From contig NZ_CP006850.1 of the NCBI RefSeq assembly GCF_000523235.1, positions 558,001 through 622,000 on the forward strand: DNA of 64,000 bases. The letters are read 5' to 3'. The DNA is from Nocardia nova SH22a (GTDB lineage: Bacteria > Actinomycetota > Actinomycetes > Mycobacteriales > Mycobacteriaceae). The position numbers and the translations under genes are program-made. The notes beneath the pieces were generated by a model. It had not been told where the DNA came from and ran no database searches. It saw nothing but the letters and a program-made list of their open reading frames with translations. Below are positions 1 through 64,000 of the stretch, piece after piece (position 1 is the stretch's first letter; the number at the start of each line of letters is the position of its first letter).

Positions 1-747
1 ACCCATCAGGTCCTCGCACTGGTTGACCGCCTTCTTGGTCAGCGCCAGCCCGAACTGCGGCATGGTGGCGATCTTCCCGGCCAATTCCAGGGTGTGCGAT
101 TCGAGTTCCGCGCGCGGGACGACGCGGTTCACCATGCCCCATTCGTAGGCCAGTTCGGCACTGAAGCGATCACCGGTGAACAGCACCTCCTTGGCCCGGC
201 GCGGTCCCAGCACCCACGGGTGCGCGAAGTACTCGACGCCCGGAATGCCCATGCGCACAACGGGATCGGAGAAGAACGCATCGTCGGCGGCGACGATCAT
301 GTCGCACACCCAGGCCAGCATCATGGCGCCCGCGATACAGGCGCCCTGCACCATCGCGATGGTCGGCTTGGGCAGTTCGCGCCAGCGGCGGCACATGCCG
401 AGGTAGACCTCGAGTTCACGGGCGAAGCGCTGATCACCGCCGGGCCGGTCGACGTGGTCCCACCACAGCGCGGCCTTGTTGTCGTAGCTGACGTGATGAT
501 CGCGCCCCGGCGTGCCGATGTCGTGACCGGCGCTGAAGTGTTCTCCGTTGCCCGCCAGCACGATCACCTTGACCTCCGCGTCCTCGACCGCGCGGGTGAA
601 GGCGGCGTCGAGGGCGTAGGTCATCACCGAGTTCTGGGCATTGCGGTAGTCCGGCCGGTTCATCGTGACCACGGCGACCGGACCGCGCCGCTCGTAGGTG
701 ACGACCTCACCCTCGTCCGGAATCGGCCCCGCAGCGGGTGTGGTCAC
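1..747 (-). CDS. Enoyl-CoA hydratase/isomerase (crotonase family), 3' end cut by window edge
   Basis: The first 249 codons are visible; the C-terminus lies beyond the left edge. The protein starts MTTPAAGPIP, has the crotonase core VVTMNRPDYRNAQN (about residues 27-40), the oxyanion-hole segment FSAGHDI near residue 73 and IAGAMML near residue 130. These are typical of enoyl-CoA hydratases that hydrate trans-2-enoyl-CoA thioesters. The GTG start at 747 overlaps the fadD3 TGA (744-746) and is preceded by an AGGAGAA ribosome site, so it is cotranslated with fadD3 and is part of the KstR2-linked operon. Its exact substrate cannot be read from sequence; it is not the EchA20 ortholog, which is at 14932-15696. 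Confidence 0.85.
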   Translation of the reverse strand, partial: MTTPAAGPIPDEGEVVTYERRGPVAVVTMNRPDYRNAQNSVMTYALDAAFTRAVEDAEVKVIVLAGNGEHFSAGHDIGTPGRDHHVSYDNKAALWWDHVDRPGGDQRFARELEVYLGMCRRWRELPKPTIAMVQGACIAGAMMLAWVCDMIVAADDAFFSDPVVRMGIPGVEYFAHPWVLGPRRAKEVLFTGDRFSAELAYEWGMVNRVVPRAELESHTLELAGKIATMPQFGLALTKKAVNQCEDLMG

Positions 748-2294
748 GACTTCTCCTCACGTAGTTGCCGCTTGAGTACCTTCCCGGCGGCGCTGTAGGG
801 CAACTGATCCCGGAATTCCACGAATCGCGGGACCTTGAAGTTGGCCAAAGTCTGTTTCGCGTAAGCGATCACGTCGTCGGCCTCGATCGCCGCGCCGGAG
901 CGGCGGACGATGTAGACCTTGCCGACCTCGCCCATCCGCTCGTCGGGCACACCGATCACCGCGGACTCGGCGACGCCGTCCAGGCGCGCGAGGGTCTGCT
1001 CGATCTCGGCCGGATACACATTGAATCCGCCGGAGATGTACATGTCCTTGAGCCGGTCGGTGATCTTCAGATAGCCGCGCTCGTCGAGGATTCCGACGTC
1101 GCCGGTGTGCAACCAGCCCTCGGGATCGATGGTCTTGGCGGTGGACTCCGGATCGTCGAGGTAGCCGACCATCACATTGGGCCCGCGCAACAGCACCTCG
1201 CCGTGATCGCCGATGCGGACCTCGAATCCGGCCATCGCCTTGCCGGAGGTGTTGGCGATGGTCTCCGGATCGTCGTCGGGCAGGCACATGGTGCCGAAGC
1301 CGGAGGACTCCGAGAGGCCGTAGGCGGTGACCACGACCTCGAATCGCAGTTCGCCGCGCATTCTTTCGACCAGCACCACCGGAACGGTCGCCGCACCCGT
1401 CACCGCGACGCGCAGACTGCTCAGGTCGAAATCGGCGCGGGCGGGATGTTCGAGAATGGTCTGATAGATGGTCGGCGGGCCGGTGAGGACCGTGATGGCC
1501 TGCTCCTGCACCATCCGCATCGTCTGCGGTACATCGAAAGTCGCCTGCGGGACGATGGTCGCGCCGGTGACCAGGCAGGCGAGGATGGCCGCCTTGTAGC
1601 CGAAGTTGTGGAAGAACGGCGGGATCACCAGATAGCGATCGGAACTGTCGAGGGTGGACCGCTCCGTCCAGCCCCGCACCACATCGAGGGCCTGGCGGTG
1701 CGCGACCATCGTCCCCTTGCTGCGGCCCGTGGTGCCGGAGGTGAACAGGATGTCGGAGATGTCCTCCGGCTGTACGGATTCCGCCCGGTTGACGACCTGA
1801 TCGGCCGGCACGGTCGCCGCGAGTTCCGGCAGTGCCGACCACGCGATGGCATCGTCGTAGTGGGTGGCCTCGCCCTCGGCGGGGATGACGATCACCGTGT
1901 CGATCACGAGTCCCGTTGCAGCGGCCCGCAATTCGGCCAGACGCTGTCGGCCCAGGAACGGATCGGCGATGAACAGGGCCTTCGCGTCCACCCGGCCGAT
2001 CACATCGGCGGCCTCGTCGGCGACGTAGCGGGTGTTGAGCGGCACGATCGCGGCGCCGACGTAGTGCGAGGCCAACGCGGCCACCACCCAGTGCCAGGTG
2101 TTGGGGGCCCAGAGCGCGATCCGGTCGCCGCGTTCGATACCGCGCGCCAGCAGGGCCCCGGCGGTCTGCCGCACCTCGTCGAGTAGCTGCACCCAGCTCA
2201 GGTGCGTCTCACCGTCGCTGAGCGCGGGCGCGTCACCGTGGATGCGCGCGGCTTCGTGCAGGGCGAGAGGTGTGGTCTGCACAAGGGTCGTCAC
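744..2294 (-). CDS. fadD3: FadD3, HIP-CoA ligase (ANL-superfamily acyl-CoA synthetase)
   Basis: Adenylate-forming ligase of about 516 residues. The P-loop SGTTGRSKGT lies near residues 186-195, and the acyl-CoA ligase signature YGLSESSGFG, the hinge region DRLKDMYISGG and the C-terminal catalytic-lysine segment SAAGKVLKRQL follow in order. In Mycobacterium and Rhodococcus FadD3 activates HIP, the propionate-bearing C/D-ring remnant of steroids, with CoA and ATP. Assignment rests on family plus position: it is divergent from fadE30 across a KstR2 operator, as in M. tuberculosis Rv3560c/Rv3561. I chose GTG 2294 (upstream GAGGAC) because longer starts run through the operator. It overlaps the next gene by 4 nt (GTGA). 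Confidence 0.88.
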   Translation of the reverse strand: MTTLVQTTPLALHEAARIHGDAPALSDGETHLSWVQLLDEVRQTAGALLARGIERGDRIALWAPNTWHWVVAALASHYVGAAIVPLNTRYVADEAADVIGRVDAKALFIADPFLGRQRLAELRAAATGLVIDTVIVIPAEGEATHYDDAIAWSALPELAATVPADQVVNRAESVQPEDISDILFTSGTTGRSKGTMVAHRQALDVVRGWTERSTLDSSDRYLVIPPFFHNFGYKAAILACLVTGATIVPQATFDVPQTMRMVQEQAITVLTGPPTIYQTILEHPARADFDLSSLRVAVTGAATVPVVLVERMRGELRFEVVVTAYGLSESSGFGTMCLPDDDPETIANTSGKAMAGFEVRIGDHGEVLLRGPNVMVGYLDDPESTAKTIDPEGWLHTGDVGILDERGYLKITDRLKDMYISGGFNVYPAEIEQTLARLDGVAESAVIGVPDERMGEVGKVYIVRRSGAAIEADDVIAYAKQTLANFKVPRFVEFRDQLPYSAAGKVLKRQLREEKS

Positions 2295-2403
2295 GTCGTC
2301 CTCGTCTTCTCCGAGCTCGTGACGGATCGAAACCGGCTCCTCCGGTGTTGTTGACGGCTCGATCCGTCGGTCACCTCGCCTCGCGGAGCTCTCCGCCCTA
2401 CAA

Positions 2404-2417
2404 AGCAAGTGCTTGGT
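2404..2417. promoter_or_regulatory. KstR2 operator between fadD3 and fadE30
   Basis: AGCAAGTGCTTGGT fits the published KstR2 consensus AnCAAGnnCTTGnT at every fixed position. It lies in the divergent promoter region of two genes of the KstR2 regulon, and two further copies occur at 6117 and 15722. Release of KstR2 by HIP-CoA is the known induction mechanism. Confidence 0.9.
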
Positions 2418-2421
2418 AGGT

Positions 2422-2427
2422 TACTCT
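2422..2427 (+). promoter_or_regulatory. Probable -10 of fadE30, leaderless GTG
   Basis: TACTCT ends 6 nt before GTG 2434, placing the predicted transcription start on the start codon. An overlapping TAGGTT at 2417-2422 is an alternative -10 and would give a leader of about 5 nt. The KstR2 operator abuts both. Confidence 0.6.
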
Positions 2428-2433
2428 ACGGGA

Positions 2434-3687
2434 GTGAGTGCGATCCAGACCCCCGATTCCGCCACCGGCGCGGATACCTCGGCCGACCGGGAATTCCGTG
2501 CCGAGGTGCGCGAATGGCTGGCCGAGAACCTGAACGGACAGTTCCGTGAGTTGCGCGGGCTCGGCGGGCCCGGAAGTGAGCACGAGGCGTTCGACGAGCG
2601 GCTCGAGTGGGACCGCCACCTCGCCGCGGCCGGGCTCACCTGCCTCGGCTGGCCGGTGGAATACGGCGGCCGCGCCGCGACCCTGCGCCAGCAGGTGATC
2701 TTCCACGAGGAATACGCGGGCGCCGACGCCCCGGCACGCGTCTCGCACCTGGGGGAGGAACTGCTCGGCCCGACCCTGCTCGCTTTCGGCACCGAGGAGC
2801 AGAAGCAGCGCTTCCTGCCCGGCATCCGCTCGGTCACCGAATTATGGTGTCAGGGATATTCCGAGCCCGGGGCCGGTTCGGATCTGGCGAACGTCTCGAC
2901 CACCGCCCGGCTCGACGGCGACGAGTGGTCGATCAACGGGCAGAAGATCTGGACCTCGCTGGCGCATCTGTCGGACTGGTGTTTCGTCATCGCCCGCACC
3001 GAACCCGGTTCGACGCGCCATCACGGCCTGTCCTATCTGCTGGTGCCGATGAAGCAGCCCGGCATCGAGGTACGGCCCATCATCCAGCTCACCGGCACCG
3101 CCGAATTCAACGAGGTCTTCTTCGACGATGCCCGCACCGCGGCCGATCTGGTGGTCGGTAAGCCCGGCGAGGGCTGGGGCGTCGCGATGGGCACGCTGAC
3201 CTTCGAGCGCGGTATCTCCACCGTCGGTCAGCAGATCCGTTTCGCACGCGAGCTGTCGAATCTGGAGGCGGTGGCGAAAGCCAATGGCGCTCTGGATGAT
3301 CCGGCGCTGGTCGAGCGCATCGACCAGGCATGGGTCGGGCTGCGGGTGCTGCGCGCCCACGCCCTGCGCACCCTGGAATCCGCGCACCAGCACGTCGACG
3401 CCCGCACCGCCGCCGGACAGGCGTCGGTCTCGAAGCTGTTGTGGGCCAACTGGCATCGCGGCCTCGGTGAACTGGCCATGGACGTCCTGGGTGCGGAAGG
3501 GCTGATCGCGCGTAACCCGGTGGGCGGCACCGATTCCGCCCTCGACCCGCATCCGGCCGACGATCTCGGGCTGTGGCAGCGCCTCTATCTGTTCACTCGC
3601 GCCGACACCATCTACGGCGGGTCGAACGAGGTGCAGCGCAACATCATCTCCGAACGCGTACTCGGCCTGCCCCGCGAAGCGCGCTGA
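2434..3687 (+). CDS. fadE30: FadE30, acyl-CoA dehydrogenase of HIP catabolism
   Basis: Full-length acyl-CoA dehydrogenase of 417 residues. Conserved FAD-binding segments are visible: SEPGAGSDLA in the middle region, WSINGQKIWTS just after it, and the C-terminal TIYGGSNEVQRNIISERVLGLP. FadE30 acts on the CoA thioester of the 5-hydroxylated C/D-ring intermediate in the actinobacterial HIP pathway. The assignment follows the divergent fadD3 neighbour, the KstR2 box and ipdF downstream, as in M. tuberculosis. GTG 2434 is chosen over TTG 2413 because the TTG lies inside the operator and the GTG sits 6 nt after a good -10. Confidence 0.87.
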   Translation: MSAIQTPDSATGADTSADREFRAEVREWLAENLNGQFRELRGLGGPGSEHEAFDERLEWDRHLAAAGLTCLGWPVEYGGRAATLRQQVIFHEEYAGADAPARVSHLGEELLGPTLLAFGTEEQKQRFLPGIRSVTELWCQGYSEPGAGSDLANVSTTARLDGDEWSINGQKIWTSLAHLSDWCFVIARTEPGSTRHHGLSYLLVPMKQPGIEVRPIIQLTGTAEFNEVFFDDARTAADLVVGKPGEGWGVAMGTLTFERGISTVGQQIRFARELSNLEAVAKANGALDDPALVERIDQAWVGLRVLRAHALRTLESAHQHVDARTAAGQASVSKLLWANWHRGLGELAMDVLGAEGLIARNPVGGTDSALDPHPADDLGLWQRLYLFTRADTIYGGSNEVQRNIISERVLGLPREAR

Positions 3688-3742
3688 CCCACCTCGAAGA
3701 CACAGGCCGACAACGGTATTCGGCCCGACGAAAGGACCTGTA

Positions 3743-4537
3743 GTGCCCGATCTCTCGGTTCCGCCCCAGCCGGTCACCGGCCACGGACTGCTCACCGGCC
3801 GCACCGCGGTGATCACCGCCGCCGCCGGTACCGGTATCGGCTCGGCCACCGCGCGCCGCTTGCTTTCCGAGGGCTCCGACGTGGTTGTTTCCGACTGGCA
3901 CGAGCGCCGGTTGAAGCAGACCGAGGAGGAACTCGCCGCCGAGTTCCCCGATCGCAAGGTGGCCTCGGTGGTCTGCGATGTGACCAGCACCGAGCAGGTC
4001 GACGAGCTGATCCGGGTCGCCGCGGAACGGTTGGGGCGCATCGACATCATGGTCAACAACGCCGGGCTGGGCGGTGAGACTCCGGTGGTCGACATGACCG
4101 ACGAGCAGTGGGATCGCGTCCTCGACATCACCCTCAATGGGACCTTCCGGTGCACCCGTGCGGTGCTGAACTACTTCCGCGGCGCGGGACACGGCGGTGT
4201 GATCGTCAACAACGCCAGCGTGCTGGGGTGGCGGGCGCAGCACGGGCAGGCGCACTATGCGGCGGCCAAGGCCGGGGTCATGGCGCTGACTCGGTGCAGT
4301 GCCGTGGAGGCTGCCGAGCTGGGGGTGCGGATCAATGCTGTCGCGCCGAGTATTGCCCGGCATCCGTTCCTGGACAAGGTGAGTTCTACCGAGTTGCTGG
4401 ATCGGCTTGCTGCGGGGGAGGCGTTCGGGCGGGCGGCTGAGCCGTGGGAGGTTGCTGCCACTATTGCGATGTTGGCCAGTGATTACACGACTTATTTGAC
4501 TGGTGAGGTGGTTTCCATCAGTAGTCAGCGGGCTTGA
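3743..4537 (+). CDS. ipdF: IpdF, short-chain dehydrogenase of HIP catabolism
   Basis: A classical SDR of 264 residues. The Rossmann motif AAAGTGIGSA is near residues 26-35, NNAG near 112, and the YAAAK catalytic pair follows the VNNASVLG serine segment. IpdF orthologs (Rv3559c) oxidise the hydroxyl of the HIC-CoA intermediate in the C/D-ring pathway. The gene lies 55 nt after fadE30, as in M. tuberculosis, and starts with GTG behind AAAGGA. The last roughly 150 nt use many more G/T-ending codons than the rest of the gene, running toward the repeat element just downstream. Confidence 0.87.
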   Translation: MPDLSVPPQPVTGHGLLTGRTAVITAAAGTGIGSATARRLLSEGSDVVVSDWHERRLKQTEEELAAEFPDRKVASVVCDVTSTEQVDELIRVAAERLGRIDIMVNNAGLGGETPVVDMTDEQWDRVLDITLNGTFRCTRAVLNYFRGAGHGGVIVNNASVLGWRAQHGQAHYAAAKAGVMALTRCSAVEAAELGVRINAVAPSIARHPFLDKVSSTELLDRLAAGEAFGRAAEPWEVAATIAMLASDYTTYLTGEVVSISSQRA

Positions 4538-4566
4538 TGGTGCCTGCTGGCTTTGGCGAGCGTGTT

Positions 4567-4732
4567 GCTGTATTTCTGGCCTCCGCTTCGCTCCGGCGGG
4601 GTTGGCGGCCCCTGAGTCTCGCCGATCGGGCACCGCTGCTTGCTCCTTCGTCGCCTACGCAGCGGCACCCGATCGGCGAGACGGCCGCCAACCCACCCAG
4701 TCGAACTACCCCGGAACGCTTTCGGCGTGCCC
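4567..4732 (+). repeat. Dispersed hairpin element, copy 1
   Basis: About 166 bp element shared with 38341-38505 (inverted) and 61795-61960. Inner arms are 4616-4639 and 4659-4682 (24 nt each, with a 2x2 C/A mismatch); outer arms are GTTGGCGGCC (4601-4610) and GGCCGCCAAC (4683-4692). A 5-nt CCTGA bulge sits on the left side only. The copy lies in the convergent gap after ipdF. Copies differ by compensatory changes in both stems. No transposase or coding function is visible. Confidence 0.85.
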
Positions 4733-4776
4733 GCTCACCTCGAGCGCGCGAGGTCACCTTTGGGTGTGCTGCGCGA

Positions 4777-5169
4777 TCACCACGGACCTATCGCGTACTC
4801 GAGCAGGGCCAGCAGTAGTGCGGCGGCGCACGCGGTGGCGAAGCCTGTTGCCGCGATCAGGGTGAGGCGGCGGGCGCGACCGCGGCCGCGCGCGAGGAGA
4901 AAACCCGCCAGGGCGCCCGCGAGTGCCAGAGGGAAGGCACCGCCCACAACCAGGTAGAACACCGAGGCCAGGGCCGCGCTCAGCGCATCACTCGCACCTC
5001 GGGCATATCCGTCGAACGGGATCGGGAAGCGATACACGCTCGCCACGACGGCAGCGGCGACCGGCGCCCAGCAGATCGTGACGACGGCGCCCCACAGCAC
5101 CGCCACCCAGACATCGGGCCCGGCAGGATGCGATCGCTCCCCGGTCACGCCGTCCTCGCTGAACCCCAT
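4777..5169 (-). CDS. Small four-helix membrane protein, unknown function
   Basis: A 130-residue protein beginning MGFSEDGVTG. After a polar N-terminus of about 20 residues there are about four hydrophobic helices: VWVAVLWGAVVTICWAPVAA, a helix after the GYARGAS loop (ALASVFYLVVGGAFPLALAG with a following short segment), and a C-terminal AATGFATACAAALLLALLEY. An Arg-rich loop (RGRGRARR) separates the last two. I do not recognise the family. It converges on ipdF across the hairpin element. Regular codon use and the membrane pattern support a real gene. Confidence 0.6.
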   Translation of the reverse strand: MGFSEDGVTGERSHPAGPDVWVAVLWGAVVTICWAPVAAAVVASVYRFPIPFDGYARGASDALSAALASVFYLVVGGAFPLALAGALAGFLLARGRGRARRLTLIAATGFATACAAALLLALLEYAIGPW

Positions 5170-5356
5170 ATCCGACCTCGCATATCCGTCCGGTCGAAAT
5201 GTCCCATGACCGTCGAAATGCTACAGCGGACGCCCTCCCCACCATTCGCCTCGCCACCTCCGGGGCTTCGAGGGAGCAAAAAATCCAGCTGCCGACCCCT
5301 GTCAGCTGTGCGATCCTGAAACTGTCCGGTTCCAACGGTTCGAAGGGACCACCCCT

Positions 5357-6085
5357 ATGGGTCTGGACGGTCCTCAGGAAGACAACGAATTACTGGAGCT
5401 CGAGCTGATACGCCAAGTGGTGCTGGCTCGGCGGCGGCAGGACGGTGTGGTGCTGGCCGCCCTCACGCTCGGCGCCGAACTACTCGATCATGCGGGTGAG
5501 ATCGCGTCGCGTGCCGCGCAGATCCTGCGTGCGCATCAGGTGGACGAGAGCGAGATCGCCCGCGATCCGCGTGCCGCGCTGCGTGCCGATATCGCCCGTG
5601 ACGTGCGACGGGCCCGGCGGATCGGGGTGGGTTGTGAGCCGGGCGCGTCCGATCCGGCCCGCGAACACCGGCGGCAGCAGACCGCACTGCTGTGTGAGGT
5701 TCGCGCCGATCTGCTGGAGGTGCTGCGGCACTGCCGCCGCTTTCGGTTCGATCGCATCGCCTTCGCCGAAGGTATCGATCGGGGGCTGTCGGCCGCGACC
5801 GGAAAACTCGAGGGCGCGGCCGATCGCGACACCTATCTGGCCTGGCAGCGCGGGATCGTGCTCAAACTCAGCGAGATACCCGAACCCGGCGGCCCGCCCC
5901 GGGTGCTGGCGACCGTCGACGCCGGTCCGGGACGCGGCCCGCTCCAGGTGGAATGGGACAGTTGTGAACGGCGGCTGGCCCTGGTGACGCGGATGAAACG
6001 GGCCGGAATCCCGCCGCTGGAGATCTGCGATCGACTGCTGACCGATCTGTCGATGTCCTCACCGCTGCGGTATTCCATCCGCTGA
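5357..6085 (+). CDS. Hypothetical soluble protein
   Basis: A 242-residue protein starting MGLDGPQEDN behind AAGGGACC. It has no signal peptide or membrane helix. It is rich in Arg, Ala, Glu and Leu with long helical heptad-like stretches (ELIRQVVLARRRQDGVVLAA, IARDVRRARRIG), followed by a more mixed C-terminal half ending SPLRYSIR. I recognise no domain. It sits upstream of kstR2 in the same direction with only a 62-nt gap, but kstR2 has its own promoter. Codon use is that of the neighbours. Confidence 0.6.
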   Translation: MGLDGPQEDNELLELELIRQVVLARRRQDGVVLAALTLGAELLDHAGEIASRAAQILRAHQVDESEIARDPRAALRADIARDVRRARRIGVGCEPGASDPAREHRRQQTALLCEVRADLLEVLRHCRRFRFDRIAFAEGIDRGLSAATGKLEGAADRDTYLAWQRGIVLKLSEIPEPGGPPRVLATVDAGPGRGPLQVEWDSCERRLALVTRMKRAGIPPLEICDRLLTDLSMSSPLRYSIR

Positions 6086-6116
6086 CCGATCGCCAGCGCG
6101 GATCGACCACGGTGGA

Positions 6117-6132
6117 CCAAGCAAATGCTTGG
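6117..6132. promoter_or_regulatory. KstR2 operator at the kstR2 promoter (autoregulation)
   Basis: CCAAGCAAATGCTTGG is a perfect palindrome of CCAAGCA/TGCTTGG arms around AA. It differs from AnCAAGnnCTTGnT at one consensus base (CAAA for CAAG). It lies immediately upstream of the kstR2 -10, so bound repressor would block its own transcription. Confidence 0.88.
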
Positions 6133-6135
6133 TTG

Positions 6136-6141
6136 TATTAT
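6136..6141 (+). promoter_or_regulatory. -10 hexamer of kstR2, leaderless GTG
   Basis: TATTAT is followed by exactly 6 nt (GGCCGA) and then the GTG start at 6148. This predicts a leaderless mRNA. No ribosome-binding sequence is present. Confidence 0.7.
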
Positions 6142-6147
6142 GGCCGA

Positions 6148-6768
6148 GTGACCGCATCCGAGGCCTCCAAATCTGCACGCCGCAACGAACTGCTCGGCCT
6201 GGCCGCCGGGCTGTTCGCCGAGCGCGGCCTGCGCGCGACCACGGTCCGCGATATCGCCGATGCGGCGGGCATCCTCTCCGGCAGCCTCTACCACCATTTC
6301 GACTCCAAAGAGGCGATGGTGGACGAAATCCTGCGCGGCTTCCTCGATGATCTGTTCGGGCGCTACCGCGAGATCGTCGCCGCCACCCTGTCGCCCCGGG
6401 CCACGCTGGAAGCCTTGGTCATCGCCTCGTGTGAATCCTTCGATCGCTGGCACTCCGCCGTGGCGATCTATCAGGCCGAGGCCAAAAGGCTCAGTCAGAC
6501 ACCGCGTTTCGAGTACATCGCCGAGTACAACCGGGAGTTCCGGGAGCTGTGGCGCAATGTGCTCACCGAGGGTGTGCGCGACGGCAGCTTCCGGCCCGAA
6601 CTCGATGTCGAACTGGCCTTCCGCTTCCTGCGCGACACCGTGTGGGTCGCGGTGCGCTGGTATTCCCCCGGCGGCCGCATCACCGCCGACATTCTCGCCA
6701 AGCAGTACCTCACCATCGTGCTGGACGGGCTCACCAATCCCGAGACCCGATCCGAGACAAAGCAATAG
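6148..6768 (+). CDS. kstR2: KstR2, TetR-family repressor of HIP catabolism
   Basis: A TetR regulator of 206 residues. The N-terminal helix-turn-helix spans TTVRDIADAAGILSGSLYHHF (about residues 29-50), followed by the usual DSKEAMVDEIL. The C-terminal domain binds the ligand, which in characterised KstR2 is HIP-CoA. Identity is supported by the palindrome immediately upstream, by two more copies of that palindrome at divergent HIP-gene promoters, and by the kstR2-fadA6 order shared with M. tuberculosis. GTG 6148 is chosen because the alternative start at 6112 would run through the operator and -10. fadA6 follows after 9 nt. Confidence 0.92.
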   Translation: MTASEASKSARRNELLGLAAGLFAERGLRATTVRDIADAAGILSGSLYHHFDSKEAMVDEILRGFLDDLFGRYREIVAATLSPRATLEALVIASCESFDRWHSAVAIYQAEAKRLSQTPRFEYIAEYNREFRELWRNVLTEGVRDGSFRPELDVELAFRFLRDTVWVAVRWYSPGGRITADILAKQYLTIVLDGLTNPETRSETKQ

Positions 6769-6777
6769 GAGCGTCAC

Positions 6778-7965
6778 ATGTCCACCTCGTCCGATCGCCG
6801 CCAGTACGCACCGGTGCGCGAGGCCTATGTCATCGATGCCGTGCGGACCCCGATCGGTAAGCGCGGCGGTGCGCTGGCCGGTGTGCATCCCGCCGATCTC
6901 GGCGCCGCCGCGCTGCGAGGTCTGCTGAGCCGCAACGACATCGACCCCGGCAAGGTCGATGATGTGATCTTCGGCTGTGTCGACGCCATCGGCCCGCAGG
7001 CCGGGAATATCGCCCGCACCGCGTGGCTGGCGGCCGGTTATCCGGAGGAGGTGCCCGGCACGACCGTGGACCGTCAGTGCGGATCCAGCCAGCAGGCAAT
7101 CAATTTCGGCGCCCAGGCCATCATGAGCGGCACCGCCGAGGTGATCGTCGCCGGTGGTGTACAGAACATGAGCGCCATCCCGATCTCGGCGGCCATGCTC
7201 GCCGGTAAGGAATACGGCTTCGACTCGCCGTTCGTCGGCTCCACCGGCTGGGACCACCGCTACGGCACCGGTGAGGTGTCGCAGTTCAACGGTGCGCAGA
7301 TGATCGCCGAGAAGTGGGATATCAGCCGGGAAGATATGGAGCGCTGGGCACTTCGCTCTCACGAGCGTGCCCGCAAGGCCATCGCCGAGGGTTCCTTCGA
7401 CCGCGAGATCGTCCCGGTCGGCGACTTCTGGATCGACGAGGGTCCGCGCGAGACCAGCCTGGAGAAGATGGCGGGCCTCAAACCCCTCACCGAGGGCAGC
7501 CGCCTGACCGCCGCGGTCGCCAGCCAGATCTCCGACGGCGCGAGCGCCACCCTGCTCGCCTCCGACTGGGCCGTCGCCGAATACGGCCTGAAGCCCCGCG
7601 CCCGCATCCACCACGTCAGCGCCCGCGGCGCCGACCCCATCTACATGCTCACCGCGCCCATCCCGGCGACCAAGTGGGCCCTCGAGAAAACCGGCCTGAC
7701 CATCGACGACATGGACGTCATCGAAATCAACGAGGCCTTCGCCCCGGTCGTCCTGGCCTGGCTGAAGGAAACCGGCGCCAATCCCGACAAGGTCAACGTC
7801 CACGGCGGCGCCATCGCCCTGGGCCACCCCCTCGGCGCCACCGGCGCGAAACTGTTCGCCACCCTGCTCAACGAACTGGAGCGTGTGAACGGCCGCTACG
7901 GCCTGCTCACCATCTGCGAGGGCGGCGGCACGGCGAACGCCACCATCATCGAACGCATCGCCTGA
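6778..7965 (+). CDS. fadA6: FadA6, thiolase of HIP catabolism
   Basis: Thiolase of 395 residues with the nucleophilic cysteine in VDRQCGSSQQ (C101), the catalytic histidine in ALGHPLGATG (H350) and the second cysteine in TICEGGGTA (C380). It should cleave or form a beta-ketoacyl-CoA thioester late in C/D-ring breakdown. It is cotranscribed with kstR2 (9-nt gap, AGGAG seven nt before ATG), the same arrangement as Rv3557c-Rv3556c. The roughly 280 nt after it hold no clear gene other than a possible 20-codon fragment. Confidence 0.9.
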   Translation: MSTSSDRRQYAPVREAYVIDAVRTPIGKRGGALAGVHPADLGAAALRGLLSRNDIDPGKVDDVIFGCVDAIGPQAGNIARTAWLAAGYPEEVPGTTVDRQCGSSQQAINFGAQAIMSGTAEVIVAGGVQNMSAIPISAAMLAGKEYGFDSPFVGSTGWDHRYGTGEVSQFNGAQMIAEKWDISREDMERWALRSHERARKAIAEGSFDREIVPVGDFWIDEGPRETSLEKMAGLKPLTEGSRLTAAVASQISDGASATLLASDWAVAEYGLKPRARIHHVSARGADPIYMLTAPIPATKWALEKTGLTIDDMDVIEINEAFAPVVLAWLKETGANPDKVNVHGGAIALGHPLGATGAKLFATLLNELERVNGRYGLLTICEGGGTANATIIERIA

Positions 7966-8149
7966 TACGGATCGGATTCCGGGTAGCGAATTCTGTTCTC
8001 TTCCAGTCTGATCCGTCTCTACGAGCGCAATGGCGGGTGATCGCGCGGATGTGGTCACCCGTCATTACGCTTGTGGCTCCAGCCGTAGTTGACCCGGCCG
8101 TTAGTTTCGTTTATATGCCATAATCGTAGCTAAATGTGGGCCGACCGAT

Positions 8150-8212
8150 GTGCTCGCCGAACTGGATGCGCTCAGCCGGGCCATCGGCAAACGCGTCACC
8201 GAATCCGGCTGA
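8150..8212 (+). pseudogene. Short coding-like fragment, possible gene remnant
   Basis: GTG 8150 opens 20 codons (VLAELDALSRAIGKRVTESG) with strong G/C third positions, unlike the AT-richer surrounding 7990-8145. It reads like the C-terminal tail of a lost gene, or a very small protein. No ribosome site is visible. The parent family is not identifiable. Confidence 0.25.
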
Positions 8213-8244
8213 GATCCGGTGTAGCGCAAGCCTTGCTCGATGGT

Positions 8245-9561
8245 CTACAGCACCGGATCGAGCGGATTGCCCGGGGCGATCGCGCCGCAGTTGGACGGTG
8301 CGGGGCGGTTCGCGAAGCGGTCGTTGATCCAGGGGAGGGCCTCCGGCAGCCAGGCGACCATGGACGGGGTGTGGCTCAGCAGGTCGTACTGGCGGTACAG
8401 GACCGAGGGGTTGCCGGTGTCGCAGTACTGGCGGGCCAGGGTGCGGACATCGCCCGCGACCATCACGCCGTCTCCGGGTCCGGCGATCGGTTTGTCACCG
8501 GCGGTGCCCTCGAGAATGCCGTTGGCGCCCTGGCCGATGAACATCGGGACGGTCGGGGTCGGCGCCAGGCCCAGATCGACCTTGCGCACGGCGTCCACGA
8601 ACGGTGTCACCGAATTGGGGTCGGCGTATTCGGGTTTCACCATCTGCGCCCAGGTCAGACCCGGATACTGCAGCAGCACATTGGCGATCGACGCATACCG
8701 CATCCGGTTCGTGATCTCGGTGCCGAGCGGGCTCAGATACGGCGAGAAGTCGATGTCGTAGGAGCGGCCGACGCCGATGATCGCCATCGCCGCCACCCCG
8801 GCCCAGCCCAAGCTGCCGTCGATGTAGCGCAGGTTGCGAGCGGGATTGACCAGCACTCCACCCTCGGCCGCTCCGACCAGTTGCCGGTCGACCTCGGGCG
8901 CGTACACCGGCGCGAGGGCGGCGGCCCAGTTGGTGGCGATCGCACCGCCCGAGTAGCCGATCAGTCCGATCCGGGTCTGCTCGTTCAGACCCGTTTCCGC
9001 CGCGTGGGTGGCGGCGCGAATCGAGTCCAGGGTGTTCATCCCGTATTCCGGACCGGCCGCGAAATCGGCGGTCCGGCCCTCGGTGTCGGCGACGATGACG
9101 GTGTAACCCTGCGCGAGCAGCGGCGTGACCAGCTGGCCCTCGGTGATGTTCACCGATCCGCCGAACGACACATTGCCCGCGACCGCGCGCGACGGCCCGT
9201 CCTCCGGATTCAGCGAGTCGTAGAACGACTGGTACGCAATGGCTTTGGTGGGATCCACCCCCATCGGCGGCAACAGCACCGACGTGATGTTCACCGTCGG
9301 CCGCTGCTGTGCGTCGGTGGTCCGATACTGCAGCTGCACCGCGGTGATCGGCGTCGGAATTCCGGCGAAGTGATACGGCATCGTCCGGGTCCGCAGCACG
9401 GTTCCCGGCGCGACCGAGTCCAGCGGCGCCGATCCGGTGTACTCGTAGAACGAATCCGATGCCGCGTGCGCACTCGGCGCGAGCCCCGTCGCGGAGCCGA
9501 ACAGCAACGACACGACCGTCGCGGCGGTCGCGATCTGAAGGACTGCGAGTCGTCTCCGCAA
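8245..9561 (-). CDS. Secreted lipase (secretory LIP family)
   Basis: A 438-residue exported hydrolase. The signal peptide MRRRLAVLQIATAATVVSLL ends in a probable AHA/A cleavage after residue 33. The alpha/beta-hydrolase nucleophile elbow GYSGG is at 202-206 (Ser204). The layout, with a long region after the elbow and a C-terminal SHTPSM histidine segment, matches the actinobacterial secretory lipases that hydrolyse triacylglycerols or esters outside the cell. The start is TTG 9561 behind AAGGGGG. It stands alone between fadA6 and an unknown gene. A role in supplying lipid substrates is only an inference. Confidence 0.8.
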   Translation of the reverse strand: MRRRLAVLQIATAATVVSLLFGSATGLAPSAHAASDSFYEYTGSAPLDSVAPGTVLRTRTMPYHFAGIPTPITAVQLQYRTTDAQQRPTVNITSVLLPPMGVDPTKAIAYQSFYDSLNPEDGPSRAVAGNVSFGGSVNITEGQLVTPLLAQGYTVIVADTEGRTADFAAGPEYGMNTLDSIRAATHAAETGLNEQTRIGLIGYSGGAIATNWAAALAPVYAPEVDRQLVGAAEGGVLVNPARNLRYIDGSLGWAGVAAMAIIGVGRSYDIDFSPYLSPLGTEITNRMRYASIANVLLQYPGLTWAQMVKPEYADPNSVTPFVDAVRKVDLGLAPTPTVPMFIGQGANGILEGTAGDKPIAGPGDGVMVAGDVRTLARQYCDTGNPSVLYRQYDLLSHTPSMVAWLPEALPWINDRFANRPAPSNCGAIAPGNPLDPVL

Positions 9562-9844
9562 GGGAGCCCCCTTCTTTCAGCCCGGAAATGATCCTCCGGT
9601 TACCGGCTAGTAGTGTGAACCGGCTCACTGTCGCGAGTCAATACATCTCGAAAAGACCGAGCGGCGCCGCATCGTCCGGCCCGCGCGCTGAGCGTGCTCC
9701 TGGACCGACGCGCTGCAGCTGCCCTACGCGCGAGCCTTCTCCCGATACCCGAAGTCCGGGCGGCACGTTCGCGGAATTGCTACCGTCGCGGTAGGGGGTG
9801 AATGCGGTGGATCTTCAGCGCTGTCCGGAATGCCAAGAGGACCA

Positions 9845-10393
9845 ATGATGGACCCGAGAAGAATTGAACTCAATCGTCGGCACAGTATCGAGCTGGGGAG
9901 GTTGTTCGATCAGTTCTGTCGTGATCACCCGGGCAACGAATTCGGATTCGGTGCGGATACTCCGGACAGTGAGCGGGACGGGAAGCTGTGGGACGCCTAC
10001 AGTGCCGAGATGCTGGCCCGGCAGCAGGCCGAGCGGTCGCAGCTGGCGGATCGGCTCGAGGCCGAGCAGCGGGGCGAGTCCCAGCTGACGGTGTCGGGGG
10101 CGGAAGAGGCTGTCGCCCGGGTGGTGGCGATGATCGAGACTCGTGGAATCGATTATCCGACCGACAGTTTGACCGCCGAGCGATTCGAGACCGGCTGGAG
10201 TGTGTTCGCACCGGTCGAGGTGGATGACAGCGATCCGATGGCCTTTCTCGACATACCGGTCGGGCGGTCGATATTCCTGGTCGGGGACTCCGGGCGCATT
10301 GTCGAGGTGTCGTCCTCGATCCCGCCACAGCAGGCTCGGGCGCTGTTCAACGAGGAAGAACGCGCGAACGAGGCCCGCCGGGATCCGGAGTAG
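9845..10393 (+). CDS. Hypothetical protein with an Imm35/YrhB-like C-terminal segment
   Basis: About 182 residues. The N-terminal half is charged and probably helical (RRHSIELGRLFDQFC, ARQQAERSQLADRLEAEQRG). The C-terminal part, from AEEAVARVVAMIET through GWSVFAPVEVDD and GRSIFLVGDSGRIVEVS, has the order of elements seen in YrhB/Imm35-type immunity proteins (helix, GW strand, P/VGRS loop, strand ending in an acidic turn). That similarity is weak and from memory only. ATG 9845 or 9848 is used because AGAGGA lies just upstream. No toxin gene is adjacent. Confidence 0.5.
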   Translation: MMDPRRIELNRRHSIELGRLFDQFCRDHPGNEFGFGADTPDSERDGKLWDAYSAEMLARQQAERSQLADRLEAEQRGESQLTVSGAEEAVARVVAMIETRGIDYPTDSLTAERFETGWSVFAPVEVDDSDPMAFLDIPVGRSIFLVGDSGRIVEVSSSIPPQQARALFNEEERANEARRDPE

Positions 10394-10415
10394 GCCCGGC
10401 GCTCAGCAGCCGGGA

Positions 10416-11801
10416 TCACCGCACGTAGCGCGGATTCGCCACGAGAAGACGGGCGCGGACCGCAGTGGACATGGCTTGGCGCACACTGTCTTCCAGACAG
10501 GAGAGCGTACCGGCACGCAGCCGCTCGGCCAGCTCCCGCTCGGAGTCGCAGCCCAGGGCGCCGAGCGAACTTCGTACCGCGTCACCCGCCGCGGGCCCGG
10601 CGGAGAGTTCTCGTGCGGCGATACCCAGCAGGTTGGCACAGACCCGCAGCAGATATCGAGAACGGCCCTGTTCGGGAGTCGACGCGGCGCCGATGTCGGC
10701 ACCGAGAGTTGCGGCGACGAGTTCGAGGATTTCGGTCGGACTCGGCCGATCGTGCACGGTGGCGACCGGTTCCGCGGACGCTGGAATCGCTGCCGACGTT
10801 TCGAGCAGTCCGAGTACGTCGAGCAGATCGTATTCCGATTCGCACACCCGGCGGCCGATGGCGGCCAGCTCGAGGGAACGCTCGGTCCCGCTGAAATGCC
10901 GCTCGGCCTGGAAGCGGCTCAGCACCAGCCATTTCAGCGTGCCGAATACCTCCCACCAGTGCAGTTCCGTCGTGCTCGGCCGGTAACCGGTGGCTCGTTC
11001 GTACCCGTCGACCAGCTGTTCGCGGGTTCCCAGCCCGCCCACCGGAGCGTCGGCGCCGAAACGCCAGGCGCGCACGCACAACCAGCCCAGATCCTCGATC
11101 GGATTGCCGACGTGGGCCAGTTCCCAGTCCAGTACGGCCCGCAGACCGTCGGGTGCGATCAGGAAGTTGCCGAGCCGGAAATCGCCGTGCACCAGCGCCT
11201 TCGGATGATCCTCCGGCGAATTCTCGCGCAGCCAGCGCAACCCCGCCTCGACCACCGGCCGGGGATCGTCCAGATCGCGATAGATCTGCTCGATCGTGGT
11301 CAGGGGATCGTGGTCGTCGAGGATGTCCAGGGTGTCGAGGGGAGTGCGATGGATCAGGCCGAGGACGTGACCCAGTTCGTCGGCCAGCCCCGGGCGCATC
11401 TGTTCGAATTCCGGATCGCGTTGCAGTTTCCGGGGAATCGACTCGCCCTCGACCCGCTCCATCAGCAGATACGGCGCGTCGATGCCGGGTGCGGTGTCGG
11501 CGGCCGCGAACACCTCGGGCACCGGAACTCCGGCCGCCGCGGCGGCGCGCAGACAGACCGCCTCGGCCCGCATGCGCTGCGCATCGCCTTGTCCGGGTGG
11601 ATCGCGGCGCAGCACCGCGCGGACCGGTTCGCCCGCCTCGTCGCGAGCCTCGACCGCATAGACCTGTCGGCTCGCACCCCCGGTGAACTGCCGCAACGAG
11701 ATATCGGCGACAGTCTTCCCGATCGCACCGCCCAGGATCCGCCCCACCCCGGCCTCGAGGGAGAGTGGCTGTCCCGCAGCGGATTCCGGCATCACATCCA
11801 T
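10416..11801 (-). CDS. APH-fold phosphotransferase with C-terminal DUF6285-like domain
   Basis: A protein of about 461 residues. Residues 1-330 form an aminoglycoside-phosphotransferase/kinase fold: LRQFTGGASRQVYAV nucleotide loop, LMERVEGESIP hinge, the Brenner motif VHGDFRLGNFLI and the metal-binding VLDWELAHVGNP. A separate C-terminal part (from about 370, RPSPTEILELVAATLG to REL) resembles DUF6285. Homologs with this fold are common near acyl-CoA dehydrogenase genes in actinobacteria and are thought to phosphorylate small hydroxylated acyl substrates rather than drugs. ATG 11801 follows GAGG; GTG 11822 is an alternative start. Confidence 0.75.
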   Translation of the reverse strand: MDVMPESAAGQPLSLEAGVGRILGGAIGKTVADISLRQFTGGASRQVYAVEARDEAGEPVRAVLRRDPPGQGDAQRMRAEAVCLRAAAAAGVPVPEVFAAADTAPGIDAPYLLMERVEGESIPRKLQRDPEFEQMRPGLADELGHVLGLIHRTPLDTLDILDDHDPLTTIEQIYRDLDDPRPVVEAGLRWLRENSPEDHPKALVHGDFRLGNFLIAPDGLRAVLDWELAHVGNPIEDLGWLCVRAWRFGADAPVGGLGTREQLVDGYERATGYRPSTTELHWWEVFGTLKWLVLSRFQAERHFSGTERSLELAAIGRRVCESEYDLLDVLGLLETSAAIPASAEPVATVHDRPSPTEILELVAATLGADIGAASTPEQGRSRYLLRVCANLLGIAARELSAGPAAGDAVRSSLGALGCDSERELAERLRAGTLSCLEDSVRQAMSTAVRARLLVANPRYVR

Positions 11802-12126
11802 GACGCCGCCTCGGAGGAGCACCCGAGCGCGGTCGACGAGCGATGCGCATTCCCGGAACCGCCGTGACAGCGGGCCGACCGGTAGCGCCGCCCGAGCGGG
11901 GGACCGGCGGTGAGCCCGGCATCGTGCACCTGGATATCGCGATCGATCACCTATGCAGCATGCGCGTACCCCGGAAAACGATCAACCGAATCGTGGGTCT
12001 CTCCGAGAAGTGCCATGGCATGCGCACGGGTGTCTTCCGGAAGCCGATGGCGCCCGATATCCATGCTCGCGCCGCCACCTGCCCGAGGTGTGTACGTGCG
12101 GTGCGCGATCCCTCCGGGCGGTGAAC
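11802..12126. other. Gene-free stretch
   Basis: No convincing reading frame, operator or RNA is visible between the phosphotransferase start and the ipdC terminator. Frames crossing it lack ribosome sites and do not resemble proteins I know. Confidence 0.5.
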
Positions 12127-12128
12127 GC

Positions 12129-12165
12129 CGAAGGTGGTCGCCTCCGCGGGAAACGACCACCTTCG
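12129..12165 (-). terminator. Hairpin terminator downstream of ipdC
   Basis: Perfect 12-bp arms CGAAGGTGGTCG (12129-12140) and CGACCACCTTCG (12154-12165) with a 13-nt loop, 22 nt after the ipdC stop. There is no long U-tract, which is usual for actinobacterial terminators. Confidence 0.75.
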
Positions 12166-12186
12166 TTGCGAGCGAACAGCTTTCCG

Positions 12187-13275
12187 CTATGCGGAGGTAC
12201 CCGAGTCGGCGCCGTCCCGGAGCGCGGCGAGCGCGTCGATCCGGGCGACCGCGTCGTCGATGATCCGGTCGATCAATTCGGCGACCGTCGGCAGATCCTC
12301 GATGATGCCCGCGACCTGACCGGAGGCCAGCACACCGGCGTGCGTATTGCCCTCCACCAGACCGGCTTTCAGCAGCATCGGGGTATTCGCCGCCATGATC
12401 ACCTGGGACCAGGTGAGATCCTTCTGCTTGCGCATCGCGATCCCGTCCTTGATCATGGTCGACCACTTCATCCCGGTCATACCCTTGAACTTGACGGCAT
12501 TCGACACCGCGGCGGCCAGACCCCGGTAGCTGCCCGAATGTTCGAGCTTGTCGACCAGTTCGGTGTTGAGCACCCGATGCGGCATCCCGTCGACCTTCAG
12601 CGAGACCACGGTGTCCTGCAGACCGCGCGAAAGATATTGCTGCTTCACCGAATCCGGCACGCTCGAATCCTGGGTCAGCAGGAAGCGGGTGCCCATCGCG
12701 ACACCGGCGGCGCCGTAGGACAGCGCCGCGGCCAGACCTCGCCCGTCGAAGAAGCCGCCGCCGGCCACGACCGGGATATCGACCGCGTCCAGCACCGAGG
12801 GCAGCAGCAGGGTGGTGGCGACCGAGCCGGTGTGCCCACCGCCCTCGCCGCCCTGCACGATCACCGCGTCGGCACCCCACGAGGCCACCTTGACCGCGTG
12901 CTTGGCCGCGCCGATCGACGGCATCACGACCACGCCGTTGTCCTTGAGCCGCGCGATCAGCTCCTTCTTGGGCGCCAGCGCGAAGGATGCCACCTTCACG
13001 CCCTCGCGGATCATCAGCTCGATCCGGTCGGGCGCGTCGGAGAGGTCCGCGCGGATGTTCACGCCGAAGGGCTTGTCGGTCTTCGCCTTGGTCTTGGCGA
13101 TGGCGACCTCGAGCTCCTCGAGCGTCATCGTCGCCGAGGCCAGAATGCCCAGGCCACCGGCGTTGGCGGTGGCCGCGACCAGACCCGGACCGGCGACCCA
13201 GCCCATTCCGGTCTGCACGATCGGATGTTCGATACCGGCCAGCTCGGTGAGCGGAGTACGCAACCGGACGGTCAT
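12187..13275 (-). CDS. ipdC: IpdC, flavin-dependent oxidoreductase of HIP catabolism
   Basis: A 362-residue NMO/2-nitropropane-dioxygenase-type TIM barrel. Visible signatures are IVQTGMGWVAGPGLVAA at the N-terminus, the FMN phosphate-binding QGGEGGGHTG, and PVVAGGGFFDGRGLAAALSYGAAGVAMGTRFL. The M. tuberculosis ortholog Rv3553 (IpdC) acts on the oxo-HIC-CoA intermediate of steroid ring C/D breakdown. It is the last gene of echA20-ipdA-ipdB-ipdC; its ATG overlaps the ipdB stop by 4 nt (ATGA). A strong hairpin follows. Confidence 0.9.
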   Translation of the reverse strand: MTVRLRTPLTELAGIEHPIVQTGMGWVAGPGLVAATANAGGLGILASATMTLEELEVAIAKTKAKTDKPFGVNIRADLSDAPDRIELMIREGVKVASFALAPKKELIARLKDNGVVVMPSIGAAKHAVKVASWGADAVIVQGGEGGGHTGSVATTLLLPSVLDAVDIPVVAGGGFFDGRGLAAALSYGAAGVAMGTRFLLTQDSSVPDSVKQQYLSRGLQDTVVSLKVDGMPHRVLNTELVDKLEHSGSYRGLAAAVSNAVKFKGMTGMKWSTMIKDGIAMRKQKDLTWSQVIMAANTPMLLKAGLVEGNTHAGVLASGQVAGIIEDLPTVAELIDRIIDDAVARIDALAALRDGADSGTSA

Positions 13276-14030
13276 GCCGCCACTTCCTTGTCCCGAATTC
13301 CCTTGGGATCCAGCACGGTACGGATGATCCGCAGCTCCTCCTCGGTGGGCGTGCGGGTCACCTCGGCGCTGTCGAGACCGGCGATCTCGAAGGAGGTGTT
13401 CTCGGCGACGTCGGCGGCGCTCACACCGGGATGCAGCGACAGTGCGCGCATGGTGTGGTCGGGTCCGCCGAAATCGAAGACGCCCAGATTGCTCACCACG
13501 CGGTGCAGGTGGTGGAACCGGTAGGCCGGGTTCTCGGGATCGATCTTGTCGTAACCGATTCCGCAGACGATGTCGACCTGATCGCAGAACACCCGCTTAC
13601 TGTGCTTGGGCACGAAGTAGCTGGTCGCGTGGTTGATGGTGTTACCGGGCGCGCCGCGCACACCGAACATCTGGCGGCTCGGCTGCTGCAATGCGCCGAA
13701 CGCGGACAGATTCTGATTGCCGAAGCGGTCGATCTGATTGGCGCCCATGACGACGTGCCGCCGCCCGGAGGCCACCACATCGAAGACCTTGCCGAACGGA
13801 ATCCAGCCTTCGGTGGGCGCCTTGGCGCCCAGGGCGGGCGTCTCGGCGAGGAACAGCGCCTCACCATCGGACAGCAGCAGATCGGGCTCGAAGGTCAGCC
13901 GCGCCAGCCGGGCCCCGATGGTGGGGGTCGGCGACATCGGGCTGGCCATGATTTCGCCAGCGCCCCGGAAGATCTCGGCGCAGGCGACCGCGCAGACCTC
14001 CGCGCGGGTGATGGTGGTGGTATCGCTCAT
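13272..14030 (-). CDS. ipdB: IpdB, beta subunit of COCHEA-CoA hydrolase
   Basis: A 252-residue protein of the class I CoA-transferase fold. Recognisable segments are EIMASPMSPTPTIGARLARL, DLLLSDGEALFLAE, VVMGANQIDRFGNQN and the C-terminal RTPTEEELRIIRTVLDPKG. With IpdA it forms the heteromeric IpdAB hydrolase that opens the last steroid ring of COCHEA-CoA; it is not a true CoA transferase. ATG 14030 is preferred because AGGAGG lies at the ideal distance; ATG 14054 overlapping the ipdA stop would add eight residues. It lies 4 nt inside ipdC. Confidence 0.9.
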   Translation of the reverse strand: MSDTTTITRAEVCAVACAEIFRGAGEIMASPMSPTPTIGARLARLTFEPDLLLSDGEALFLAETPALGAKAPTEGWIPFGKVFDVVASGRRHVVMGANQIDRFGNQNLSAFGALQQPSRQMFGVRGAPGNTINHATSYFVPKHSKRVFCDQVDIVCGIGYDKIDPENPAYRFHHLHRVVSNLGVFDFGGPDHTMRALSLHPGVSAADVAENTSFEIAGLDSAEVTRTPTEEELRIIRTVLDPKGIRDKEVAA

Positions 14031-14050
14031 CGACCCTCCTGTAGTTTGCG

Positions 14051-14932
14051 TCATTTCGCCTGCTCCGCCGCGAATTCTCCGACCGCGGACTGATATTCGG
14101 CCTCGGAGACGTCCAGATAGCGGGCCTTGAACGCCGCCCAGGTCTCGTGATCCTTGGCCGCCTCGACGTAGTGGCGCTGGAACTTCTCGTCGCGGCCGTG
14201 GCTGCCGGACAGCGTGAAGTGCGCGCCGCCGGGCGCCTCGACCACGCCGTCGACCATCATCCGATTGAGGACGATCGCCTGCTGCGGAACGGCTTTCACC
14301 AGCTCGTCGGTCTCGACCACGCGGTCCACGGACAGGAAGCGGCGCTCGGCGGACAGGCAGAACAGATCGTCCATATACGGGTCGACACCGGTGTAGGCGG
14401 CATTGCCGTGCTTGTCACCGAGATCCAGATGGACGAACGCGGCGTCCAGGTTCAGCGCGGGCATCGCGACCAGGGTTTCGGTGCGGCCGTCGGCATCCGG
14501 ATACGGGGACTGCACGGTGCGTAGTTCACCGTCCCAGAACGTCAGTACATCCGAACCCAGTCCGGCCCGGGTGGGCAGGAACGGCAGCCGGGCGGCCGCG
14601 GCCTGCAGACCGGATTTGACCATGCCCTCGTCCATTTCGCGGGCGACGAGTTCGCCGCCGGTGCGCGCCTTGGCGAACCAGGGATCGTAGAACGGCGCCG
14701 AATCCAGTGAGACGAAGCCGTAGTACGCCTTGCGCACCTTGCCCGCCGAGCACAGCAGTCCCAGATCCGGTCCGCCGTAGGTCACCACCGTCAGATCGGT
14801 GACATCGGTGCGCAGCAGCGCCCGCACGAACGCCATCGGCTTGCGCCGCGAACCCCAGCCACCGAGGCCGATGGTCATCCCGCTGCGCAGCTGGGAGACG
14901 GCCTCCTCCAACGAAATCCGCTTGTCGCGCAC
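14051..14932 (-). CDS. ipdA: IpdA, alpha subunit of COCHEA-CoA hydrolase
   Basis: A 293-residue class I CoA-transferase-fold subunit, the same size as Rv3551. Visible segments include GMTIGLGGWGSRRKPMAFVR (glycine-rich N-terminus), TVVTYGGPDLGLL, GSDVLTFWDGE and HLDLGDKHGNAAYTGVDPY. It partners IpdB in hydrolytic cleavage of the final steroid ring. The GTG start at 14932 shares one base with the echA20 TAG, so the four genes are tightly coupled. Confidence 0.92.
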   Translation of the reverse strand: MRDKRISLEEAVSQLRSGMTIGLGGWGSRRKPMAFVRALLRTDVTDLTVVTYGGPDLGLLCSAGKVRKAYYGFVSLDSAPFYDPWFAKARTGGELVAREMDEGMVKSGLQAAAARLPFLPTRAGLGSDVLTFWDGELRTVQSPYPDADGRTETLVAMPALNLDAAFVHLDLGDKHGNAAYTGVDPYMDDLFCLSAERRFLSVDRVVETDELVKAVPQQAIVLNRMMVDGVVEAPGGAHFTLSGSHGRDEKFQRHYVEAAKDHETWAAFKARYLDVSEAEYQSAVGEFAAEQAK

Positions 14933-15696
14933 TACTTCGTCCCTTTCTTGGCAGCCAGATCCTCGTCGAACCGCGCCCGGATCTCATCGGCCACACCCGC
15001 GAGGTTCAGCTCGAAGGTGAAGCCCTGTTCGTACCGGTAGCTGCGGTGCACGTCCTGCACGTCGATGCCGTTGAGCGCGCGTTTGGCCGCCCGGATCACC
15101 CGCCCGTCCTTGGCGGCGATGTTCTTCGCGACTTCCAGTGCCGCGGAATCCAACTCGGCGCGCGGCACCACCTTGTGCACCGATCCGAAGTGGTGCAGCT
15201 GCTGCGCGGTGACGGTGGACGCGGTGTAGAACAGCGTGCGCATCATGTGCTGGGGGACCAGGCGGGCCAGATGGGTGGCCGCACCGAGCGCGCCGCGCTC
15301 CACCTCGGGCAGGCCGAAGGTCGCGTCGTCGGAGGCCACGATCACATCCGCATTGCCCACCAGGCCGATGCCGCCGCCGAGGCAGAAGCCGTTCACCGCC
15401 GCGATCACCGGAACCGGGCAGTCGTAGACGGCGGCGAAGGCGTCGAAGCAGCCGTGATTGGCGTCGATGAGGGTCTGATGCCCCGGATTGCGCTGGATCT
15501 CCTTGATGTCGACCCCGGCATTGAACCCGCGCCCCTCGGCGCGCAACACGACCACCTTGGTCTCCGGATCCCGCCCGGCCTCGCGAAGCGCATCGGCCAC
15601 GCCGAACCAACCGGCGGTGGGCAGCGCGTTGACCGGCGGATAGTCGATCGTGACGACCTCGATACCGGAGGTCTCGGTGTGACGGTTGATCCCCAT
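14932..15696 (-). CDS. echA20: EchA20, crotonase-family ring-opening hydrolase
   Basis: Crotonase-fold protein of 254 residues. YPPVNALPTAGW, RGFNAGVDIKEIQR, VNGFCLGGGIGLVGN and GLPEVERGALGAATHL match what I remember of Rv3550 (EchA20) closely. EchA20 hydrolyses HIEC-CoA to COCHEA-CoA, the substrate of IpdAB, which is encoded immediately downstream. ATG 15696 is used: the TTG start at 15726 would lie within the KstR2 operator. No clear ribosome site precedes 15696, so the exact start is uncertain. Confidence 0.9.
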   Translation of the reverse strand: MGINRHTETSGIEVVTIDYPPVNALPTAGWFGVADALREAGRDPETKVVVLRAEGRGFNAGVDIKEIQRNPGHQTLIDANHGCFDAFAAVYDCPVPVIAAVNGFCLGGGIGLVGNADVIVASDDATFGLPEVERGALGAATHLARLVPQHMMRTLFYTASTVTAQQLHHFGSVHKVVPRAELDSAALEVAKNIAAKDGRVIRAAKRALNGIDVQDVHRSYRYEQGFTFELNLAGVADEIRARFDEDLAAKKGTK

Positions 15697-15721
15697 CGCA
15701 TGTCCATTCGTTGGCAAAACA

Positions 15722-15740
15722 AGCAAGTGCTTGGTAGGTT
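15722..15740. promoter_or_regulatory. KstR2 operator and overlapping -10 between echA20 and SDR gene
   Basis: AGCAAGTGCTTGGT (15722-15735) matches AnCAAGnnCTTGnT fully. The T at 15735 begins TAGGTT (15735-15740), a -10 that ends 6 nt before GTG 15747. The 16-nt string AAGCAAGTGCTTGGTA plus GGTTA is shared with the fadD3/fadE30 region. Confidence 0.9.
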
Positions 15741-15746
15741 ATCACG

Positions 15747-16517
15747 GTGGCAATCGAAGTGGACCTGTCCGGATCCGTCGTTCTGGTAACGGGCGGTGTC
15801 AGGGGAGTGGGCGCCGGTATCAGCCGGGTCTATCTGGACGCCGGTGCGACGGTCGTGGTGTGTGCCCGGCGGCCCGGTGAGGCGCCGATCGAGAGTTCCG
15901 GGCGCACCGCGGAATTTCTGCCGTGCGATGTGCGCGACGGTGACGCGGTGAACGGTCTGGTCGATGAGATCGTGCGGCGCCACGGCCGCCTCGATCATGT
16001 GGTCAACAATGCCGGTGGCGCGCCGTTCGCGCCGACCGCGACCGCCTCACGCAATTTCAACGCCAAGATCGTGGAGCTGAATCTGCTGGCGCCGCTGCTG
16101 GTTTCGCAGGCGGCCAATGCCGTCATGCAGAAACAGGAGCGGGGCGGCTCGATCGTGATGATCTCGAGTGTCAGCGGCCATCGGCCCTCGCCGGGCACCG
16201 CCGCCTACGGTGCGGCCAAGGCGGGAGTGGACAGTCTGGTGTCCTCGCTCGCGGTCGAATGGGCCCCCAAGGTGCGGATCAACTCGATCATCGTGGGCAT
16301 GGTCGGCACCGAATCCAGCCATCTGCACTATGGCGACGACGAGGGCATCGCCGCGGTCGAGGCCACGGTTCCGCTGGGGCGCCTGGCCACTCCCGAGGAC
16401 ATCGGCCGGGTCGCGGTGTTCCTCTCCTCGCCGCTGGCCGGATACGTCAACGGCGGTTCGCTGATCGTCCACGGCGGCGGCGAGCGCCCCGCCTTCCTCG
16501 ACGCCGCCAACGCCTGA
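15747..16517 (+). CDS. SDR oxidoreductase of the KstR2 regulon (Rv3549c-like)
   Basis: A 256-residue classical SDR. The cofactor motif TGGVRGVG is near residues 15-22, DVRDG and NNAGG follow, and the catalytic set is SSVSG / YGAAKAG. The C-terminal PLGRLATPEDIGRVAVFLSSPLAGYVNGGSLIVHGG is typical. It is divergent from echA20 across a KstR2 box, matching the position of Rv3549c in M. tuberculosis. The substrate is unknown; a hydroxy-steroid remnant or its CoA ester is the natural guess. GTG 15747 lies 6 nt after TAGGTT with no ribosome site, so a leaderless mRNA is expected. Confidence 0.83.
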   Translation: MAIEVDLSGSVVLVTGGVRGVGAGISRVYLDAGATVVVCARRPGEAPIESSGRTAEFLPCDVRDGDAVNGLVDEIVRRHGRLDHVVNNAGGAPFAPTATASRNFNAKIVELNLLAPLLVSQAANAVMQKQERGGSIVMISSVSGHRPSPGTAAYGAAKAGVDSLVSSLAVEWAPKVRINSIIVGMVGTESSHLHYGDDEGIAAVEATVPLGRLATPEDIGRVAVFLSSPLAGYVNGGSLIVHGGGERPAFLDAANA

Positions 16518-16551
16518 AACCCACTGCAGCACTAGGGAAATGAGAGCACCT

Positions 16552-17469
16552 ATGACCGACAACCCCGAGAAGATCTGCGCCGGGCGCACCGTCATCGTGA
16601 CCGGGGCCGGTCGCGGCATCGGCCGGGCGCACGCCCTGGCCTTCGCCGCGGCGGGCGCCAATGTGGTGGTGAACGATCTGGGTGCCGAACTCGACGGTGC
16701 GCCGAGCGCCGATTCACCGGCGGCCCAGGTCGCCGAGGAGATCGTGGCCGGTGGCGGCAAGGCCGTGGTCAACGGTGACGACATCGCCGACTGGGCCGGC
16801 GCCGAGCGCCTGATCGACCAGGCCGTGGCGACCTTCGGCGGTCTGGACGTGGTGGTCAACAACGCCGGTATCGTGCGTGACCGGATGCTGGTCAACCTGG
16901 CCGAGGACGAGTGGGACGCGGTGATCCGCGTACACCTCAAGGGTCACTTCGCCACCATGCGTCACGCCGCCGCCTACTGGCGCGCGGAATCGAAGGCCGG
17001 ACGCACCCGCGATGCGCGCATCATCAACACCAGTTCCGGTGCGGGCCTGCAGGGCAGCGTCGGGCAGGGCAACTACGGTGCGGCCAAGGCCGGTATCGCG
17101 GCGCTGACCATCACTGCCGCAGCCGAATTCGGCCGCTACGGCGTGACCGTCAACGCCATCGCGCCGTCCGCGCGCACCCGCATGACCGAAACCGTCTTCG
17201 CGGACATGATGGCCCGCCCGGACGACGGGTTCGATGCCATGGCGCCGGAGAACATCTCGCCGATCGTGGTGTGGCTCGGCAGCCCGGATTCGGCCGGGGT
17301 CACCGGGCGGATGTTCGAGGTCGAGGGCGGCAAGATCGCGCTGGCCGACGGCTGGCGCCACGGCGTTCCCGAGGATCGCGGAGCGCGGTGGGAGCCGTCC
17401 GAATTGGGGCCGGTGGTACGCGAGTTGATCGCGAAGTCCGTTGCACCCGAACCGGTGTACGGCGCCTGA
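16552..17469 (+). CDS. SDR oxidoreductase (Rv3548c-like)
   Basis: About 305 residues. The cofactor motif TGAGRGIGRAHALAFAAAG, NDLGAE, NNAGIVRDRML and catalytic YGAAKAG are present. The extended C-terminus (GRMFEVEGGKIALADGWRHG) is that of the HSD4-type SDRs. It is a clear paralog of hsd4A at 41333, sharing AAYWRAESK-type and RIINTSS segments. It sits 35 nt behind the previous SDR, as Rv3548c does behind Rv3549c, and should be cotranscribed. ATG 16552 is preferred; ATG 16540 lies directly against AGGGAA. Function within HIP catabolism is inferred from regulon membership. Confidence 0.8.
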   Translation: MTDNPEKICAGRTVIVTGAGRGIGRAHALAFAAAGANVVVNDLGAELDGAPSADSPAAQVAEEIVAGGGKAVVNGDDIADWAGAERLIDQAVATFGGLDVVVNNAGIVRDRMLVNLAEDEWDAVIRVHLKGHFATMRHAAAYWRAESKAGRTRDARIINTSSGAGLQGSVGQGNYGAAKAGIAALTITAAAEFGRYGVTVNAIAPSARTRMTETVFADMMARPDDGFDAMAPENISPIVVWLGSPDSAGVTGRMFEVEGGKIALADGWRHGVPEDRGARWEPSELGPVVRELIAKSVAPEPVYGA

Positions 17470-17495
17470 GCGTCGCAACTGTTCGATAACGACAC

Positions 17496-17555
17496 ACGCG
17501 CGGGCCCATCGCGACACGCCGCAGCCTTCCCCGCGGCGGCGAGGGGCCCGCGCGT
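17496..17555 (+). terminator. Terminator of the KstR2 SDR operon
   Basis: Perfect arms ACGCGCGGGCCC (17496-17507) and GGGCCCGCGCGT (17544-17555) enclose a 36-nt loop that has its own GC-rich pairing. It lies 27 nt after the SDR stop. The rest of 17556-17780 shows no gene. Confidence 0.7.
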
Positions 17556-17795
17556 GCGTCGTGAATTGCCTTGTGCGCGTGGCGATACCCGATGAGCTGG
17601 AAATTCTCCTCGGCCGCGGGCCCGCCGCGAGATCCGGCGGCGCGATAGTCGCCGATGTACAGGAGTGACCCGGCTCACTCCATCTCGCTGCACGAGCAAA
17701 CTGCGGGCAGTTAAGATGGCCGCATTCGTTGAATCCCGGAGGTGGTTAGCGACCGGGTAGAAATCTGCGCTGAGTAGTTGAGGGAAGGCAAGCGC

Positions 17796-19241
17796 ATGAC
17801 CATGGGTCGCATAGCGCGCGTTATTGCAGTGGCCGGGATAGTGGGCAGTTGCGGGGTCCTGGGGCCCTTCGTCGCCAACGCCCAATCACCCGCCCCCGCG
17901 AACCCCACGACTCCCCAGATCCACCCCGACCCCGCACCGTCACTGCCCGATCCGCTGGGCACCGGATCGGCGCAGCAGTTGCCCGAGACCGCACAACCGG
18001 GGGCCGATCGTGCACCGGAATTGACTCGCCCCGGACCCGGTGGCATCCAGGCGCCCGGTGCCACACAACCGGATACCGGAGCGGGAGTCACGCAAGACGG
18101 GACCGGCGCAGCGCAGCATGGGCCGGGGGTGACACGGCAAGGCCCGGGTGCTTCGCAGCAGGAACCGGCCACACCGCAGCCGGGTGACACCACCCAGCAG
18201 GGTCCGGTGGCTCGCACTCCCGGTACCGGTTCGACCGGTCCGATTCCCTCCGACGACTCGGACTACGACGGCACGCTGATGATCCCGGGCCGCTCGGCGA
18301 CGTCCGCCGCGCCGGATCCGACCGAGGTGTCCGGTCCGGCCGGGCCTCCCGTCGCGCCCACACCGGTGGCCGGTGAAGGGTTCGCCGGATTGCTCACCAT
18401 CCTCGGAACCGGTTCGGCCGCAGCGGGTTCCGCCGCGGCGGCCTCGGGCTCGGCGCTGACCGGTTCGGCGCTCGCCGGTGTCGGTACCGCGCTCGCCGGA
18501 ACCGGTTCCGCCGCAGCGGGTTCGGTCGGCGCGACCACCGGATCCGCGCTGGCGGGCACCGGATCTGCCGCCGCGGCAACGGGTTCCGCCGCCGCTGCGA
18601 CGGGGTCGGCGGCAGCCGCGGCGACCGGATCGGCACTGGCCGGTACCGGCTCCGCGCTCGCCGGCCTGACCGGACTCGGCGCCGCCGCGACCGGTTCGGC
18701 GCTCGCAGGTCTGGCCGGAACCGGTTCTGCCGCAACGGCTGCCACCCTGGCGGCACTGCTGGGCACCGGTTCCGCGATCACCGGTTCGGCGGCGGTCGGA
18801 TCCGCCGCCGCGATGTCGCCGCTGCTCCTGCTGCTGCTTCTGCAACCACCCCCGGCCGCGCCCGCCGCTCCGCCGCCCGCGGTAGCACCGCCCGCCCCAC
18901 CGGCTCCGGCGGCTCCCGCGGCGCCGGGCGCTCCGGCGGTGGTCGCCGCGCCGCCCGCTCCGGCGGCCGCACCCCCGGCCGCTCCCGCTCCCGCGCCGCC
19001 GACCGCTCCCGCGCCGCCCGCGGCCTCGGCGCCTCCCGCCGTCGCCGCGCCGAATCCCGCGGTGCGTCCGACGGCCGCCAGCAGTGGTCTGCCCGAGGTC
19101 AAGACCTTGGCGGTGCTCGGTGGTGTGATCGCGATGGCACTGGCCGCGGCCGGGTCGGGCGCGGTCAGCTTCCAGAGCGCCTCCGCGGCCCAGGCACGTG
19201 TCGATGCCGCGCGCGCGGAATTCTTCGGACCGAGGGCATGA
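17796..19241 (+). CDS. Secreted Gly/Ser/Ala-repeat and Pro/Ala-rich protein
   Basis: A 481-residue low-complexity protein. In order: signal peptide MTMGRIARVIAVAGIVGSCG with cleavage near ANA (about residue 29); a Pro/Gln/Gly-rich segment to about 165; a repeat domain (about 205-335) of degenerate GSALAGTGSAAAATGSA units; the hydrophobic LLLLLLLQPPP; a Pro/Ala-rich block (about 350-425); and a C-terminal hydrophobic helix (TLAVLGGVIAMALAAAGSG). It is probably exported and anchored or cell-wall spanning. ATG 17796 follows AGGGAAGG. Its stop overlaps the earliest start of the metallopeptidase gene. Family unknown. Confidence 0.65.
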   Translation: MTMGRIARVIAVAGIVGSCGVLGPFVANAQSPAPANPTTPQIHPDPAPSLPDPLGTGSAQQLPETAQPGADRAPELTRPGPGGIQAPGATQPDTGAGVTQDGTGAAQHGPGVTRQGPGASQQEPATPQPGDTTQQGPVARTPGTGSTGPIPSDDSDYDGTLMIPGRSATSAAPDPTEVSGPAGPPVAPTPVAGEGFAGLLTILGTGSAAAGSAAAASGSALTGSALAGVGTALAGTGSAAAGSVGATTGSALAGTGSAAAATGSAAAATGSAAAAATGSALAGTGSALAGLTGLGAAATGSALAGLAGTGSAATAATLAALLGTGSAITGSAAVGSAAAMSPLLLLLLLQPPPAAPAAPPPAVAPPAPPAPAAPAAPGAPAVVAAPPAPAAAPPAAPAPAPPTAPAPPAASAPPAVAAPNPAVRPTAASSGLPEVKTLAVLGGVIAMALAAAGSGAVSFQSASAAQARVDAARAEFFGPRA

Positions 19242-19252
19242 GGGGCCGTGCG

Positions 19253-19765
19253 ATGACCGAGAGCCGGATTCAAACGGGCCGTTCCTATCGCCGGGTCGCT
19301 GCCGCGGTCGACGCGGTCTGCGCGGTCGCCGCCGATTTCGACGCCACCACCCTGGACGAGGTGGTCCTCGCCGTCGCGGCCGAACGCGGGCGCATGATCG
19401 AGATCGCCGATGCCCAGCTCGGCCCGGGGGTGTGCGGTCAGCGCCGCAGCTATCCCGACAAGGATGTGATCGTGCTGGCCACCGCCCTGCCCAGCCGCGA
19501 TCACACCCTGGCGCACGAACTGGGACATGTGGTCTTCGACCATCCGGGCGAACCGGCCGCCGAGGTGACCCTCGAGGCCAGTGACGATCTGATCGCCTAC
19601 ATGCTCTCGCAGCGCGCCCACCAGCAGATCGTCGACGACGGTCAGGACGAGCAGTACGAATGGGAGGCCGAAACCTTCGCCAGCATGCTGATGACCCGAT
19701 TGCGCGTATTCAACAACCGGGGCGCCGGTGTCTCGGTGCTCCGATTCGACGAGGCCCTCGGATGA
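19253..19765 (+). CDS. ImmA/IrrE-type zinc metallopeptidase
   Basis: About 170 residues. The zinc motif HELGH (about residues 88-92) sits in HTLAHELGHVVFDHP, and a downstream acidic helix (EYEAETFASMLMTRL as YEWEAETFASML) supplies the third ligand. ImmA/IrrE peptidases cleave XRE-family repressors in response to a signal. The neighbours fit such a switch: a membrane protein follows after 21 nt and an EspR-like XRE regulator lies beyond it. ATG 19253 (GAGGGG upstream) is preferred; ATG 19238 overlaps the previous stop (ATGA). Confidence 0.82.
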   Translation: MTESRIQTGRSYRRVAAAVDAVCAVAADFDATTLDEVVLAVAAERGRMIEIADAQLGPGVCGQRRSYPDKDVIVLATALPSRDHTLAHELGHVVFDHPGEPAAEVTLEASDDLIAYMLSQRAHQQIVDDGQDEQYEWEAETFASMLMTRLRVFNNRGAGVSVLRFDEALG

Positions 19766-19786
19766 CGAGGGGAACAGGGTAGACGT

Positions 19787-20815
19787 ATGACGTTCTGGTT
19801 GACCGCCTTGCTGGTCTGGATGGCGGCCGGTGCGCGAATCGGCCGGGTGCTGGTGAAACCCGCGACCACCGCGCGGGTCGCGGTGGTGATCGCGGTGGCC
19901 GCGGTGGCTGCCGCGGCGACCCTGGGCATTCCGGAGATCGGCGTCGCGGTGGATCATCTACTGCCGCACGGGATCAACGGCGAGGCGCTGGCCGACCGCC
20001 TGGTGGTGGCGACCTGGCTGCTGTTCACCGTGGCGACCTCGGTGGTGGCGGCCGCCGCCTGGCCGGTGGTCTCCCGTCGCAACCTGCGCCAGATCGCCTG
20101 GCTGGTCTACGCTCTCGGCGCCGCGGTGATCGCCGTGACCATCGCCTGGTCCCTGTTGTTCGGCTGGGTCATGACGCTGATCGGCTGTGTGTTCATCGCG
20201 GTGACCGGTCTGCGCAATCTCGACTGGACCGCACTGGGCCGGGGTATCGCGCTCTACACCACGGGCACGATCGTCGCGGGAATCCTTGCCGCACTCTCGA
20301 TCCGGCGCCTGGCGATCGGTGACCATCCGGTGCGCGCGGGTGATCCGGGCTGGTACTGGCCGACCTGGCAGATCGCGAGTCTGCTGATCGCCGTGGGAGC
20401 GGTGTGGATCGTCATCGAACTGTGGCTGCGGGCCCGGCTGCTGCTGCGGCAGATCCGGTCGCTGCACCGGACGATGATCAAACGGTTCCCCGAGGTGCTC
20501 GCACACGAGCAGACGGTGTCGGCCACTCAGCTCAAGGCGTCGGACCAGGTGGCTCAGATCATGGACGCGCTGTATCTGCAGACCGGCGGCGGAATGGAGT
20601 TGGCGGCGGCCGGTGATCCCGCGCCGTCGGTGTCCGAACGTGCGGGGAAGGTGGCCCGGTGGGCGCGTAATCCCCTGGGCGACGACATCGTCGACGCCCG
20701 CTGGATCGCACCGCCGGAGGGCCTGAGTCCACGAGGCTGGGTGCAGGCCATCGCCCGTGCCTTCGACAGCACGACTACTTCCGATCGGAAACCGGCGGCG
20801 GCACAAGCCGATTGA
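19787..20815 (+). CDS. Polytopic membrane protein of MAB_1171c type
   Basis: A 342-residue protein with about seven hydrophobic helices in residues 1-225 and a soluble C-terminal tail containing LHRTMIKRFPEVLAHEQ and SDQVAQIMDALYLQ, which looks like the cytosolic tail of MAB_1171c-family proteins. Such proteins are commonly encoded beside ImmA peptidases and XRE regulators in actinobacteria and are thought to be sensors or transporters; that is family knowledge, not visible here. It is probably cotranscribed with the two genes before it. Confidence 0.75.
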   Translation: MTFWLTALLVWMAAGARIGRVLVKPATTARVAVVIAVAAVAAAATLGIPEIGVAVDHLLPHGINGEALADRLVVATWLLFTVATSVVAAAAWPVVSRRNLRQIAWLVYALGAAVIAVTIAWSLLFGWVMTLIGCVFIAVTGLRNLDWTALGRGIALYTTGTIVAGILAALSIRRLAIGDHPVRAGDPGWYWPTWQIASLLIAVGAVWIVIELWLRARLLLRQIRSLHRTMIKRFPEVLAHEQTVSATQLKASDQVAQIMDALYLQTGGGMELAAAGDPAPSVSERAGKVARWARNPLGDDIVDARWIAPPEGLSPRGWVQAIARAFDSTTTSDRKPAAAQAD

Positions 20816-20910
20816 CGCGGCCCGATGAATGGAACCATGGATCGGCGCCGCTGCGCGGCGGACGGCGCCGATCTTCTGGCCGCATCGTCTCGAACCGACT
20901 CACACGAGAA

Positions 20911-20940
20911 ACACAGTGCGGTCCGAGTACCGCACTGTGT
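20911..20940. terminator. Bidirectional terminator between convergent genes
   Basis: Perfect 12-bp arms ACACAGTGCGGT (20911-20922) and ACCGCACTGTGT (20929-20940) with a 6-nt loop. It lies between the membrane-protein stop and the EspR-like stop, so it can serve both. Confidence 0.85.
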
Positions 20941-20957
20941 TCATCGTGTGAAACGTG

Positions 20958-21374
20958 CTATTCCGTGCCGTCCGGCGGAACCTCGGGCAAACCCTCACTC
21001 GCCCGGAGCTTTTCGGCCATCGAGGTCAGCAGGTTCTGCGACTCTTCGGAGAGATCGAACGCCCTGCTCGACAGCCGTCGCAGCCCGTAGCCCTGCAGCT
21101 GGGACAGCAACTCCAGATCATGGTCGATCTTGGCGGCGTAGATGTCGTTGAAGAAGTAGTCCGGCTTGACCTTGAAAAACTTTGCCAATGCGGCAACCGT
21201 CTCGTCAGAGGGGTTGGTCCGCTGCCCCGACCGCAGCTGTGAAAGATACGGTTTCGAGATCGGATGCCCGGAGGCGGTGAGCGCAGCCGCCACCTCGGCA
21301 TTGGTGTGCGGCTTACGCCCCGGGGGATGCACGGTTTCGAACAGCTTGTTCAGCCGCGCCGCGAAATCAGCCAT
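20958..21374 (-). CDS. EspR-like XRE-family regulator
   Basis: A 138-residue protein. Its N-terminus (FAARLNKLFETVHPPGRKPHT, then NAEVAAALTASG, PYLSQLRSGQRTNPS and ALAKFFKVKPDYF) follows the M. tuberculosis EspR sequence nearly segment by segment. EspR is a nucleoid-associated dimer with an N-terminal helix-turn-helix and a C-terminal dimerisation helix, here AFDLSEESQNLLTSMAEKLR. Whether this is the EspR ortholog or a paralog dedicated to the adjacent ImmA module cannot be told from the window. The AT-rich upstream region (21380-21450) is a plausible autoregulatory site. Confidence 0.85.
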   Translation of the reverse strand: MADFAARLNKLFETVHPPGRKPHTNAEVAAALTASGHPISKPYLSQLRSGQRTNPSDETVAALAKFFKVKPDYFFNDIYAAKIDHDLELLSQLQGYGLRRLSSRAFDLSEESQNLLTSMAEKLRASEGLPEVPPDGTE

Positions 21375-21732
21375 TGTGAGCCGCCCAATTCCCTTCGCTG
21401 TACTAACAGTCGTTATCTCGGATACGTATCATTGATATTAGCGGCTGAGTAACTGAAAACCTACGCCTGATTCGGGATTTCCTTGAAGCTTCCAGGTGGC
21501 CGGTCTGGGAACTGGACGGCGTCGGGGCGTTTGCGGGTCACCGCGGGCTCACTGGTCGTACGGCGGTACGCTCCGGTTCTAGCCTGTCGAGCGAACCTCG
21601 CTCGACAGGCCGTTGTTAACCGAAAGATAGCTGACGTCTCATCGTTTTGTCTGTATCTTAGTTTGTGTGGCGTACGACACGTTCTGACGTTGTGCGGATG
21701 AACGTTCAACCATCACTGAAATCTGTGTGCTA
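21375..21732. other. Intergenic region with a 12-bp hairpin
   Basis: Lower-GC DNA between the EspR-like gene and fadA5. A perfect stem GCCTGTCGAGCG (21582-21593) / CGCTCGACAGGC (21599-21610) with a 5-nt loop may terminate fadA5 transcription on the minus strand. A TAATAT/TACGTAT-rich stretch near 21420-21440 could be the EspR-like promoter. No convincing gene. Confidence 0.5.
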
Positions 21733-23031
<1,299 letters not shown>

Positions 23032-23052
23032 GTTAGTCGAAGGAGACAACTG

Positions 23053-24297
23053 GTGGTTGACGCTCGAGTAGCTCCGAACCTCCCGGAAGGGTTCGATGCG
23101 ACCGATCCCGACATGTGGGCCCGCGGCATCCCCGCCGAGGAGTTCGCGGAACTACGTCGGGCCGCCCCGATCTGGTGGAATCCGCAGTCCCCCGAGGTCG
23201 GCGGCTTCCACGACGACGGCTTCTGGGTGGTGAGCAAGCATGCCGACGTCAAGGAGGTTTCGCGGCGCGACGATTTCTCCACCTACGAGAACACCGCGAT
23301 TCCGCGCTTCAACGACGACATCCCGCGCGAGGCCATCGAACTGCAGCGGCACATCCTGATCAACAAGGACGCGCCCGAACACACCAAACTGCGCAAGCTG
23401 ATCTCCAAGGGGTTCACCCCGCGCGCGATCAACGGCCTGCGCGCCGAGCTGTCGGCTCGGGCCAAATCCATCGTGGACGCGGCCGCGGCCAGCGGCACCG
23501 GCGACTTCGTCACCCAGGTGGCCTGTGAGCTGCCGCTGCAGGCGATCGCCGAGCTGATCGGTGTGCCGCAGGAGGACCGGATGAAGGTCTTCCAGTGGTC
23601 CAACGAGATGACCGGCTACGACGATCCGGAAAGCGACGCCGATCCGGCCATGTCGTCGATGGAGATCCTGGGCTACGCCTGGCAGATGGCCGAGGCGCGC
23701 AAGGCTGCTCCGGCCGACGACATCGTGACCACGCTGGTCAATGCCGACATCGACGGTGAGGCGCTCACCTCGGAGGAGTTCGGCTTCTTCGTGATCCTGC
23801 TGGCCGTCGCGGGCAACGAGACCACCCGCAACGCGATCACCCACGGTATGCACGCCTTCCTGGAGAACCCCGAGCAGTGGGAGCTCTACAAGCGGGAGCG
23901 GCCGGCCACCGCGGCCGACGAGATCATCCGCTGGGCGACCCCGGTCAGCTCGTTCCAGCGCACCGCGCTCGCGGACACCGAACTGGGCGGCGTGCAGATC
24001 AAGAAGGGGCAGCGCGTACTGCTGATGTACCGCTCGGCCAACTTCGACGAGGAGGTGTTCGAGAATCCGTACACCTTCGACATCACCCGCGATCCGAATC
24101 CGCACCTGTCGTTCGGCGGAACCGGCGCTCACTTCTGCATCGGCGCCAACCTGGCCCGGCTGGAGATCGACCTGATCTTCAACGCGATCGCCGATCACCT
24201 GCCAGACATCACCAAGATCGGTGATCCCAAGCGGCTCACCTCGGGCTGGCTCAACGGCATCAAGGAATTCCAGGTCGACTACAAGACCGGGGCCTGA
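23053..24297 (+). CDS. cyp125: CYP125, steroid C26/C27 monooxygenase
   Basis: A cytochrome P450 of 414 residues. Visible: I-helix AGNETTRN, the K-helix region ADEIIRWATPVSSFQRTA, and the heme loop FGGTGAHFCIGANLAR with the thiolate ligand at about C362. Large stretches (IPRFNDDI, CELPLQAIAELIGVPQEDR, RSANFDEEVFENP, LTSGWLNGIK) match CYP125A1 of M. tuberculosis from memory. It oxidises the terminal methyl of cholesterol or cholestenone to the acid, the first side-chain step. GTG 23053 is preceded by AAGGAG; the open frame runs much further upstream but that part is not P450-like. Confidence 0.93.
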   Translation: MVDARVAPNLPEGFDATDPDMWARGIPAEEFAELRRAAPIWWNPQSPEVGGFHDDGFWVVSKHADVKEVSRRDDFSTYENTAIPRFNDDIPREAIELQRHILINKDAPEHTKLRKLISKGFTPRAINGLRAELSARAKSIVDAAAASGTGDFVTQVACELPLQAIAELIGVPQEDRMKVFQWSNEMTGYDDPESDADPAMSSMEILGYAWQMAEARKAAPADDIVTTLVNADIDGEALTSEEFGFFVILLAVAGNETTRNAITHGMHAFLENPEQWELYKRERPATAADEIIRWATPVSSFQRTALADTELGGVQIKKGQRVLLMYRSANFDEEVFENPYTFDITRDPNPHLSFGGTGAHFCIGANLARLEIDLIFNAIADHLPDITKIGDPKRLTSGWLNGIKEFQVDYKTGA

Positions 24298-24315
24298 AGC
24301 ACGGCCGGACACGAA

Positions 24316-24356
24316 GAGGGGCGGGGCACCCGATCGGGTGCCCCGCCCTCTTGTTC
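24316..24356 (+). terminator. Strong terminator of cyp125
   Basis: A 16-17 bp GC stem from about 24318 to 24350 (left arm carries one extra G) closing on GATC, followed by TTGTTCGTTC. It lies 20 nt after the cyp125 stop. Confidence 0.88.
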
Positions 24357-24404
24357 GTTCACCGGATGCGTCCGCCCGGTCGAGGCCGGAGATCCGGTGC
24401 GGTC

Positions 24405-24824
24405 CTATTCCTTGCGCATGGTCCCCATCGCGCGGTCGGTCTCCCAGAAGGCGCGCAGGGCGAGGATCTTTCCGGCGTCGTCGACCTTGTAGGTGAACAC
24501 ACCCTCGGCGTCGATGACGTGCCCGCCCAGCCGGGTGCGGATCAGGCCGGTGAAGGCGACCTCATTGCCGCAGGCGAAGGAGTCGCCGAAGACGAATTCG
24601 ATGGATTCGGTCGGCGCGATCGCCTTGTCCCAGAACGCCGAGATGGCCTCGTGGCCCCGGTGCCCGACACCGTCGGGATCGAAAACCGAGGGTCCGATCG
24701 GATCCTCGACGATGCCGTCGGCGGCGAACAGCGCCAGCCACGCGTCCTTGTCCCGGGCACGCACCGCGGACTGCGATGCGTGCCCGGCGATGCGGGCCGG
24801 ATGCTCGGTGGTCGTGGTGGTCAT
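24405..24824 (-). CDS. NTF2-like/SnoaL-fold protein, ketosteroid isomerase-like
   Basis: A 139-residue cone-fold protein: SQSAVRARDKDAWLALFAADGIVEDPIGPSVFDPDG, then HEAISAFWDKAI and FAFTGLIRTRL-type strands, and IDAEGVFTYKVDDAGKI. The order and length are those of SnoaL/ketosteroid-isomerase-like proteins. The steroid context makes isomerase or lyase activity on a steroid possible, but fold alone does not prove it. ATG 24824 follows GGGAGA. It follows ltp3 in the same direction after about 100 nt. Confidence 0.72.
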   Translation of the reverse strand: MTTTTTEHPARIAGHASQSAVRARDKDAWLALFAADGIVEDPIGPSVFDPDGVGHRGHEAISAFWDKAIAPTESIEFVFGDSFACGNEVAFTGLIRTRLGGHVIDAEGVFTYKVDDAGKILALRAFWETDRAMGTMRKE

Positions 24825-24928
24825 GTCAAATCTCCCGGCTCGGCGGTTTCGGTGAATTTGCTGATGGAATTGCAAATGAGCTTTCCGGCGGGTTCTCCGG
24901 ACCCGGAATTACCCGCCGGAATTGCGGC

Positions 24929-26095
24929 TCACCGTGGTTCCGAGCCCACCACCCACATCGAGAAGTACTGTGATCCGCCACCGTAGGCATGGCCGAATGC
25001 CTTTCGCGCGCCTTCGACTTGGTAATCACCGGCCCGCTCCATAACCTGCTTGGCGGCCTCGGCGAACCGGATCATTCCGGAGGCGCCGATCGGATTCGAG
25101 CTGAGCACACCGCCCGACGGGTTCACCGGCAGCTTCCCGCCGATCTCGGTTTCGCGCGCGTCGGTCAGCTTCCAGCCCTCGCCCTCGGCGGCGAAGCCCA
25201 GATTCTCCAGCCACATCGGCTCGAACCAGGAGAACGGCACGTAGATCTCGGCCGCGTCGATCTCCTCGATCGGATTGGTGATACCGGCCTGCTTCCACAG
25301 CGCCGCCGCGGCGTCCCGTCCGGCCTGCGGGTTGACCTGGTCGCGGCCGGAGTAGGCCAGCGGTTCGGTCCGCATCGCGGTCGCGTGGATCCACGCGACC
25401 TTCTTGCCGGACGCCTCGGTGGCCTTCGCCGACTCCTCGTCACCGATCACGATGGCGCAGGCGCCGTCCGAGGACGGGCAGGTCTCGTCGAAACGGATCG
25501 GGTCCCAGAGCATTTGGGACGCGAGTACCGATTCCATGGTGATATCGGGCTGATGCAGATGGGCGAAGGGATTCTTCGCACCGTTGCGGCGATCCTTGAC
25601 CGCCACCATCGCGCCGATGTGCAGGGGAGCGTTGGCCCGGCGGATGTAGGCGCGCACGTGCGGGGCGAAGTATCCGCCCGCGCCCGCGCCGACCGGTGCG
25701 GTGAACGGCACCGGATTCGACAGGGCCCACATGGCATTGGACTCGGACTGCTTCTCCCAGCAGATCGCGAGCACCCGGCGGTAGACCCCCGCCTGTACGT
25801 GATTGGTCGCGACGATGCCGGTCGAGCCGCCCACCGAACCCGCGGTGTGCACGCGCAGCAGCGGTTTTCCGGTGGCGCCCAAGGCATCTGCCATGAACAG
25901 CTCGGGCATCATGGAGCCCTCGAACAGGTCCGGCGCCTTACCGACGACGACCGCGTCGATATCCTTCATGGTCAGGCCCGCGTCTTCGAGCGCGCGGTCG
26001 ATTGCCTCACGGCACAGACCGGACATCGAAACGTCGGACCGTTTCGTCACGTGATGGGTTTGTCCCGTGCCGAGAACTGCCGCTTGATTGGTCAT
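24929..26095 (-). CDS. ltp3: Ltp3, lipid-transfer-protein/thiolase-like aldolase
   Basis: A 388-residue thiolase-fold protein: VVVGKAPDLFEGSMMPELF, TAGSVGGSTGIVAT, CPSSDGACAIVIGD, AAEIYVPFSWFEP, NPSGGVLSSNPIGASG and FGHAYGGGSQYFSMWVVG. It corresponds to Rv3523 (Ltp3) by sequence style and position after ltp4. In Rhodococcus, Ltp3 and Ltp4 are required for removing C-24-branched side chains of plant sterols, by aldol-type cleavage. The ATG overlaps the ltp4 stop by 4 nt. It is the last gene of the DUF35-ltp4-ltp3 operon. Confidence 0.87.
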   Translation of the reverse strand: MTNQAAVLGTGQTHHVTKRSDVSMSGLCREAIDRALEDAGLTMKDIDAVVVGKAPDLFEGSMMPELFMADALGATGKPLLRVHTAGSVGGSTGIVATNHVQAGVYRRVLAICWEKQSESNAMWALSNPVPFTAPVGAGAGGYFAPHVRAYIRRANAPLHIGAMVAVKDRRNGAKNPFAHLHQPDITMESVLASQMLWDPIRFDETCPSSDGACAIVIGDEESAKATEASGKKVAWIHATAMRTEPLAYSGRDQVNPQAGRDAAAALWKQAGITNPIEEIDAAEIYVPFSWFEPMWLENLGFAAEGEGWKLTDARETEIGGKLPVNPSGGVLSSNPIGASGMIRFAEAAKQVMERAGDYQVEGARKAFGHAYGGGSQYFSMWVVGSEPR

Positions 26096-27126
26096 CGCCC
26101 TGCCTCCAGGATCGCCACGAGATTCTGCTGCAACGCCGGACCACTGCTGGCGTGTGCGAGGGCGCGCCCGGCGGTGCCGTTGATGATTTCGTCGGCCGCG
26201 AAGCCGATCCGTTCCAGGCCCGCGGCGAACATCGGATTACCCGCCAGCGCACCACCGGAGGGGTTGATGCGGGTGGATTCGCCGAGGCCGATGGCCTGCT
26301 TCAGGATCAGTTGCTCGTGGCTGAAGGTGGCGTGCAATTCGGCGACGTCGAAACCGCCCGCGTCACCACCGGTGATCGCCGCGGCGGCGGCCGCGGTCGA
26401 GGCCGACGTCGTCAGGTCGCGGGCGCCGAACATCGGGGTGTCGATGCGGTGGGCCATACCGGTCAGCCAGGCGGGCCGCTCGCACAGTTCCCGGGCCTTG
26501 TCGCCGCGTGCGAGCACGATCGCCGCCGCGCCGTCGGTGATCGGCGCGATATCGTGCTCACGCAGCGGATTCGCGACGTACGGCGCCGCGAGCCGCTTGT
26601 CGATCTCGGCCTCGTCGGCGGCCGATACCGCGGCCATGTCCCGTTCGGTCCAGGCCCCGGAATCGAGTCCGGCGCGCGCCTGCAGTCCGGCCAGTGACAG
26701 GGCGTCCGGCCACAGCGGCGCCACCAGGTACGGATCGGTCTGCATGGTCAGTACCTGGCGCAGCGTACCGGCCGACGGCTTGCCGAAGCCGTACACGAGC
26801 GCCGTATCCACCTGTCCGGAGCGCAGTTTCACCCACGCCTCGTACAGCGCCCAGGCGGCGTCCATCTCGACGTGCGATTCGTTGATCGGCGGCACGGCGC
26901 CGATCGAGTCGATCGCGGAGATGAACGAAAATGCGCGCCCGGCAAGGTAATCGGAGGATCCGGAGCACCAGAAGCCGATATCGGACACGCCGATGCCGAG
27001 CTTGTCGTACAACTGCTGGAAGCAGGGCACCAGCATTTCGACACCGTTGGTGGTGCCATAGGTTTCGCGGACATGCGGCGCGTGGGCGAAGCCCACCACG
27101 GCGATATCTGTTGCGTTGTCGCTCAA
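26092..27126 (-). CDS. ltp4: Ltp4, lipid-transfer-protein/thiolase-like aldolase
   Basis: A 344-residue thiolase-like protein with VVGFAHAPHVRETYGTTNGVEM, FWCSGSSDYLAGRAFSF, YGFGKPSAGTLRQ, ITDGAAAIVLARGD, ELHATFSHEQLI and NPSGGALAGNPMFAAGLERIG. It matches the Rv3522 (Ltp4) slot: DUF35 protein upstream, Ltp3 downstream. The partner thiolase-like subunits and the DUF35 protein are expected to act as one complex on side-chain CoA thioesters. The start is TTG 27126 with AGGAG about 10 nt upstream. Confidence 0.86.
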   Translation of the reverse strand: MSDNATDIAVVGFAHAPHVRETYGTTNGVEMLVPCFQQLYDKLGIGVSDIGFWCSGSSDYLAGRAFSFISAIDSIGAVPPINESHVEMDAAWALYEAWVKLRSGQVDTALVYGFGKPSAGTLRQVLTMQTDPYLVAPLWPDALSLAGLQARAGLDSGAWTERDMAAVSAADEAEIDKRLAAPYVANPLREHDIAPITDGAAAIVLARGDKARELCERPAWLTGMAHRIDTPMFGARDLTTSASTAAAAAAITGGDAGGFDVAELHATFSHEQLILKQAIGLGESTRINPSGGALAGNPMFAAGLERIGFAADEIINGTAGRALAHASSGPALQQNLVAILEAGR

Positions 27127-27139
27127 GGTCTTTCAGCTC

Positions 27140-28153
27140 CTAGAGGTGGTGCCGGTAGCTGTCGTAGTCCGCGTCCGGCTCGCCGTTGGGCTCGAAATGG
27201 TCCACGTTCTCCAACGTGTAGCCCCATTCCTCGCGCGGCTTCCACACGGCCTTGACCCGCATGCCCATCCGTACGTCGGCGGGATCACAGCCCGTTACCC
27301 GGTGCAGCACCGGAATATCGGCGCCGTCGAGCAGGACATAGGCCGCCACGAACGGAGGTTTGATCTTCTGGCCCTGGAACGGCACGTTCACGATGCAGAA
27401 TGTGGTGATGGTGCCGTCGTTGCCCAACTCGACCATGTCGTCGGTCGACCGTCCGTCGATCGGATCGGCGCCGCGAGCGGGGAAGTACACCTTGCTGTCG
27501 GCGTCGGCACGGCCACCGATCAGCCGCCCCTCGGCGAGAGCCTTCAGATACACCGTCTCGGCGGGGGAGGCGGTGTGCTTGTAGACCAGGTCGATCGGGG
27601 TGACGATCCCGGTAACCGGCTCTCCCGCAGGGGATTCCGCGGCGGGAGCGGAGGTTTCGCCCGGTTCGACGCAGGCGATGTCGTGGATGCTCCCGGTGCG
27701 TTCGGTGGCCCAGCGCACCCGCACCCGCATCCCGCTGCGCACCTCGTCGGGCGAGGCCACGTCCAGTGCGTGCAGCAGTGCGGTGTCGGCGCCGTCGAAT
27801 TTCACGAGCGCCCAGGCGAAGGGGCGATCGAAGGGCTGACCCGGGAGCGGATCGGCCACCCAGCTCCAGCTCTGCACGGTGCCGACATCGGAGACGTCGA
27901 CGAAGTCGGTCAGCGGATCGGCGGTCACCGGATCGTATTCGGCGGGCGGCACGATCACCCGGCCGTCGCTGCCGCGGACGCCGACGATCCGGCCCTCCCG
28001 CAGTCCGGTCAGGAACCGGCCGATGGTCGGCCCGACCGATCGGGTGTAGTCGAACTTCATACGTAGTTCGGCGCCGAGTACCTCGGGTGCGGGTTCCGCT
28101 TCCGGACCGCTGCCTTTCGCGATTGCGCCGGTCATGGTGTTCCCATTGGTCAC
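27140..28153 (-). CDS. Tandem DUF35 OB-fold protein (Rv3521-like), partner of Ltp3/Ltp4
   Basis: A 337-residue protein with two related DUF35/OB-fold halves: GTVQSWSWVADPLPGQPFDRPFAWALVKFDGADTALLH-type and GTITTFCIVNVPFQGQKIKPPFVAAYVLLDGADIPVLH-type segments, each ending in MRVRV/MRVKAVW. The repeat is evident by eye. DUF35 proteins bind thiolase-like partners and often acyl-CoA. It leads the ltp operon and is divergent from the F420-type oxidoreductase over a KstR box. GTG 28153 is chosen because TACTCG, beginning at the operator TA, ends 5 nt upstream; ATG 28135 is the alternative. Confidence 0.82.
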   Translation of the reverse strand: MTNGNTMTGAIAKGSGPEAEPAPEVLGAELRMKFDYTRSVGPTIGRFLTGLREGRIVGVRGSDGRVIVPPAEYDPVTADPLTDFVDVSDVGTVQSWSWVADPLPGQPFDRPFAWALVKFDGADTALLHALDVASPDEVRSGMRVRVRWATERTGSIHDIACVEPGETSAPAAESPAGEPVTGIVTPIDLVYKHTASPAETVYLKALAEGRLIGGRADADSKVYFPARGADPIDGRSTDDMVELGNDGTITTFCIVNVPFQGQKIKPPFVAAYVLLDGADIPVLHRVTGCDPADVRMGMRVKAVWKPREEWGYTLENVDHFEPNGEPDADYDSYRHHL

Positions 28154-28162
28154 GATATCGAG

Positions 28163-28176
28163 TAGAACAGGTTCTT
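28163..28176. promoter_or_regulatory. KstR operator between DUF35-ltp operon and F420-type oxidoreductase
   Basis: TAGAACAGGTTCTT matches TNNAACNNGTTNNA except the last base. On the minus strand its final TA begins TACTCG; on the plus strand TATTCT (28176-28181) could serve the oxidoreductase. Confidence 0.8.
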
Positions 28177-28241
28177 ATTCTGGTGGCAAGAGTTACCGGG
28201 GAGTCGCGGTCCGGCGGCACCGCCGGCGAAAGGAGTCGATG

Positions 28242-29279
28242 ATGCGATTCGGATTGCAACTCGGATATTGGGGCGCCGCTCCGCCGCCGAATGCCGCCGA
28301 GTTGGTGGCGGCCGCCGAGGACGCCGGATTCGACGCCGTCTTCGCCGCGGAGTCGTGGGGGTCGGATGCCTTCACACCGCTCGCGTGGTGGGGTTCGGCG
28401 ACGAACCGGGTGCGGCTGGGCACCTCGGTGGTCCAGTTGTCCGCGCGCACGCCGACCGCGACCGCGATGGCGGCGCTCACCCTCGATCACCTCAGCGGTG
28501 GCAGGCACATCCTGGGGCTGGGCGTATCCGGGCCGCAGGTGGTCGAGGGCTGGTACGGCCAGCCGTTTGCCAAGCCGCTGGCCCGCACCCGCGAATACGT
28601 GGGGATCATCCGGCAGGTGCTGGCCCGCGAGGCTCCGGTGGTCAATGACGGCAAGCACTACCCGCTGCCCTACAACGGCCCGGGCGCCACCGGTCTCGGC
28701 AAGCCGCTCAAGCCGATAACCCACCCGCTACGTGCGGATGTGCCGATCTGGCTCGGCGCCGAAGGGCCCAAGAATGTGGCGCTGACGGCCGAGATCGCCG
28801 ACGGCTGGCTGGCGATCTACTACACTCCGCGGCTGGCCGCGATGTACGACGAATGGCTCGACGAGGGTTTCGCGCGTCCGGGCGCCCGGCGTTCGCGGGA
28901 GGATTTCGAGATAGCGGCGAGCTGTCAGGTGATCATCACCGACGACCCGCGTACCGAGATCGACCGGATCAAGCCGGTGATGGCGCTCTACATCGGCGGC
29001 ATGGGCGCCGAGGAGTTGAACTTCCACGCCCAGGTGTACCGCCGGATGGGCTACGGCGCCGAGGTCGACGAGATCACCAGACTGTTCCGCGCCGGTCGCA
29101 AGGAGGAGGCGGCGGCGGTGATTCCGGATCAGCTGATCCTCGACACCGCGATCATCGGCGACGAGGACCATGTGCGCTCGCAACTGAAGGTCTGGGAGGC
29201 CGCGGGCGTCGGCATGCTCACGGTGTCCCTGCGCGATGTCGGACAGTTGCAGCGCCTGGCACCCCTTGTCCAGTCGTAG
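28242..29279 (+). CDS. LLM-class F420-type oxidoreductase (Rv3520c-like)
   Basis: A 345-residue luciferase-like monooxygenase-fold protein: MRFGLQLGYWG, AEDAGFDAVFAAESWGSDAFTPL, RVRLGTSVVQLSARTPTATAMAALTLDHLSGGRHILGLGVSGPQVVEGWYG and VPIWLGAEGPKN. Rv3520c is its positional counterpart and is annotated as a coenzyme F420-dependent oxidoreductase of the KstR regulon; its substrate is unknown. ATG 28242 lies 6 nt after AGGAG (ATG 28239 is possible). The stop TAG is itself the first three bases of a perfect KstR operator. Confidence 0.84.
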   Translation: MRFGLQLGYWGAAPPPNAAELVAAAEDAGFDAVFAAESWGSDAFTPLAWWGSATNRVRLGTSVVQLSARTPTATAMAALTLDHLSGGRHILGLGVSGPQVVEGWYGQPFAKPLARTREYVGIIRQVLAREAPVVNDGKHYPLPYNGPGATGLGKPLKPITHPLRADVPIWLGAEGPKNVALTAEIADGWLAIYYTPRLAAMYDEWLDEGFARPGARRSREDFEIAASCQVIITDDPRTEIDRIKPVMALYIGGMGAEELNFHAQVYRRMGYGAEVDEITRLFRAGRKEEAAAVIPDQLILDTAIIGDEDHVRSQLKVWEAAGVGMLTVSLRDVGQLQRLAPLVQS

Positions 29280-29290
29280 AACACGTTCTA
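29277..29290 (+). promoter_or_regulatory. Orphan perfect KstR operator overlapping a stop codon
   Basis: TAGAACACGTTCTA is a perfect 14-bp palindrome and fits TNNAACNNGTTNNA fully. Its first TAG is the stop of the oxidoreductase. Its terminal TA starts TAGATT (29289-29294), a good -10, as at other KstR promoters here. fadD19 has its own operator 270 bp further on, so this one has no assigned gene. Confidence 0.85.
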
Positions 29291-29300
29291 GATTCGAGGG

Positions 29301-29465
29301 CGACTCGGATCGAGGGACGCACAAGCGCACGCTGCGCGCGCGTAGGTGACCGCGTAGCGACGAGACTCGCGGATCGAGGCCGGTGCTCCGTCCGTCCTGC
29401 CCTGTGACGGGGTGCCCTCGATCCGCGCAACCGAGCCCGCCTGGTGGTGCCAGGCGGGCTCGTCG
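29301..29465 (+). ncRNA. Candidate KstR-controlled structured small RNA
   Basis: Predicted to start about 6 nt after the -10 TAGATT and to end at the terminator 29433-29461. No start codon is present at the predicted start. The segment holds a perfect 12-bp stem CGCGGATCGAGG (29368-29379) / CCTCGATCCGCG (29416-29427) with an inner partial CCGTC/GACGG pairing, directly followed by the second 12-bp stem. The RNA is an inference from promoter geometry plus structure; the alternative is an attenuated leader of fadD19. Confidence 0.4.
29433..29461 (+). terminator. Hairpin terminator upstream of fadD19
   Basis: Perfect 12-bp arms GAGCCCGCCTGG (29433-29444) and CCAGGCGGGCTC (29450-29461) with a 5-nt loop. 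It ends transcription from the oxidoreductase gene and from any promoter at 29289. Confidence 0.82.
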
Positions 29466-29549
29466 TCGTCGCAGAATACGCCCTTCCGGAAAACCCATCG
29501 GCGATTCGGGCGAATTAGTAAACTGTGTTAATCAGGTCTTGTCAGGACA

Positions 29550-29567
29550 GAGAACACGTTCTATTTT
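29550..29567 (+). promoter_or_regulatory. KstR operator and -10 of fadD19, leaderless GTG
   Basis: GAGAACACGTTCTA (29550-29563) differs from the consensus only in the first base. Its last TA begins TATTTT (29562-29567), which ends exactly 6 nt before GTG 29574. Confidence 0.85.
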
Positions 29568-29573
29568 GTTCCT

Positions 29574-31223
29574 GTGAGCTACAACATAGCGGACCTTGTC
29601 GAACACACTATCGACCTCGTGCCGGACCGTGTCGCGCTGGCCGACGACGTCCGCTCGGTGACCTATGCCGAGCTGGAGGACCGGGCCAACCGATTGGCGC
29701 ACCACCTGCAAGAACAGGGTGTGCAACCGGGTGACAAGGTCGGCATCTACTCGCGTAACACGATCGAGGCCGTGGAGACCATGGTCGCGATCTTCAAGGC
29801 GCGGGCAGTGATGGTCAACGTGAACTTCCGATACGTCGAGAACGAGTTGCAGTACATCTTCGAGAATTCGGATATGGTCGCGCTTGTTCACGAGCGTCGG
29901 TACAGCGACAAGGTGTCCGCTGTTCGGCCGAATACGCCGAAGCTGAAGGCGGTCGTCGCCGTGAACGACGGCACCGAGGATCAGGTGCCGCTGGCCGCGG
30001 ATTCGGTGGAATACGAGGCGGCCCTGGCGAGTACGTCCGGTGAGCGCGACTTCGGCGACCGTTCCAACGACGACATCATGATGATCTACACCGGCGGCAC
30101 CACCGGTATGCCCAAGGGCGTCATGTGGCGCCAGGAGGACTGGTGGCGGGTGCTCGGCGGTGGCATCAACTTCGTCACCGGTGAGGCGATCGAGGACGAG
30201 TGGCAGCAGGCCAAGGCCGGCGCCGCGGGCCCGCAGATGGTGCGCTACCCGATTCCGCCGATGATCCACGGCGGTTCGCAGTCGGCGACCTTCCACGGCC
30301 TGTTCGACGGCGGTAAGACGATCATGCTGCCGGAGTTCACCGCGCACGGCGTGTGGCAGGCCATCGACCGCCACGGCGTGAACCTCATCTTCATCACCGG
30401 CGACGCCATGGCGCGGCCCATGCTCGACGCGTTGAAGGCCGGGCACCCGGAAACTGGTGCGGCCTACCAGCATTCGAATCTGTGGGCGCTGGCCAGCAGT
30501 GCGGCGCTGTTCTCCCCGGCGCTCAAGGACGAGTTCATCGAGCTGCTGCCGAACACCGTGATCACCGACTCGATCGGCTCCTCGGAGACCGGCTTCGGCG
30601 GTCTGTCGGTCGCGGCCAAGGGCGCCACCCACACCGGCGGGCCGCGGGTCAAGATCGACGCCTCCACCGCCGTCCTCGACGACGAGGGGAATCCGGTCGC
30701 GGCCGGTTCCGGTCAGGTCGGTCTGCTGGCCCGCACCGGCAACATCCCGCTCGGCTACTACAACGACCCGGTCAAGACCGCGGCGACGTTCAAGGAGTTC
30801 AACGGGATTCGCTACTCGATCCCGGGGGACTTCGCCCGCGTCGAGGAGGACGGCAGCGTCACCATGCTGGGCCGTGGCTCGGTCAGCATCAACAGCGGTG
30901 GCGAGAAGATCTATCCCGAGGAGGTCGAGGGTGCGCTGAAGTGCCATCCGGAGATCTTCGACGCGCTGGTGATCGGCGTGCCGGACGAGCGCTGGGGGCA
31001 GCGGGTGGCCGCGGTCGTGCAGTGCCGTGGCGGTAACCGGCCGACCCTCGAGGAACTGCGCCCGGTGCTGAGCCAGGAGATCTCCGCCTACAAGCTGCCG
31101 CGCAGTCTGTGGTTCGTCGACGAGATCAAGCGGTCACCGGCCGGTAAGCCCGATTACCGCTGGGCCAACGACCATGCCCAGTCGCGTCCGGCCGACGAGG
31201 AAGCGCACGCCTCCGCAAAGTAG
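29574..31223 (+). CDS. fadD19: FadD19, steroid side-chain acyl-CoA ligase
   Basis: An ANL-superfamily ligase of 549 residues. The P-loop YTGGTTGMPKGVMWRQEDWW, the downstream GSSETGFGG and the C-terminal RSPAGKPDYRW lysine motif are in order. FadD19 CoA-activates steroid-26-oic acids made by CYP125 and is required for C-24-branched sterols. Sequence style (MSYNIADLVEHTIDLVPDRVAL) and the KstR promoter agree with Rv3515c. GTG 29574 has no ribosome site and a -10 six nt upstream, so translation is likely leaderless. Confidence 0.92.
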   Translation: MSYNIADLVEHTIDLVPDRVALADDVRSVTYAELEDRANRLAHHLQEQGVQPGDKVGIYSRNTIEAVETMVAIFKARAVMVNVNFRYVENELQYIFENSDMVALVHERRYSDKVSAVRPNTPKLKAVVAVNDGTEDQVPLAADSVEYEAALASTSGERDFGDRSNDDIMMIYTGGTTGMPKGVMWRQEDWWRVLGGGINFVTGEAIEDEWQQAKAGAAGPQMVRYPIPPMIHGGSQSATFHGLFDGGKTIMLPEFTAHGVWQAIDRHGVNLIFITGDAMARPMLDALKAGHPETGAAYQHSNLWALASSAALFSPALKDEFIELLPNTVITDSIGSSETGFGGLSVAAKGATHTGGPRVKIDASTAVLDDEGNPVAAGSGQVGLLARTGNIPLGYYNDPVKTAATFKEFNGIRYSIPGDFARVEEDGSVTMLGRGSVSINSGGEKIYPEEVEGALKCHPEIFDALVIGVPDERWGQRVAAVVQCRGGNRPTLEELRPVLSQEISAYKLPRSLWFVDEIKRSPAGKPDYRWANDHAQSRPADEEAHASAK

Positions 31224-31255
31224 TTACCTGGCCGAAGTAAATAACGGGCAATCAT

Positions 31256-31304
31256 GATCGCCGCGCCGTGGACCTAGCGTCCGGGGCGCGGCGATCGCCG
31301 TTTT
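31256..31304 (+). terminator. Terminator of fadD19
   Basis: Perfect arms GATCGCCGCGCC (31256-31267) and GGCGCGGCGATC (31285-31296) followed by GCCGTTTTC. It lies 33 nt after the fadD19 stop. Confidence 0.85.
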
Positions 31305-31431
31305 CACGATGCGGTGTCCTCGCCTCGACAGGTGGCCGTTGTGCGCCATTACGCGGCACGGTTGTGGTCGGACGGTGATGCCCCGGTTTCCGGGGTGTTT
31401 TCTGTCGGTGGGCTGTGCCACAGTGATCGGC

Positions 31432-32430
31432 ATGAGCGAAAAGGCGTCCACCGGCACGGTCGACGATGTGCTGCAGCAATTCGAGGGTTACCGGCGCGAG
31501 CTGTGTGCTTACGCCTACCGCATGCTGGGTTCCTCCTTCGAGGCCGAGGACGCGGTACAGGACACGTTCACCCGGGCGTGGAAGGCCTACGACTCGTTCG
31601 AGGGCCGGTCCAGCGTGCGGTCCTGGCTGTACAAGATCTGCACCAATATCTGCCTGGACATGCTCGACGGGCCGCAGCGGCGGGCCCGGCCGATGGATCT
31701 GTCCGGTCCGTCGCGGCCGGACAGTCCGATGCCGCCGCCGCAGCCGGACTACGTCTGGGTCGAGCCGATTCCGAACGCACTGGCCTTCGGCGCCGACCCG
31801 GCCGAGCACGCGAGTACCAAGGACTCGCTGCGGCTGGCCTTCGTCGCGGCCTGTCAGCATCTGCCCGCCACCCAGCGCGCGATTCTGATCATGCGTGAGG
31901 TGCTGCGGTTCTCGGCGAACGAGACCGCCGAAATGCTCACCATGTCACCGGCTTCGGTCAACAGCGCCCTGCAGCGGGCCCGCGCCACCATGTCGAAGGT
32001 GCAGCCGTCGGAGTCCGGTAGCTACGACGAATCCGATGACGAACAGCGCGGACTCGTCGACAATTTCGTCCGAGCCTTCGAGGCCTACGATATGGACGCG
32101 CTCACGTCGCTGCTGAAACAGGATGTGGCGCTGTCGATGCCGCCGCTCGAACTGTGGATCTCGGGTCCGGAGAATGTCGCGGAGTTCATGCTCTCGGAGG
32201 GGCCCTCGGCCTGCCGCGGCTCCCGGATGGTTCCGCTGGCGGGCGCCAACGGACTGCCCGCCTTCGGCCAGTACAAGCCCACCGACGAGCCGGGGGTGTT
32301 CTCGCCCTGGTCGATCACGGTGCTGGAACTCGACGGCGGCGAGATCAGCGGCCTGAACTTCTTCCTAGACACCGAACGCCTGTTTCCGCTGTTCGGCCTG
32401 CCGGCAGAGCTGCGCGAACCCGCCGAGTAG
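31432..32430 (+). CDS. ECF-type sigma factor with SnoaL-like extension (SigG/SigX5 type)
   Basis: A 332-residue sigma-70-family protein. Region 2 is YRRELCAYAYRMLGSSFEAEDAVQDTFTRAW with DSFEGRSSVRSWLYKICTNICLDML; region 4 is LPATQRAILIMREVLRFSANETAEMLTMSPASVNSALQRARA. The remaining C-terminal 120 residues (DNFVRAFEAYDMDALTSLLKQDVALSMPP) form an NTF2/SnoaL-like domain, as in SigG, SigJ and SigX5-type factors, where it modulates activity. No anti-sigma gene is adjacent, which fits this class. ATG 31432 has a weak upstream site. Confidence 0.83.
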   Translation: MSEKASTGTVDDVLQQFEGYRRELCAYAYRMLGSSFEAEDAVQDTFTRAWKAYDSFEGRSSVRSWLYKICTNICLDMLDGPQRRARPMDLSGPSRPDSPMPPPQPDYVWVEPIPNALAFGADPAEHASTKDSLRLAFVAACQHLPATQRAILIMREVLRFSANETAEMLTMSPASVNSALQRARATMSKVQPSESGSYDESDDEQRGLVDNFVRAFEAYDMDALTSLLKQDVALSMPPLELWISGPENVAEFMLSEGPSACRGSRMVPLAGANGLPAFGQYKPTDEPGVFSPWSITVLELDGGEISGLNFFLDTERLFPLFGLPAELREPAE

Positions 32431-32433
32431 ATC

Positions 32434-32577
32434 TCAGTCGATCGCCTTGGCGGTCAGCCAGATGGCGACGACCACGCCCCCGGCGATCACCATGCCGATA
32501 TGGCCGGGGGAGCGCGCGTAGTCGTACACGGAAATCGCGACGATCGCCGCGATGACGAAGATGAGCAGACGTTTCAC
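32434..32577 (-). CDS. Small membrane protein, 47 residues
   Basis: GTG 32577 opens 47 codons: VKRLLIFVIAAIVAISVYDY, then ARSPGHIGM, then VIAGGVVVAIWLTAKAID. That is two hydrophobic helices with a short polar turn and positive N-terminus. It converges on the sigma-factor gene with 3 nt between the stops. Codon use is typical high-GC coding. No family recognised; a structural link to the sigma factor is only positional. Confidence 0.55.
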   Translation of the reverse strand: MKRLLIFVIAAIVAISVYDYARSPGHIGMVIAGGVVVAIWLTAKAID

Positions 32578-33164
32578 CGGATACACCCCCACCACTCGGG
32601 ATTTCAGGATACGAGAGGTGGAATCGGTTGTGCCACAGCAGGATTACGGCAAACATCCAGCTCGGCCGGGGTTGGTGATGGTGATCGCAGTCGAGGTACC
32701 GGTGCGGCTGTGTCCGGGGGAGCGATGTCGTGCCGAAACGGCGAGGTCGCGTACCTTGTTCAGGGATGTACCCGCTGGGGGTATCTAGAAGGTTGCGCTG
32801 GCCGTGTGCGTTCGGCCGACTCTGCGGGCGCCGGTGAAATTGTTGAAATTCAAGGGCCGCAACCGATCCGCCCGCTGGCGTTTACGGGATCCGGTGCGGT
32901 GTTCGGCGCGAGCGAGCGTCGAGGGGTGCGCCTTCGAGGGGCATCGCATCCGGGCGGTGCGGCGACACCCGCCACGGTAGGCCGCTGAACGAGTGTGTGT
33001 GGCGGCTCTCGCGCTGTTCCAGCATCGCTGTCCTGATCGTGGTACCGGTGCGAGATGGCTTGCCGTTCGGCCCAGACGGAAGGTTGTGCCGGTGGCCGAC
33101 GCGGCTGGTGTTCCTCGAGAATGCCGTCACGTGCGAGATGCCTTGTGCGGGAATGTCTTCGACA
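32578..33164. other. Gene-free stretch
   Basis: No frame here has a ribosome site plus protein-like composition; base composition is more even than in the neighbouring genes. A short palindromic TACCC/GGGTA stem occurs near 32767-32780. It may be decayed DNA. Confidence 0.5.
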
Positions 33165-34049
33165 TCAGTCGGTGATCGAGTGGCAGGCGGTGATGAGGGC
33201 GCGTAACTCGGCGCGGGGCGGGTCCGGCCGCACGGCGAGATAGCTCGGCATCACCGGTTCCGGATCGCGCAGCGGCCGCCAGACGACACCCGGAAATACC
33301 AGTCGGGTGGCCTGGGCGGCGTAGTAGACCGTCCAGCTCGGGGCGCCGAAACCGATGGCGGCCAGGGTGTCCTGTTCGGTGGTGAACTCCGGGCCGAATC
33401 GCGGTTCGAAACCGGCCGCGCGGCACGAGCCGACGACCAGATCGTGCAGGGCGGGATTGCGGGCGCGGTCGACCAGCCGCAACGGGAGTTCCGCCAGGCA
33501 GGCCAGTTCCACCTCGCGGCGGACGGCCAGATCGTGGCGGGCCGGAATCGCCGCGACCAGCCGGTCCGACCACAGCGGCAGTAGTTCGAGACCGGGCTCG
33601 TCCCGGGCGCCACGCACGATCGCGGCGTCGAGTTCGCCGGAGCGCACACGCTTCATCCGTTCCCCGGTATCGGCGTCGACCAGTTCTAGGTGGGCTTCGG
33701 GCGCCGCGCGCGCGAATTCGACCAGGATGGACTCCAATCGGGCGCCGAGCCCGGTGCTGGTGCCGAGCCGGACGGTGCCCGAGCGCTCGGCTCGCAGATC
33801 ATCGACGGCATCGCGGGCCCGCGACACCGCGGCGATCACCTGCTCGGCGTGGGGGAGCAGGCGCCGCCCGGCCTCGGTGAGTCGCACGGTGCGGGTGGTG
33901 CGGTCGAACAGCGCCACGTCCAGTTCCCGTTCCAGCCGGGTGATCTGCTGACTCACCGCCGACTGGACGATGTGCAGACGTCCGGCCGCGCGGCCGAAGT
34001 GCAATTCCTCGGCCACGGTCAGGAAGTACTGCAACTGCCGAAGCTCCAC
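33165..34049 (-). CDS. LysR-family transcriptional regulator
   Basis: A 294-residue LTTR. The N-terminal winged helix-turn-helix is MELRQLQYFLTVAEELHFGRAAGRLHIVQSAVSQ-style (first 60 residues), followed by the linker helix and a periplasmic-binding-protein-like effector domain (LRLGTSTGLGARLESIL from about residue 93). It is divergent from two alpha/beta hydrolase genes with a 118-nt gap, so it probably regulates them. GTG 34049 is the start. No inducer can be deduced. Confidence 0.85.
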   Translation of the reverse strand: MELRQLQYFLTVAEELHFGRAAGRLHIVQSAVSQQITRLERELDVALFDRTTRTVRLTEAGRRLLPHAEQVIAAVSRARDAVDDLRAERSGTVRLGTSTGLGARLESILVEFARAAPEAHLELVDADTGERMKRVRSGELDAAIVRGARDEPGLELLPLWSDRLVAAIPARHDLAVRREVELACLAELPLRLVDRARNPALHDLVVGSCRAAGFEPRFGPEFTTEQDTLAAIGFGAPSWTVYYAAQATRLVFPGVVWRPLRDPEPVMPSYLAVRPDPPRAELRALITACHSITD

Positions 34050-34167
34050 AGCGCGAGATTAATCAGTTTTCGTGAACAGTGCCAGCTCGGTTCGCCTGTT
34101 TTTCGCGGGCGGCGATCACGGTTTCCTGAATTCACACCGCAGCGACGACCAGGGAAGTGATCGACCA

Positions 34168-34953
34168 ATGCCGTATCTCACCGTCAACGACACGCAGCTC
34201 TACTACGAGGATCAGGGCACCGGCCGACCGCTGCTGTTCCTGCACGGCTGGGGAACCAGCGGCCGGGTGTGGGGTGCCCAGCAGGCCGATCTGGTGCGCG
34301 AATTCCGGGTCGTCACGCTCGACTGGCGCGGCTGCGGACGCTCGGCCCGGCCGCTGAGCGGCAATACGCTCGCCGGTGCGGTCGCCGATGTGGCCGAGGT
34401 GATCCGGCAGCTGAATCTGGTCCGGCCGGTCGTGATCGGTTCCTCGATCGGTGCGACCTTCGCGACCGAACTCGCCCTGGCACATCCGGAACTGGTGGCC
34501 GGTGTGATCGCCGTGGACGGACCCGCGTACTGGCCCGGGCAGGGTATGCCACTGGCCGAGATCATCGATGAAATGCGTTATAGGCGAGCGGAATTCCTGT
34601 CGACGTGGGTGCCGAACTGGTACGCGCCGGGCACCGCGCCCCTGCTGGTGGACTGGACCATCCGGCAGATCCTCGACTCGGGTGTGTACATCGACGAACT
34701 GTTCCACGTCTTCGCCACCTACGATCCCCGGCCGCGACTTCCCCTGCTGCGCACCCCCATTCACTACGTGCACGGTGAACTGGATGCCGAGATACCGGTG
34801 GAGGTCGCGCGGGTGTGCGCCGCGCTGACTCCCGGCGCGCAGGTGAGCGTGATCGAGGGCGCCGGACATATGCCGCAGCAGGAACGCGCGGCCGAATTCG
34901 ATGCCGCGCTGCGAGCGGCCGTGACCGGATTCCTGCTGCCCACACCCGCCTGA
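34168..34953 (+). CDS. Alpha/beta hydrolase
   Basis: A 261-residue hydrolase. The oxyanion segment LLFLHGWGTSGRVW, nucleophile elbow IGSSIGATFA (Ser near 95), the acid region GELDAEIP and the catalytic histidine in GAGHMPQQE give a complete triad. It resembles haloperoxidase/esterase-type monodomain enzymes. It is the first of two tandem hydrolase genes divergent from a LysR regulator. Substrate unknown. ATG 34168 follows AGGGAAG. Confidence 0.8.
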   Translation: MPYLTVNDTQLYYEDQGTGRPLLFLHGWGTSGRVWGAQQADLVREFRVVTLDWRGCGRSARPLSGNTLAGAVADVAEVIRQLNLVRPVVIGSSIGATFATELALAHPELVAGVIAVDGPAYWPGQGMPLAEIIDEMRYRRAEFLSTWVPNWYAPGTAPLLVDWTIRQILDSGVYIDELFHVFATYDPRPRLPLLRTPIHYVHGELDAEIPVEVARVCAALTPGAQVSVIEGAGHMPQQERAAEFDAALRAAVTGFLLPTPA

Positions 34954-34986
34954 ATTCTCACCGACCCCTACTTCGAGGACATCATC

Positions 34987-35799
34987 ATGCGTATCGCCAC
35001 AGCTCGACTCGACGGCGGCGAAGCCCGCGTCGCCTATGAACTCACCGGCACCGGTCCCGCGGTGATCCTGGTGCACGGCACCGCTGCCGCCCGCGACCAG
35101 TGGGCGCCGCTCACCGAACGGATCGCCGACCGCTACACCGTTGTGGCCCTGGACTATTCGGGCTCCGGGGACACGACCGATCACGGCGGGCCGCTCACCG
35201 TGGCGGATCTGGCCGCCGAGGTGCTGGCGGTCGTCGAGCACGCCGGGATCCGGCGGTTCCATCTCGTCGGTCATTCGCTGGGGGCGGTCGTGGCCGCGCA
35301 GGTGGCGGCCACCGTCCCCGAGCGGGTCCGCTCGCTGTTCCTGCACGCGGCCTGGGTGCGCACCGATGTCCGGATGGACAGCGAATTCCGGTACTGGATC
35401 GAGTTGCTGCGCCACGATGCCGAGCGCGGCACCGATCTGTTCCCCCGGATGCTGCCGCTGATGGCATTCGGCCCGCGCTACTGGGACAACACCACCGCGG
35501 CCGACAACGACGCGCTGGTGAAGCAGTTGGCCGGGGTGATCGCACTGGGAGCGATCCGGCAGACCGAGGTGGACCGCGCCGTCGATCTGACCGGACTGCT
35601 CGACCGGATCACCGCGCCGACTCTCGTCCTGGCCAGCGCTCACGATCGGATCATTCCGGCCGCACAGCAACAGGCGTTACTGGCCGCGATTCCCGATGCG
35701 CGCTATGCCGAGATCGACGCGGGACACGGTGCGCCCGGGGAGGATTCGGACGGTTTCATCGCCAAGGTCGCGGGCTTCCTGGACGATCGGACGCGCTGA
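34987..35799 (+). CDS. Alpha/beta hydrolase
   Basis: A 270-residue hydrolase with VILVHGTAAARDQW, nucleophile elbow VGHSLGAVVA (Ser near 97), acid in ASAHDRIIPA and histidine in DAGHGAPGEDSDGF. It follows the previous hydrolase by 33 nt and is probably cotranscribed. The two are not close copies; they share fold and motif order only. A hairpin terminator follows. Confidence 0.8.
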   Translation: MRIATARLDGGEARVAYELTGTGPAVILVHGTAAARDQWAPLTERIADRYTVVALDYSGSGDTTDHGGPLTVADLAAEVLAVVEHAGIRRFHLVGHSLGAVVAAQVAATVPERVRSLFLHAAWVRTDVRMDSEFRYWIELLRHDAERGTDLFPRMLPLMAFGPRYWDNTTAADNDALVKQLAGVIALGAIRQTEVDRAVDLTGLLDRITAPTLVLASAHDRIIPAAQQQALLAAIPDARYAEIDAGHGAPGEDSDGFIAKVAGFLDDRTR

Positions 35800-35805
35800 C
35801 CGGAT

Positions 35806-35843
35806 GCCGATCGGCGGATTCGCGCACGGGTCCGCCGATCGGC
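35806..35843. terminator. Bidirectional terminator
   Basis: Perfect 13-bp arms GCCGATCGGCGGA (35806-35818) and TCCGCCGATCGGC (35831-35843) between the convergent hydrolase and VOC genes. Confidence 0.85.
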
Positions 35844-35849
35844 TCGTGG

Positions 35850-36269
35850 TCAGTTGCCGCCCGGGTAGTCCATCCAGAACGCCTCCCAGTGGTGGCCGTC
35901 CGGATCGAGGAAGGCGCGGCTGAACATGCCGACCGCCTCCTCCTGGGCGCGCTTGTCCTCGCTGGTCTCCTCGGTGGCTCCGGCCGCCTTCGCGGCGGTG
36001 AGCAGGGTCTCGACCTCGTCCGCGCTGCCCAGCGACAGGGCGTAGATCGACCCGGTCGCGGCTCGGGTGTCGGCGATGGGGCGATTGGTGAAGGTCTCGA
36101 AATGGTGGTGGGTCAGCAGCATCAGGCAGATGTTGTCGTCGACCACCACGCAGGCGGCGTTGTCGTCGGTGAAGTCGGGATTGATCTTCCAGCCCAGCGC
36201 CTCGTAGAAGGATTTCGATCGCTCCAGATCCTCGACCGGGAGATTGATGAAGATCATCTTGCTGGCCAT
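35850..36269 (-). CDS. VOC-family (glyoxalase/extradiol-like) protein
   Basis: A 139-residue VOC-fold protein: FINLPVEDLERSKSFYEALGW, NAACVVVDDNICLML, and the second half ending FLDPDGHHWEAFWMDY. This looks like the glyoxalase/bleomycin-resistance type with GHHWE supplying a metal ligand. The reaction is not predictable. It stands alone, starting with ATG behind GAGAGGACC. Confidence 0.78.
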   Translation of the reverse strand: MASKMIFINLPVEDLERSKSFYEALGWKINPDFTDDNAACVVVDDNICLMLLTHHHFETFTNRPIADTRAATGSIYALSLGSADEVETLLTAAKAAGATEETSEDKRAQEEAVGMFSRAFLDPDGHHWEAFWMDYPGGN

Positions 36270-36431
36270 GTGGGGGTCCTCTCGCCTGCGTTCGTCGTTG
36301 TCACCAATACCGACGCCGCGACGGCTCGAAACTCATCGCGTCACCTGGATTCGCGCACTGACCAGGGAAGACGTGGCTGATCGCCGGAAAACTGATCGCC
36401 TGGTGATGCCGCGTCACGCTAGCGTCGGGCC

Positions 36432-36995
36432 ATGGGAGAGCTCGCCGACCGGACGGAACCGGAGACCGGCGCCGTCTATCTGATCACCGGAATCCAGGCC
36501 GCGGGTAAGTCGACGGTCGCCGAGGCGCTGGCGCGTCGCCTGCCCCGTTCCGCGCATGTGCGCGGAGATGTGTTCCGGCGCTTCGTGATCGGCGGCCGCG
36601 CGGAGATGTCCGGTGCGCCGAGCGCGGAAGCCCTGCGGCAGTTGGAGTTACGTCATCGCCTGGCCGCGTCGGTCGCCGACGAGTACGCCGCGGCGGGCTT
36701 CACCGCGATCGTCCAGGATGTCGTCCTGGGCGAACTGCTGCCGTGGATGATCGAGCGCATCGGGACCGACCCGCTGTATGTGATCGTGCTGGCGCCGCGC
36801 CCGGCCGCGGTCGCCGAGCGTGAGGCCGGGCGCGCGAAGAAGGCGTACGGGACGTTCACGGTCGAACAACTCGACGGCATCCTGCACGCCGAGACGCCGG
36901 ACATCGGATTATGGCTGGACACAACGGATCTCACCGTGGAGCAGACCGTGGACGCGATACTGGACCGCGCCGAGCCGGTGCGTGCCCGGGCGTAG
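36432..36995 (+). CDS. P-loop kinase of the chloramphenicol phosphotransferase-like group
   Basis: A 187-residue AAA-type kinase. The Walker A loop GIQAAGKST is at residues 20-28; HVRGDVFRRFVIGG and IVQDVVLGELLPWMIERI supply the acidic segment; PAAVAEREAGRAKKAYGTF is the lid. Similar small P-loop proteins phosphorylate antibiotics or small molecules; the substrate is unknown. A -10 TAGCGT (36420-36425) ends exactly 6 nt before ATG 36432, so the mRNA is probably leaderless. Confidence 0.72.
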   Translation: MGELADRTEPETGAVYLITGIQAAGKSTVAEALARRLPRSAHVRGDVFRRFVIGGRAEMSGAPSAEALRQLELRHRLAASVADEYAAAGFTAIVQDVVLGELLPWMIERIGTDPLYVIVLAPRPAAVAEREAGRAKKAYGTFTVEQLDGILHAETPDIGLWLDTTDLTVEQTVDAILDRAEPVRARA

Positions 36996-37001
36996 CGCCG
37001 G

Positions 37002-37637
37002 TCAGCTGTCGCGCAGGGCGGTGAGCCAGCGATGTACGGGCCTGCGCACATCGTCCACGCTCTCAGGCGTTCCGGGCCGCAGTCCGAGCAGTGCGCGAGT
37101 GCCGAGGAGCCGGTCGAACAGCAGCCCCTCGAGCAGGCTGATCAGATCCCGCGCCGCACCGCCCGGATCCCCCGCGCCCAGCGAGGACAGCAGATCCTCG
37201 GCCGCGGGCAGTGAGAACAGGCACCCCGCGAGCGCCCGCCGCAGTTCCTCATCGCCCGCGGTATCGGCCGCGAGAGCGTAGCGGGCCAGCGCATCCCGCC
37301 GCCGTTCCCCGATCAGCAGATCCAGTTGCCCCGCAATGAGATCGGCGGCCCCGTCGACCGTATCCGCCCGCCGATCCGGCTGCTCGAGGGCCGCCTGGAA
37401 GGCATTGCGGGATGTCGTGGTCAGGTACGTGATCGCGGCAACCAGTAGATCCTGCCGCGTCCGGTAGTAATACGATGCCGACCCCCGGGCGATCCCCAGC
37501 CGATCATCGATCGCGTGATGAGTCACCGCCCGATTCCCGCCTTCGGCAGCGAGTTCCAGCGCGGCCGCACAGATCGCGTCCCGCCGCGAGGATCTCGGGC
37601 TCGTTGCTCCGGACTTCGCCCGGCCCGCACCCGTCAT
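37002..37637 (-). CDS. TetR-family regulator coupled to a toxin-antitoxin pair
   Basis: A 211-residue TetR protein. The helix-turn-helix is in VTHHAIDDRLGIARGSASYYYRTRQDLL (about residues 40-67) and the rest is helical. ATG 37637 overlaps the doc stop by 4 nt, so it is translated from the phd-doc transcript. A third regulatory gene in a Phd-Doc operon is unusual. Ligand and targets unknown; no obvious metabolic partner lies downstream, where the kinase gene converges. Confidence 0.82.
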   Translation of the reverse strand: MTGAGRAKSGATSPRSSRRDAICAAALELAAEGGNRAVTHHAIDDRLGIARGSASYYYRTRQDLLVAAITYLTTTSRNAFQAALEQPDRRADTVDGAADLIAGQLDLLIGERRRDALARYALAADTAGDEELRRALAGCLFSLPAAEDLLSSLGAGDPGGAARDLISLLEGLLFDRLLGTRALLGLRPGTPESVDDVRRPVHRWLTALRDS

Positions 37638-38029
37638 AGGGAGTGACCGAGAGCCACCGCGAGTTGAGCTGCTATATCGGCGATCTCGACCAGTTGCCCT
37701 TTGGCGACCTCGATCATGAGGTCGAAGGTGCGATCCTCGTCCAGTCGGTCGACGTCGATGCGATTGCGTGCCAAGAAGACGATGGCTGCCGAGATCGCGA
37801 GTCGCTTGTTGCCGTCGATCAACGGGTGATTCGACGCGATGGAGTGCAAGAGAGCCGCGGCCTTCTCCCAGATGGTGGGGTACGCATCGGCTCCGAAGAC
37901 GGTTGCTTGCGATCTGGCGGCGGCCGATGCGAGCAATCCCGGATCGCGAACGGCATAGGAACCCACCGCATCGGCGGCGATGACTCGAAGGTCCGCCATG
38001 GTCAGGTAGTAGATCGACGGATCGGTCAC
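37634..38029 (-). CDS. doc: Doc-type toxin (Fic fold)
   Basis: A 131-residue death-on-curing protein. The Fic-like motif HPLIDGNKR spans residues 68-76 (canonical HxFx[D/N]xNKR; here the aromatic is replaced by Leu). The N-terminal YYLTMADLRVIAADA is the usual Doc start. Doc phosphorylates elongation factor Tu and stops translation; this is family knowledge. It overlaps the antitoxin by 4 nt (GTGA) and the TetR gene by 4 nt. Confidence 0.88.
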   Translation of the reverse strand: MTDPSIYYLTMADLRVIAADAVGSYAVRDPGLLASAAARSQATVFGADAYPTIWEKAAALLHSIASNHPLIDGNKRLAISAAIVFLARNRIDVDRLDEDRTFDLMIEVAKGQLVEIADIAAQLAVALGHSL

Positions 38030-38265
38030 TCCGCGAGCCGATCGAGCAGCTTGCGGTGCTTATCGGCGAAACGCTTCGACAAGGCGCGGACCTCGTCGTC
38101 GGCGGTCTCCGCCATCTGCTCCGGCACGACAGCCGCGACACGGCGCCCATGACGCGTCAGATGGACGACAGTGCCCGCTTCGGCCGCAGCCAGTACCTCG
38201 GCGAGGCGCTCTCGGGCTTCGCTGACGGGTAATTCCCAGCTCTCGGGCCGTGGTGCGACGGTCAT
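38026..38265 (-). CDS. phd: Phd/YefM-type antitoxin
   Basis: A 79-residue protein. The N-terminal half (LPVSEARERLAEVLAAAEAGTVVHLTRHGRRVAAVVP) is the Phd/YefM DNA-binding and dimerisation fold; the C-terminal tail (SKRFADKHRKLLDRLAE) would bind and neutralise Doc. The pair probably represses its own promoter, where a TACGAT -10 lies 7 nt before the ATG. Confidence 0.88.
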   Translation of the reverse strand: MTVAPRPESWELPVSEARERLAEVLAAAEAGTVVHLTRHGRRVAAVVPEQMAETADDEVRALSKRFADKHRKLLDRLAE

Positions 38266-38315
38266 GTAAGAAATCGTACGTCAGCTGTAATATTTTGTAC
38301 GAAATCTCGAACAGG
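38266..38315 (-). promoter_or_regulatory. Phd-doc-tetR promoter/operator region
   Basis: AT-rich stretch with GTAC-centred partial repeats (GAAATCGTAC and GTACGAAATC) about 20 nt apart and a near-palindrome ATTTTGTACGAAAT. A candidate binding site for the antitoxin or the TetR protein; the -10 TACGAT is at about 38273-38278 on the minus strand. Confidence 0.45.
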
Positions 38316-38340
38316 CGACTTCACGCACCCAAGTCGGGAC

Positions 38341-38505
38341 GGCACGCCAAAAGCGTTTGCGAGGTAGATCCACTGGGTGGGTTGGCGGCCGTCTCGCCGT
38401 TGGGGTGCCGCTGCGTAGGCGACGAAGGAGCAAGCAGCGGTGCCCCAACGGCGAGACTCAGGGGCCGCCGACCCCGCCGGAGCGAAGCGGAGGCCAAAAG
38501 AAATG
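38341..38505 (-). repeat. Dispersed hairpin element, copy 2 (inverted)
   Basis: Inner arms 38391-38414 and 38434-38457; outer arms GTTGGCGGCC (38381-38390) and GGCCGCCGAC (38463-38472), with the 5-nt bulge 38458-38462. Relative to copies 1 and 3 the inner stem has GTTGGGG for GATCGGG, with matching changes in the partner arm. On the minus strand it follows fadE27. Confidence 0.85.
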
Positions 38506-38560
38506 CTCGCCCGGGTCCGGTCCGGTGGAGCGGCGGATCGGGCCCGGGCGAGCGCCTGCG

Positions 38561-39664
38561 TCAGTGGACCTCGGCCAGGAGGGTGCCCAGAGCACGCAGG
38601 TGGTCGGTGGCGCCGCCCAAGGCGAACTCGTTGTGTTTGGCGGCGGTGAAATAGCACTGGACGATGTGGTCGCGGTCGATGCCTACGCCGCCGTGTACGT
38701 GGACGGCGGTGTGGGCGATGCGGTGACCGGCCTCGGCGGCCCAGAACTTGGCGGTGTGGATCTCGGCGTCGGCGGGCAGGCCCTCCGAGACCCGCCAGGC
38801 GGCCTGGGTGACGGCCAGGCGCAGGCCCTGCAGATCGATGTAGCCGTCGGCCAGGCGCTGCGCCACGGCCTGGAAGCTGCCGATCTTGCGGTTGAACTGC
38901 TCGCGTTCGCGGCCGTATTCGGCGACCAGGTCGATTGCCCGTTCCAGGGTGCCGAGCTGCTGCGCGGCCAGGCCCAGCCAGCCCTGCGCGAGCAGCCAGT
39001 TCAGGATCTCGGCGCCGTCGCCGACGGTGCCGAGCAATTCCGCGGGGGCGCCGTCGAATTCGAGCTCCGCCTCGGGACTGCGGTCGACGACCTGCTGATC
39101 GGTCAGCAGCACCCCGGCCGCCGCCGGATCGACCAGGAAGACCGCCGCCTGCCCGGAGACGCTGGCGGGCACCAGAATCCGCGACGCCTGTGCGGCGAAC
39201 GGCACCACGGTCTTGGCGCCGGTGAGCTTCCAGCCGCCGTCCTCGACGGCGGTGGTGACGGGCCGGGCCGGCTCCCAGTTGCGCTCCTCGGACAGCGCCA
39301 CCGTCAGAATCGTCTCGCCCGCAGCGGCTTTCGTCGCCAGCTCGCGCTGCGCGTCGCTGCCCCAGCGGGCCAGCGCACCGGCCCCGAGCACGACCGACCA
39401 CAGATACGGCACGGCGGCAACGGATTTGCCCAGTTCGCGCAGGATCGCGGTCTGCTCCAGGACGCCGAGATCACTGCCGCCCACCGACTCCGGCAGCGTC
39501 GCCGCCAGCACACCGGTCTCGGCCAGTGAGCGCCACAGCGCCTCGTCGAAGCGGACCTCGGCGGTGTCGAGTTCGCGCAGCCGATCGGCGGTGACCAGTT
39601 TGCCGCAGACCTCGCCGGTCAGTCGCGCGAGATCCTGCTGCCCCTCGGTAAGTGTGAAATCCAT
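38561..39664 (-). CDS. fadE27: FadE27 (ChsE5), acyl-CoA dehydrogenase subunit
   Basis: A 367-residue acyl-CoA dehydrogenase-like subunit with LPESVGGSDLGVLEQTAIL, GWKLTGAKTVVPFAAQASRILV and the C-terminal HVHGGVGIDRDHIVQCYFTAAK. In M. tuberculosis FadE27 pairs with FadE26 as the heterotetramer ChsE4-ChsE5 that dehydrogenates the CoA thioester of the full-length steroid side chain. Here it follows fadE26 by 31 nt, the same order as Rv3504-Rv3505. Confidence 0.9.
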   Translation of the reverse strand: MDFTLTEGQQDLARLTGEVCGKLVTADRLRELDTAEVRFDEALWRSLAETGVLAATLPESVGGSDLGVLEQTAILRELGKSVAAVPYLWSVVLGAGALARWGSDAQRELATKAAAGETILTVALSEERNWEPARPVTTAVEDGGWKLTGAKTVVPFAAQASRILVPASVSGQAAVFLVDPAAAGVLLTDQQVVDRSPEAELEFDGAPAELLGTVGDGAEILNWLLAQGWLGLAAQQLGTLERAIDLVAEYGREREQFNRKIGSFQAVAQRLADGYIDLQGLRLAVTQAAWRVSEGLPADAEIHTAKFWAAEAGHRIAHTAVHVHGGVGIDRDHIVQCYFTAAKHNEFALGGATDHLRALGTLLAEVH

Positions 39665-39695
39665 CGGTGATACCTAGCTTTCGACTCTGCGCGGC

Positions 39696-40889
39696 TCAGC
39701 GGGCGGCAGCGGGCTGTTTCAGGGCGGTCATCGCGATGATGTCGCGCTGCACCTCGTTGGTGCCGCCGCCGAAGGTGAGGATCAGGCAGGCGCGATGCAT
39801 CCGCTCGAGCCGTCCGCGCAGTTGTGCGCCGGGGGAGTCCTGCCGCAGATAGGCCTGCGGTCCCAGGATCTCCATCAGCAGCCGGTAGGCCTCGGTGGCC
39901 AGTTCGGTGCCCAGCACCTTGCAGGTCGAGGCGTCCCACGGCCGCGGCGCGGCGTCACCACCGGCATCGGCGCCCGAGGCGATCTCCCAGTTCAGCAACT
40001 TGAGGTATTCGACCTTGGCGTGCACGCGGGCCAGATTCAGCCGCACCCACTCGTTGTCGATGATGCGGGCGCCGCTGGAGTCCTTGGTATCGCGTGCCCA
40101 TTCGGTGGTCTGCGCGACCGCGAGGGCCAGCGGCGCGGCCGAGGTCAGCGCCACCCGCTCGTGGTTGAGCTGATTGGTGATCAGCGCCCAGCCGCCGTTC
40201 TCCGGTCCGACCATCGAACTGTGCGGAACCCGCACGTCCTGGTAGTAGGTGGCGCTGGTGTCCGGTCCGGCCATGGTGTGCACCGGTGTCCAGGAGACGC
40301 CCTCGGCATCGGCGGGCACGATGAACATGCTCACGCCCTTGTGCTTCTTGGCCTCGGGATCGGTGCGCACGGCCAGCCAGATGTAGTCGGCGTACTGGAT
40401 CAGGCTGGTCCACATCTTCTGACCGTTGATCACCCAGTCGTCGCCGTCGCGCACCGCGCTGGTGCGCAGCGAGGCCAGGTCGGTGCCGGCGCCCGGTTCG
40501 GAGTAGCCGATGGAGAAGTGCAGCTCACCGGCCGAGATCTTGGGCAGGAAGAACTTCTTCTGCTCCTCGCTGCCGTAGTGCATGATCGTCGGCGCGACCG
40601 AGTTGATGGTCAGGAACGGCACCGGCGCGCCCGCGACGGCGGCCTCGTCGGTGAAGATCAGCTGATCCATCGTCGAGCGGTCCTGGCCGCCGTACTCCTT
40701 GGGCCAGCCCAGGGTCAGCCAGCCGTCGCGGCCCATCTCCTGGACGACCTCGCGGTAGACATTGCCCTGGCCGTATTCACCGGTCTGGGAGGACAGGGCC
40801 TCGCGCCGCTCCGGGGTGATCAGCTTGGCGAAATATTCGCGGAGCTCGGCGCGCAGCTGCTCCTGTTGCTCGGTATAAGCAATCCGCAT
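39696..40889 (-). CDS. fadE26: FadE26 (ChsE4), acyl-CoA dehydrogenase subunit
   Basis: A 397-residue acyl-CoA dehydrogenase with GWPKEYGGQDRSTMDQLIF, YSEPGAGTDLASL, WVINGQKMWTS and RACLILTFGGGTNEVQRDIIA. It is the FAD-binding and catalytic partner of FadE27 in the side-chain dehydrogenase. It is divergent from fdxD over a KstR operator, matching Rv3504/Rv3503c. ATG 40889 follows GAGG eight nt upstream, so unlike several regulon members it has a normal leader. Confidence 0.92.
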   Translation of the reverse strand: MRIAYTEQQEQLRAELREYFAKLITPERREALSSQTGEYGQGNVYREVVQEMGRDGWLTLGWPKEYGGQDRSTMDQLIFTDEAAVAGAPVPFLTINSVAPTIMHYGSEEQKKFFLPKISAGELHFSIGYSEPGAGTDLASLRTSAVRDGDDWVINGQKMWTSLIQYADYIWLAVRTDPEAKKHKGVSMFIVPADAEGVSWTPVHTMAGPDTSATYYQDVRVPHSSMVGPENGGWALITNQLNHERVALTSAAPLALAVAQTTEWARDTKDSSGARIIDNEWVRLNLARVHAKVEYLKLLNWEIASGADAGGDAAPRPWDASTCKVLGTELATEAYRLLMEILGPQAYLRQDSPGAQLRGRLERMHRACLILTFGGGTNEVQRDIIAMTALKQPAAAR

Positions 40890-40998
40890 GGCGGTTACCT
40901 CGTAGATCGGATTGGTGACAGCGATGTGGCGACATCGGCTGGTATCGGCGGCCGCGCGTCACGATCGGCGGCCCTGTGCTCGATCATTGCACAACCAC

Positions 40999-41012
40999 TG
41001 AAACATGTTCCA
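40999..41012. promoter_or_regulatory. KstR operator between fadE26 and fdxD
   Basis: TGAAACATGTTCCA fits TNNAACNNGTTNNA at all fixed positions. It lies 110 nt from fadE26 and 88 nt from fdxD; TATGGA just to its right may be the fdxD -10. Confidence 0.85.
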
Positions 41013-41099
41013 GTATGGATATGGAATCCGGCCGCTTCGCCAGCAGTGGCCGGTCCGGGCTTGTACGCTCGGCCCTACCGGGTGATGAAGGAGTTATCA

Positions 41100-41288
41100 A
41101 TGAAGGTCATCGTGGACTTCGATCAGTGCGAAGCCAATGGCATCTGCGTCGGAATCGCGCCCGACGTCTTCGAACTCGACGATGAGGACATGCTGCACGT
41201 CGTCACCGCCGACGTGCCGGACGATCGGCTCGCCGACGTCGAGCAGGCCGTCGCCCAGTGCCCCAAGGCGGCCCTGCGTCTCGAGTGA
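41100..41288 (+). CDS. fdxD: FdxD, small [3Fe-4S]-type ferredoxin
   Basis: A 62-residue ferredoxin. Cysteines are in DQCEANGICVGIAPDVFEL (C10, C16) and QCPKAAL (C54), the three-cysteine pattern of P450-associated single-cluster ferredoxins. It is the positional counterpart of Rv3503c and could donate electrons to CYP125 or another steroid P450. ATG 41100 follows AAGGAG by 6 nt. hsd4A follows after 44 nt but has its own KstR promoter. Confidence 0.9.
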   Translation: MKVIVDFDQCEANGICVGIAPDVFELDDEDMLHVVTADVPDDRLADVEQAVAQCPKAALRLE

Positions 41289-41308
41289 ATCGGATGCTTG
41301 CCGATAAC

Positions 41309-41326
41309 TGAAACACGTTCTAGAGT
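41309..41326 (+). promoter_or_regulatory. KstR operator and -10 of hsd4A, leaderless GTG
   Basis: TGAAACACGTTCTA (41309-41322) fits the consensus fully. Its TA begins TAGAGT (41321-41326), which ends 6 nt before GTG 41333. Confidence 0.87.
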
Positions 41327-41332
41327 CGCGGC

Positions 41333-42250
41333 GTGAGTGAATCGTCGAATCAGTCGGGGACGGACCTGTCCGGCAAGGTAGCGATCGTGACCGGAGCCGG
41401 GGCCGGGCTCGGACGGGCCGAGGCGCTGGCGCTGGCCGCTGCCGGTGCGTCGGTGGTGGTCAACGATCTCGCCGAGAGCGAGGCGGTGGCCGCCACTCTC
41501 GCCGATATCCGCGCGCTGGGCGCGAAGGCCGAATTCGTGGCGGGCAGTGTGGCCGAACGCGCCACCGCCGACGCCCTGATCAGCACTGCCGAAGAGACCT
41601 TCGGCAGCGTGGACATTGTCGTGAACAATGCGGGAATTGTTCGCGACCGCATGCTTTTCAGTCTCTCCGACGAGGACTGGGACTCGGTTCTCGCCGTTCA
41701 TCTGCGCGGACATTTCCTGCTCTCGCGTAATGCCGCCGCCTACTGGCGCGCGAAATCGAAGGAATCCGGTACTCCAATTTATGGTCGCCTGATCAACACT
41801 TCCTCGGAAGCGGGTTTGCTGGGCCCGGCCGGACAGCCGAATTATGCCGCCGCGAAAGCCGGGATCACCGCGCTGACCTTGTCGGCTTCGCGTGGTTTGT
41901 CGCGATACGGCGTCACCGCCAACGCCATCTGCCCGCGCGCTCGCACGGCCATGACCGAATCCGTCTTCTCCGCGGCGCCCGACGACGAGGTCGACCCGCT
42001 CTCACCCGATCATGTGGCCCGTCTGGTGGCCTACCTGGCCTCTCCCGGCGCCGAAGCCGTCAATGGGCAGGTATTCGTCGTCTACGGCCCGATGGTGGCG
42101 CTCATGGCCGCTCCGGAGGTCGAGGCCCGCTTCGACGCCGCGGGTGCGGAATGGAGTGCAGACGCACTGGCCGACACACTCGGCGCCTACTTCGCCGAGC
42201 GGCCCGCGGGGCGTACGTTTTCCGCGAGTTCGCTGCACGATCTCGGCTGA
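41333..42250 (+). CDS. hsd4A: Hsd4A, steroid side-chain/17beta-hydroxysteroid dehydrogenase (SDR)
   Basis: A 305-residue SDR: VTGAGAGLGRAEALALAAAG cofactor loop, NDLAES, NNAGIVRDRMLFSL, INTSSEAG, YAAAKAG, and an extended C-terminal tail (FAERPAGRTFSASSLHDLG). Hsd4A is described in mycobacteria as a dual 17beta-hydroxysteroid and beta-hydroxyacyl-CoA dehydrogenase in side-chain oxidation. It corresponds to Rv3502c, directly upstream of yrbE4A. An 8-bp stem (42243-42250/42265-42272) at its stop may attenuate readthrough into the mce4 promoter region. Confidence 0.88.
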   Translation: MSESSNQSGTDLSGKVAIVTGAGAGLGRAEALALAAAGASVVVNDLAESEAVAATLADIRALGAKAEFVAGSVAERATADALISTAEETFGSVDIVVNNAGIVRDRMLFSLSDEDWDSVLAVHLRGHFLLSRNAAAYWRAKSKESGTPIYGRLINTSSEAGLLGPAGQPNYAAAKAGITALTLSASRGLSRYGVTANAICPRARTAMTESVFSAAPDDEVDPLSPDHVARLVAYLASPGAEAVNGQVFVVYGPMVALMAAPEVEARFDAAGAEWSADALADTLGAYFAERPAGRTFSASSLHDLG

Positions 42251-42360
42251 TTGCCAGGTGTAGGTCAGCCGACCAACTCCGGTTGATCGGCGGTCTCGCA
42301 CTTGGTAGACATAGGCGTCGACGGTTGTGGGGCGCCTCACACGGGCGTTCTGTACACCGT

Positions 42361-42378
42361 ATGAACCTGTTCTAGCTT
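42361..42378 (+). promoter_or_regulatory. Distal KstR operator and promoter of the mce4 operon
   Basis: ATGAACCTGTTCTA (42361-42374) matches the consensus except the first base; its TA begins TAGCTT (42373-42378), a -10 candidate. It lies 78 bp upstream of the second operator. Confidence 0.72.
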
Positions 42379-42438
42379 CTGGATAGGTGTCCGGAAAAAA
42401 CAGCAGGTCAAAAATGTCAAATTCTCTTCCGATTCGGC

Positions 42439-42456
42439 GAGAACGTGTTCTACTCT
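42439..42456 (+). promoter_or_regulatory. Proximal KstR operator and promoter of the mce4 operon
   Basis: GAGAACGTGTTCTA (42439-42452) matches except the first base; its TA begins TACTCT (42451-42456). Transcription from here would give a leader of about 67 nt before yrbE4A, which has a ribosome site. Confidence 0.8.
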
Positions 42457-42529
42457 TGCGGAGCAGAAGAGGTGTGGAGGCTCGCGGGCGCAGCGTTGCG
42501 TGTACGGGTCGGCAAGGAGGAATCGCGGA

Positions 42530-43294
42530 ATGAACGAGGTTCTTGCCGTGCCGTTGCGTGCGGTCGGTGGGTTCTTCGAACTCGTCGCTGCGGTGGCGCG
42601 GGCCTTGATACGACCGCCATTTCAACGAAGAGAATTCGTCGACCAATCGTGGTTCGTCGCGCGGGTGTCGATCGTCCCGACCATTCTGGTGGCGATCCCG
42701 TTCACGGTCCTGGTGAGCTTTACGCTCAACATTCTGTTGCGGGAAATCGGCGCTGCCGACCTTTCCGGTGCGGGCGCCGCATTCGGCACCGTCACCCAGG
42801 TCGGTCCGATCGTCACGGTGCTGATCGTCGCGGGCGCCGGCGCCACCGCGATCTGCGCGGATCTGGGCGCCCGCACCATTCGCGAAGAGATCGACGCGAT
42901 GAAGGTGCTCGGCATCGATCCCATCCACCGTCTGGTGGTTCCCCGGGTCCTGGCGTCGATGTTCGTCGCGGCGCTGCTGAACGGCCTGGTCTCCACCATC
43001 GGTATCGCCGGTGGATTCCTGTTCTCGGTCCTGTTGCAGGGCGTCAACCCCGGCGCGTTCGTCAACGGGCTCACCCTGCTCACCCATCTTCCGGAGCTGG
43101 TGATCTCGGAGGTCAAGGCCACGCTGTTCGGCCTGATCGCGGGATTGATGGCCTGCTACCTCGGGCTCAATGTCCGCGGTGGCCCCAAGAGTGTGGGCGA
43201 TGCGGTCAATCAGACGGTGGTGTTCTCCTTCATGGCCCTGTTCGTGGTGAACGTCGTGGTCACCGCCGTCGGCATCAAGTTCACGGTGCGGTGA
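42530..43294 (+). CDS. yrbE4A: YrbE4A, Mce4 transporter permease (MlaE family)
   Basis: A 254-residue integral membrane protein with five or six helices and the MlaE/YrbE core VGPIVTVLIVAGAGATAICADLGARTIREEIDAMKVLGIDPIHRLVVPRVLA. It pairs with YrbE4B as the permease of the ATP-driven Mce4 sterol importer; the ATPase MceG is encoded elsewhere. ATG 42530 follows AAGGAGG. It begins a ten-gene operon (yrbE4A to the second Mce-associated gene) with 1-5 nt overlaps or gaps throughout. Confidence 0.94.
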   Translation: MNEVLAVPLRAVGGFFELVAAVARALIRPPFQRREFVDQSWFVARVSIVPTILVAIPFTVLVSFTLNILLREIGAADLSGAGAAFGTVTQVGPIVTVLIVAGAGATAICADLGARTIREEIDAMKVLGIDPIHRLVVPRVLASMFVAALLNGLVSTIGIAGGFLFSVLLQGVNPGAFVNGLTLLTHLPELVISEVKATLFGLIAGLMACYLGLNVRGGPKSVGDAVNQTVVFSFMALFVVNVVVTAVGIKFTVR

Positions 43295-43298
43295 TCCG

Positions 43299-44150
43299 AT
43301 GGCCTTCGTGATTCAATCCCGCTTCCCCCGTACAGTTCGCAGGGTGCGGCGGGTGTCTGGTTCGATGGACGGAATCGGGCATCATGCCCAGTTCTACGCG
43401 AGGTCGCTGGCCTCCATGCCGAAGGCGTTCACGCACTATCGCACCGAGACCATTCGCCTCATCGCCGAAATCAGCATGGGCACAGGCGCTTTGGCGGTGA
43501 TCGGCGGTACCGTCGTGATCGTCGGATTCCTGACCCTGTTCACCGGCGGCACCATCGCCGTCCAGGGCTACAGCTCGCTGGGCAATATCGGTGTCGAGGC
43601 GCTGACGGGCTTCTTCGCCGCCTTCCTCAATGTGCGTATCGCCGCGCCGGTGATCTCCGGTATCGGCCTGGCCGCGACCATCGGCGCCGGCGCCACCGCG
43701 CAGCTCGGCGCGATGCGGGTGGCCGAGGAGATCGACGCACTGGAATCCATGGCCATCCGGCCGATGCCGTTCCTGGTCGGCACCCGCGTGCTGGCCGGAA
43801 TGATCGCGATCGTCCCGCTCTACGCGCTGGCGGTCATCGCCTCGTTCGTGGCGAGCCGGTTCGCCACCGTCGTCATCTACGGCCAGTCGGCCGGTGTGTA
43901 CGACCACTACTTCTCGACCTTCCTGATTCCCAGCGACATTCTGTGGTCGTTCGTGCAGGCGATTCTGATGGCCCTGGCGGTCATGATGATTCACACCTAT
44001 TACGGCTACAACGCGACCGGTGGTCCGGTCGGCGTAGGAATCGCGGTCGGCAATGCCGTACGCGCATCACTGGTCGCCGTTGTTTCGGTGACGCTGCTGA
44101 TGTCGCTGGCCATCTACGGCACCTCCGGCAACTTCCATCTCTCCGGGTAG
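43299..44150 (+). CDS. yrbE4B: YrbE4B, Mce4 transporter permease (MlaE family)
   Basis: A 283-residue permease homologous to YrbE4A: helices around GTGALAVIGGTVVIVGFLTL and the conserved ISGIGLAATIGAGATAQLGAMRVAEEIDALESMAIRPMPFLVGTRVLAG. It should form the heterodimeric membrane channel with YrbE4A. It starts 4 nt after yrbE4A and ends 5 nt before mce4A. Confidence 0.94.
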   Translation: MAFVIQSRFPRTVRRVRRVSGSMDGIGHHAQFYARSLASMPKAFTHYRTETIRLIAEISMGTGALAVIGGTVVIVGFLTLFTGGTIAVQGYSSLGNIGVEALTGFFAAFLNVRIAAPVISGIGLAATIGAGATAQLGAMRVAEEIDALESMAIRPMPFLVGTRVLAGMIAIVPLYALAVIASFVASRFATVVIYGQSAGVYDHYFSTFLIPSDILWSFVQAILMALAVMMIHTYYGYNATGGPVGVGIAVGNAVRASLVAVVSVTLLMSLAIYGTSGNFHLSG

Positions 44151-44155
44151 GCGGC

Positions 44156-45376
44156 ATGGCGGCAAATAAACTCGTCGAAAAGGAAGGCGCCGGAAAGTTT
44201 TTCGGCGCCGGATGGGGCGTGAAGCTCTCGGGAATAGGTCTGGTCCTGTTCCTGGCAGCGATCGTCGCCGTCGCTCTGACGATGTTCGTGGGCGGTTTCA
44301 CGACCACCGAACCGGTATATCTCGACGCACCACGCGCGGGTCTGGTCATGGACAAGGACGCGAAGGTCAAGATTCGCGGTGTGGAGATCGGGCACGTTTC
44401 CGATATCGCGTATACCGGCGATCACGCTCGGCTCACCCTGGCGATGAATCCCGATCAGTTGAAGATGGTTCCCGCCAATGCCACCGTCGATATTCGGTCG
44501 ACGACGGTCTTCGGCGCGAAATACGTGAATTTCATGGAACCGCCGGAGCCTTCGAGCACCCATTTGAAGGCCGGTGCCACGGTGGCCGCGCAGGCGGTGA
44601 CCGTCGAATTCAATACGGTGTTCCAGCATCTGACCGATGTGCTGGCGAAGGTGGCGCCGGAGAAACTGAACGCGACACTGACCGCGCTCGGCACCGCACT
44701 GCAGGGCCGCGGTGACAAACTCGGCCAGCTGCTGGCCGATTCGGATCAGTATCTGGCCGATATCAATCCGAGCCTGCCGGATCTGCAACGCGATCTGCAG
44801 ACCTCGGTCGGCGTGACGAATCTGTACGCGGATGTGACCCCGGATCTGTTGCGCACCACCCACAATGCGACGACCACGAGTAAGACCATCGTCGACGAGA
44901 ACAAGAACTTCGACGCGATGCTGGTGAATCTGATCGGCCTGGCCGACACCACCCGCCCGATCCTGAGCGACAACGCCGAGGCGCTGGCGACCTCACTGGA
45001 TCTGCTGCGCCCCACCACCGCACTGCTGAACGAGTACCGCTCGGGACTCGGCTGCGTGGTCGAGGGAATCGGATCGAACGTCGACATCATGGACAAGATC
45101 TTCGGTGGCGGGCCGGGCGGAACCGTGCTGCTCAACGCGGGCTTCATGCCCGGTGGCGAGCCGTACAAGTACCCGCAGGACCTGCCCAAGGTGAATGCGA
45201 CCGGCGGCCCGCACTGCGAGGGCGTCGCCACCCGCCAGCCGGATGATCACGCCAACTACCTGGTCACCGATACGTCCCAGGGCGAGGTCTGGACTCCTGA
45301 ACTGCATACACACCTGAACGGCCCCAGGGTCTTCCAGATCATGTTCGCCGGACTGCCGGGGGTGCCCAACCCATGA
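44156..45376 (+). CDS. mce4A: Mce4A, substrate-binding protein of sterol import
   Basis: A 406-residue MCE protein: short cytosolic N-terminus, one membrane anchor (SGIGLVLFLAAIVAVALTMFVGG, about residues 24-46), then the MCE/MlaD domain (LVMDKDAKVKIRGVEIGHVSDI through VFGAKYVNFMEP) and a long helical region (LADSDQYLADINPSLPDLQRDL). MCE subunits A-F assemble into the periplasm-spanning tunnel. The ATG at 44156 is chosen because it follows yrbE4B directly; the frame extends further upstream only inside yrbE4B. It overlaps mce4B by 4 nt. Confidence 0.94.
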   Translation: MAANKLVEKEGAGKFFGAGWGVKLSGIGLVLFLAAIVAVALTMFVGGFTTTEPVYLDAPRAGLVMDKDAKVKIRGVEIGHVSDIAYTGDHARLTLAMNPDQLKMVPANATVDIRSTTVFGAKYVNFMEPPEPSSTHLKAGATVAAQAVTVEFNTVFQHLTDVLAKVAPEKLNATLTALGTALQGRGDKLGQLLADSDQYLADINPSLPDLQRDLQTSVGVTNLYADVTPDLLRTTHNATTTSKTIVDENKNFDAMLVNLIGLADTTRPILSDNAEALATSLDLLRPTTALLNEYRSGLGCVVEGIGSNVDIMDKIFGGGPGGTVLLNAGFMPGGEPYKYPQDLPKVNATGGPHCEGVATRQPDDHANYLVTDTSQGEVWTPELHTHLNGPRVFQIMFAGLPGVPNP

Positions 45377-46404
45377 AGCTGAAAATGCACTCGTCGACGC
45401 TCAAGCTGGGGATCTTCACCCTGGTCATGGTCATCGTGCTGGCATTCCTGGTGGTGGTCTTCAGTCAGATGCGATTCTCGCGCGAGACCGGGTATCACGC
45501 GGTGTTCACCAATTCCTCCGGCATGCTGCCCGGGTCCAAGGTGCGGATCGCCGGTGTTCCGGTCGGCTCGGTGAAGAGTGTGAAGGTGGGCAAGGATCAT
45601 CTCGCCCATGTCGATTTCGATGTCGACACCAAATACCGGCTGTACGTCAGCACCCGGGCCACCGTCCGCTACGAGAATCTCGTCGGCGACCGGTATCTGG
45701 AACTGATGGAGGGGCCCGGTACCGCCCAGGTATTGAAGAAGGGCGGCACCATCGGCACCGACAAGACCAAGCCCGCACTGGATCTGGACATGCTGCTCGG
45801 CGGCTTCAAACCCCTGCTGCGCGGCCTGGACCCCACCCAGGTCAACGATCTGACCGGTGCGCTGTTGCAGGTGTTCCAGGGGCAGGGCGGCACCCTGGTC
45901 TCGCTGCTCAACAGCGGCGGTTCGTTCACCAAGACGCTGGCCGACCGGGACGCGCTGATCGGCAGTGTGATCGACAACCTCGAGACCGTGCTGGCGACCA
46001 TCGACGACCACAACAAGGAATTCGACACCACACTCACCGAATTGCAGCGCCTCATCAGCGGTCTGGCCGCGGACAAGGACCCGATCGGCGCGGCACTGCC
46101 GAAACTGGCCGGCGCGACCGGTGATCTGACCGGTCTGCTGCAGGAGGCCCGCCCGGATCTCAAGGAGACCTTCGGGCAGCTCGGGCAGTTGTCGCAGAAC
46201 ATCGACGCGCACTCGAGCGATATCGAGTGGATCTTCCAGCAGCTGCCGACCACGTACCGCAAACTCGTGCGGATCGGCTCCTACGGATCGTTCCTGAACA
46301 TGTACGTCTGTGGTGTGACCATGCTCGCCGATGGTCCGGACGGTAAGCCGATGGAAGTGCACCTGTCGGGTAACCAGACCACGGGAAGGTGCGAGGATAA
46401 GTGA
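45373..46404 (+). CDS. mce4B: Mce4B
   Basis: A 343-residue MCE protein: anchor LGIFTLVMVIVLAFLVVVFSQM (about residues 11-32), MCE domain (NSSGMLPGSKVRIAGVPVGSVKSVKV ... YENLVGDRYLELMEGPG), then a helical tail (TKTLADRDALIGSVIDNLETVLATI). The Ser-Gly-Leu-type P-G-x-V/K-R-[IV]-[AR]-G-V pattern is the family hallmark. Starts by ATGA overlap with mce4A and overlaps mce4C by 4 nt. Confidence 0.94.
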   Translation: MKLKMHSSTLKLGIFTLVMVIVLAFLVVVFSQMRFSRETGYHAVFTNSSGMLPGSKVRIAGVPVGSVKSVKVGKDHLAHVDFDVDTKYRLYVSTRATVRYENLVGDRYLELMEGPGTAQVLKKGGTIGTDKTKPALDLDMLLGGFKPLLRGLDPTQVNDLTGALLQVFQGQGGTLVSLLNSGGSFTKTLADRDALIGSVIDNLETVLATIDDHNKEFDTTLTELQRLISGLAADKDPIGAALPKLAGATGDLTGLLQEARPDLKETFGQLGQLSQNIDAHSSDIEWIFQQLPTTYRKLVRIGSYGSFLNMYVCGVTMLADGPDGKPMEVHLSGNQTTGRCEDK

Positions 46405-47462
46405 AGTCCGAACGGTCCCCCCTGATTTCGGCCGGAATCGTCGGCATCGTGGTGGCGGTGTCGATCGCCCTGTCGGCACTGCAGTTCGACCGGCTGCCGT
46501 TCATCCGCAGCGGCGCCGAATTCACCGCCTACTTCGCCGATGCCGGTGGTCTGATGCCCGGTGATCAGGTGCATGTCGCGGGCGTGCGGTCCGGACAGGT
46601 CGAGAATGTCGGCCTGGACGGGCCCAAGGTCAAGGTCACCTTCAGTCTCGACGAGTCGATCGTGCTGGGGAACAAGACGACCGCCGCGATCAAGACCAAC
46701 ACCCTGCTCGGCCGCAAATCCCTCGACGTCGATCCGCAGGGAACGGGCGCGATCCGCAAGGATCAGCCGATTCCGTTGGAGCGCACCACTTCTCCGTACT
46801 CGCTCAATGACGCCCTCGGCGATCTGACCAAGACGGTGCAGGGGCTGGATCTGGACCAGGTCAACAAAACCCTGGACACGCTGTCGGAAAGTTTCGCCGA
46901 CACCCCGGCTCCGCTGCGCTCGGCGCTCGACGGTGTGACGGCGCTGTCGCGCAGCCTGAACAAGCGCGACGCCGCTCTGACCGAACTGCTCTCGCACGCG
47001 CAGAACGTCACCAAGGTGCTGTCGGATCGCGCCAATCAGATCAACGCGCTGCTGACCGACGGCAACGATCTGCTCGGCGAGCTGGATGCCCGGCGGTCGG
47101 CGCTGAGTCAGCTGATCGTCTACGTCAACCAGCTGGCCCAGCAGCTCACCGGATTCGTCAACGACAACGAAGCGCAGCTGAAACCCGCACTGGACAAACT
47201 GAATTCGGTGCTGCAGCTGTTGCAGCGGAACAAGGACAACCTCGGCAAGGCGCTCGACGCGCTGGGCCCCTACGCCGCGGCGCTCGGTGAGCAGGTCGGC
47301 AGTGGCCCGTACTTCCAGGCCTACCTGTCCAACGTCGAAAGTATCCCGCTGCGGTCCCTGGTCGACGCGCTCGTCTGGCCGGAACGCCTGCCGCAGGATC
47401 TGTACGACTCCTTCGGGCACCCGATCACCACCAACCCCGCCGAAACGGAGCCGCCGCGATGA
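46401..47462 (+). CDS. mce4C: Mce4C
   Basis: A 353-residue MCE protein beginning at GTG 46401: anchor ISAGIVGIVVAVSIALSALQF (about 8-28), MCE domain (AGGLMPGDQVHVAGVRSGQVENVGL ... LGRKSLDVDPQG) and a helical tail rich in Leu/Asn/Asp (LLTDGNDLLGELDARRSAL, LDKLNSVLQLLQRNKDNLGKALDAL). Overlaps both neighbours by 4 nt. Confidence 0.94.
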   Translation: MKSERSPLISAGIVGIVVAVSIALSALQFDRLPFIRSGAEFTAYFADAGGLMPGDQVHVAGVRSGQVENVGLDGPKVKVTFSLDESIVLGNKTTAAIKTNTLLGRKSLDVDPQGTGAIRKDQPIPLERTTSPYSLNDALGDLTKTVQGLDLDQVNKTLDTLSESFADTPAPLRSALDGVTALSRSLNKRDAALTELLSHAQNVTKVLSDRANQINALLTDGNDLLGELDARRSALSQLIVYVNQLAQQLTGFVNDNEAQLKPALDKLNSVLQLLQRNKDNLGKALDALGPYAAALGEQVGSGPYFQAYLSNVESIPLRSLVDALVWPERLPQDLYDSFGHPITTNPAETEPPR

Positions 47463-48709
47463 ACGCAGTGCGCAGACTCTCCAAGGTGCCGCGCTGGGCG
47501 CAGATCGTCGCCGCGATCGTGGTGATCGCCCTGATCGGCTGGCTGATCTACGGCGCCGTCTCGGGCATCGGCAAGAAGCACATCACCGCCTATTTCCCGT
47601 CGACCAACGGCCTGTACGCCGGTGACGACATCCGGGTGCTGGGCGTGAAGGTCGGCCGGATCGACAAGATCAAGCCTGGTAAGGATCAGGTCGAGGTCGA
47701 TATGACCGTGAACCGCGGGGTGGACGTCCCGGCCGATGCCAAGGCCGTGCTGATCTCCCCGAACCTGGTGTCGGCCCGGTTCGTCCAGCTCGCGCCCGTC
47801 TACACCGGCGGGCCCAAGATGGGGAACAACGGCCGGATTCCGATCGAGCACACCGCCGTTCCGGTGGAGTGGGACGACATCAAGAAGGAACTCACCGAAC
47901 TCTCCAAGGCCCTCGGCCCGGTCGGCGAGGACAAGCAGGGCTCGTTCGGGCGGGTCATCGACACCGCGGCGAACAACCTCGGCAACGGCAATGCCCAGGC
48001 GTTCCGCGACACTCTGCAGGAGCTGTCGCACACCCTCAACACGCTGTCGGACGGGCGGACCGATCTGTTCGGCAGCATCCGCAATCTGCAGCAGTTCGTC
48101 GACGTGCTGTCCAAGAGCAACGAGCAGATCGTGCAGTTCGGCGGGCGGCTGGCCTCGGTCTCGTCGGTGCTGGCCGACACCTCGAACGATCTCGGCGCGG
48201 GACTGGACAACCTCGATTCCGCGATCGGCGACGTGAAGCGATTCCTCGACGAGCGTGGCGGGGCCCTGACCGAGAGCGTGCAGCGGCTCAGCGATGTGAC
48301 CCAGCTGCTCGCCGACAAGCGCGGCGATATCGAGCGCGTCCTGCACGCCGGTCCGACCGGCCTGGTGAACTTCTATCAGATCTACAAGCCCGCGCAGGGT
48401 TCGCTCGCGGGCGCCGTGGTCGGTACGAACTTCGCCAACGCCTCGGCCTTCCTGTGCGGTTCCGTCGAGGCCATCGAGGCCGATGATTCCGACAAGTCCG
48501 CGGCACTGTGCAAACAGTACGTGGCGCCGGTGATCAATTCGCTGATGATGAACTACCCGCCGATCCTGGCGAATCCGGCCTCGCTGCAGACCGCGTTCCC
48601 GCAGCAGCTCACGTTCAGCACGCCGGAGCTGGCCGATCGCGTGAACACCGCCCCGCCGAGCAGCGTGCCGAACGGCATCGCGGGCCTGGCCCTTCCAGGA
48701 GGTCGCTGA
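47459..48709 (+). CDS. mce4D: Mce4D
   Basis: A 416-residue MCE protein: anchor IVAAIVVIALIGWLIYGAVSG (about 16-36), MCE domain (STNGLYAGDDIRVLGVKVGRIDKIK ... LISPNLVSARFVQLAPVYTGG), helical region (LQELSHTLNTLSDGRTDLF, LDERGGALTESVQRLSDVTQLL) and a C-terminal cysteine-containing tail (FLCGSVEAIEAD, AALCKQYVAP). Its TGA shares one base with the mce4E ATG. Confidence 0.94.
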   Translation: MNAVRRLSKVPRWAQIVAAIVVIALIGWLIYGAVSGIGKKHITAYFPSTNGLYAGDDIRVLGVKVGRIDKIKPGKDQVEVDMTVNRGVDVPADAKAVLISPNLVSARFVQLAPVYTGGPKMGNNGRIPIEHTAVPVEWDDIKKELTELSKALGPVGEDKQGSFGRVIDTAANNLGNGNAQAFRDTLQELSHTLNTLSDGRTDLFGSIRNLQQFVDVLSKSNEQIVQFGGRLASVSSVLADTSNDLGAGLDNLDSAIGDVKRFLDERGGALTESVQRLSDVTQLLADKRGDIERVLHAGPTGLVNFYQIYKPAQGSLAGAVVGTNFANASAFLCGSVEAIEADDSDKSAALCKQYVAPVINSLMMNYPPILANPASLQTAFPQQLTFSTPELADRVNTAPPSSVPNGIAGLALPGGR

Positions 48710-49956
48710 TGCGTAACCGTCGCAGGCGAATAGCGGCCGTCGCCCTCGGCGTGGCCGTACTGATGGGCGCCACCGGATGTGAGTGGGACGGGCTGAACTC
48801 GGTGTCGATGCCGGGGGCCGCGGGAACCGGCGAAGGTTCCTGGAAGGTCCGCATCCAGATGCCGAATGTGACCACGCTGACCCGCAATTCGCCGGTCAAG
48901 GTCGACGACGTGACCGTCGGATCGGTGAGCGGTATCGAACTCCAGGACTGGCACGCCCTGGTCACCGTGAGTCTCGACAAGGGCGTGAACCTGCCCGAGA
49001 ACGCGGTCGCCCGCATCGGTCAGACCAGTCTGCTGGGCAGCAATCACGTCGAACTCGCCGCCCCGACCGGTATAGCGCCGGAAGGGAAGTTGAAGGACGG
49101 CGATCTGATCCCGCTCGATCGGGCGGGGACCTTCCCGACGACCGAGCAGACGCTGTCGTCGCTGTCGGTGGTGCTCAACGGCGGCGGAATCTCGCAGCTG
49201 GAGACCATCACCCACGAGTTGAACGCCACCTTCAACGGCCGCGAGGACGCGATCCGCGACCTGCTGCCGCAGCTGAATCAGCTCACCACGACCCTCGATC
49301 AGCAGACCGGTGACATCATCTCCGCGATGGGCGGGCTGGATCGGTTCGGCGGTGAACTGGCCCAGGAGAAGGACCGGGTGACCGAGGCCATCACCAAGAT
49401 CCATCCGGCGCTGACGGTGCTGGCCGACAAGCGCGAGAACATCACGAAAACCATTACGGCCCTGGGCGATCTGAGCGGTGTCGTGCAGCAGGTGATCGCC
49501 ACGAGTGGTGACAATCTGAAGGCGAACCTGGCCAATCTCTGGCCCACGCTGCAGACCCTCGCCAACACCGGTGACCGGCTGGCCGCGTCACTGCAGTTGC
49601 TGCTCACCTTCCCGTTCCCGATCAAGGGCATCAACAAGGCGATCAAGGGCGACTACATGAACCTGTTCGTCACCTACGACCTGACCAGCGCGCGCATGGA
49701 CTCCAACTTCCTCACCGGCACCCCGCTGGGCGGCAAATTCGGTGGCGTGCAAGCGAAATACGGTGTCGAGGCGGCGCTGGGCACGATCGCCGGAACCGCC
49801 GGTGAGAAGGGCGACCCCGTACAGGGACCGCTGCAGCCCCCGCCGCCGGGTCAGGCGCCGGCACTGCCCGGACTGCCGCCGATTCCGGGGCTGCCCGCGA
49901 TTCCCGGGCTGACGGTTCCCGTTCCCGTTGCGCCGCAAGGAGGTCCGGGACAGTGA
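48709..49956 (+). CDS. mce4E: Mce4E, lipoprotein subunit (LprN-like)
   Basis: A 415-residue MCE lipoprotein. The signal MRNRRRRIAAVALGVAVLMG leads to a lipobox-like ATGC with the modified Cys at residue 24, unlike the uncleaved anchors of the other Mce4 subunits; this matches Mce4E/LprN. The MCE domain follows (TRNSPVKVDDVTVGSVSGIELQDW ... LGSNHVELAAP). The C-terminus is Pro-rich (PPPPGQAPALPGLPPIPGLP). Overlaps mce4F by 4 nt (GTGA). Confidence 0.93.
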   Translation: MRNRRRRIAAVALGVAVLMGATGCEWDGLNSVSMPGAAGTGEGSWKVRIQMPNVTTLTRNSPVKVDDVTVGSVSGIELQDWHALVTVSLDKGVNLPENAVARIGQTSLLGSNHVELAAPTGIAPEGKLKDGDLIPLDRAGTFPTTEQTLSSLSVVLNGGGISQLETITHELNATFNGREDAIRDLLPQLNQLTTTLDQQTGDIISAMGGLDRFGGELAQEKDRVTEAITKIHPALTVLADKRENITKTITALGDLSGVVQQVIATSGDNLKANLANLWPTLQTLANTGDRLAASLQLLLTFPFPIKGINKAIKGDYMNLFVTYDLTSARMDSNFLTGTPLGGKFGGVQAKYGVEAALGTIAGTAGEKGDPVQGPLQPPPPGQAPALPGLPPIPGLPAIPGLTVPVPVAPQGGPGQ

Positions 49957-51365
49957 AACTCAGCAAGTTCGTCCGGACGCAGCTGGTCATCTTCGCGATC
50001 GTGGCCGTGGTGAGCCTGGTCGTCATGTCCGCCAGCTATCTGCACCTACCGGCGATGTTCGGTATCGGCCGCTATCAGGTCACGGTGCAACTGGAGGCCA
50101 CCGGCGGGCTGTATCCGACCGCGAACGTCACCTATCGCGGGACGAATATCGGCAAGGTCCAGGATGTGAAGCTCACCCCGGACGGGGTGGACGCGCGCAT
50201 GTCGATCAGCAGCAAGTACAAGGTCCCCGCCGATGTGGACGCCTACGTCAAGAGCGTGTCCGCGATCGGTGAGCAGTACGTGGACCTGGTTCCGGTGGAG
50301 AATCCGCACGGCGGGAATCTGCGCGACGGATCGGTGATTCCGGTGCAGCGCACCAGACTTCCGCAGGATGTCGGCGACATGCTCGACCAGGCCGATCGCC
50401 TGCTGTCCTCGGTCGCGGACACCAAACTGCGCGAGGTGATCGACGACGCCTTCATCGCGTTCAACGGCGCCGGGCCGGATCTGCAGCGCTTCATCGACTC
50501 CGCATCGCTGCTGGTGCAGGAGGCCAAGGGCAGTACCGAACAGACGAAGGATCTGCTGGCCAAGCTGGGACCGCTGCTGGACACGCAGAATCGATCGGAT
50601 CCGGATATCCGGGCGTGGACCAAGAACCTCGCGACGGTGACCGATCAACTGCGCGAACACGATCCGTCGTTGCGGGACCTGATCCAGCGCACCCCCTCGG
50701 CGGCGCAGAAGGTCAGTTCGACCTTCCAGGATCTGAAGCCGACGCTGCCGATCCTGCTGTCGAATCTGGTCTCGGTGGGACAGGTCGGCGTGACGTATCA
50801 CGCGGGCGTGGAACAGATCCTGGTGGTGCTGCCGCCGATGATCGCCGCCCTGATGACAGCCGCCAAGAGCTCCCCGACCAAGTACGGCGCCAAGGCGGAC
50901 TTCATGCTCGGGCTGAACGATCCGCCCGGTTGCACCACCGGCTTCCTGCCGCCGGATCAGCGGCGTTCGCCCACGGATTTCAGCATCCCGGACACTCCCG
51001 AGCTGTACTGCAAGATCTCCCAGGACTCGAGCACCGCGGTGCGCGGCATCCGCAACTTCCCGTGTGCGGAGGTGCCGGGCAAGCGGGCTCCGACCCCGGA
51101 GCTGTGCCGCGACCCGCGCGGATATGTCCCGGAGGGCACCAATCCGGCGTTCGGCCCGCCGCAGCCGGTGCCGTCGGCCGGTGAACCGCCCGCCCAGGGC
51201 ACGCAGACCCATCCGGCCTCGTTCTCGAACCGGTCGCTGGATCCGAGCACGGGCACCTTCACCGGTCCCGACGGCCGGACCTACCGTCAGGGGGATATCG
51301 GTGCCGACGGTTCGGGCACGGTACCGTCGAGTTGGCAGTCGATGCTGGAGCAGCAGCAGCGATGA
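49953..51365 (+). CDS. mce4F: Mce4F
   Basis: A 470-residue MCE protein starting GTG 49953: anchor TQLVIFAIVAVVSLVVMSASY (about 8-28), MCE domain (TGGLYPTANVTYRGTNIGKVQDVKL ... IGEQYVDLVPVENP), helical region, then a C-terminal part with cysteines (NDPPGCTTGFLPP, ELYCKISQ, NFPCAEVPG, PELCRDPRGYVPEG) typical of Mce F subunits. Its stop is followed by a 24-codon ORF coupled by ATGA. Confidence 0.94.
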   Translation: MKLSKFVRTQLVIFAIVAVVSLVVMSASYLHLPAMFGIGRYQVTVQLEATGGLYPTANVTYRGTNIGKVQDVKLTPDGVDARMSISSKYKVPADVDAYVKSVSAIGEQYVDLVPVENPHGGNLRDGSVIPVQRTRLPQDVGDMLDQADRLLSSVADTKLREVIDDAFIAFNGAGPDLQRFIDSASLLVQEAKGSTEQTKDLLAKLGPLLDTQNRSDPDIRAWTKNLATVTDQLREHDPSLRDLIQRTPSAAQKVSSTFQDLKPTLPILLSNLVSVGQVGVTYHAGVEQILVVLPPMIAALMTAAKSSPTKYGAKADFMLGLNDPPGCTTGFLPPDQRRSPTDFSIPDTPELYCKISQDSSTAVRGIRNFPCAEVPGKRAPTPELCRDPRGYVPEGTNPAFGPPQPVPSAGEPPAQGTQTHPASFSNRSLDPSTGTFTGPDGRTYRQGDIGADGSGTVPSSWQSMLEQQQR

Positions 51366-51436
51366 GCGAGCAAAGCAACCACAACAGTGCGCGGTCGCGC
51401 CCGGCCGGGCGTATCGCCATCGAGGTACTGGTATGA
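51362..51436 (+). CDS. 24-residue ORF bridging mce4F and the Mce-associated gene
   Basis: ATG 51362 overlaps the mce4F TGA (ATGA) and the ORF ends at TGA 51434-51436, which overlaps the ATG of the next gene (ATGA again). The peptide begins MSEQSNHNSA and ends RIAIEVLV. All other junctions in this operon are direct, so the ORF neatly fills a 67-nt gap. It may act as a translational relay; a peptide function is not evident. Confidence 0.45.
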   Translation: MSEQSNHNSARSRPAGRIAIEVLV

Positions 51437-52539
51437 GTGAAACCGAATCCACGCAGACCGGCAGGGTACGGCGGCGCGCCGGCCGCCCGGCGGGTCCGCC
51501 GGTGGACGAGGCCGACGCCGGGGCGAGTGCGAACGCCCCGGCTGCCGCGAAGGGCGAATCCGCCGTACAGCAAACGACCGGCGATGCCGCGGCGACCACG
51601 AAATCGGCTGCCGCGGGCACTGCGGACGCGACGGTGAAACTCGCGACCGCGAAGCCCGCCGCCGATGACGCGACGGAGAAGCTCGCAACCGCGAAGTCCG
51701 CGTCCGGCGCGACCGAAAAGCTTGCGGCCGCTGAGCCCGCTACCGACGACACGACCGAGAAGCTCGCGACCGCGAAGTCCGGCGGCGAGCTTGCCGACCC
51801 CGCGTCCGAAGACGCGACGGCGAAGCTCGCGACCGAGGCGCCCGCCGAGGATGCGACGGTGAAGTCTTCGAAGGACAAGAAGTCCTCGAAGTACGCCAGG
51901 TACTCGAAGGCGGCCAGGGCTGGTCGGTACTCGAAATCCGCCCGGGACGCGGAATCCGCGCAGTCCGACGACGAGACCGTGAAGTTGCCGGTCTCGTCCG
52001 AGACCGATGCCGACGCTTCCACGGAAATCCCGGACGAGTCCGGGAAGAAGAAGCTCGGTGTGCTGGGCTGGGCGGCCGCGGTGGTCGCGGTGCTGTCGTT
52101 GCTGGGGCTGCTCGGTTCCGGCGGCTTCTACTTCTATCACCAGCACCAGACCGATTCGCTCGCCTCGCAGCGCGACGATTATGTGCAGACCGCCAAGCAG
52201 GCCGTCCTGAATCTCACCAATATCAAGGACGACAGCGCGCAGCAGGACATCGACCGGGTGCTGTCGGTGGCCTCCGGTCAGCTCAAGGAGGAGTACTCCG
52301 CGCGCAAGGACGACTACGCGAAGGTCGTGCAGCAGGCCAAGGTGAAGGCCAGCGGTGAGATCATCGAGGCGGCGCTGGAGAGTTCGGACGACAGTTCCGC
52401 CAAGGTGCTCGTCGCGGCGAAGCAGACGCTGACCAATGCCGGTTCTCCCGATCCGCAGCAGCGCTACTACCGCTTCCGCATCACCGTGACCCGCGACGGT
52501 GGGCACACCACCGCATCGAAGGTGGAGTTCGTCGCATGA
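51433..52539 (+). CDS. Mce-associated membrane protein with DATxKLA repeats (Rv3493c-like)
   Basis: A 368-residue protein. Residues 1-205 are cytosolic and disordered, with about seven copies of a [A/T/E]T-[V/E/A]-K-L-A unit (starting near 66, 80, 93, 107, 128, 141 and 181) and a Lys/Ser/Tyr-rich patch (KDKKSSKYARYSKAARAG, 147-164). One membrane helix follows (LGWAAAVVAVLSLLGLLGSG, about 211-230), then a roughly 135-residue periplasmic Mce-associated domain (DYVQTAKQAVLNLTNI ... RYYRFRITVTRDG). It corresponds to Rv3493c. The repeat-rich N-terminus is the unusual part. GAGG precedes ATG 51433. Confidence 0.85.
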   Translation: MSETESTQTGRVRRRAGRPAGPPVDEADAGASANAPAAAKGESAVQQTTGDAAATTKSAAAGTADATVKLATAKPAADDATEKLATAKSASGATEKLAAAEPATDDTTEKLATAKSGGELADPASEDATAKLATEAPAEDATVKSSKDKKSSKYARYSKAARAGRYSKSARDAESAQSDDETVKLPVSSETDADASTEIPDESGKKKLGVLGWAAAVVAVLSLLGLLGSGGFYFYHQHQTDSLASQRDDYVQTAKQAVLNLTNIKDDSAQQDIDRVLSVASGQLKEEYSARKDDYAKVVQQAKVKASGEIIEAALESSDDSSAKVLVAAKQTLTNAGSPDPQQRYYRFRITVTRDGGHTTASKVEFVA

Positions 52540-53024
52540 GAAACAACCTCCGTCCCATCCTGTTCGTCTCCGCGGCGGTGCTGCTCGTGGCGGCCCTCGC
52601 CGTCGGCGGGTTCACCGGATTCAAGTACTGGTCGGATCAGCAGACCGAGCACGCCCGGTCGGAATCGGTCGGCGCGGCGCAGACCACGGTGACCGGCATG
52701 TTCACCTACGACTTCAACAATGTCGACACCGAGCTGCCGAAGTCGGCGGACAATCTGACCCCGGATTTCCGCAAGGACTATCTGAAGCTCGTCAACGAGG
52801 TGATCGCCAAGGGCGCCAAGGAGAAGCAGCTCACGGTGAAGGCGAGCAGTCAGGCCGCTGGTGTGGTCTCGGCCGATCGTTCACACGCCGTCGTGCTGGT
52901 CTACCTGAACCAGATCACCACCAGCAAGGATTCTCCGCAGGGCGCCATCACGCCCAGCCGGGTCCGGGTGACGATGGAGAAGCAGGACGGCCGCTGGCTG
53001 GCCTCCCAGGTCACGCCGATCTGA
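52536..53024 (+). CDS. Mce-associated membrane protein (Rv3492c-like)
   Basis: A 162-residue protein: short N-terminus, one membrane helix (ILFVSAAVLLVAALAVGGFTG, about 8-28) and a periplasmic Mce-associated domain (AAQTTVTGMFTYDFNNVDTELP ... VRVTMEKQDGRWLASQVTPI). Mas proteins stabilise the Mce complex in mycobacteria. It is the last gene of the operon and overlaps its predecessor by 4 nt (ATGA). Confidence 0.9.
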   Translation: MRNNLRPILFVSAAVLLVAALAVGGFTGFKYWSDQQTEHARSESVGAAQTTVTGMFTYDFNNVDTELPKSADNLTPDFRKDYLKLVNEVIAKGAKEKQLTVKASSQAAGVVSADRSHAVVLVYLNQITTSKDSPQGAITPSRVRVTMEKQDGRWLASQVTPI

Positions 53025-53355
53025 GGATCTCCCTTAAGCGAATCCGGTTCCGGCCGTTAAGGGTTCGCCCATACCGTCGTCGGCACAGCGATTCCGAGGC
53101 GGGATCGGTGGTCGACTCCGGCGAGTCGAGTCGCACCTCCCGCTGATGAAGCGAGCCTGTACCGGGCGGTCCACGCCGCCCGGTGAGTCGGCGGGTGCGG
53201 CGGAATCCGGAACGGGGCGGCTTGCGGCGGCCGTGGCGTTCCGGCGGATGCCAGGACCGGGATTCGGTTGCACAGGTCTCGCGGAAGCGGGTGTCGACGG
53301 TCCGGATCGAAGGGTGTACCCCGCCTCGGGATCGCTGTGCGATGAATGGTTACTG
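53025..53355. other. Gene-free stretch with a weak terminator
   Basis: CCCTTAA (53032-53038) and TTAAGGG (53058-53064) flank GC-rich sequence just after the mce4 operon and could form the terminator stem. No gene is supported in the remainder; M. tuberculosis Rv3491 has no visible counterpart here. Confidence 0.5.
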
Positions 53356-54912
53356 CTAGCGGGTTCCCGGGTCCACGTCGGCATCGGTCAGCAGCGCACT
53401 GCCCGCCACCCGATCCTGCGCCAGCGCGTCCAGGAACGATCGTGCCCACCTGTCCACATCGTGGGCCAGCACCTGTCTTCGTAAGGCGCGCATGCGGCGG
53501 CGCTTGGTCTCGCCGTCGTCCTCGATCGCGGACATGATCGCGTTCTCCACACTGTCGAGATCGTGTGGATTGCACAGATATGCCTGCCGCAATTCGGCTG
53601 CGGCGCCGGTGAATTCGCTCAGCACCAGGGCGCCGTTGAGGCCGCTGTGCGCGGCCACGTACTCCTTGGCGACCAGATTCATCCCGTCCCGCAGCGGCGT
53701 CACCAGCATGACGTCGGCGGCGACGAAGAAGGCGACCAGTTCGTCGCGCGGAATCGGCCGGTGCAGATAGTGCACGAACGGATAACCGACGCGGGAGAAT
53801 TCGCCGTTGATCCGGCCCACCTGGCGTTCGATGTCGCCACGCATCTGGATGTAGCTCTCGACCCGCTCGCGGCTCGGCGTGGCCAGCTGCACCATCACCG
53901 TCTCGGACGGATCCAGCCGGCCGTCGTGCAGGAGTTCCTGCAGCGCGCCCAGGCGGATGTCGATGCCCTTGGTGTAGTCGAGCCGGTCCACCCCCAGCAG
54001 GATGTGCTTGGGATTGCCCAGCTCCTCACGGATCTGGGCGGCCCGCTCGCGCACCGAGCGCCGCCGGGACAACTCGTCGAGTTCGGCCGAGGCGATGGAG
54101 ATCGGGAACGCGCCGACGCGAACCGTGCGGAAACCGACCTGCACCACACCGAGTTTCGAGCGCACGCCGACCGTGCCGCGGGAAGTGGGCTGTCCGGCAA
54201 GTCTTTTCGCCAGGTACAGGAAGTTCTGCGCACCGCCGGGCAGATGGAAGCCGATCAGGTCGGCGCCCAGCAGACCCTCCACGATCTCGGTGCGCCACGG
54301 CAGCTGCATGAACAGCTCCACCGGCGGGAACGGGATGTGCAGGAAGAAGCCGATGGTCAGATCCGGGCGCAACATGCGCAGCATCTTCGGCACCAGTTGC
54401 AGCTGGTAGTCCTGCACCCACACCGTCGCGCCCTCGGCGGCCACCTTCGCGGTGTACTCGGCGAAGCGGCGGTTGACCTCGACATAGGCGGTCCACCAGT
54501 CGCGGTGGTACTCCGGGCGCACGATCACATCGTGATACAGGGGCCACAGCGTGCCGTTGGAGAATCCCTCGTAGTAGTCCGACACCTCGGTGGCCGTCAG
54601 CGGCACCGGATACAGCTCGAGGCCGTCCTCGATGATCGGATCGACATCCACATCGGGGACACCGGCCCAGCCCACCCACGCGCCGTTGTTGTTGCGCAGC
54701 ACCGGTTCCAGCGCCGTGACCAGACCACCCGGGCTGCGCTTCCAGCGCGTGGTGCCGTCGGGCAGGCGTTCCAGATCGACCGGGAGCCGGTTGGCGACCA
54801 CGACGAACCCGGACCCGTGGTCACCGGGGTTCGCCGGTGCGGATTCGGGTTCCGGCGCAGTTTCTCGGCCGTCTCGGGATCGATCACTGCGGATATCGCT
54901 CGTCTGGTCCAC
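53356..54912 (-). CDS. otsA: OtsA, trehalose-6-phosphate synthase
   Basis: A 518-residue GT20 glycosyltransferase: [29 protein letters not shown], the substrate loop [49 protein letters not shown] and [16 protein letters not shown]. It makes trehalose 6-phosphate from a nucleotide-glucose donor and glucose 6-phosphate, feeding trehalose and mycolyl-trehalose metabolism. otsA next to the mce4 operon is also found in M. tuberculosis (Rv3490). GTG 54912 starts it; a short gene of the same direction lies 87 nt upstream. Confidence 0.95.
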
Positions 54913-54999
54913 TGCTGGATCCTCCGGTCGCCGAAAATGGCGGAGCTAGGCGTGGGATTTCAGTTATGGGTGAAGCTGTGGATGAAGCGCGGCGGCTTG

Positions 55000-55167
55000 T
55001 TATTCGCCGCGCGTGCTGGGGCCGATGCCGAGCATCGACAGCAGCATCCGGCATTCGTCGGCGTCGGTGGCGTAGGCGGCCACGACGCGCTGGGCTTGCC
55101 GTGCGGTCTCGTCGGCGAGCGGTTCCAGGTCGTCGTCCGCGATGTCGTTGGCGCTCTTCGCGGCCAT
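55000..55167 (-). CDS. Small conserved protein upstream of otsA (Rv3489-like)
   Basis: A 55-residue acidic, helical peptide (MAAKSANDIADDDLEPLADE ... CRMLLSMLGIGPSTRGE) with no membrane helix. M. tuberculosis has a protein of nearly the same length (Rv3489) at the same place. ATG 55167 follows AGAGGA. Likely cotranscribed with otsA. Function unknown. Confidence 0.7.
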   Translation of the reverse strand: MAAKSANDIADDDLEPLADETARQAQRVVAAYATDADECRMLLSMLGIGPSTRGE

Positions 55168-55421
55168 CGTCTCGTCCTCTCGGCTCGGGGTTCGTGGCAC
55201 GGCGATACGGCCGACCGTCGTTGGTCTCGGCGCCGTGCGCTGTCAATGGTATCGGGCGTCCGGAAAACGGTCGTCGGCTCGGTGCCGACCGCCACCGAAC
55301 CGCAACGGGGCACGCGGCGGTCATCGGCTCGGGAGAAACGTTCCGGCGCCGGGAACCTATAACGTGGATAGAGGCGTGTATCGCCCGCCGCACGAATCGT
55401 CGAAGAAAGGGTCCCTGCATC

Positions 55422-56261
55422 ATGCCGTTGGCCACGGTGAACGGAATATCACTGAACTACCAGGTCAAAGGGGATAAGGGCAAGGGCACCGACACCAAGG
55501 GCGCGGCTCCGCTGGTCGTGTTGATCATGGGTACCGGGAGTCCGGGCCGGGTGTGGGAGCTGCACCAGGTCCCCGCCCTGGTCGCGGCCGGATACCGGGT
55601 CTGCACCTTCGACAACCGGGGAGTCGCGCCGTCCTACGAGGCCGCCGACGGGATGACGATCGACGAGCTGGTCGCCGACACCGCCGCGCTGATCGAACAC
55701 CTCGACGAGGGCCCGGCGCTGGTGGCCGGTACCTCGATGGGCGCGCGGGTCACCCAGGAACTCGCCCTGGCCCGTCCCGACCTGGTACGCAAGGCCGTGT
55801 TCATGGCCGGACACGCGCGCCTGGACCAGTTCCAGAAGACCCTGTCGCTCGGTGAGCACGAACTCGACGCCTCCGGTGTGCAGCTGCCGCCCCGGTACGA
55901 GGCCGCCGTCACCGCGGTGATGAATCTGTCGCCCGCGACGATGGCCGATCCGAATTCCGCCCGCGATTGGCTGGATCTGTTCGAATTCACCGGCGGCCCG
56001 GTCTCGCCGGGGATCCGGGCCCAGCGCCGGATGGATCACGATTTCGACCGGTTGCAGGCCTATCGCGGTATCAAGGTGCCGTGCCTGGCCATGGGCTTCG
56101 CCGACGATCGCATGATTCCCGCCTATCTGACCCGTGAACTGGCCGAGGTCATCCCCGACGCCCGCTATCAGGAAATCCCCGATGCCGGGCACTACGGCTA
56201 CCTGGAGCGCCCCGAGGCCGTGAACAAGGTGCTCCTCGATTTCTTCGCGGGCTCGAGGTAA
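55422..56261 (+). CDS. Alpha/beta hydrolase next to mbtH
   Basis: A 279-residue monodomain hydrolase: VVLIMGTGSPGRVWELHQVPAL, FDNRGVAPSY, nucleophile elbow AGTSMGARVTQELA (Ser near 107), FADDRMIPAYL acid region and DAGHYGYLERPE histidine. It resembles non-heme haloperoxidase/esterase and some NRPS-associated hydrolases. It precedes mbtH by 146 nt in the same direction; there is no NRPS gene in view. ATG 55422 follows AAAGGG. Confidence 0.78.
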   Translation: MPLATVNGISLNYQVKGDKGKGTDTKGAAPLVVLIMGTGSPGRVWELHQVPALVAAGYRVCTFDNRGVAPSYEAADGMTIDELVADTAALIEHLDEGPALVAGTSMGARVTQELALARPDLVRKAVFMAGHARLDQFQKTLSLGEHELDASGVQLPPRYEAAVTAVMNLSPATMADPNSARDWLDLFEFTGGPVSPGIRAQRRMDHDFDRLQAYRGIKVPCLAMGFADDRMIPAYLTRELAEVIPDARYQEIPDAGHYGYLERPEAVNKVLLDFFAGSR

Positions 56262-56407
56262 CCACCAACGCGTAACGTCGGTCTTGCTAGTGTCGACACA
56301 TCGCTCGGGGCAATGGTTCGGGTCGGTCTCTCCGACTCGGGCGCACGCCCCGGGAAATACGTATCCAGCGCGTTCCCGTACACAGCGCCAGTATCCAGTG
56401 AGGTGAA

Positions 56408-56650
56408 ATGAGCACCAATCCCTTCGACGACGAGGACGGCCGCTTCTTCGTTCTGGTCAACGACGAGGAACAGCATTCCCTGTGGCCTGCTTTCGCCGAG
56501 GTCCCGGCCGGGTGGCGAGTGGTGTTCGGCGAGGACAGCCGCGCCGCCTGCGTCGAATACGTGGAGAAGAACTGGACCGATATGCGTCCCAAGAGCCTGC
56601 GCGACGCGATGGCCGCCGACGACGCGGCCCGGCAGGCCAGCCAGTCCTGA
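56408..56650 (+). CDS. mbtH: MbtH-like protein
   Basis: An 80-residue MbtH-family protein with the full signature: [41 protein letters not shown] N-terminal half and [21 protein letters not shown]. These proteins bind and activate the adenylation domains of nonribosomal peptide synthetases. No NRPS lies within the window, so it is an orphan that may serve synthetases elsewhere. ATG follows GAGGTGAA. Confidence 0.93.
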
Positions 56651-56801
56651 TTCACGCTCGGCGATAGATATCCGACAGCGATCGGCGGCTGTGCGACGCC
56701 CTCCGGGCCATCCACAGCCGCCGCGCTCGGACCGGTCTACCCGCCGGTGGGGGGACGTTTTCCGAACGGCCGTCCCCCCGGTTATGATTGCGTCGTTTTC
56801 C

Positions 56802-56873
56802 GCCTCCTTAGCTCAGTGGTAGAGCACCGCTCTTGTAAAGCGAAGGTCGTCAGTTCAATCCTGACAGGGGGCT
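56802..56873 (+). tRNA. tRNA-Thr (anticodon TGT)
   Basis: Cloverleaf: acceptor GCCTCCT/AGGGGGC (one U-G pair), D arm GCTC...GAGC, anticodon loop CTTGTAA with TGT at 56834-56836, T arm GTCAG TTCAATC CTGAC, discriminator T. CCA is not encoded. The anticodon stem closes four pairs and has a C-A mismatch at 27-43 (56827/56843), where the mycobacterial form I recall has C-G. Confidence 0.93.
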
Positions 56874-57064
56874 CTCACGTATCGAATTCTCGGCGTCCGG
56901 TCGTGGCGGCCCTGATGTTCAGGGCCGCATCGGCTCCGGCTTCCGCCGGTTGCCTCGCCGCCAGCTCGCGGTGGTTGGCTCCGTTTTTCCGAAATGGTGT
57001 CGAACATGAACCGTTGCCGGCGGGTGTGCATCGGGCGCACGGTTGTCGGCAGCCACGTGATTGC

Positions 57065-57778
57065 TCACGCGACGTTCACCTCGGGGGTGTTCCCGTGGCG
57101 GTAGCCGCTGCCAACGATGTTGGTCTTACATGGCTTTCCAGCGGGCTCGTTTTTCGTCGCCCCGCAACTCGGGGAGGACATCGACGGGGCGTTGTTCGTG
57201 AGTGCTGCCAGGTTCGCAGCGGCGTTGCGATCACGATCCGCGCGGTGGCCGCACGAGTCACAGTAGAACACTCGATTACTCAGGCGCAGTTCGGTTTTCA
57301 CCGCGCGACAGCTGGAGCACATCTTGGAACTGGGGTAGAAGCGGTCGGCGACCATCGCATGCTCGTCGGACACTCCGGCGACAGGTTGCGATAGGACTGC
57401 CAGGTTGGTGATCCCGAGATCGACCCCGACCACAGCGCCCGGTAGGACACTGGCGCGGTCGGCTCGGCGGACCTCGACGGAGAACGCCACGAACCAACGG
57501 CCACGAGTGAAACGCACTGTGGCGGAACGGATTCTCGCGGTCCCCCGCTCGATGTGGCGGGCGAGCCCCAGTGCCGCCGATAGGTTCGCCAACCCCGAGG
57601 CATAGGTCTCTTTCGAGTTCTCCCGCCACCACTTGACGGCATTCCACGCCTTGCGCAGGCTGTAGGCCGACCAGTCCACGGCCGGTATGAGTTCCCTTTC
57701 GGCGATATCGTAGGAGCGCTCGGCGGCCCGTTGATCGAGATTGGCCTCGACCAGCGCCAGGCCCCAGCTGAACGCCAT
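57065..57778 (-). pseudogene. Internally deleted TnpB (IS200/IS605-family) remnant
   Basis: A 237-codon open frame. AFSWGLALVEANLDQRAAERSY, AVDWSAYSLRKAWNAVKWW, ATVRFTRGRWFVAFSVEVRRAD, RuvC-I VVGVDLGITNLAVLS, the zinc finger SSKMCSSCRAVK...YCDSCGH and RuvC-III ADRDRNAAANLAAL are all present in order. Full TnpB proteins have about 370-400 residues. Missing are the N-terminal start, the block between SAALG and ARHIERG, and about 130 residues between RuvC-I and the zinc finger, including the RuvC-II glutamate. Both internal gaps keep the frame. Nuclease activity is not expected. It lies 190 nt from tRNA-Thr. Confidence 0.85.
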
Positions 57779-58042
57779 GAGTCCCGAAACGTTGAAGGCG
57801 AGGCATCCGGGCGGGGCGATCGCGTCCTTCCTCGTCGACGAGGTGATGGGGATGTCGTCCGGATCGCCCGGTTCGGCGATCGGATCGCTCGGCCCGTCGA
57901 TGGGCAGCGCTCGCGAGCGAAGGGCGGCCTCGGCGCGCCCTCGGTGCGATGAGAACTACTACCAACATATTGCGTAAAAGTCGGTCAGTGCCGCAGTATC
58001 GTGGCCGGAATAGTCAGTAACATAACGGTCGGGAGGCGGAAT

Positions 58043-58837
58043 ATGCCGGACATTGCCGAGGGGGTGGCGGGGGCCGATGTGCCCGACGTTCGCCTGGGCC
58101 CGGGGTCGATGCTGTGGCGGCATCTCGGGGACCGCCGGTTCCTCGCGACGCTTCCGCGGGCGGTCGGGCTGCAGATGTTGCATCCGTCCATCGCGGCGGC
58201 GCAGGTCGAACACGTCCGGGTCCGGCTCTGGGATCACAAGCGCCGCACGGTCCAGCGGCTGATCGCCCTCGCCTACATCGGCCGCGACCCCTCGTGGCGG
58301 ATCCGTGTCGGCCACGAACACGTGAAGGGAATCGACGAGGACGGGCGCCGCTATCACGCCCTGAACCCGGACCTGTTCTTCTTTCAGCACGCCACCTACG
58401 TGGAGACGCTGTTCACGATGATCAACACCTTCATCGCGCCGATGACCACCGCCGAACACGAACAGCTCTACGCCGAAACCTGCCTGTGGTACCGCCGCTA
58501 CGGCATCTCCGATCGGATGATGCCCGCGACCTGGACCGAATTCACCGCATACTTCGACGACGCTTGCCGGACGCAACTGCGTCCCGGTACCGCCTTCGAA
58601 ACCGTGCGCGGCCAAGTGCTGCGGCCCGACGCCTGGTCGCAGCGTTTCGTGCCTGCCAGGGTGGTGCGCGCCCTGCATCACGATCACGCACTGGAGTTGA
58701 TGGGAGAGCGCCGCCGCCCCGGCGACCGCGCGGCCCTGGCCACCTACCGGGCGGCGGTCGGGGCGTCGCTGCTCGTACGGCATCGATTCCCCGCCGACCT
58801 GCGCAGTCGTCTCGATGTGGGATCGCCAGTGGATTGA
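58043..58837 (+). CDS. DUF2236/MpaB-family oxygenase-like protein
   Basis: A 264-residue protein: GPGSMLWRHLGDRRFLATLPRAVGLQMLHPSIAA, then TVQRLIALAYIGRDPSWRIRVGHEHVKGIDEDGRRYHALNPDLFFFQHATYVET with the histidines characteristic of the DUF2236 (MpaB, latex-clearing protein-like) fold, which binds heme in studied members. Substrate unknown. ATG 58043 follows GGGAGGCGG. It ends 77 nt before phoP but that gene has its own function; cotranscription is possible. Confidence 0.75.
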   Translation: MPDIAEGVAGADVPDVRLGPGSMLWRHLGDRRFLATLPRAVGLQMLHPSIAAAQVEHVRVRLWDHKRRTVQRLIALAYIGRDPSWRIRVGHEHVKGIDEDGRRYHALNPDLFFFQHATYVETLFTMINTFIAPMTTAEHEQLYAETCLWYRRYGISDRMMPATWTEFTAYFDDACRTQLRPGTAFETVRGQVLRPDAWSQRFVPARVVRALHHDHALELMGERRRPGDRAALATYRAAVGASLLVRHRFPADLRSRLDVGSPVD

Positions 58838-58914
58838 GCGAGCCGCCCCATCACACGGGGCTCGCAGGAAACTCCCAGGGAACGTTCAGCGGTTTCCGTG
58901 CTGCGCGAGAGACG

Positions 58915-59661
58915 ATGTCTCGCATGAACGGTGTGGCTGGCGATCGGATCCCCGAGGCTCGGGTGCTGGTGGTCGACGACGAACCGATGATCGTCGAGCT
59001 GCTGTCGGTGAGCCTGCGCTATCAGGGGTTCGAGGTGGCCGCCGCCGGCAACGGCGCCGAGGGGCTCGACCGCGCCAAGCAGTTCCGGCCGGACGCGCTG
59101 ATCGTCGACGTCATGATGCCCGGAATGGACGGCTTCGGCCTGCTGCGCCGGTTGCGCGCCGACGGCATCGACGCGCCCGTGCTGTTCCTCACCGCGCGGG
59201 ACGAGGTCGACGACAAGATCACCGGACTCACCCTCGGCGCCGACGACTACGTGACCAAACCCTTCTCGCTCGAGGAGGTGGTGGCGCGGCTGCGGGTGAT
59301 TCTGCGCCGCTCCGGTCACGTGGTGGAGGAGACCAAATCCTCGCGGATCCGCTTCGAGGACATCGAACTCGACGACGACACCCACGAGGTGTGGAAGGCC
59401 GGGGAACCCGTCGCGCTGTCACCGACGGAATTCACCCTGCTGCGGTACTTCATGGTCAACGCGGGCACGGTGCTGAGCAAACCCCGCATCCTCGACCACG
59501 TCTGGCGCTACGACTTCGGCGGCGAGGTGGGCGTGGTCGAGACCTATGTGTCCTACCTGCGCAAGAAGGTCGACACCGGGCCGGATCGGTTGATCCACAC
59601 GCTGCGCGGGGTCGGATATGTCATGCGGGCGCCCAGTCGAAGCCGGTCGTCGGCGAAATGA
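58915..59661 (+). CDS. phoP: PhoP, OmpR-family response regulator
   Basis: A 248-residue regulator. Receiver domain with VVDDEPMIVELLSVSLRYQGFEV, phospho-acceptor D65 (LIVDVMMPGMDG), LFLTARDEVDDKITGLTLGADDYVTKPFSLEEVVARLRV; then the winged-helix domain (LSPTEFTLLRYFMVNAGTVLSKPRILDHVWRYDFGG, VETYVSYLRKKVD). It agrees with M. tuberculosis PhoP almost throughout from memory. PhoP there controls acid response, sulfolipid and acyltrehalose synthesis and ESX-1. It is coupled to phoR by ATGA and followed by a HIT gene, as in Rv0757-Rv0759c. Confidence 0.92.
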   Translation: MSRMNGVAGDRIPEARVLVVDDEPMIVELLSVSLRYQGFEVAAAGNGAEGLDRAKQFRPDALIVDVMMPGMDGFGLLRRLRADGIDAPVLFLTARDEVDDKITGLTLGADDYVTKPFSLEEVVARLRVILRRSGHVVEETKSSRIRFEDIELDDDTHEVWKAGEPVALSPTEFTLLRYFMVNAGTVLSKPRILDHVWRYDFGGEVGVVETYVSYLRKKVDTGPDRLIHTLRGVGYVMRAPSRSRSSAK

Positions 59662-61244
59662 ACGATTCGCGTTCGGTGCGCGAGCGCGGGGACGGCGGCA
59701 CGGACGCATCCGGCATGACCGACGAGACCCCGGACACCACCGAACCGGACGGTTCCTACCTGCCCTCCTCCGAACCGGACACCACCGGCAGGGTGTCGCG
59801 GCCGCGCGGAATCCGGCGGCGGGCCGCCCGCCGGTTCGCGGCCGTCCCGCTGCGGGTGACGCTGGTGATCGCACTCGTGGCACTCGCCGGACTCGGGCTA
59901 CTGGTGTCGGGCGTCGCGGTCACCTCCTCGATGCGGAATGTGTTGATCGACAAGGTCGATCGGCAATTGTTCGAGGCTCGTATCTGGGCCGCGCCACATG
60001 CGGACCGGGCGCCGCCGGAACGATTGCCGGTGCCGGCGGGCCGGGAGCGGCCGCCCGGCCTGTACTACGTCCGGATCGACGATCCGAGCGGTAAGAATCT
60101 GCTCCTGCTCCCGTCCGGCCCGACCGCTCCGGATATCCCGGGCGATCTCGGGCGGCATCCGCGGACCGTCGGAACGGTCGGAGATCCCGGTGAGCACTGG
60201 CGCGCGGTGCGATTCACGACGCCGGACGGGACCAGCACGATCGCCGTACGTCTCACCGAGACGGAGAACATCGTCGACCGCCTGATCGGATTGCAGGTGG
60301 CGGTCGGCGTGATCGTCCTCGCGGCCCTGGCGGTCGTGGCCCAATTCGTGATCCGGCGCAGTCTGCGACCGCTCGGCGAGGTGGAGAAGACCGCCGCCGC
60401 CATCGCCGGTGGCGACCTGCACCGCCGAGTTCCCGTGCAGGGCACCAACACCGAGGTCGATCGGCTCTCCCAATCGCTCAACGGCATGCTCGCCCAGATC
60501 CAGACCGCGTTCGCCGCGACCGAGGCGTCCGAGGAATCCGCGCGGCGCTCGGAGGCCAGGATGCGGCGCTTCGTCGCCGACGCCAGCCACGAACTGCGCA
60601 CACCGCTGACCACCATCAAGGGTTTCGCCGAGCTGTATCGGCAAGGCGCGCTGACGGATCCGGCCATGTTCATGGACCGCATCGAACGCGAATCCAACCG
60701 GATGAGCCTGCTGGTCGAGGATCTGCTGATGCTGGCCCGCTTGGACGCGCAGCGGCCGGTGGAACGCCGTCCGGTCGATCTGCTGGCCCTGGCCAGCGAT
60801 GCCGTGCACAACGCGCGGGCCGTGGACGCCGCGCAACGTCCCGATGAACCACGCCGTCCGATAGACCTCGAAATACGGCCCGGGACAGGGACTTTGGAGG
60901 TACGCGGCGACGAGGCGCGGCTACGTCAGGTGCTCGGGAACCTGGTCAACAACGCCCTCATCCACACTCCGCCGGAGGCTTCGGTGACCGTGGGGCTGAC
61001 GCCCGACGAGGACAATGTGCTGATCGAGGTCGCCGACACCGGGCCCGGGCTTCCGCAGGAGGAGGCCGATCGGGTATTCGAGCGCTTCTATCGCACCGAC
61101 ACCTCGCGTAGCCGGGACAGCGGCGGGACCGGACTGGGGTTGTCCATCGTGCAGGCGCTGGTCGCCGCGCACGGCGGGACGGTGTCGGTGCGTAGTGCGG
61201 TGGGGCAGGGCACCACTTTCGCGGTGCGCCTGCCGCGAGTGTGA
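59658..61244 (+). CDS. phoR: PhoR, sensor histidine kinase
   Basis: A 528-residue kinase. Residues 1-60 are an acidic cytosolic extension (longer than in M. tuberculosis); TM1 about 65-88, periplasmic domain about 90-205, TM2 about 208-232, HAMP (RSLRPLGEVEKTAAAIAGGDLHRRVPV), the phospho-acceptor H311 in DASHELRTPLTTIKG, the N box LGNLVNNALIHTP and the G boxes ADTGPGLPQEEAD and GGTGLGLSIV. It is the cognate sensor of PhoP. Its TGA is followed with no gap by the opposite-strand stop of the HIT gene. Confidence 0.92.
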   Translation: MNDSRSVRERGDGGTDASGMTDETPDTTEPDGSYLPSSEPDTTGRVSRPRGIRRRAARRFAAVPLRVTLVIALVALAGLGLLVSGVAVTSSMRNVLIDKVDRQLFEARIWAAPHADRAPPERLPVPAGRERPPGLYYVRIDDPSGKNLLLLPSGPTAPDIPGDLGRHPRTVGTVGDPGEHWRAVRFTTPDGTSTIAVRLTETENIVDRLIGLQVAVGVIVLAALAVVAQFVIRRSLRPLGEVEKTAAAIAGGDLHRRVPVQGTNTEVDRLSQSLNGMLAQIQTAFAATEASEESARRSEARMRRFVADASHELRTPLTTIKGFAELYRQGALTDPAMFMDRIERESNRMSLLVEDLLMLARLDAQRPVERRPVDLLALASDAVHNARAVDAAQRPDEPRRPIDLEIRPGTGTLEVRGDEARLRQVLGNLVNNALIHTPPEASVTVGLTPDEDNVLIEVADTGPGLPQEEADRVFERFYRTDTSRSRDSGGTGLGLSIVQALVAAHGGTVSVRSAVGQGTTFAVRLPRV

Positions 61245-61670
61245 TCAGTCCGGGACGTTCGCCCCGTAGCCGAGGTCGCGCAGGGCCTGCTTGATCTTGG
61301 CCTGGGCCTCGTCCAGGGATTCCGGGCTGGGATTCTGATCGGCGCCGGTGATGTCGAAATCGGTGAGCTCGAAGGCCGGGAACACGTGCAGGTGCAGATG
61401 GGGGACCTCGAGCCCGGCGATCAGCAGGCCCGCGCGGGGCGCGTCCCACGCCTTGCGCACGGCCTGGCCGATCTTCTGCGCCACCTCGTTGATGCGGGTG
61501 AACGTGGCGGGATCCAGGTCCTGCCACTGATCGAGTTCCTTGCGCGGCACGACGAGGGTGTGACCCGGGGTGACGGGGGCGATGGTGAGGAAGGCGACGA
61601 ACTCGTCGTCTTCCCACACGAACCGCCCGGGAAGCTGACCGGCGATGATGGCGCTGAATACGGAAGGCAT
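61245..61670 (-). CDS. HIT-family nucleotide hydrolase/transferase
   Basis: A 141-residue HIT protein: [45 protein letters not shown] N-terminal half and the histidine triad HLHLHVF (H91, H93, H95). Such proteins hydrolyse or transfer nucleoside monophosphates linked to alpha-phosphates. It is the counterpart of Rv0759c next to phoPR. The stop codons of phoR and this gene form the contiguous TGATCA. Confidence 0.9.
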
Positions 61671-61794
61671 GAAGCGATCATGCCCTGCCTTCGGCCTCCG
61701 CTTCGGTGGGAGGTGGCTGGAAGTGGGCCTTGGGAGGGGGACGCATGGGTGTGCTGCCTGTAAAGGTCTGGGAGCACTGCCTCGAAAGGTGCTG

Positions 61795-61960
61795 GCTGTA
61801 TTTTTGGCCTCCGCTTCGCTCCGGCGGGTTTCGCGGCCCCTGAGTCTCGCCGATCGGGCACCGCTGCTTGCTCCTTTGTCGCCTACGCAGCGGCACCCGA
61901 TCGGCGAGACGGCCGCGAAACCATCCAGTGGGTCTACCTCGGAAACGCTTTCAGCGTGCC
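61795..61960 (+). repeat. Dispersed hairpin element, copy 3
   Basis: Inner arms 61844-61867 and 61887-61910; outer arms GTTTCGCGGCC (61828-61838) and GGCCGCGAAAC (61911-61921); bulge CCTGA (61839-61843). The outer stem differs from copies 1 and 2 by paired changes. It occupies the gap between the HIT gene start and purD; the rest of 61671-62034 shows no gene. Confidence 0.85.
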
Positions 61961-62034
61961 GGGGCGCGTCAGGTGGGTAGCGTCGCCGTTCGGGTGCTGT
62001 GAACCCCGCCCGGCCCCCCGCGAAGACAAAAAAT

Positions 62035-62040
62035 TAAGCT
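62035..62040 (+). promoter_or_regulatory. Probable -10 of purD
   Basis: TAAGCT after an AAAAAATT tract ends 7 nt before GTG 62048, again suggesting a leaderless or nearly leaderless mRNA. Confidence 0.5.
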
Positions 62041-62047
62041 GTCACGC

Positions 62048-63325
62048 GTGCGCGTACTCGTCATCGGTTCCGGAGCCCGTGAACACGCCCTGGTGGAAGC
62101 CCTGCGGAGAGATTCAGGGGTGACCGCCATCGCGGCCGCGCCCGGGAATCCGGGTATCGCCCAGGTCGCCGAGGTGCGGGCGGTCGATCCGGCCGCTGCC
62201 GAGTCCGTGGTCGGGGTGGCCACGGATTTCGAGGCGGATCTGGTCGTGATCGGGCCGGAGGTGCCGCTGGTCCTCGGTATCGCCGATGCGGTGCGGGCGG
62301 CGGGGATCGCCTGCTTCGGGCCGTCGGCCGCCGCGGCGCGGATCGAGGGCTCCAAGGCTTTCGCGAAGGATGTCATGGGGGCGGCGGGGGTGCGGACCGC
62401 GCACAGCGAGATCGTCGACAATCCCGGTGAGCTCGATGCGGCGCTGGATCGCTTCGGCCCGACCTGGGTGGTGAAGGACGACGGCCTGGCCGCGGGGAAG
62501 GGCGTAGTCGTCACCGCCGACCGGTCCGCGGCCCGCGATCACGGCGCCGAACTGCTCGAACAGGGCCATCCGGTACTGCTGGAATCGTTCCTGGACGGTC
62601 CGGAGGTCTCGCTGTTCTGTCTGGTCGACGGTGAGACGGTGGTGCCGCTGCTGCCCGCCCAGGATCACAAGCGGGTCGGCGACGGCGATACCGGCCCCAA
62701 CACCGGCGGTATGGGCGCCTACACGCCGCTGCCCTGGCTGCCCGCCGCGGCCGTCACCGAAATCGTCGACGATGTCGTGAAACCTGTTGCCGCCGAGATG
62801 GTTCGGCGTGGCGTACCGTTCTCCGGCCTGCTGTACGCGGGGCTGGCGATGGGACAGGCCGGGCCCGCGGTCGTCGAATTCAACTGCCGCTTCGGCGATC
62901 CGGAGACCCAGGCCGTCCTGGCCCTGCTCGACAGTCCGCTCGGTGAGCTGCTGCACGCCACCGCCACCGGCACCCTGGCGCAGGCGCAGCCGCCGCGCTG
63001 GAAGGACGGCGCCGCCGTCACGGTGGTCTTGGCCGCGGAGAACTATCCGAGCCGCCCCCGCACCGGCGATGTGATCACCGGTACCGACGCCGCGGCCGCG
63101 AATGCCGAAGTGCTGCACGCGGGTACGTCGTCGCGCGCCGACGGCGCCCTGGTGTCCGCGGGCGGCCGGGTGCTCAATGTCGTCGCTACGGGCGGTGATC
63201 TGACCGAGGCGCGGGCCAACGCCTACGAGCGCATGGCGGGAATCAAATTGCCCGGCAGCCACTTCCGCACCGATATCGGACTCGCGGCGGTGGAGGACCG
63301 GATCGCGCTGCCCACCCGGGTGTAG
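62048..63325 (+). CDS. purD: PurD, phosphoribosylamine-glycine ligase
   Basis: A 425-residue ATP-grasp enzyme: [105 protein letters not shown] and [17 protein letters not shown]. It joins phosphoribosylamine and glycine in step two of purine synthesis. GTG 62048 has no ribosome site but a -10 at the leaderless distance. Confidence 0.95.
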
Positions 63326-63352
63326 CCTTCCGGCCGGGCCGTGTGATGCGGC

Positions 63353-64000
63353 TCAGCCCACCTGGATTCCGTGCACGGCCAGCCACGGCTGCGGATCGAC
63401 GTGCTGGCCGTTGATCAGGATCTCGAAATGCAGGTGCGGGCCGGTGGAATCGCCGCGGTTGCCGATGCGCGCGATCTGCTGTCCGGCGCGCACGTGCTCA
63501 CCCACCGACACCGAGAAGTCGTACATGTGGCCGTAGACGGAGATGGTGCCGTCGTTGTGCCGGATCCGCACCCACAGCCCGAAACCCTGGGCGGGCCCGG
63601 CGTCGATGACCGTGCCGTCGGCGACGGCGTAGATCGGTGAGCCGATGGGCGCGGCGATGTCGATGCCGTAATGGAAAGTGCCCCAACGCCCGCCGTATCC
63701 GGAGGTGAACACCCCGCGCGCGGGCAGTGCGAATCCGAGTGAGCCGGGCGCGATACCGCCGGGGAGGATTCCGCCGGGCATACTCGCCGACGGTCCGGGA
63801 ATCCACGGTTGCGGGGTTCCGGCCACGGCCGCCGCTGCCTCGGCCTTCGCCCGGTCGAGAGTGGCGCGCGAGGCGGCGGCCACCACCTGGGCCTCGCGCA
63901 GGCGTTCACCGTTGTCCATGGCCTTCACATAGCGCTTGCTGGTCTCCGGTTCGGCCTGCACCTGGAGCGGGTAGGCGACCGCGATCCGTTGCATCGCACC
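63353..64000 (-). CDS. M23-family peptidoglycan endopeptidase, 5' end cut by window edge
   Basis: At least 214 residues. The M23 (lysostaphin-like) domain is complete: GRWGTFHYGIDIAAPIGSPIYAVADGTVIDAGPA with H and D zinc ligands, then DGTISVYGHMYDFSVSVGEHVRAGQQIARIGNRGDSTGPHLHFEILING with the HxH ligand. A Pro/Gly-rich linker (PQPWIPGPSASMPGGILPGG) precedes it. An ATG lies at 63994, but the frame may extend beyond the window; most homologs carry a longer N-terminal region with a signal or coiled coil. Cleaves peptidoglycan cross-bridges outside the membrane. Confidence 0.85.
   Translation of the reverse strand, partial: GAMQRIAVAYPLQVQAEPETSKRYVKAMDNGERLREAQVVAAASRATLDRAKAEAAAAVAGTPQPWIPGPSASMPGGILPGGIAPGSLGFALPARGVFTSGYGGRWGTFHYGIDIAAPIGSPIYAVADGTVIDAGPAQGFGLWVRIRHNDGTISVYGHMYDFSVSVGEHVRAGQQIARIGNRGDSTGPHLHFEILINGQHVDPQPWLAVHGIQVG

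What the first reader, a model, noticed from the sequence alone, without database searches (positions are those of the whole stretch)
29277..29465. Orphan perfect KstR operator driving a structured, apparently non-coding transcript
TAGAACACGTTCTA is the best KstR palindrome in the window, yet no gene starts behind it. Its terminal TA begins TAGATT, the same operator/-10 geometry as at fadD19, hsd4A and the mce4 operon. Where a leaderless GTG would sit (29301) there is none. The following 165 nt fold into two adjacent perfect 12-bp hairpins, the second a terminator, and fadD19 has its own operator and promoter downstream. Inference: a steroid-induced small RNA, or an attenuated leader. The operator also uses the stop codon of the upstream gene.
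Basis: partly seen in the sequence, partly recalled or inferred. Interest (0 to 1): 0.8.

Follow-up and report, generated by a model that had tools for sequence, protein, structure and literature searches.

The report
Switch left behind by deleted gene
A steroid-sensing on/off switch with no gene behind it turns out to be the two ends and the stop signal of an enzyme gene whose 1.5-kilobase middle was deleted in this Nocardia, so it is best read as a recent genetic scar rather than a purpose-built small RNA, although some related lineages keep a similar gene-less switch for unknown reasons.

Summary
A perfect KstR palindrome (29277-29290) overlaps the stop codon of an LLM oxidoreductase gene, TAGATT follows, no gene starts at 29301, and two strong hairpins precede fadD19's own operator. 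The explanation is a gene deletion. In 86 of 147 tabulated Nocardia rows the same operator is followed, at offset 24-25 from its first base, by the start codon of an open frame of 510-532 codons encoding an AMP-binding acyl-CoA ligase. The window keeps only that gene's first ~23 nt (start codon mutated), its last ~37 nt with the old stop (29355-29357), and its 3' hairpins. Its sister lineage has the intact gene, so the loss is recent. The own genome has no ortholog (best paralog 49%). A short induced RNA may still be made, but it would be the fused ends of a dead gene. One result runs the other way: in one clade without the ligase, a KstR-like site at the same place is kept in 15 of 15 genomes although the sequence beyond it is scrambled. 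A second function of this operator in the genus is not excluded. For the window itself, recency explains retention.

The parts
28163..28176 (+). KstR-type operator (TAGAACAGGTTCTT) between the LLM gene and the divergent ChsH2-like gene
   Evidence: 2 mismatches; 11 of 12; PF01796 on the divergent gene; not tested further
28239..29279 (+). LLM class F420-dependent oxidoreductase gene (Rv3520c subfamily); its stop TAG is 29277-29279; start codon not settled
   Evidence: TIGR03559 504.7 bits, cutoff 335; PF00296
29277..29290 (+). orphan perfect KstR operator TAGAACACGTTCTA, overlapping the LLM stop codon
   Evidence: same place in relatives, where it precedes the ligase gene
29289..29294 (+). presumed -10 element TAGATT
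   Evidence: sequence; same geometry as fadD19 TATTTT; TAGATT or TAAATT in the 13 ligase-bearing relatives printed
29291..29320 (+). leader plus 5' remnant of the deleted ligase gene; GCG at 29300-29302 stands where relatives have the start GTG, and the relatives' following ATG is ATC
   Evidence: alignment to L061 and L063; 22 of 29 aligned bases identical to L061; 29291-29322 against 500 single-base shuffles for each of 9 relatives: 0 to 14 of 500 reach the observed score
29321..29323 (+). deletion junction; 3 nt (ACA) match both ends relative to sister L061 (to 29326, overlap of 6 nt, relative to L063)
   Evidence: overlap of the two BLAST matches (query 1-57 and 52-200)
29321..29357 (+). 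3' remnant of the ligase gene; old stop codon TAG at 29355-29357
   Evidence: 31 of 37 aligned bases identical to L061; 29319-29362 against single-base shuffles: 0 of 500 reach the observed score for each of 9 relatives
29368..29427 (+). hairpin 1 (12-bp perfect outer stem), 3' region of the lost gene
   Evidence: consensus stem in the 9-row alignment with a two-sided change in the window at columns 17/71
29432..29462 (+). hairpin 2, presumed terminator of the lost gene, now upstream of fadD19
29550..29563 (+). fadD19's own KstR operator
29574..31223 (+). fadD19-type acyl-CoA synthetase, GTG start 24 nt after the operator's first base

Best explanation
The interval is the scar of a recently deleted KstR-regulated gene. 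Ancestrally the operator-promoter at the end of the LLM gene drove a probably leaderless acyl-CoA ligase gene (516 codons in the closest relatives; AMP-binding family, nearest curated models PRK12406 and FadD4, both below their cut-offs), which ended at two 3' hairpins that stop transcription before fadD19. In the window's lineage about 1.49 kb between two short matching stretches was lost, joining the first ~23 nt of the gene to its last ~37 nt. The operator and -10 are intact because the loss is recent and there has been little time for decay. When steroid removes KstR, RNA polymerase probably still starts near 29301 and stops near 29462, giving a ~165-nt untranslated, useless RNA. Shown: the relatives' gene, both remnants, the junction, the old stop, the conserved hairpins, absence of an ortholog elsewhere in the genome, and the intact gene in the sister lineage. 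Inferred: KstR binding, the start site, termination, lack of function.
For: In 8 genomes the operator part (query up to 57) and the hairpin part (query from 52) of the interval both match, ~1.5 kb apart. A 516-codon ORF starts at +25 in the close relatives; a GTG or ATG at operator offset 24 or 25 opens an in-frame ORF of 510-532 codons in 86 of 86 ligase-bearing rows. Head and tail remnants align to gene start and gene end. The hairpins follow the gene's stop codon in the 8 close relatives aligned; the ninth, L065, has an insertion between them and was left out. Window sister L061 has the intact gene (SH-aLRT 95). No ortholog in the own genome: best paralog 49% identical, against 91-98% to L063's ligase among the 8 other close congeners. 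The outgroup Aldersonia has the same operator/stop overlap and the gene behind it, so presence is the likely ancestral state. Intermediate decay is seen in L062 (the N. veterana record L216): operator intact, ligase in four tblastn pieces, gap 1270.
Against: In clade A, which has no ligase, a KstR-like core is kept in 15 of 15 genomes with the flank scrambled, so operators without their gene are not always neutral debris. Six of the other 29 'empty' congeners also keep a 12/12 operator. Hairpin 1 has a two-sided base change in the window and is a perfect stem there, which mild selection on structure would also give. The head remnant alone is short and its alignment is not overwhelming (up to 14 of 500 shuffles as good). 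A phylogeny-corrected test that gene loss goes with operator decay has only 3 to 5 usable pairs and cannot reach significance.
Confidence: 0.9

Rival explanations
1. The operator at the end of the LLM gene has a second function that does not need the ligase: KstR bound there acts as a roadblock or insulator, or as a promoter for a very short RNA ended by the next hairpin, and the window keeps it for that reason.
For: In clade A (no ligase) AAC(T/C)TGTTnCAGA directly at the LLM stop is kept in 15 of 15 genomes; the six core bases are 100% identical while the 34 nt from +16 have 0.34 mean pairwise identity without gaps. A neutral simulation on the LLM tree gives P 0.0008 at the gene's mean rate; third codon positions differ somewhat more (0.251) than the simulation at that rate (0.195). 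Five of 5 genomes of the non-monophyletic group A2 and 10 of 17 of clade B keep the core.
Against: The groups were chosen after seeing the data. At half the gene's mean rate P for clade A is 0.038. Clade B is compatible with neutral decay (P 0.07 at the mean rate, 0.48 at half of it). Sixteen of 30 empty rows have lost the site. The position of the last -10 base is not conserved in clade A (0.52-0.55). KstR binding to the variant was not tested.
Confidence: 0.25
2. A purpose-built steroid-induced small RNA.
For: Intact operator and -10, strong structure (z -4.15), no leaderless ORF.
Against: The sequence is the two ends of a gene. The hairpins exist as the 3' end of the ligase gene in relatives. 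No Rfam family at gathering cut-off. None of the other 29 empty congeners has a match to the hairpin part at this locus at E <= 0.001 (one, G003, has a weak match elsewhere in its genome).
Confidence: 0.05
3. An attenuated leader of fadD19.
For: The transcript would run toward fadD19 and end at a hairpin.
Against: fadD19 has its own operator and -10 with the leaderless spacing, and congeners that lack the whole element keep an operator there (for example L088, L095, L123).
Confidence: 0.03
4. Insertion of the ligase gene in relatives into an ancestral operator-hairpin unit, not deletion here.
For: Of 27 non-Nocardia loci examined, 4 have a ligase match of 44% or more within the stretch, and only one (Aldersonia) has it directly behind the LLM gene with an operator.
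Against: The window holds remnants of both gene ends including start and stop contexts; Aldersonia has operator and gene; a decaying copy exists in N. veterana.
Confidence: 0.03

Closest known systems
KstR operators of the cholesterol regulon (Kendall et al. 2007, PMC1995591, passages seen)
   Same: Core TnnAACnnGTTnnA; 14-bp palindrome TAGAAC(N2)GTTCTA partly overlapping the -10 region, as here.
   Different: Those sites are mostly read as standing before regulated genes; the paper reports derepression of genes flanking 26 of 31 M. smegmatis motifs, with the other five possibly not relevant, and four further sites that overlap coding sequence or lie in an operon. This one has no gene behind it because the gene was deleted.
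Gene remnants / pseudogene scars from deletion between short direct repeats (general knowledge, recalled)
   Same: Both gene ends kept, middle lost, a few matching bases at the junction, decaying start codon.
   Different: Here the regulated promoter and the terminator-like hairpins are intact, so the scar looks like a complete promoter-to-terminator unit.
Intergenic small RNAs reported in sterol-grown Mycobacterium neoaurum (PMC4845491, passages seen)
   Same: Intergenic, possibly steroid-responsive transcripts.
   Different: Defined there by RNA-seq; no sequence link to this interval was tested.

Membership tests
KstR operator | core TnnAACnnGTTnnA | tested here: met
   12 of 12 specified bases of TAGAACNNGTTCTA
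KstR operator | overlap with -10 region and fixed spacing to a start | tested here: met
   TAGATT at 29289-29294; relatives' start codon at offset 24-25 in 86 of 86
KstR operator | KstR binding and derepression | not testable with these tools
   needs gel shift and kstR mutant
Remnant of a deleted gene | homology to both ends of a gene intact in relatives at the same place | tested here: met
Remnant of a deleted gene | no intact ortholog elsewhere in the genome | tested here: met
   best match 49% over query residues 20-513; no match at E <= 1e-150
Remnant of a deleted gene | close relative with the intact gene | tested here: met
   sister L061, ligase 91% identical to L063's over 516 aa
Dedicated small RNA | RNA conserved on its own, apart from the neighbouring gene | tested here: not met
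   sequence is gene ends plus the gene's 3' hairpins; no match to the hairpin part at this locus in the other 29 empty congeners
Dedicated small RNA | known RNA family | tested here: not met
   only a tRNA (56802-56873) at gathering cut-off in the whole window
Dedicated small RNA | transcript detected | not testable with these tools
   no RNA data at hand
Attenuated leader | downstream gene depends on it | tested here: not met
   fadD19 has its own operator and leaderless spacing; by sequence only

The most novel reading that the evidence does not exclude
A KstR operator welded to the LLM stop codon does a second job that outlives the ligase gene. In several Nocardia lineages without the ligase, KstR binding at the end of the LLM gene, next to a hairpin, is kept by selection (roadblock, insulation against convergent transcription, or a hairpin-only RNA), and the window's orphan unit is a young member of that set.
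Probability: 0.2. Interest if true: 0.65.

Novelty: new member of a known kind. Interest (0 to 1): 0.38.

Why it matters
It warns that a perfect operator and a structured downstream RNA can be debris: comparison with relatives turns an apparent regulatory RNA into a gene-loss scar. The genus offers a natural series (intact gene, decaying copy, deleted gene with operator, deleted gene without operator) for measuring how fast a repressor site decays once its target is gone. The clade in which it does not decay makes a second role of KstR sites directly testable. It also shows that a steroid-regulated acyl-CoA ligase has been lost several times in Nocardia (9 changes on the best tree, at least 5 forced by well-supported branches).

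Tried and rejected
Small RNA and fadD19 attenuator readings: rejected for the window because the interval is the fused ends of a gene. My first score for operator decay (matches to TAGAACNNGTTCTA) understated retention: TAGAACnnGTTTCA, which scores 10 of 12, fits Kendall's core and is the type of the window site at 23018, so I re-examined the lineages without ligase by the AACnnGTT core. Phylogenetically independent pairs for 'gene lost, operator decayed': 3 and 5 pairs on supported branches, inconclusive. Other GAACNNGTTNCAGAA sites in three clade A genomes and the window genome (13 sites): a few lie near starts of an SDR-like ORF and an ORF resembling a ferredoxin reductase (named by eye; no family search made), others do not; suggestive only. 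Six paper searches: I saw nothing about this scar or about orphan KstR operators in the listings; the library lacks most subscription journals. Of papers I saw passages of four (PMC1995591, PMC3068626, PMC3388012, PMC4845491), no whole text. Rfam: nothing here.

Sampling: 150 genomes of the genus, the window's included, were searched. I fetched the stretch from 147 of 149 congeners; G124 (best match only E 2e-77) and G141 were not fetched. L215 (G106) was cut off at a contig end and dropped. That leaves 147 rows with the window: 86 with ligase, 4 partial (L062 plus three with 54-56% identical partial matches), 30 empty (gap under 320 nt, the window among them), 27 other (no ligase match above 45%; other genes, or fadD19 not within the stretch).

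Full report
What is there. The window interval begins with TAGAACACGTTCTA at 29277-29290, whose first three bases are the stop codon of an LLM F420-dependent oxidoreductase gene (TIGR03559). TAGATT follows; no listed ORF starts where a leaderless gene should. Two strong hairpins follow, and then fadD19 with its own operator at 29550-29563. The palindrome is not a chance match: the 8.35-Mb genome holds 9 perfect copies and none of the backwards control. The published KstR core is TnnAACnnGTTnnA and the fuller palindrome TAGAAC(N2)GTTCTA overlaps the -10 (PMC1995591, passages seen). KstR sites are described as among the most conserved non-coding sequences, in sequence and position within their promoters, out to Rhodococcus and Nocardia (PMC3388012, passages seen).

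What relatives have. A DNA search of 150 genomes of the genus found the interval in two pieces in 8 of the closest ones. Query bases up to 57 (operator end) lie directly after the LLM gene; bases 52-200 (hairpin end) lie about 1.5 kb further on (in a ninth, G123, only the hairpin end passed the cut-off). I fetched the LLM-to-fadD19 stretch of 147 of 149 congeners. Between operator and hairpins the close relatives have a 516-codon ORF that starts with GTG at +25 and ends at +1575. It is an AMP-binding ligase (PF00501, PF13193). Its nearest curated models are PRK12406 (492.5 bits, cut-off 701) and FadD4 (488.5, cut-off 850), so it is not a member of either by their own thresholds. In 86 of 86 ligase-bearing rows a GTG (76) or ATG (10) at operator offset 24 or 25 (0-based) opens an ORF of 510-532 codons. 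Of these 86 operators 85 are 12/12 and one is 11/12; in 76 of 86 the LLM stop TAG is the operator's first triplet. Whether that first codon or a nearby in-frame ATG is the true start in relatives was not tested.

The scar. Window 29248-29323 aligns with the end of the LLM gene, the operator and the first bases of the ligase gene of sister L061; window 29321 onward aligns with the last 38 nt of that gene and its 3' region. The GTG has become GCG (29300-29302), and the old stop TAG is at 29355-29357. The net length difference to L061 is 1492 nt (gaps 1789 and 297). At the junction 3 nt match both sides (L061); the alignments overlap by 6 nt with L063. The tail remnant exceeds all 500 single-base shuffles for each of 9 relatives; the head remnant beyond the operator is short and weaker (0 to 14 of 500 shuffles reach it), but its place directly behind the operator adds to it. 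Identity to L061 is 13/14 in the operator, 22/29 in the head remnant, 31/37 in the tail remnant, 167/185 in the 3' region (gaps not counted), and 114 LLM bases of about 1035 differ.

The hairpins. In 8 close relatives aligned with the window (A1; L065 left out for an insertion) both stems follow the ligase stop codon. Three of 42 predicted pairs have a change on both sides in at least one sequence, two of them (columns 11/116 and 17/71) in the window; the covariation term is small (-0.24 kcal/mol). They are best read as the 3' end and terminator of the lost gene. The U-tract is weak and the simple scan did not call a terminator.

Timing and direction. In a tree of the LLM gene (147 Nocardia rows, 4 outgroups; quick IQ-TREE) the window pairs with L061, which has the intact ligase (SH-aLRT 95). 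Ligase presence needs 9 changes on the best tree, of which starred branches force 5. The outgroup Aldersonia (L291) has the operator at the LLM stop and the ligase at 76% identity behind it, so presence is the likely ancestral state. Of the 27 non-Nocardia loci examined only Aldersonia has both there; two Rhodococcus loci have a weaker ligase match (44-46%) on the opposite strand and Antrihabitans one at 74% about 1.25 kb on; 25 of the 27 have no operator of 9/12 or better behind the LLM gene (the other besides Aldersonia is R. oryzae, 9/12). The own genome has no ortholog (best paralog 49%). Ligase relatives at E <= 1e-150 occur in 59 of 301 genomes and 10 of 31 genera of the family.

Does an operator survive without its gene? 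Of 30 empty rows, 7 (with the window) have a 12/12 site, 1 has 11, 5 have 10, 1 has 9 and 16 have none. For the window recency suffices. But clade A (15 rows, none with a ligase) has AAC(T/C)TGTTnCAGA at the LLM stop in 15 of 15, with 100% identity in the six core bases against 0.34 in the 34 nt from +16 and 0.66 in 26 coding bases upstream (no gaps allowed in this count, so downstream identity is a floor). Neutral simulation gives P 0.0008 for 15 of 15 at the gene's mean rate, and 0.038 at half that rate; for clade B (10 of 17) P is 0.07 and 0.48. Third positions differ by 0.251 on average in clade A, against the simulated 0.195 at the mean rate. The clades were picked after inspection, and the model assumes that the site was present in their ancestor. 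By my crude codon-composition filter no + strand ORF stands close behind the site in clade A: 7 of 15 show no qualifying ORF on either strand within 2.5 kb, and only two show a + strand one, at +507 and +766. I therefore report a second function as open, not as shown.

Verdict. An ordinary but instructive event: deletion of a KstR-regulated ligase gene that spared its promoter and 3' hairpins.

Noticed in passing
L171, L150, L175, L181, L155, L165, L182, L157, L118, L131, L167, L149, L173, L152, L161: first ~20 nt at the LLM stop codon: Conserved GAAC(T/C)TGTTnCAGA element, KstR-like, in 15 of 15 genomes that lack the ligase gene, followed by unlike, often hairpin-like sequence.
   Followed up: partly
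L195 and L204, behind the operator at +20/+21: The operator is perfect but the ORF behind it is a different AMP-ligase-like protein (25-28% identical to the usual one), as if the regulated gene had been swapped.
   Followed up: no
L087, L149, L195 and others with a gap of about 4 kb: Between ligase (or its place) and fadD19 these genomes hold, on the minus strand, an ORF resembling the sigma-factor-like one at window 31309-32430 (Sigma70_r2 and r4_2); L087 also shows an enoyl-CoA-hydratase-like ORF (both named by eye), so the cluster has been rearranged within the genus.
   Followed up: no
L062 / L216 (N. veterana): A decaying copy of the ligase gene with intact operator: pieces in different frames and a central part missing.
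   Followed up: partly
G000:C1 383333, 522876, 4735832, 4977186, 7104634, 7508528, 7512897, 8307907: The eight other perfect TAGAACNNGTTCTA sites of the genome; by a crude ORF filter only 7508528 showed an ORF start within 40 nt, so further gene-less sites may exist, but the filter misses many genes.
   Followed up: partly
L065:4221-4425: An ~80-nt insertion that looks like an inverted repeat (by eye) sits between the two 3' hairpins in this genome.
   Followed up: no
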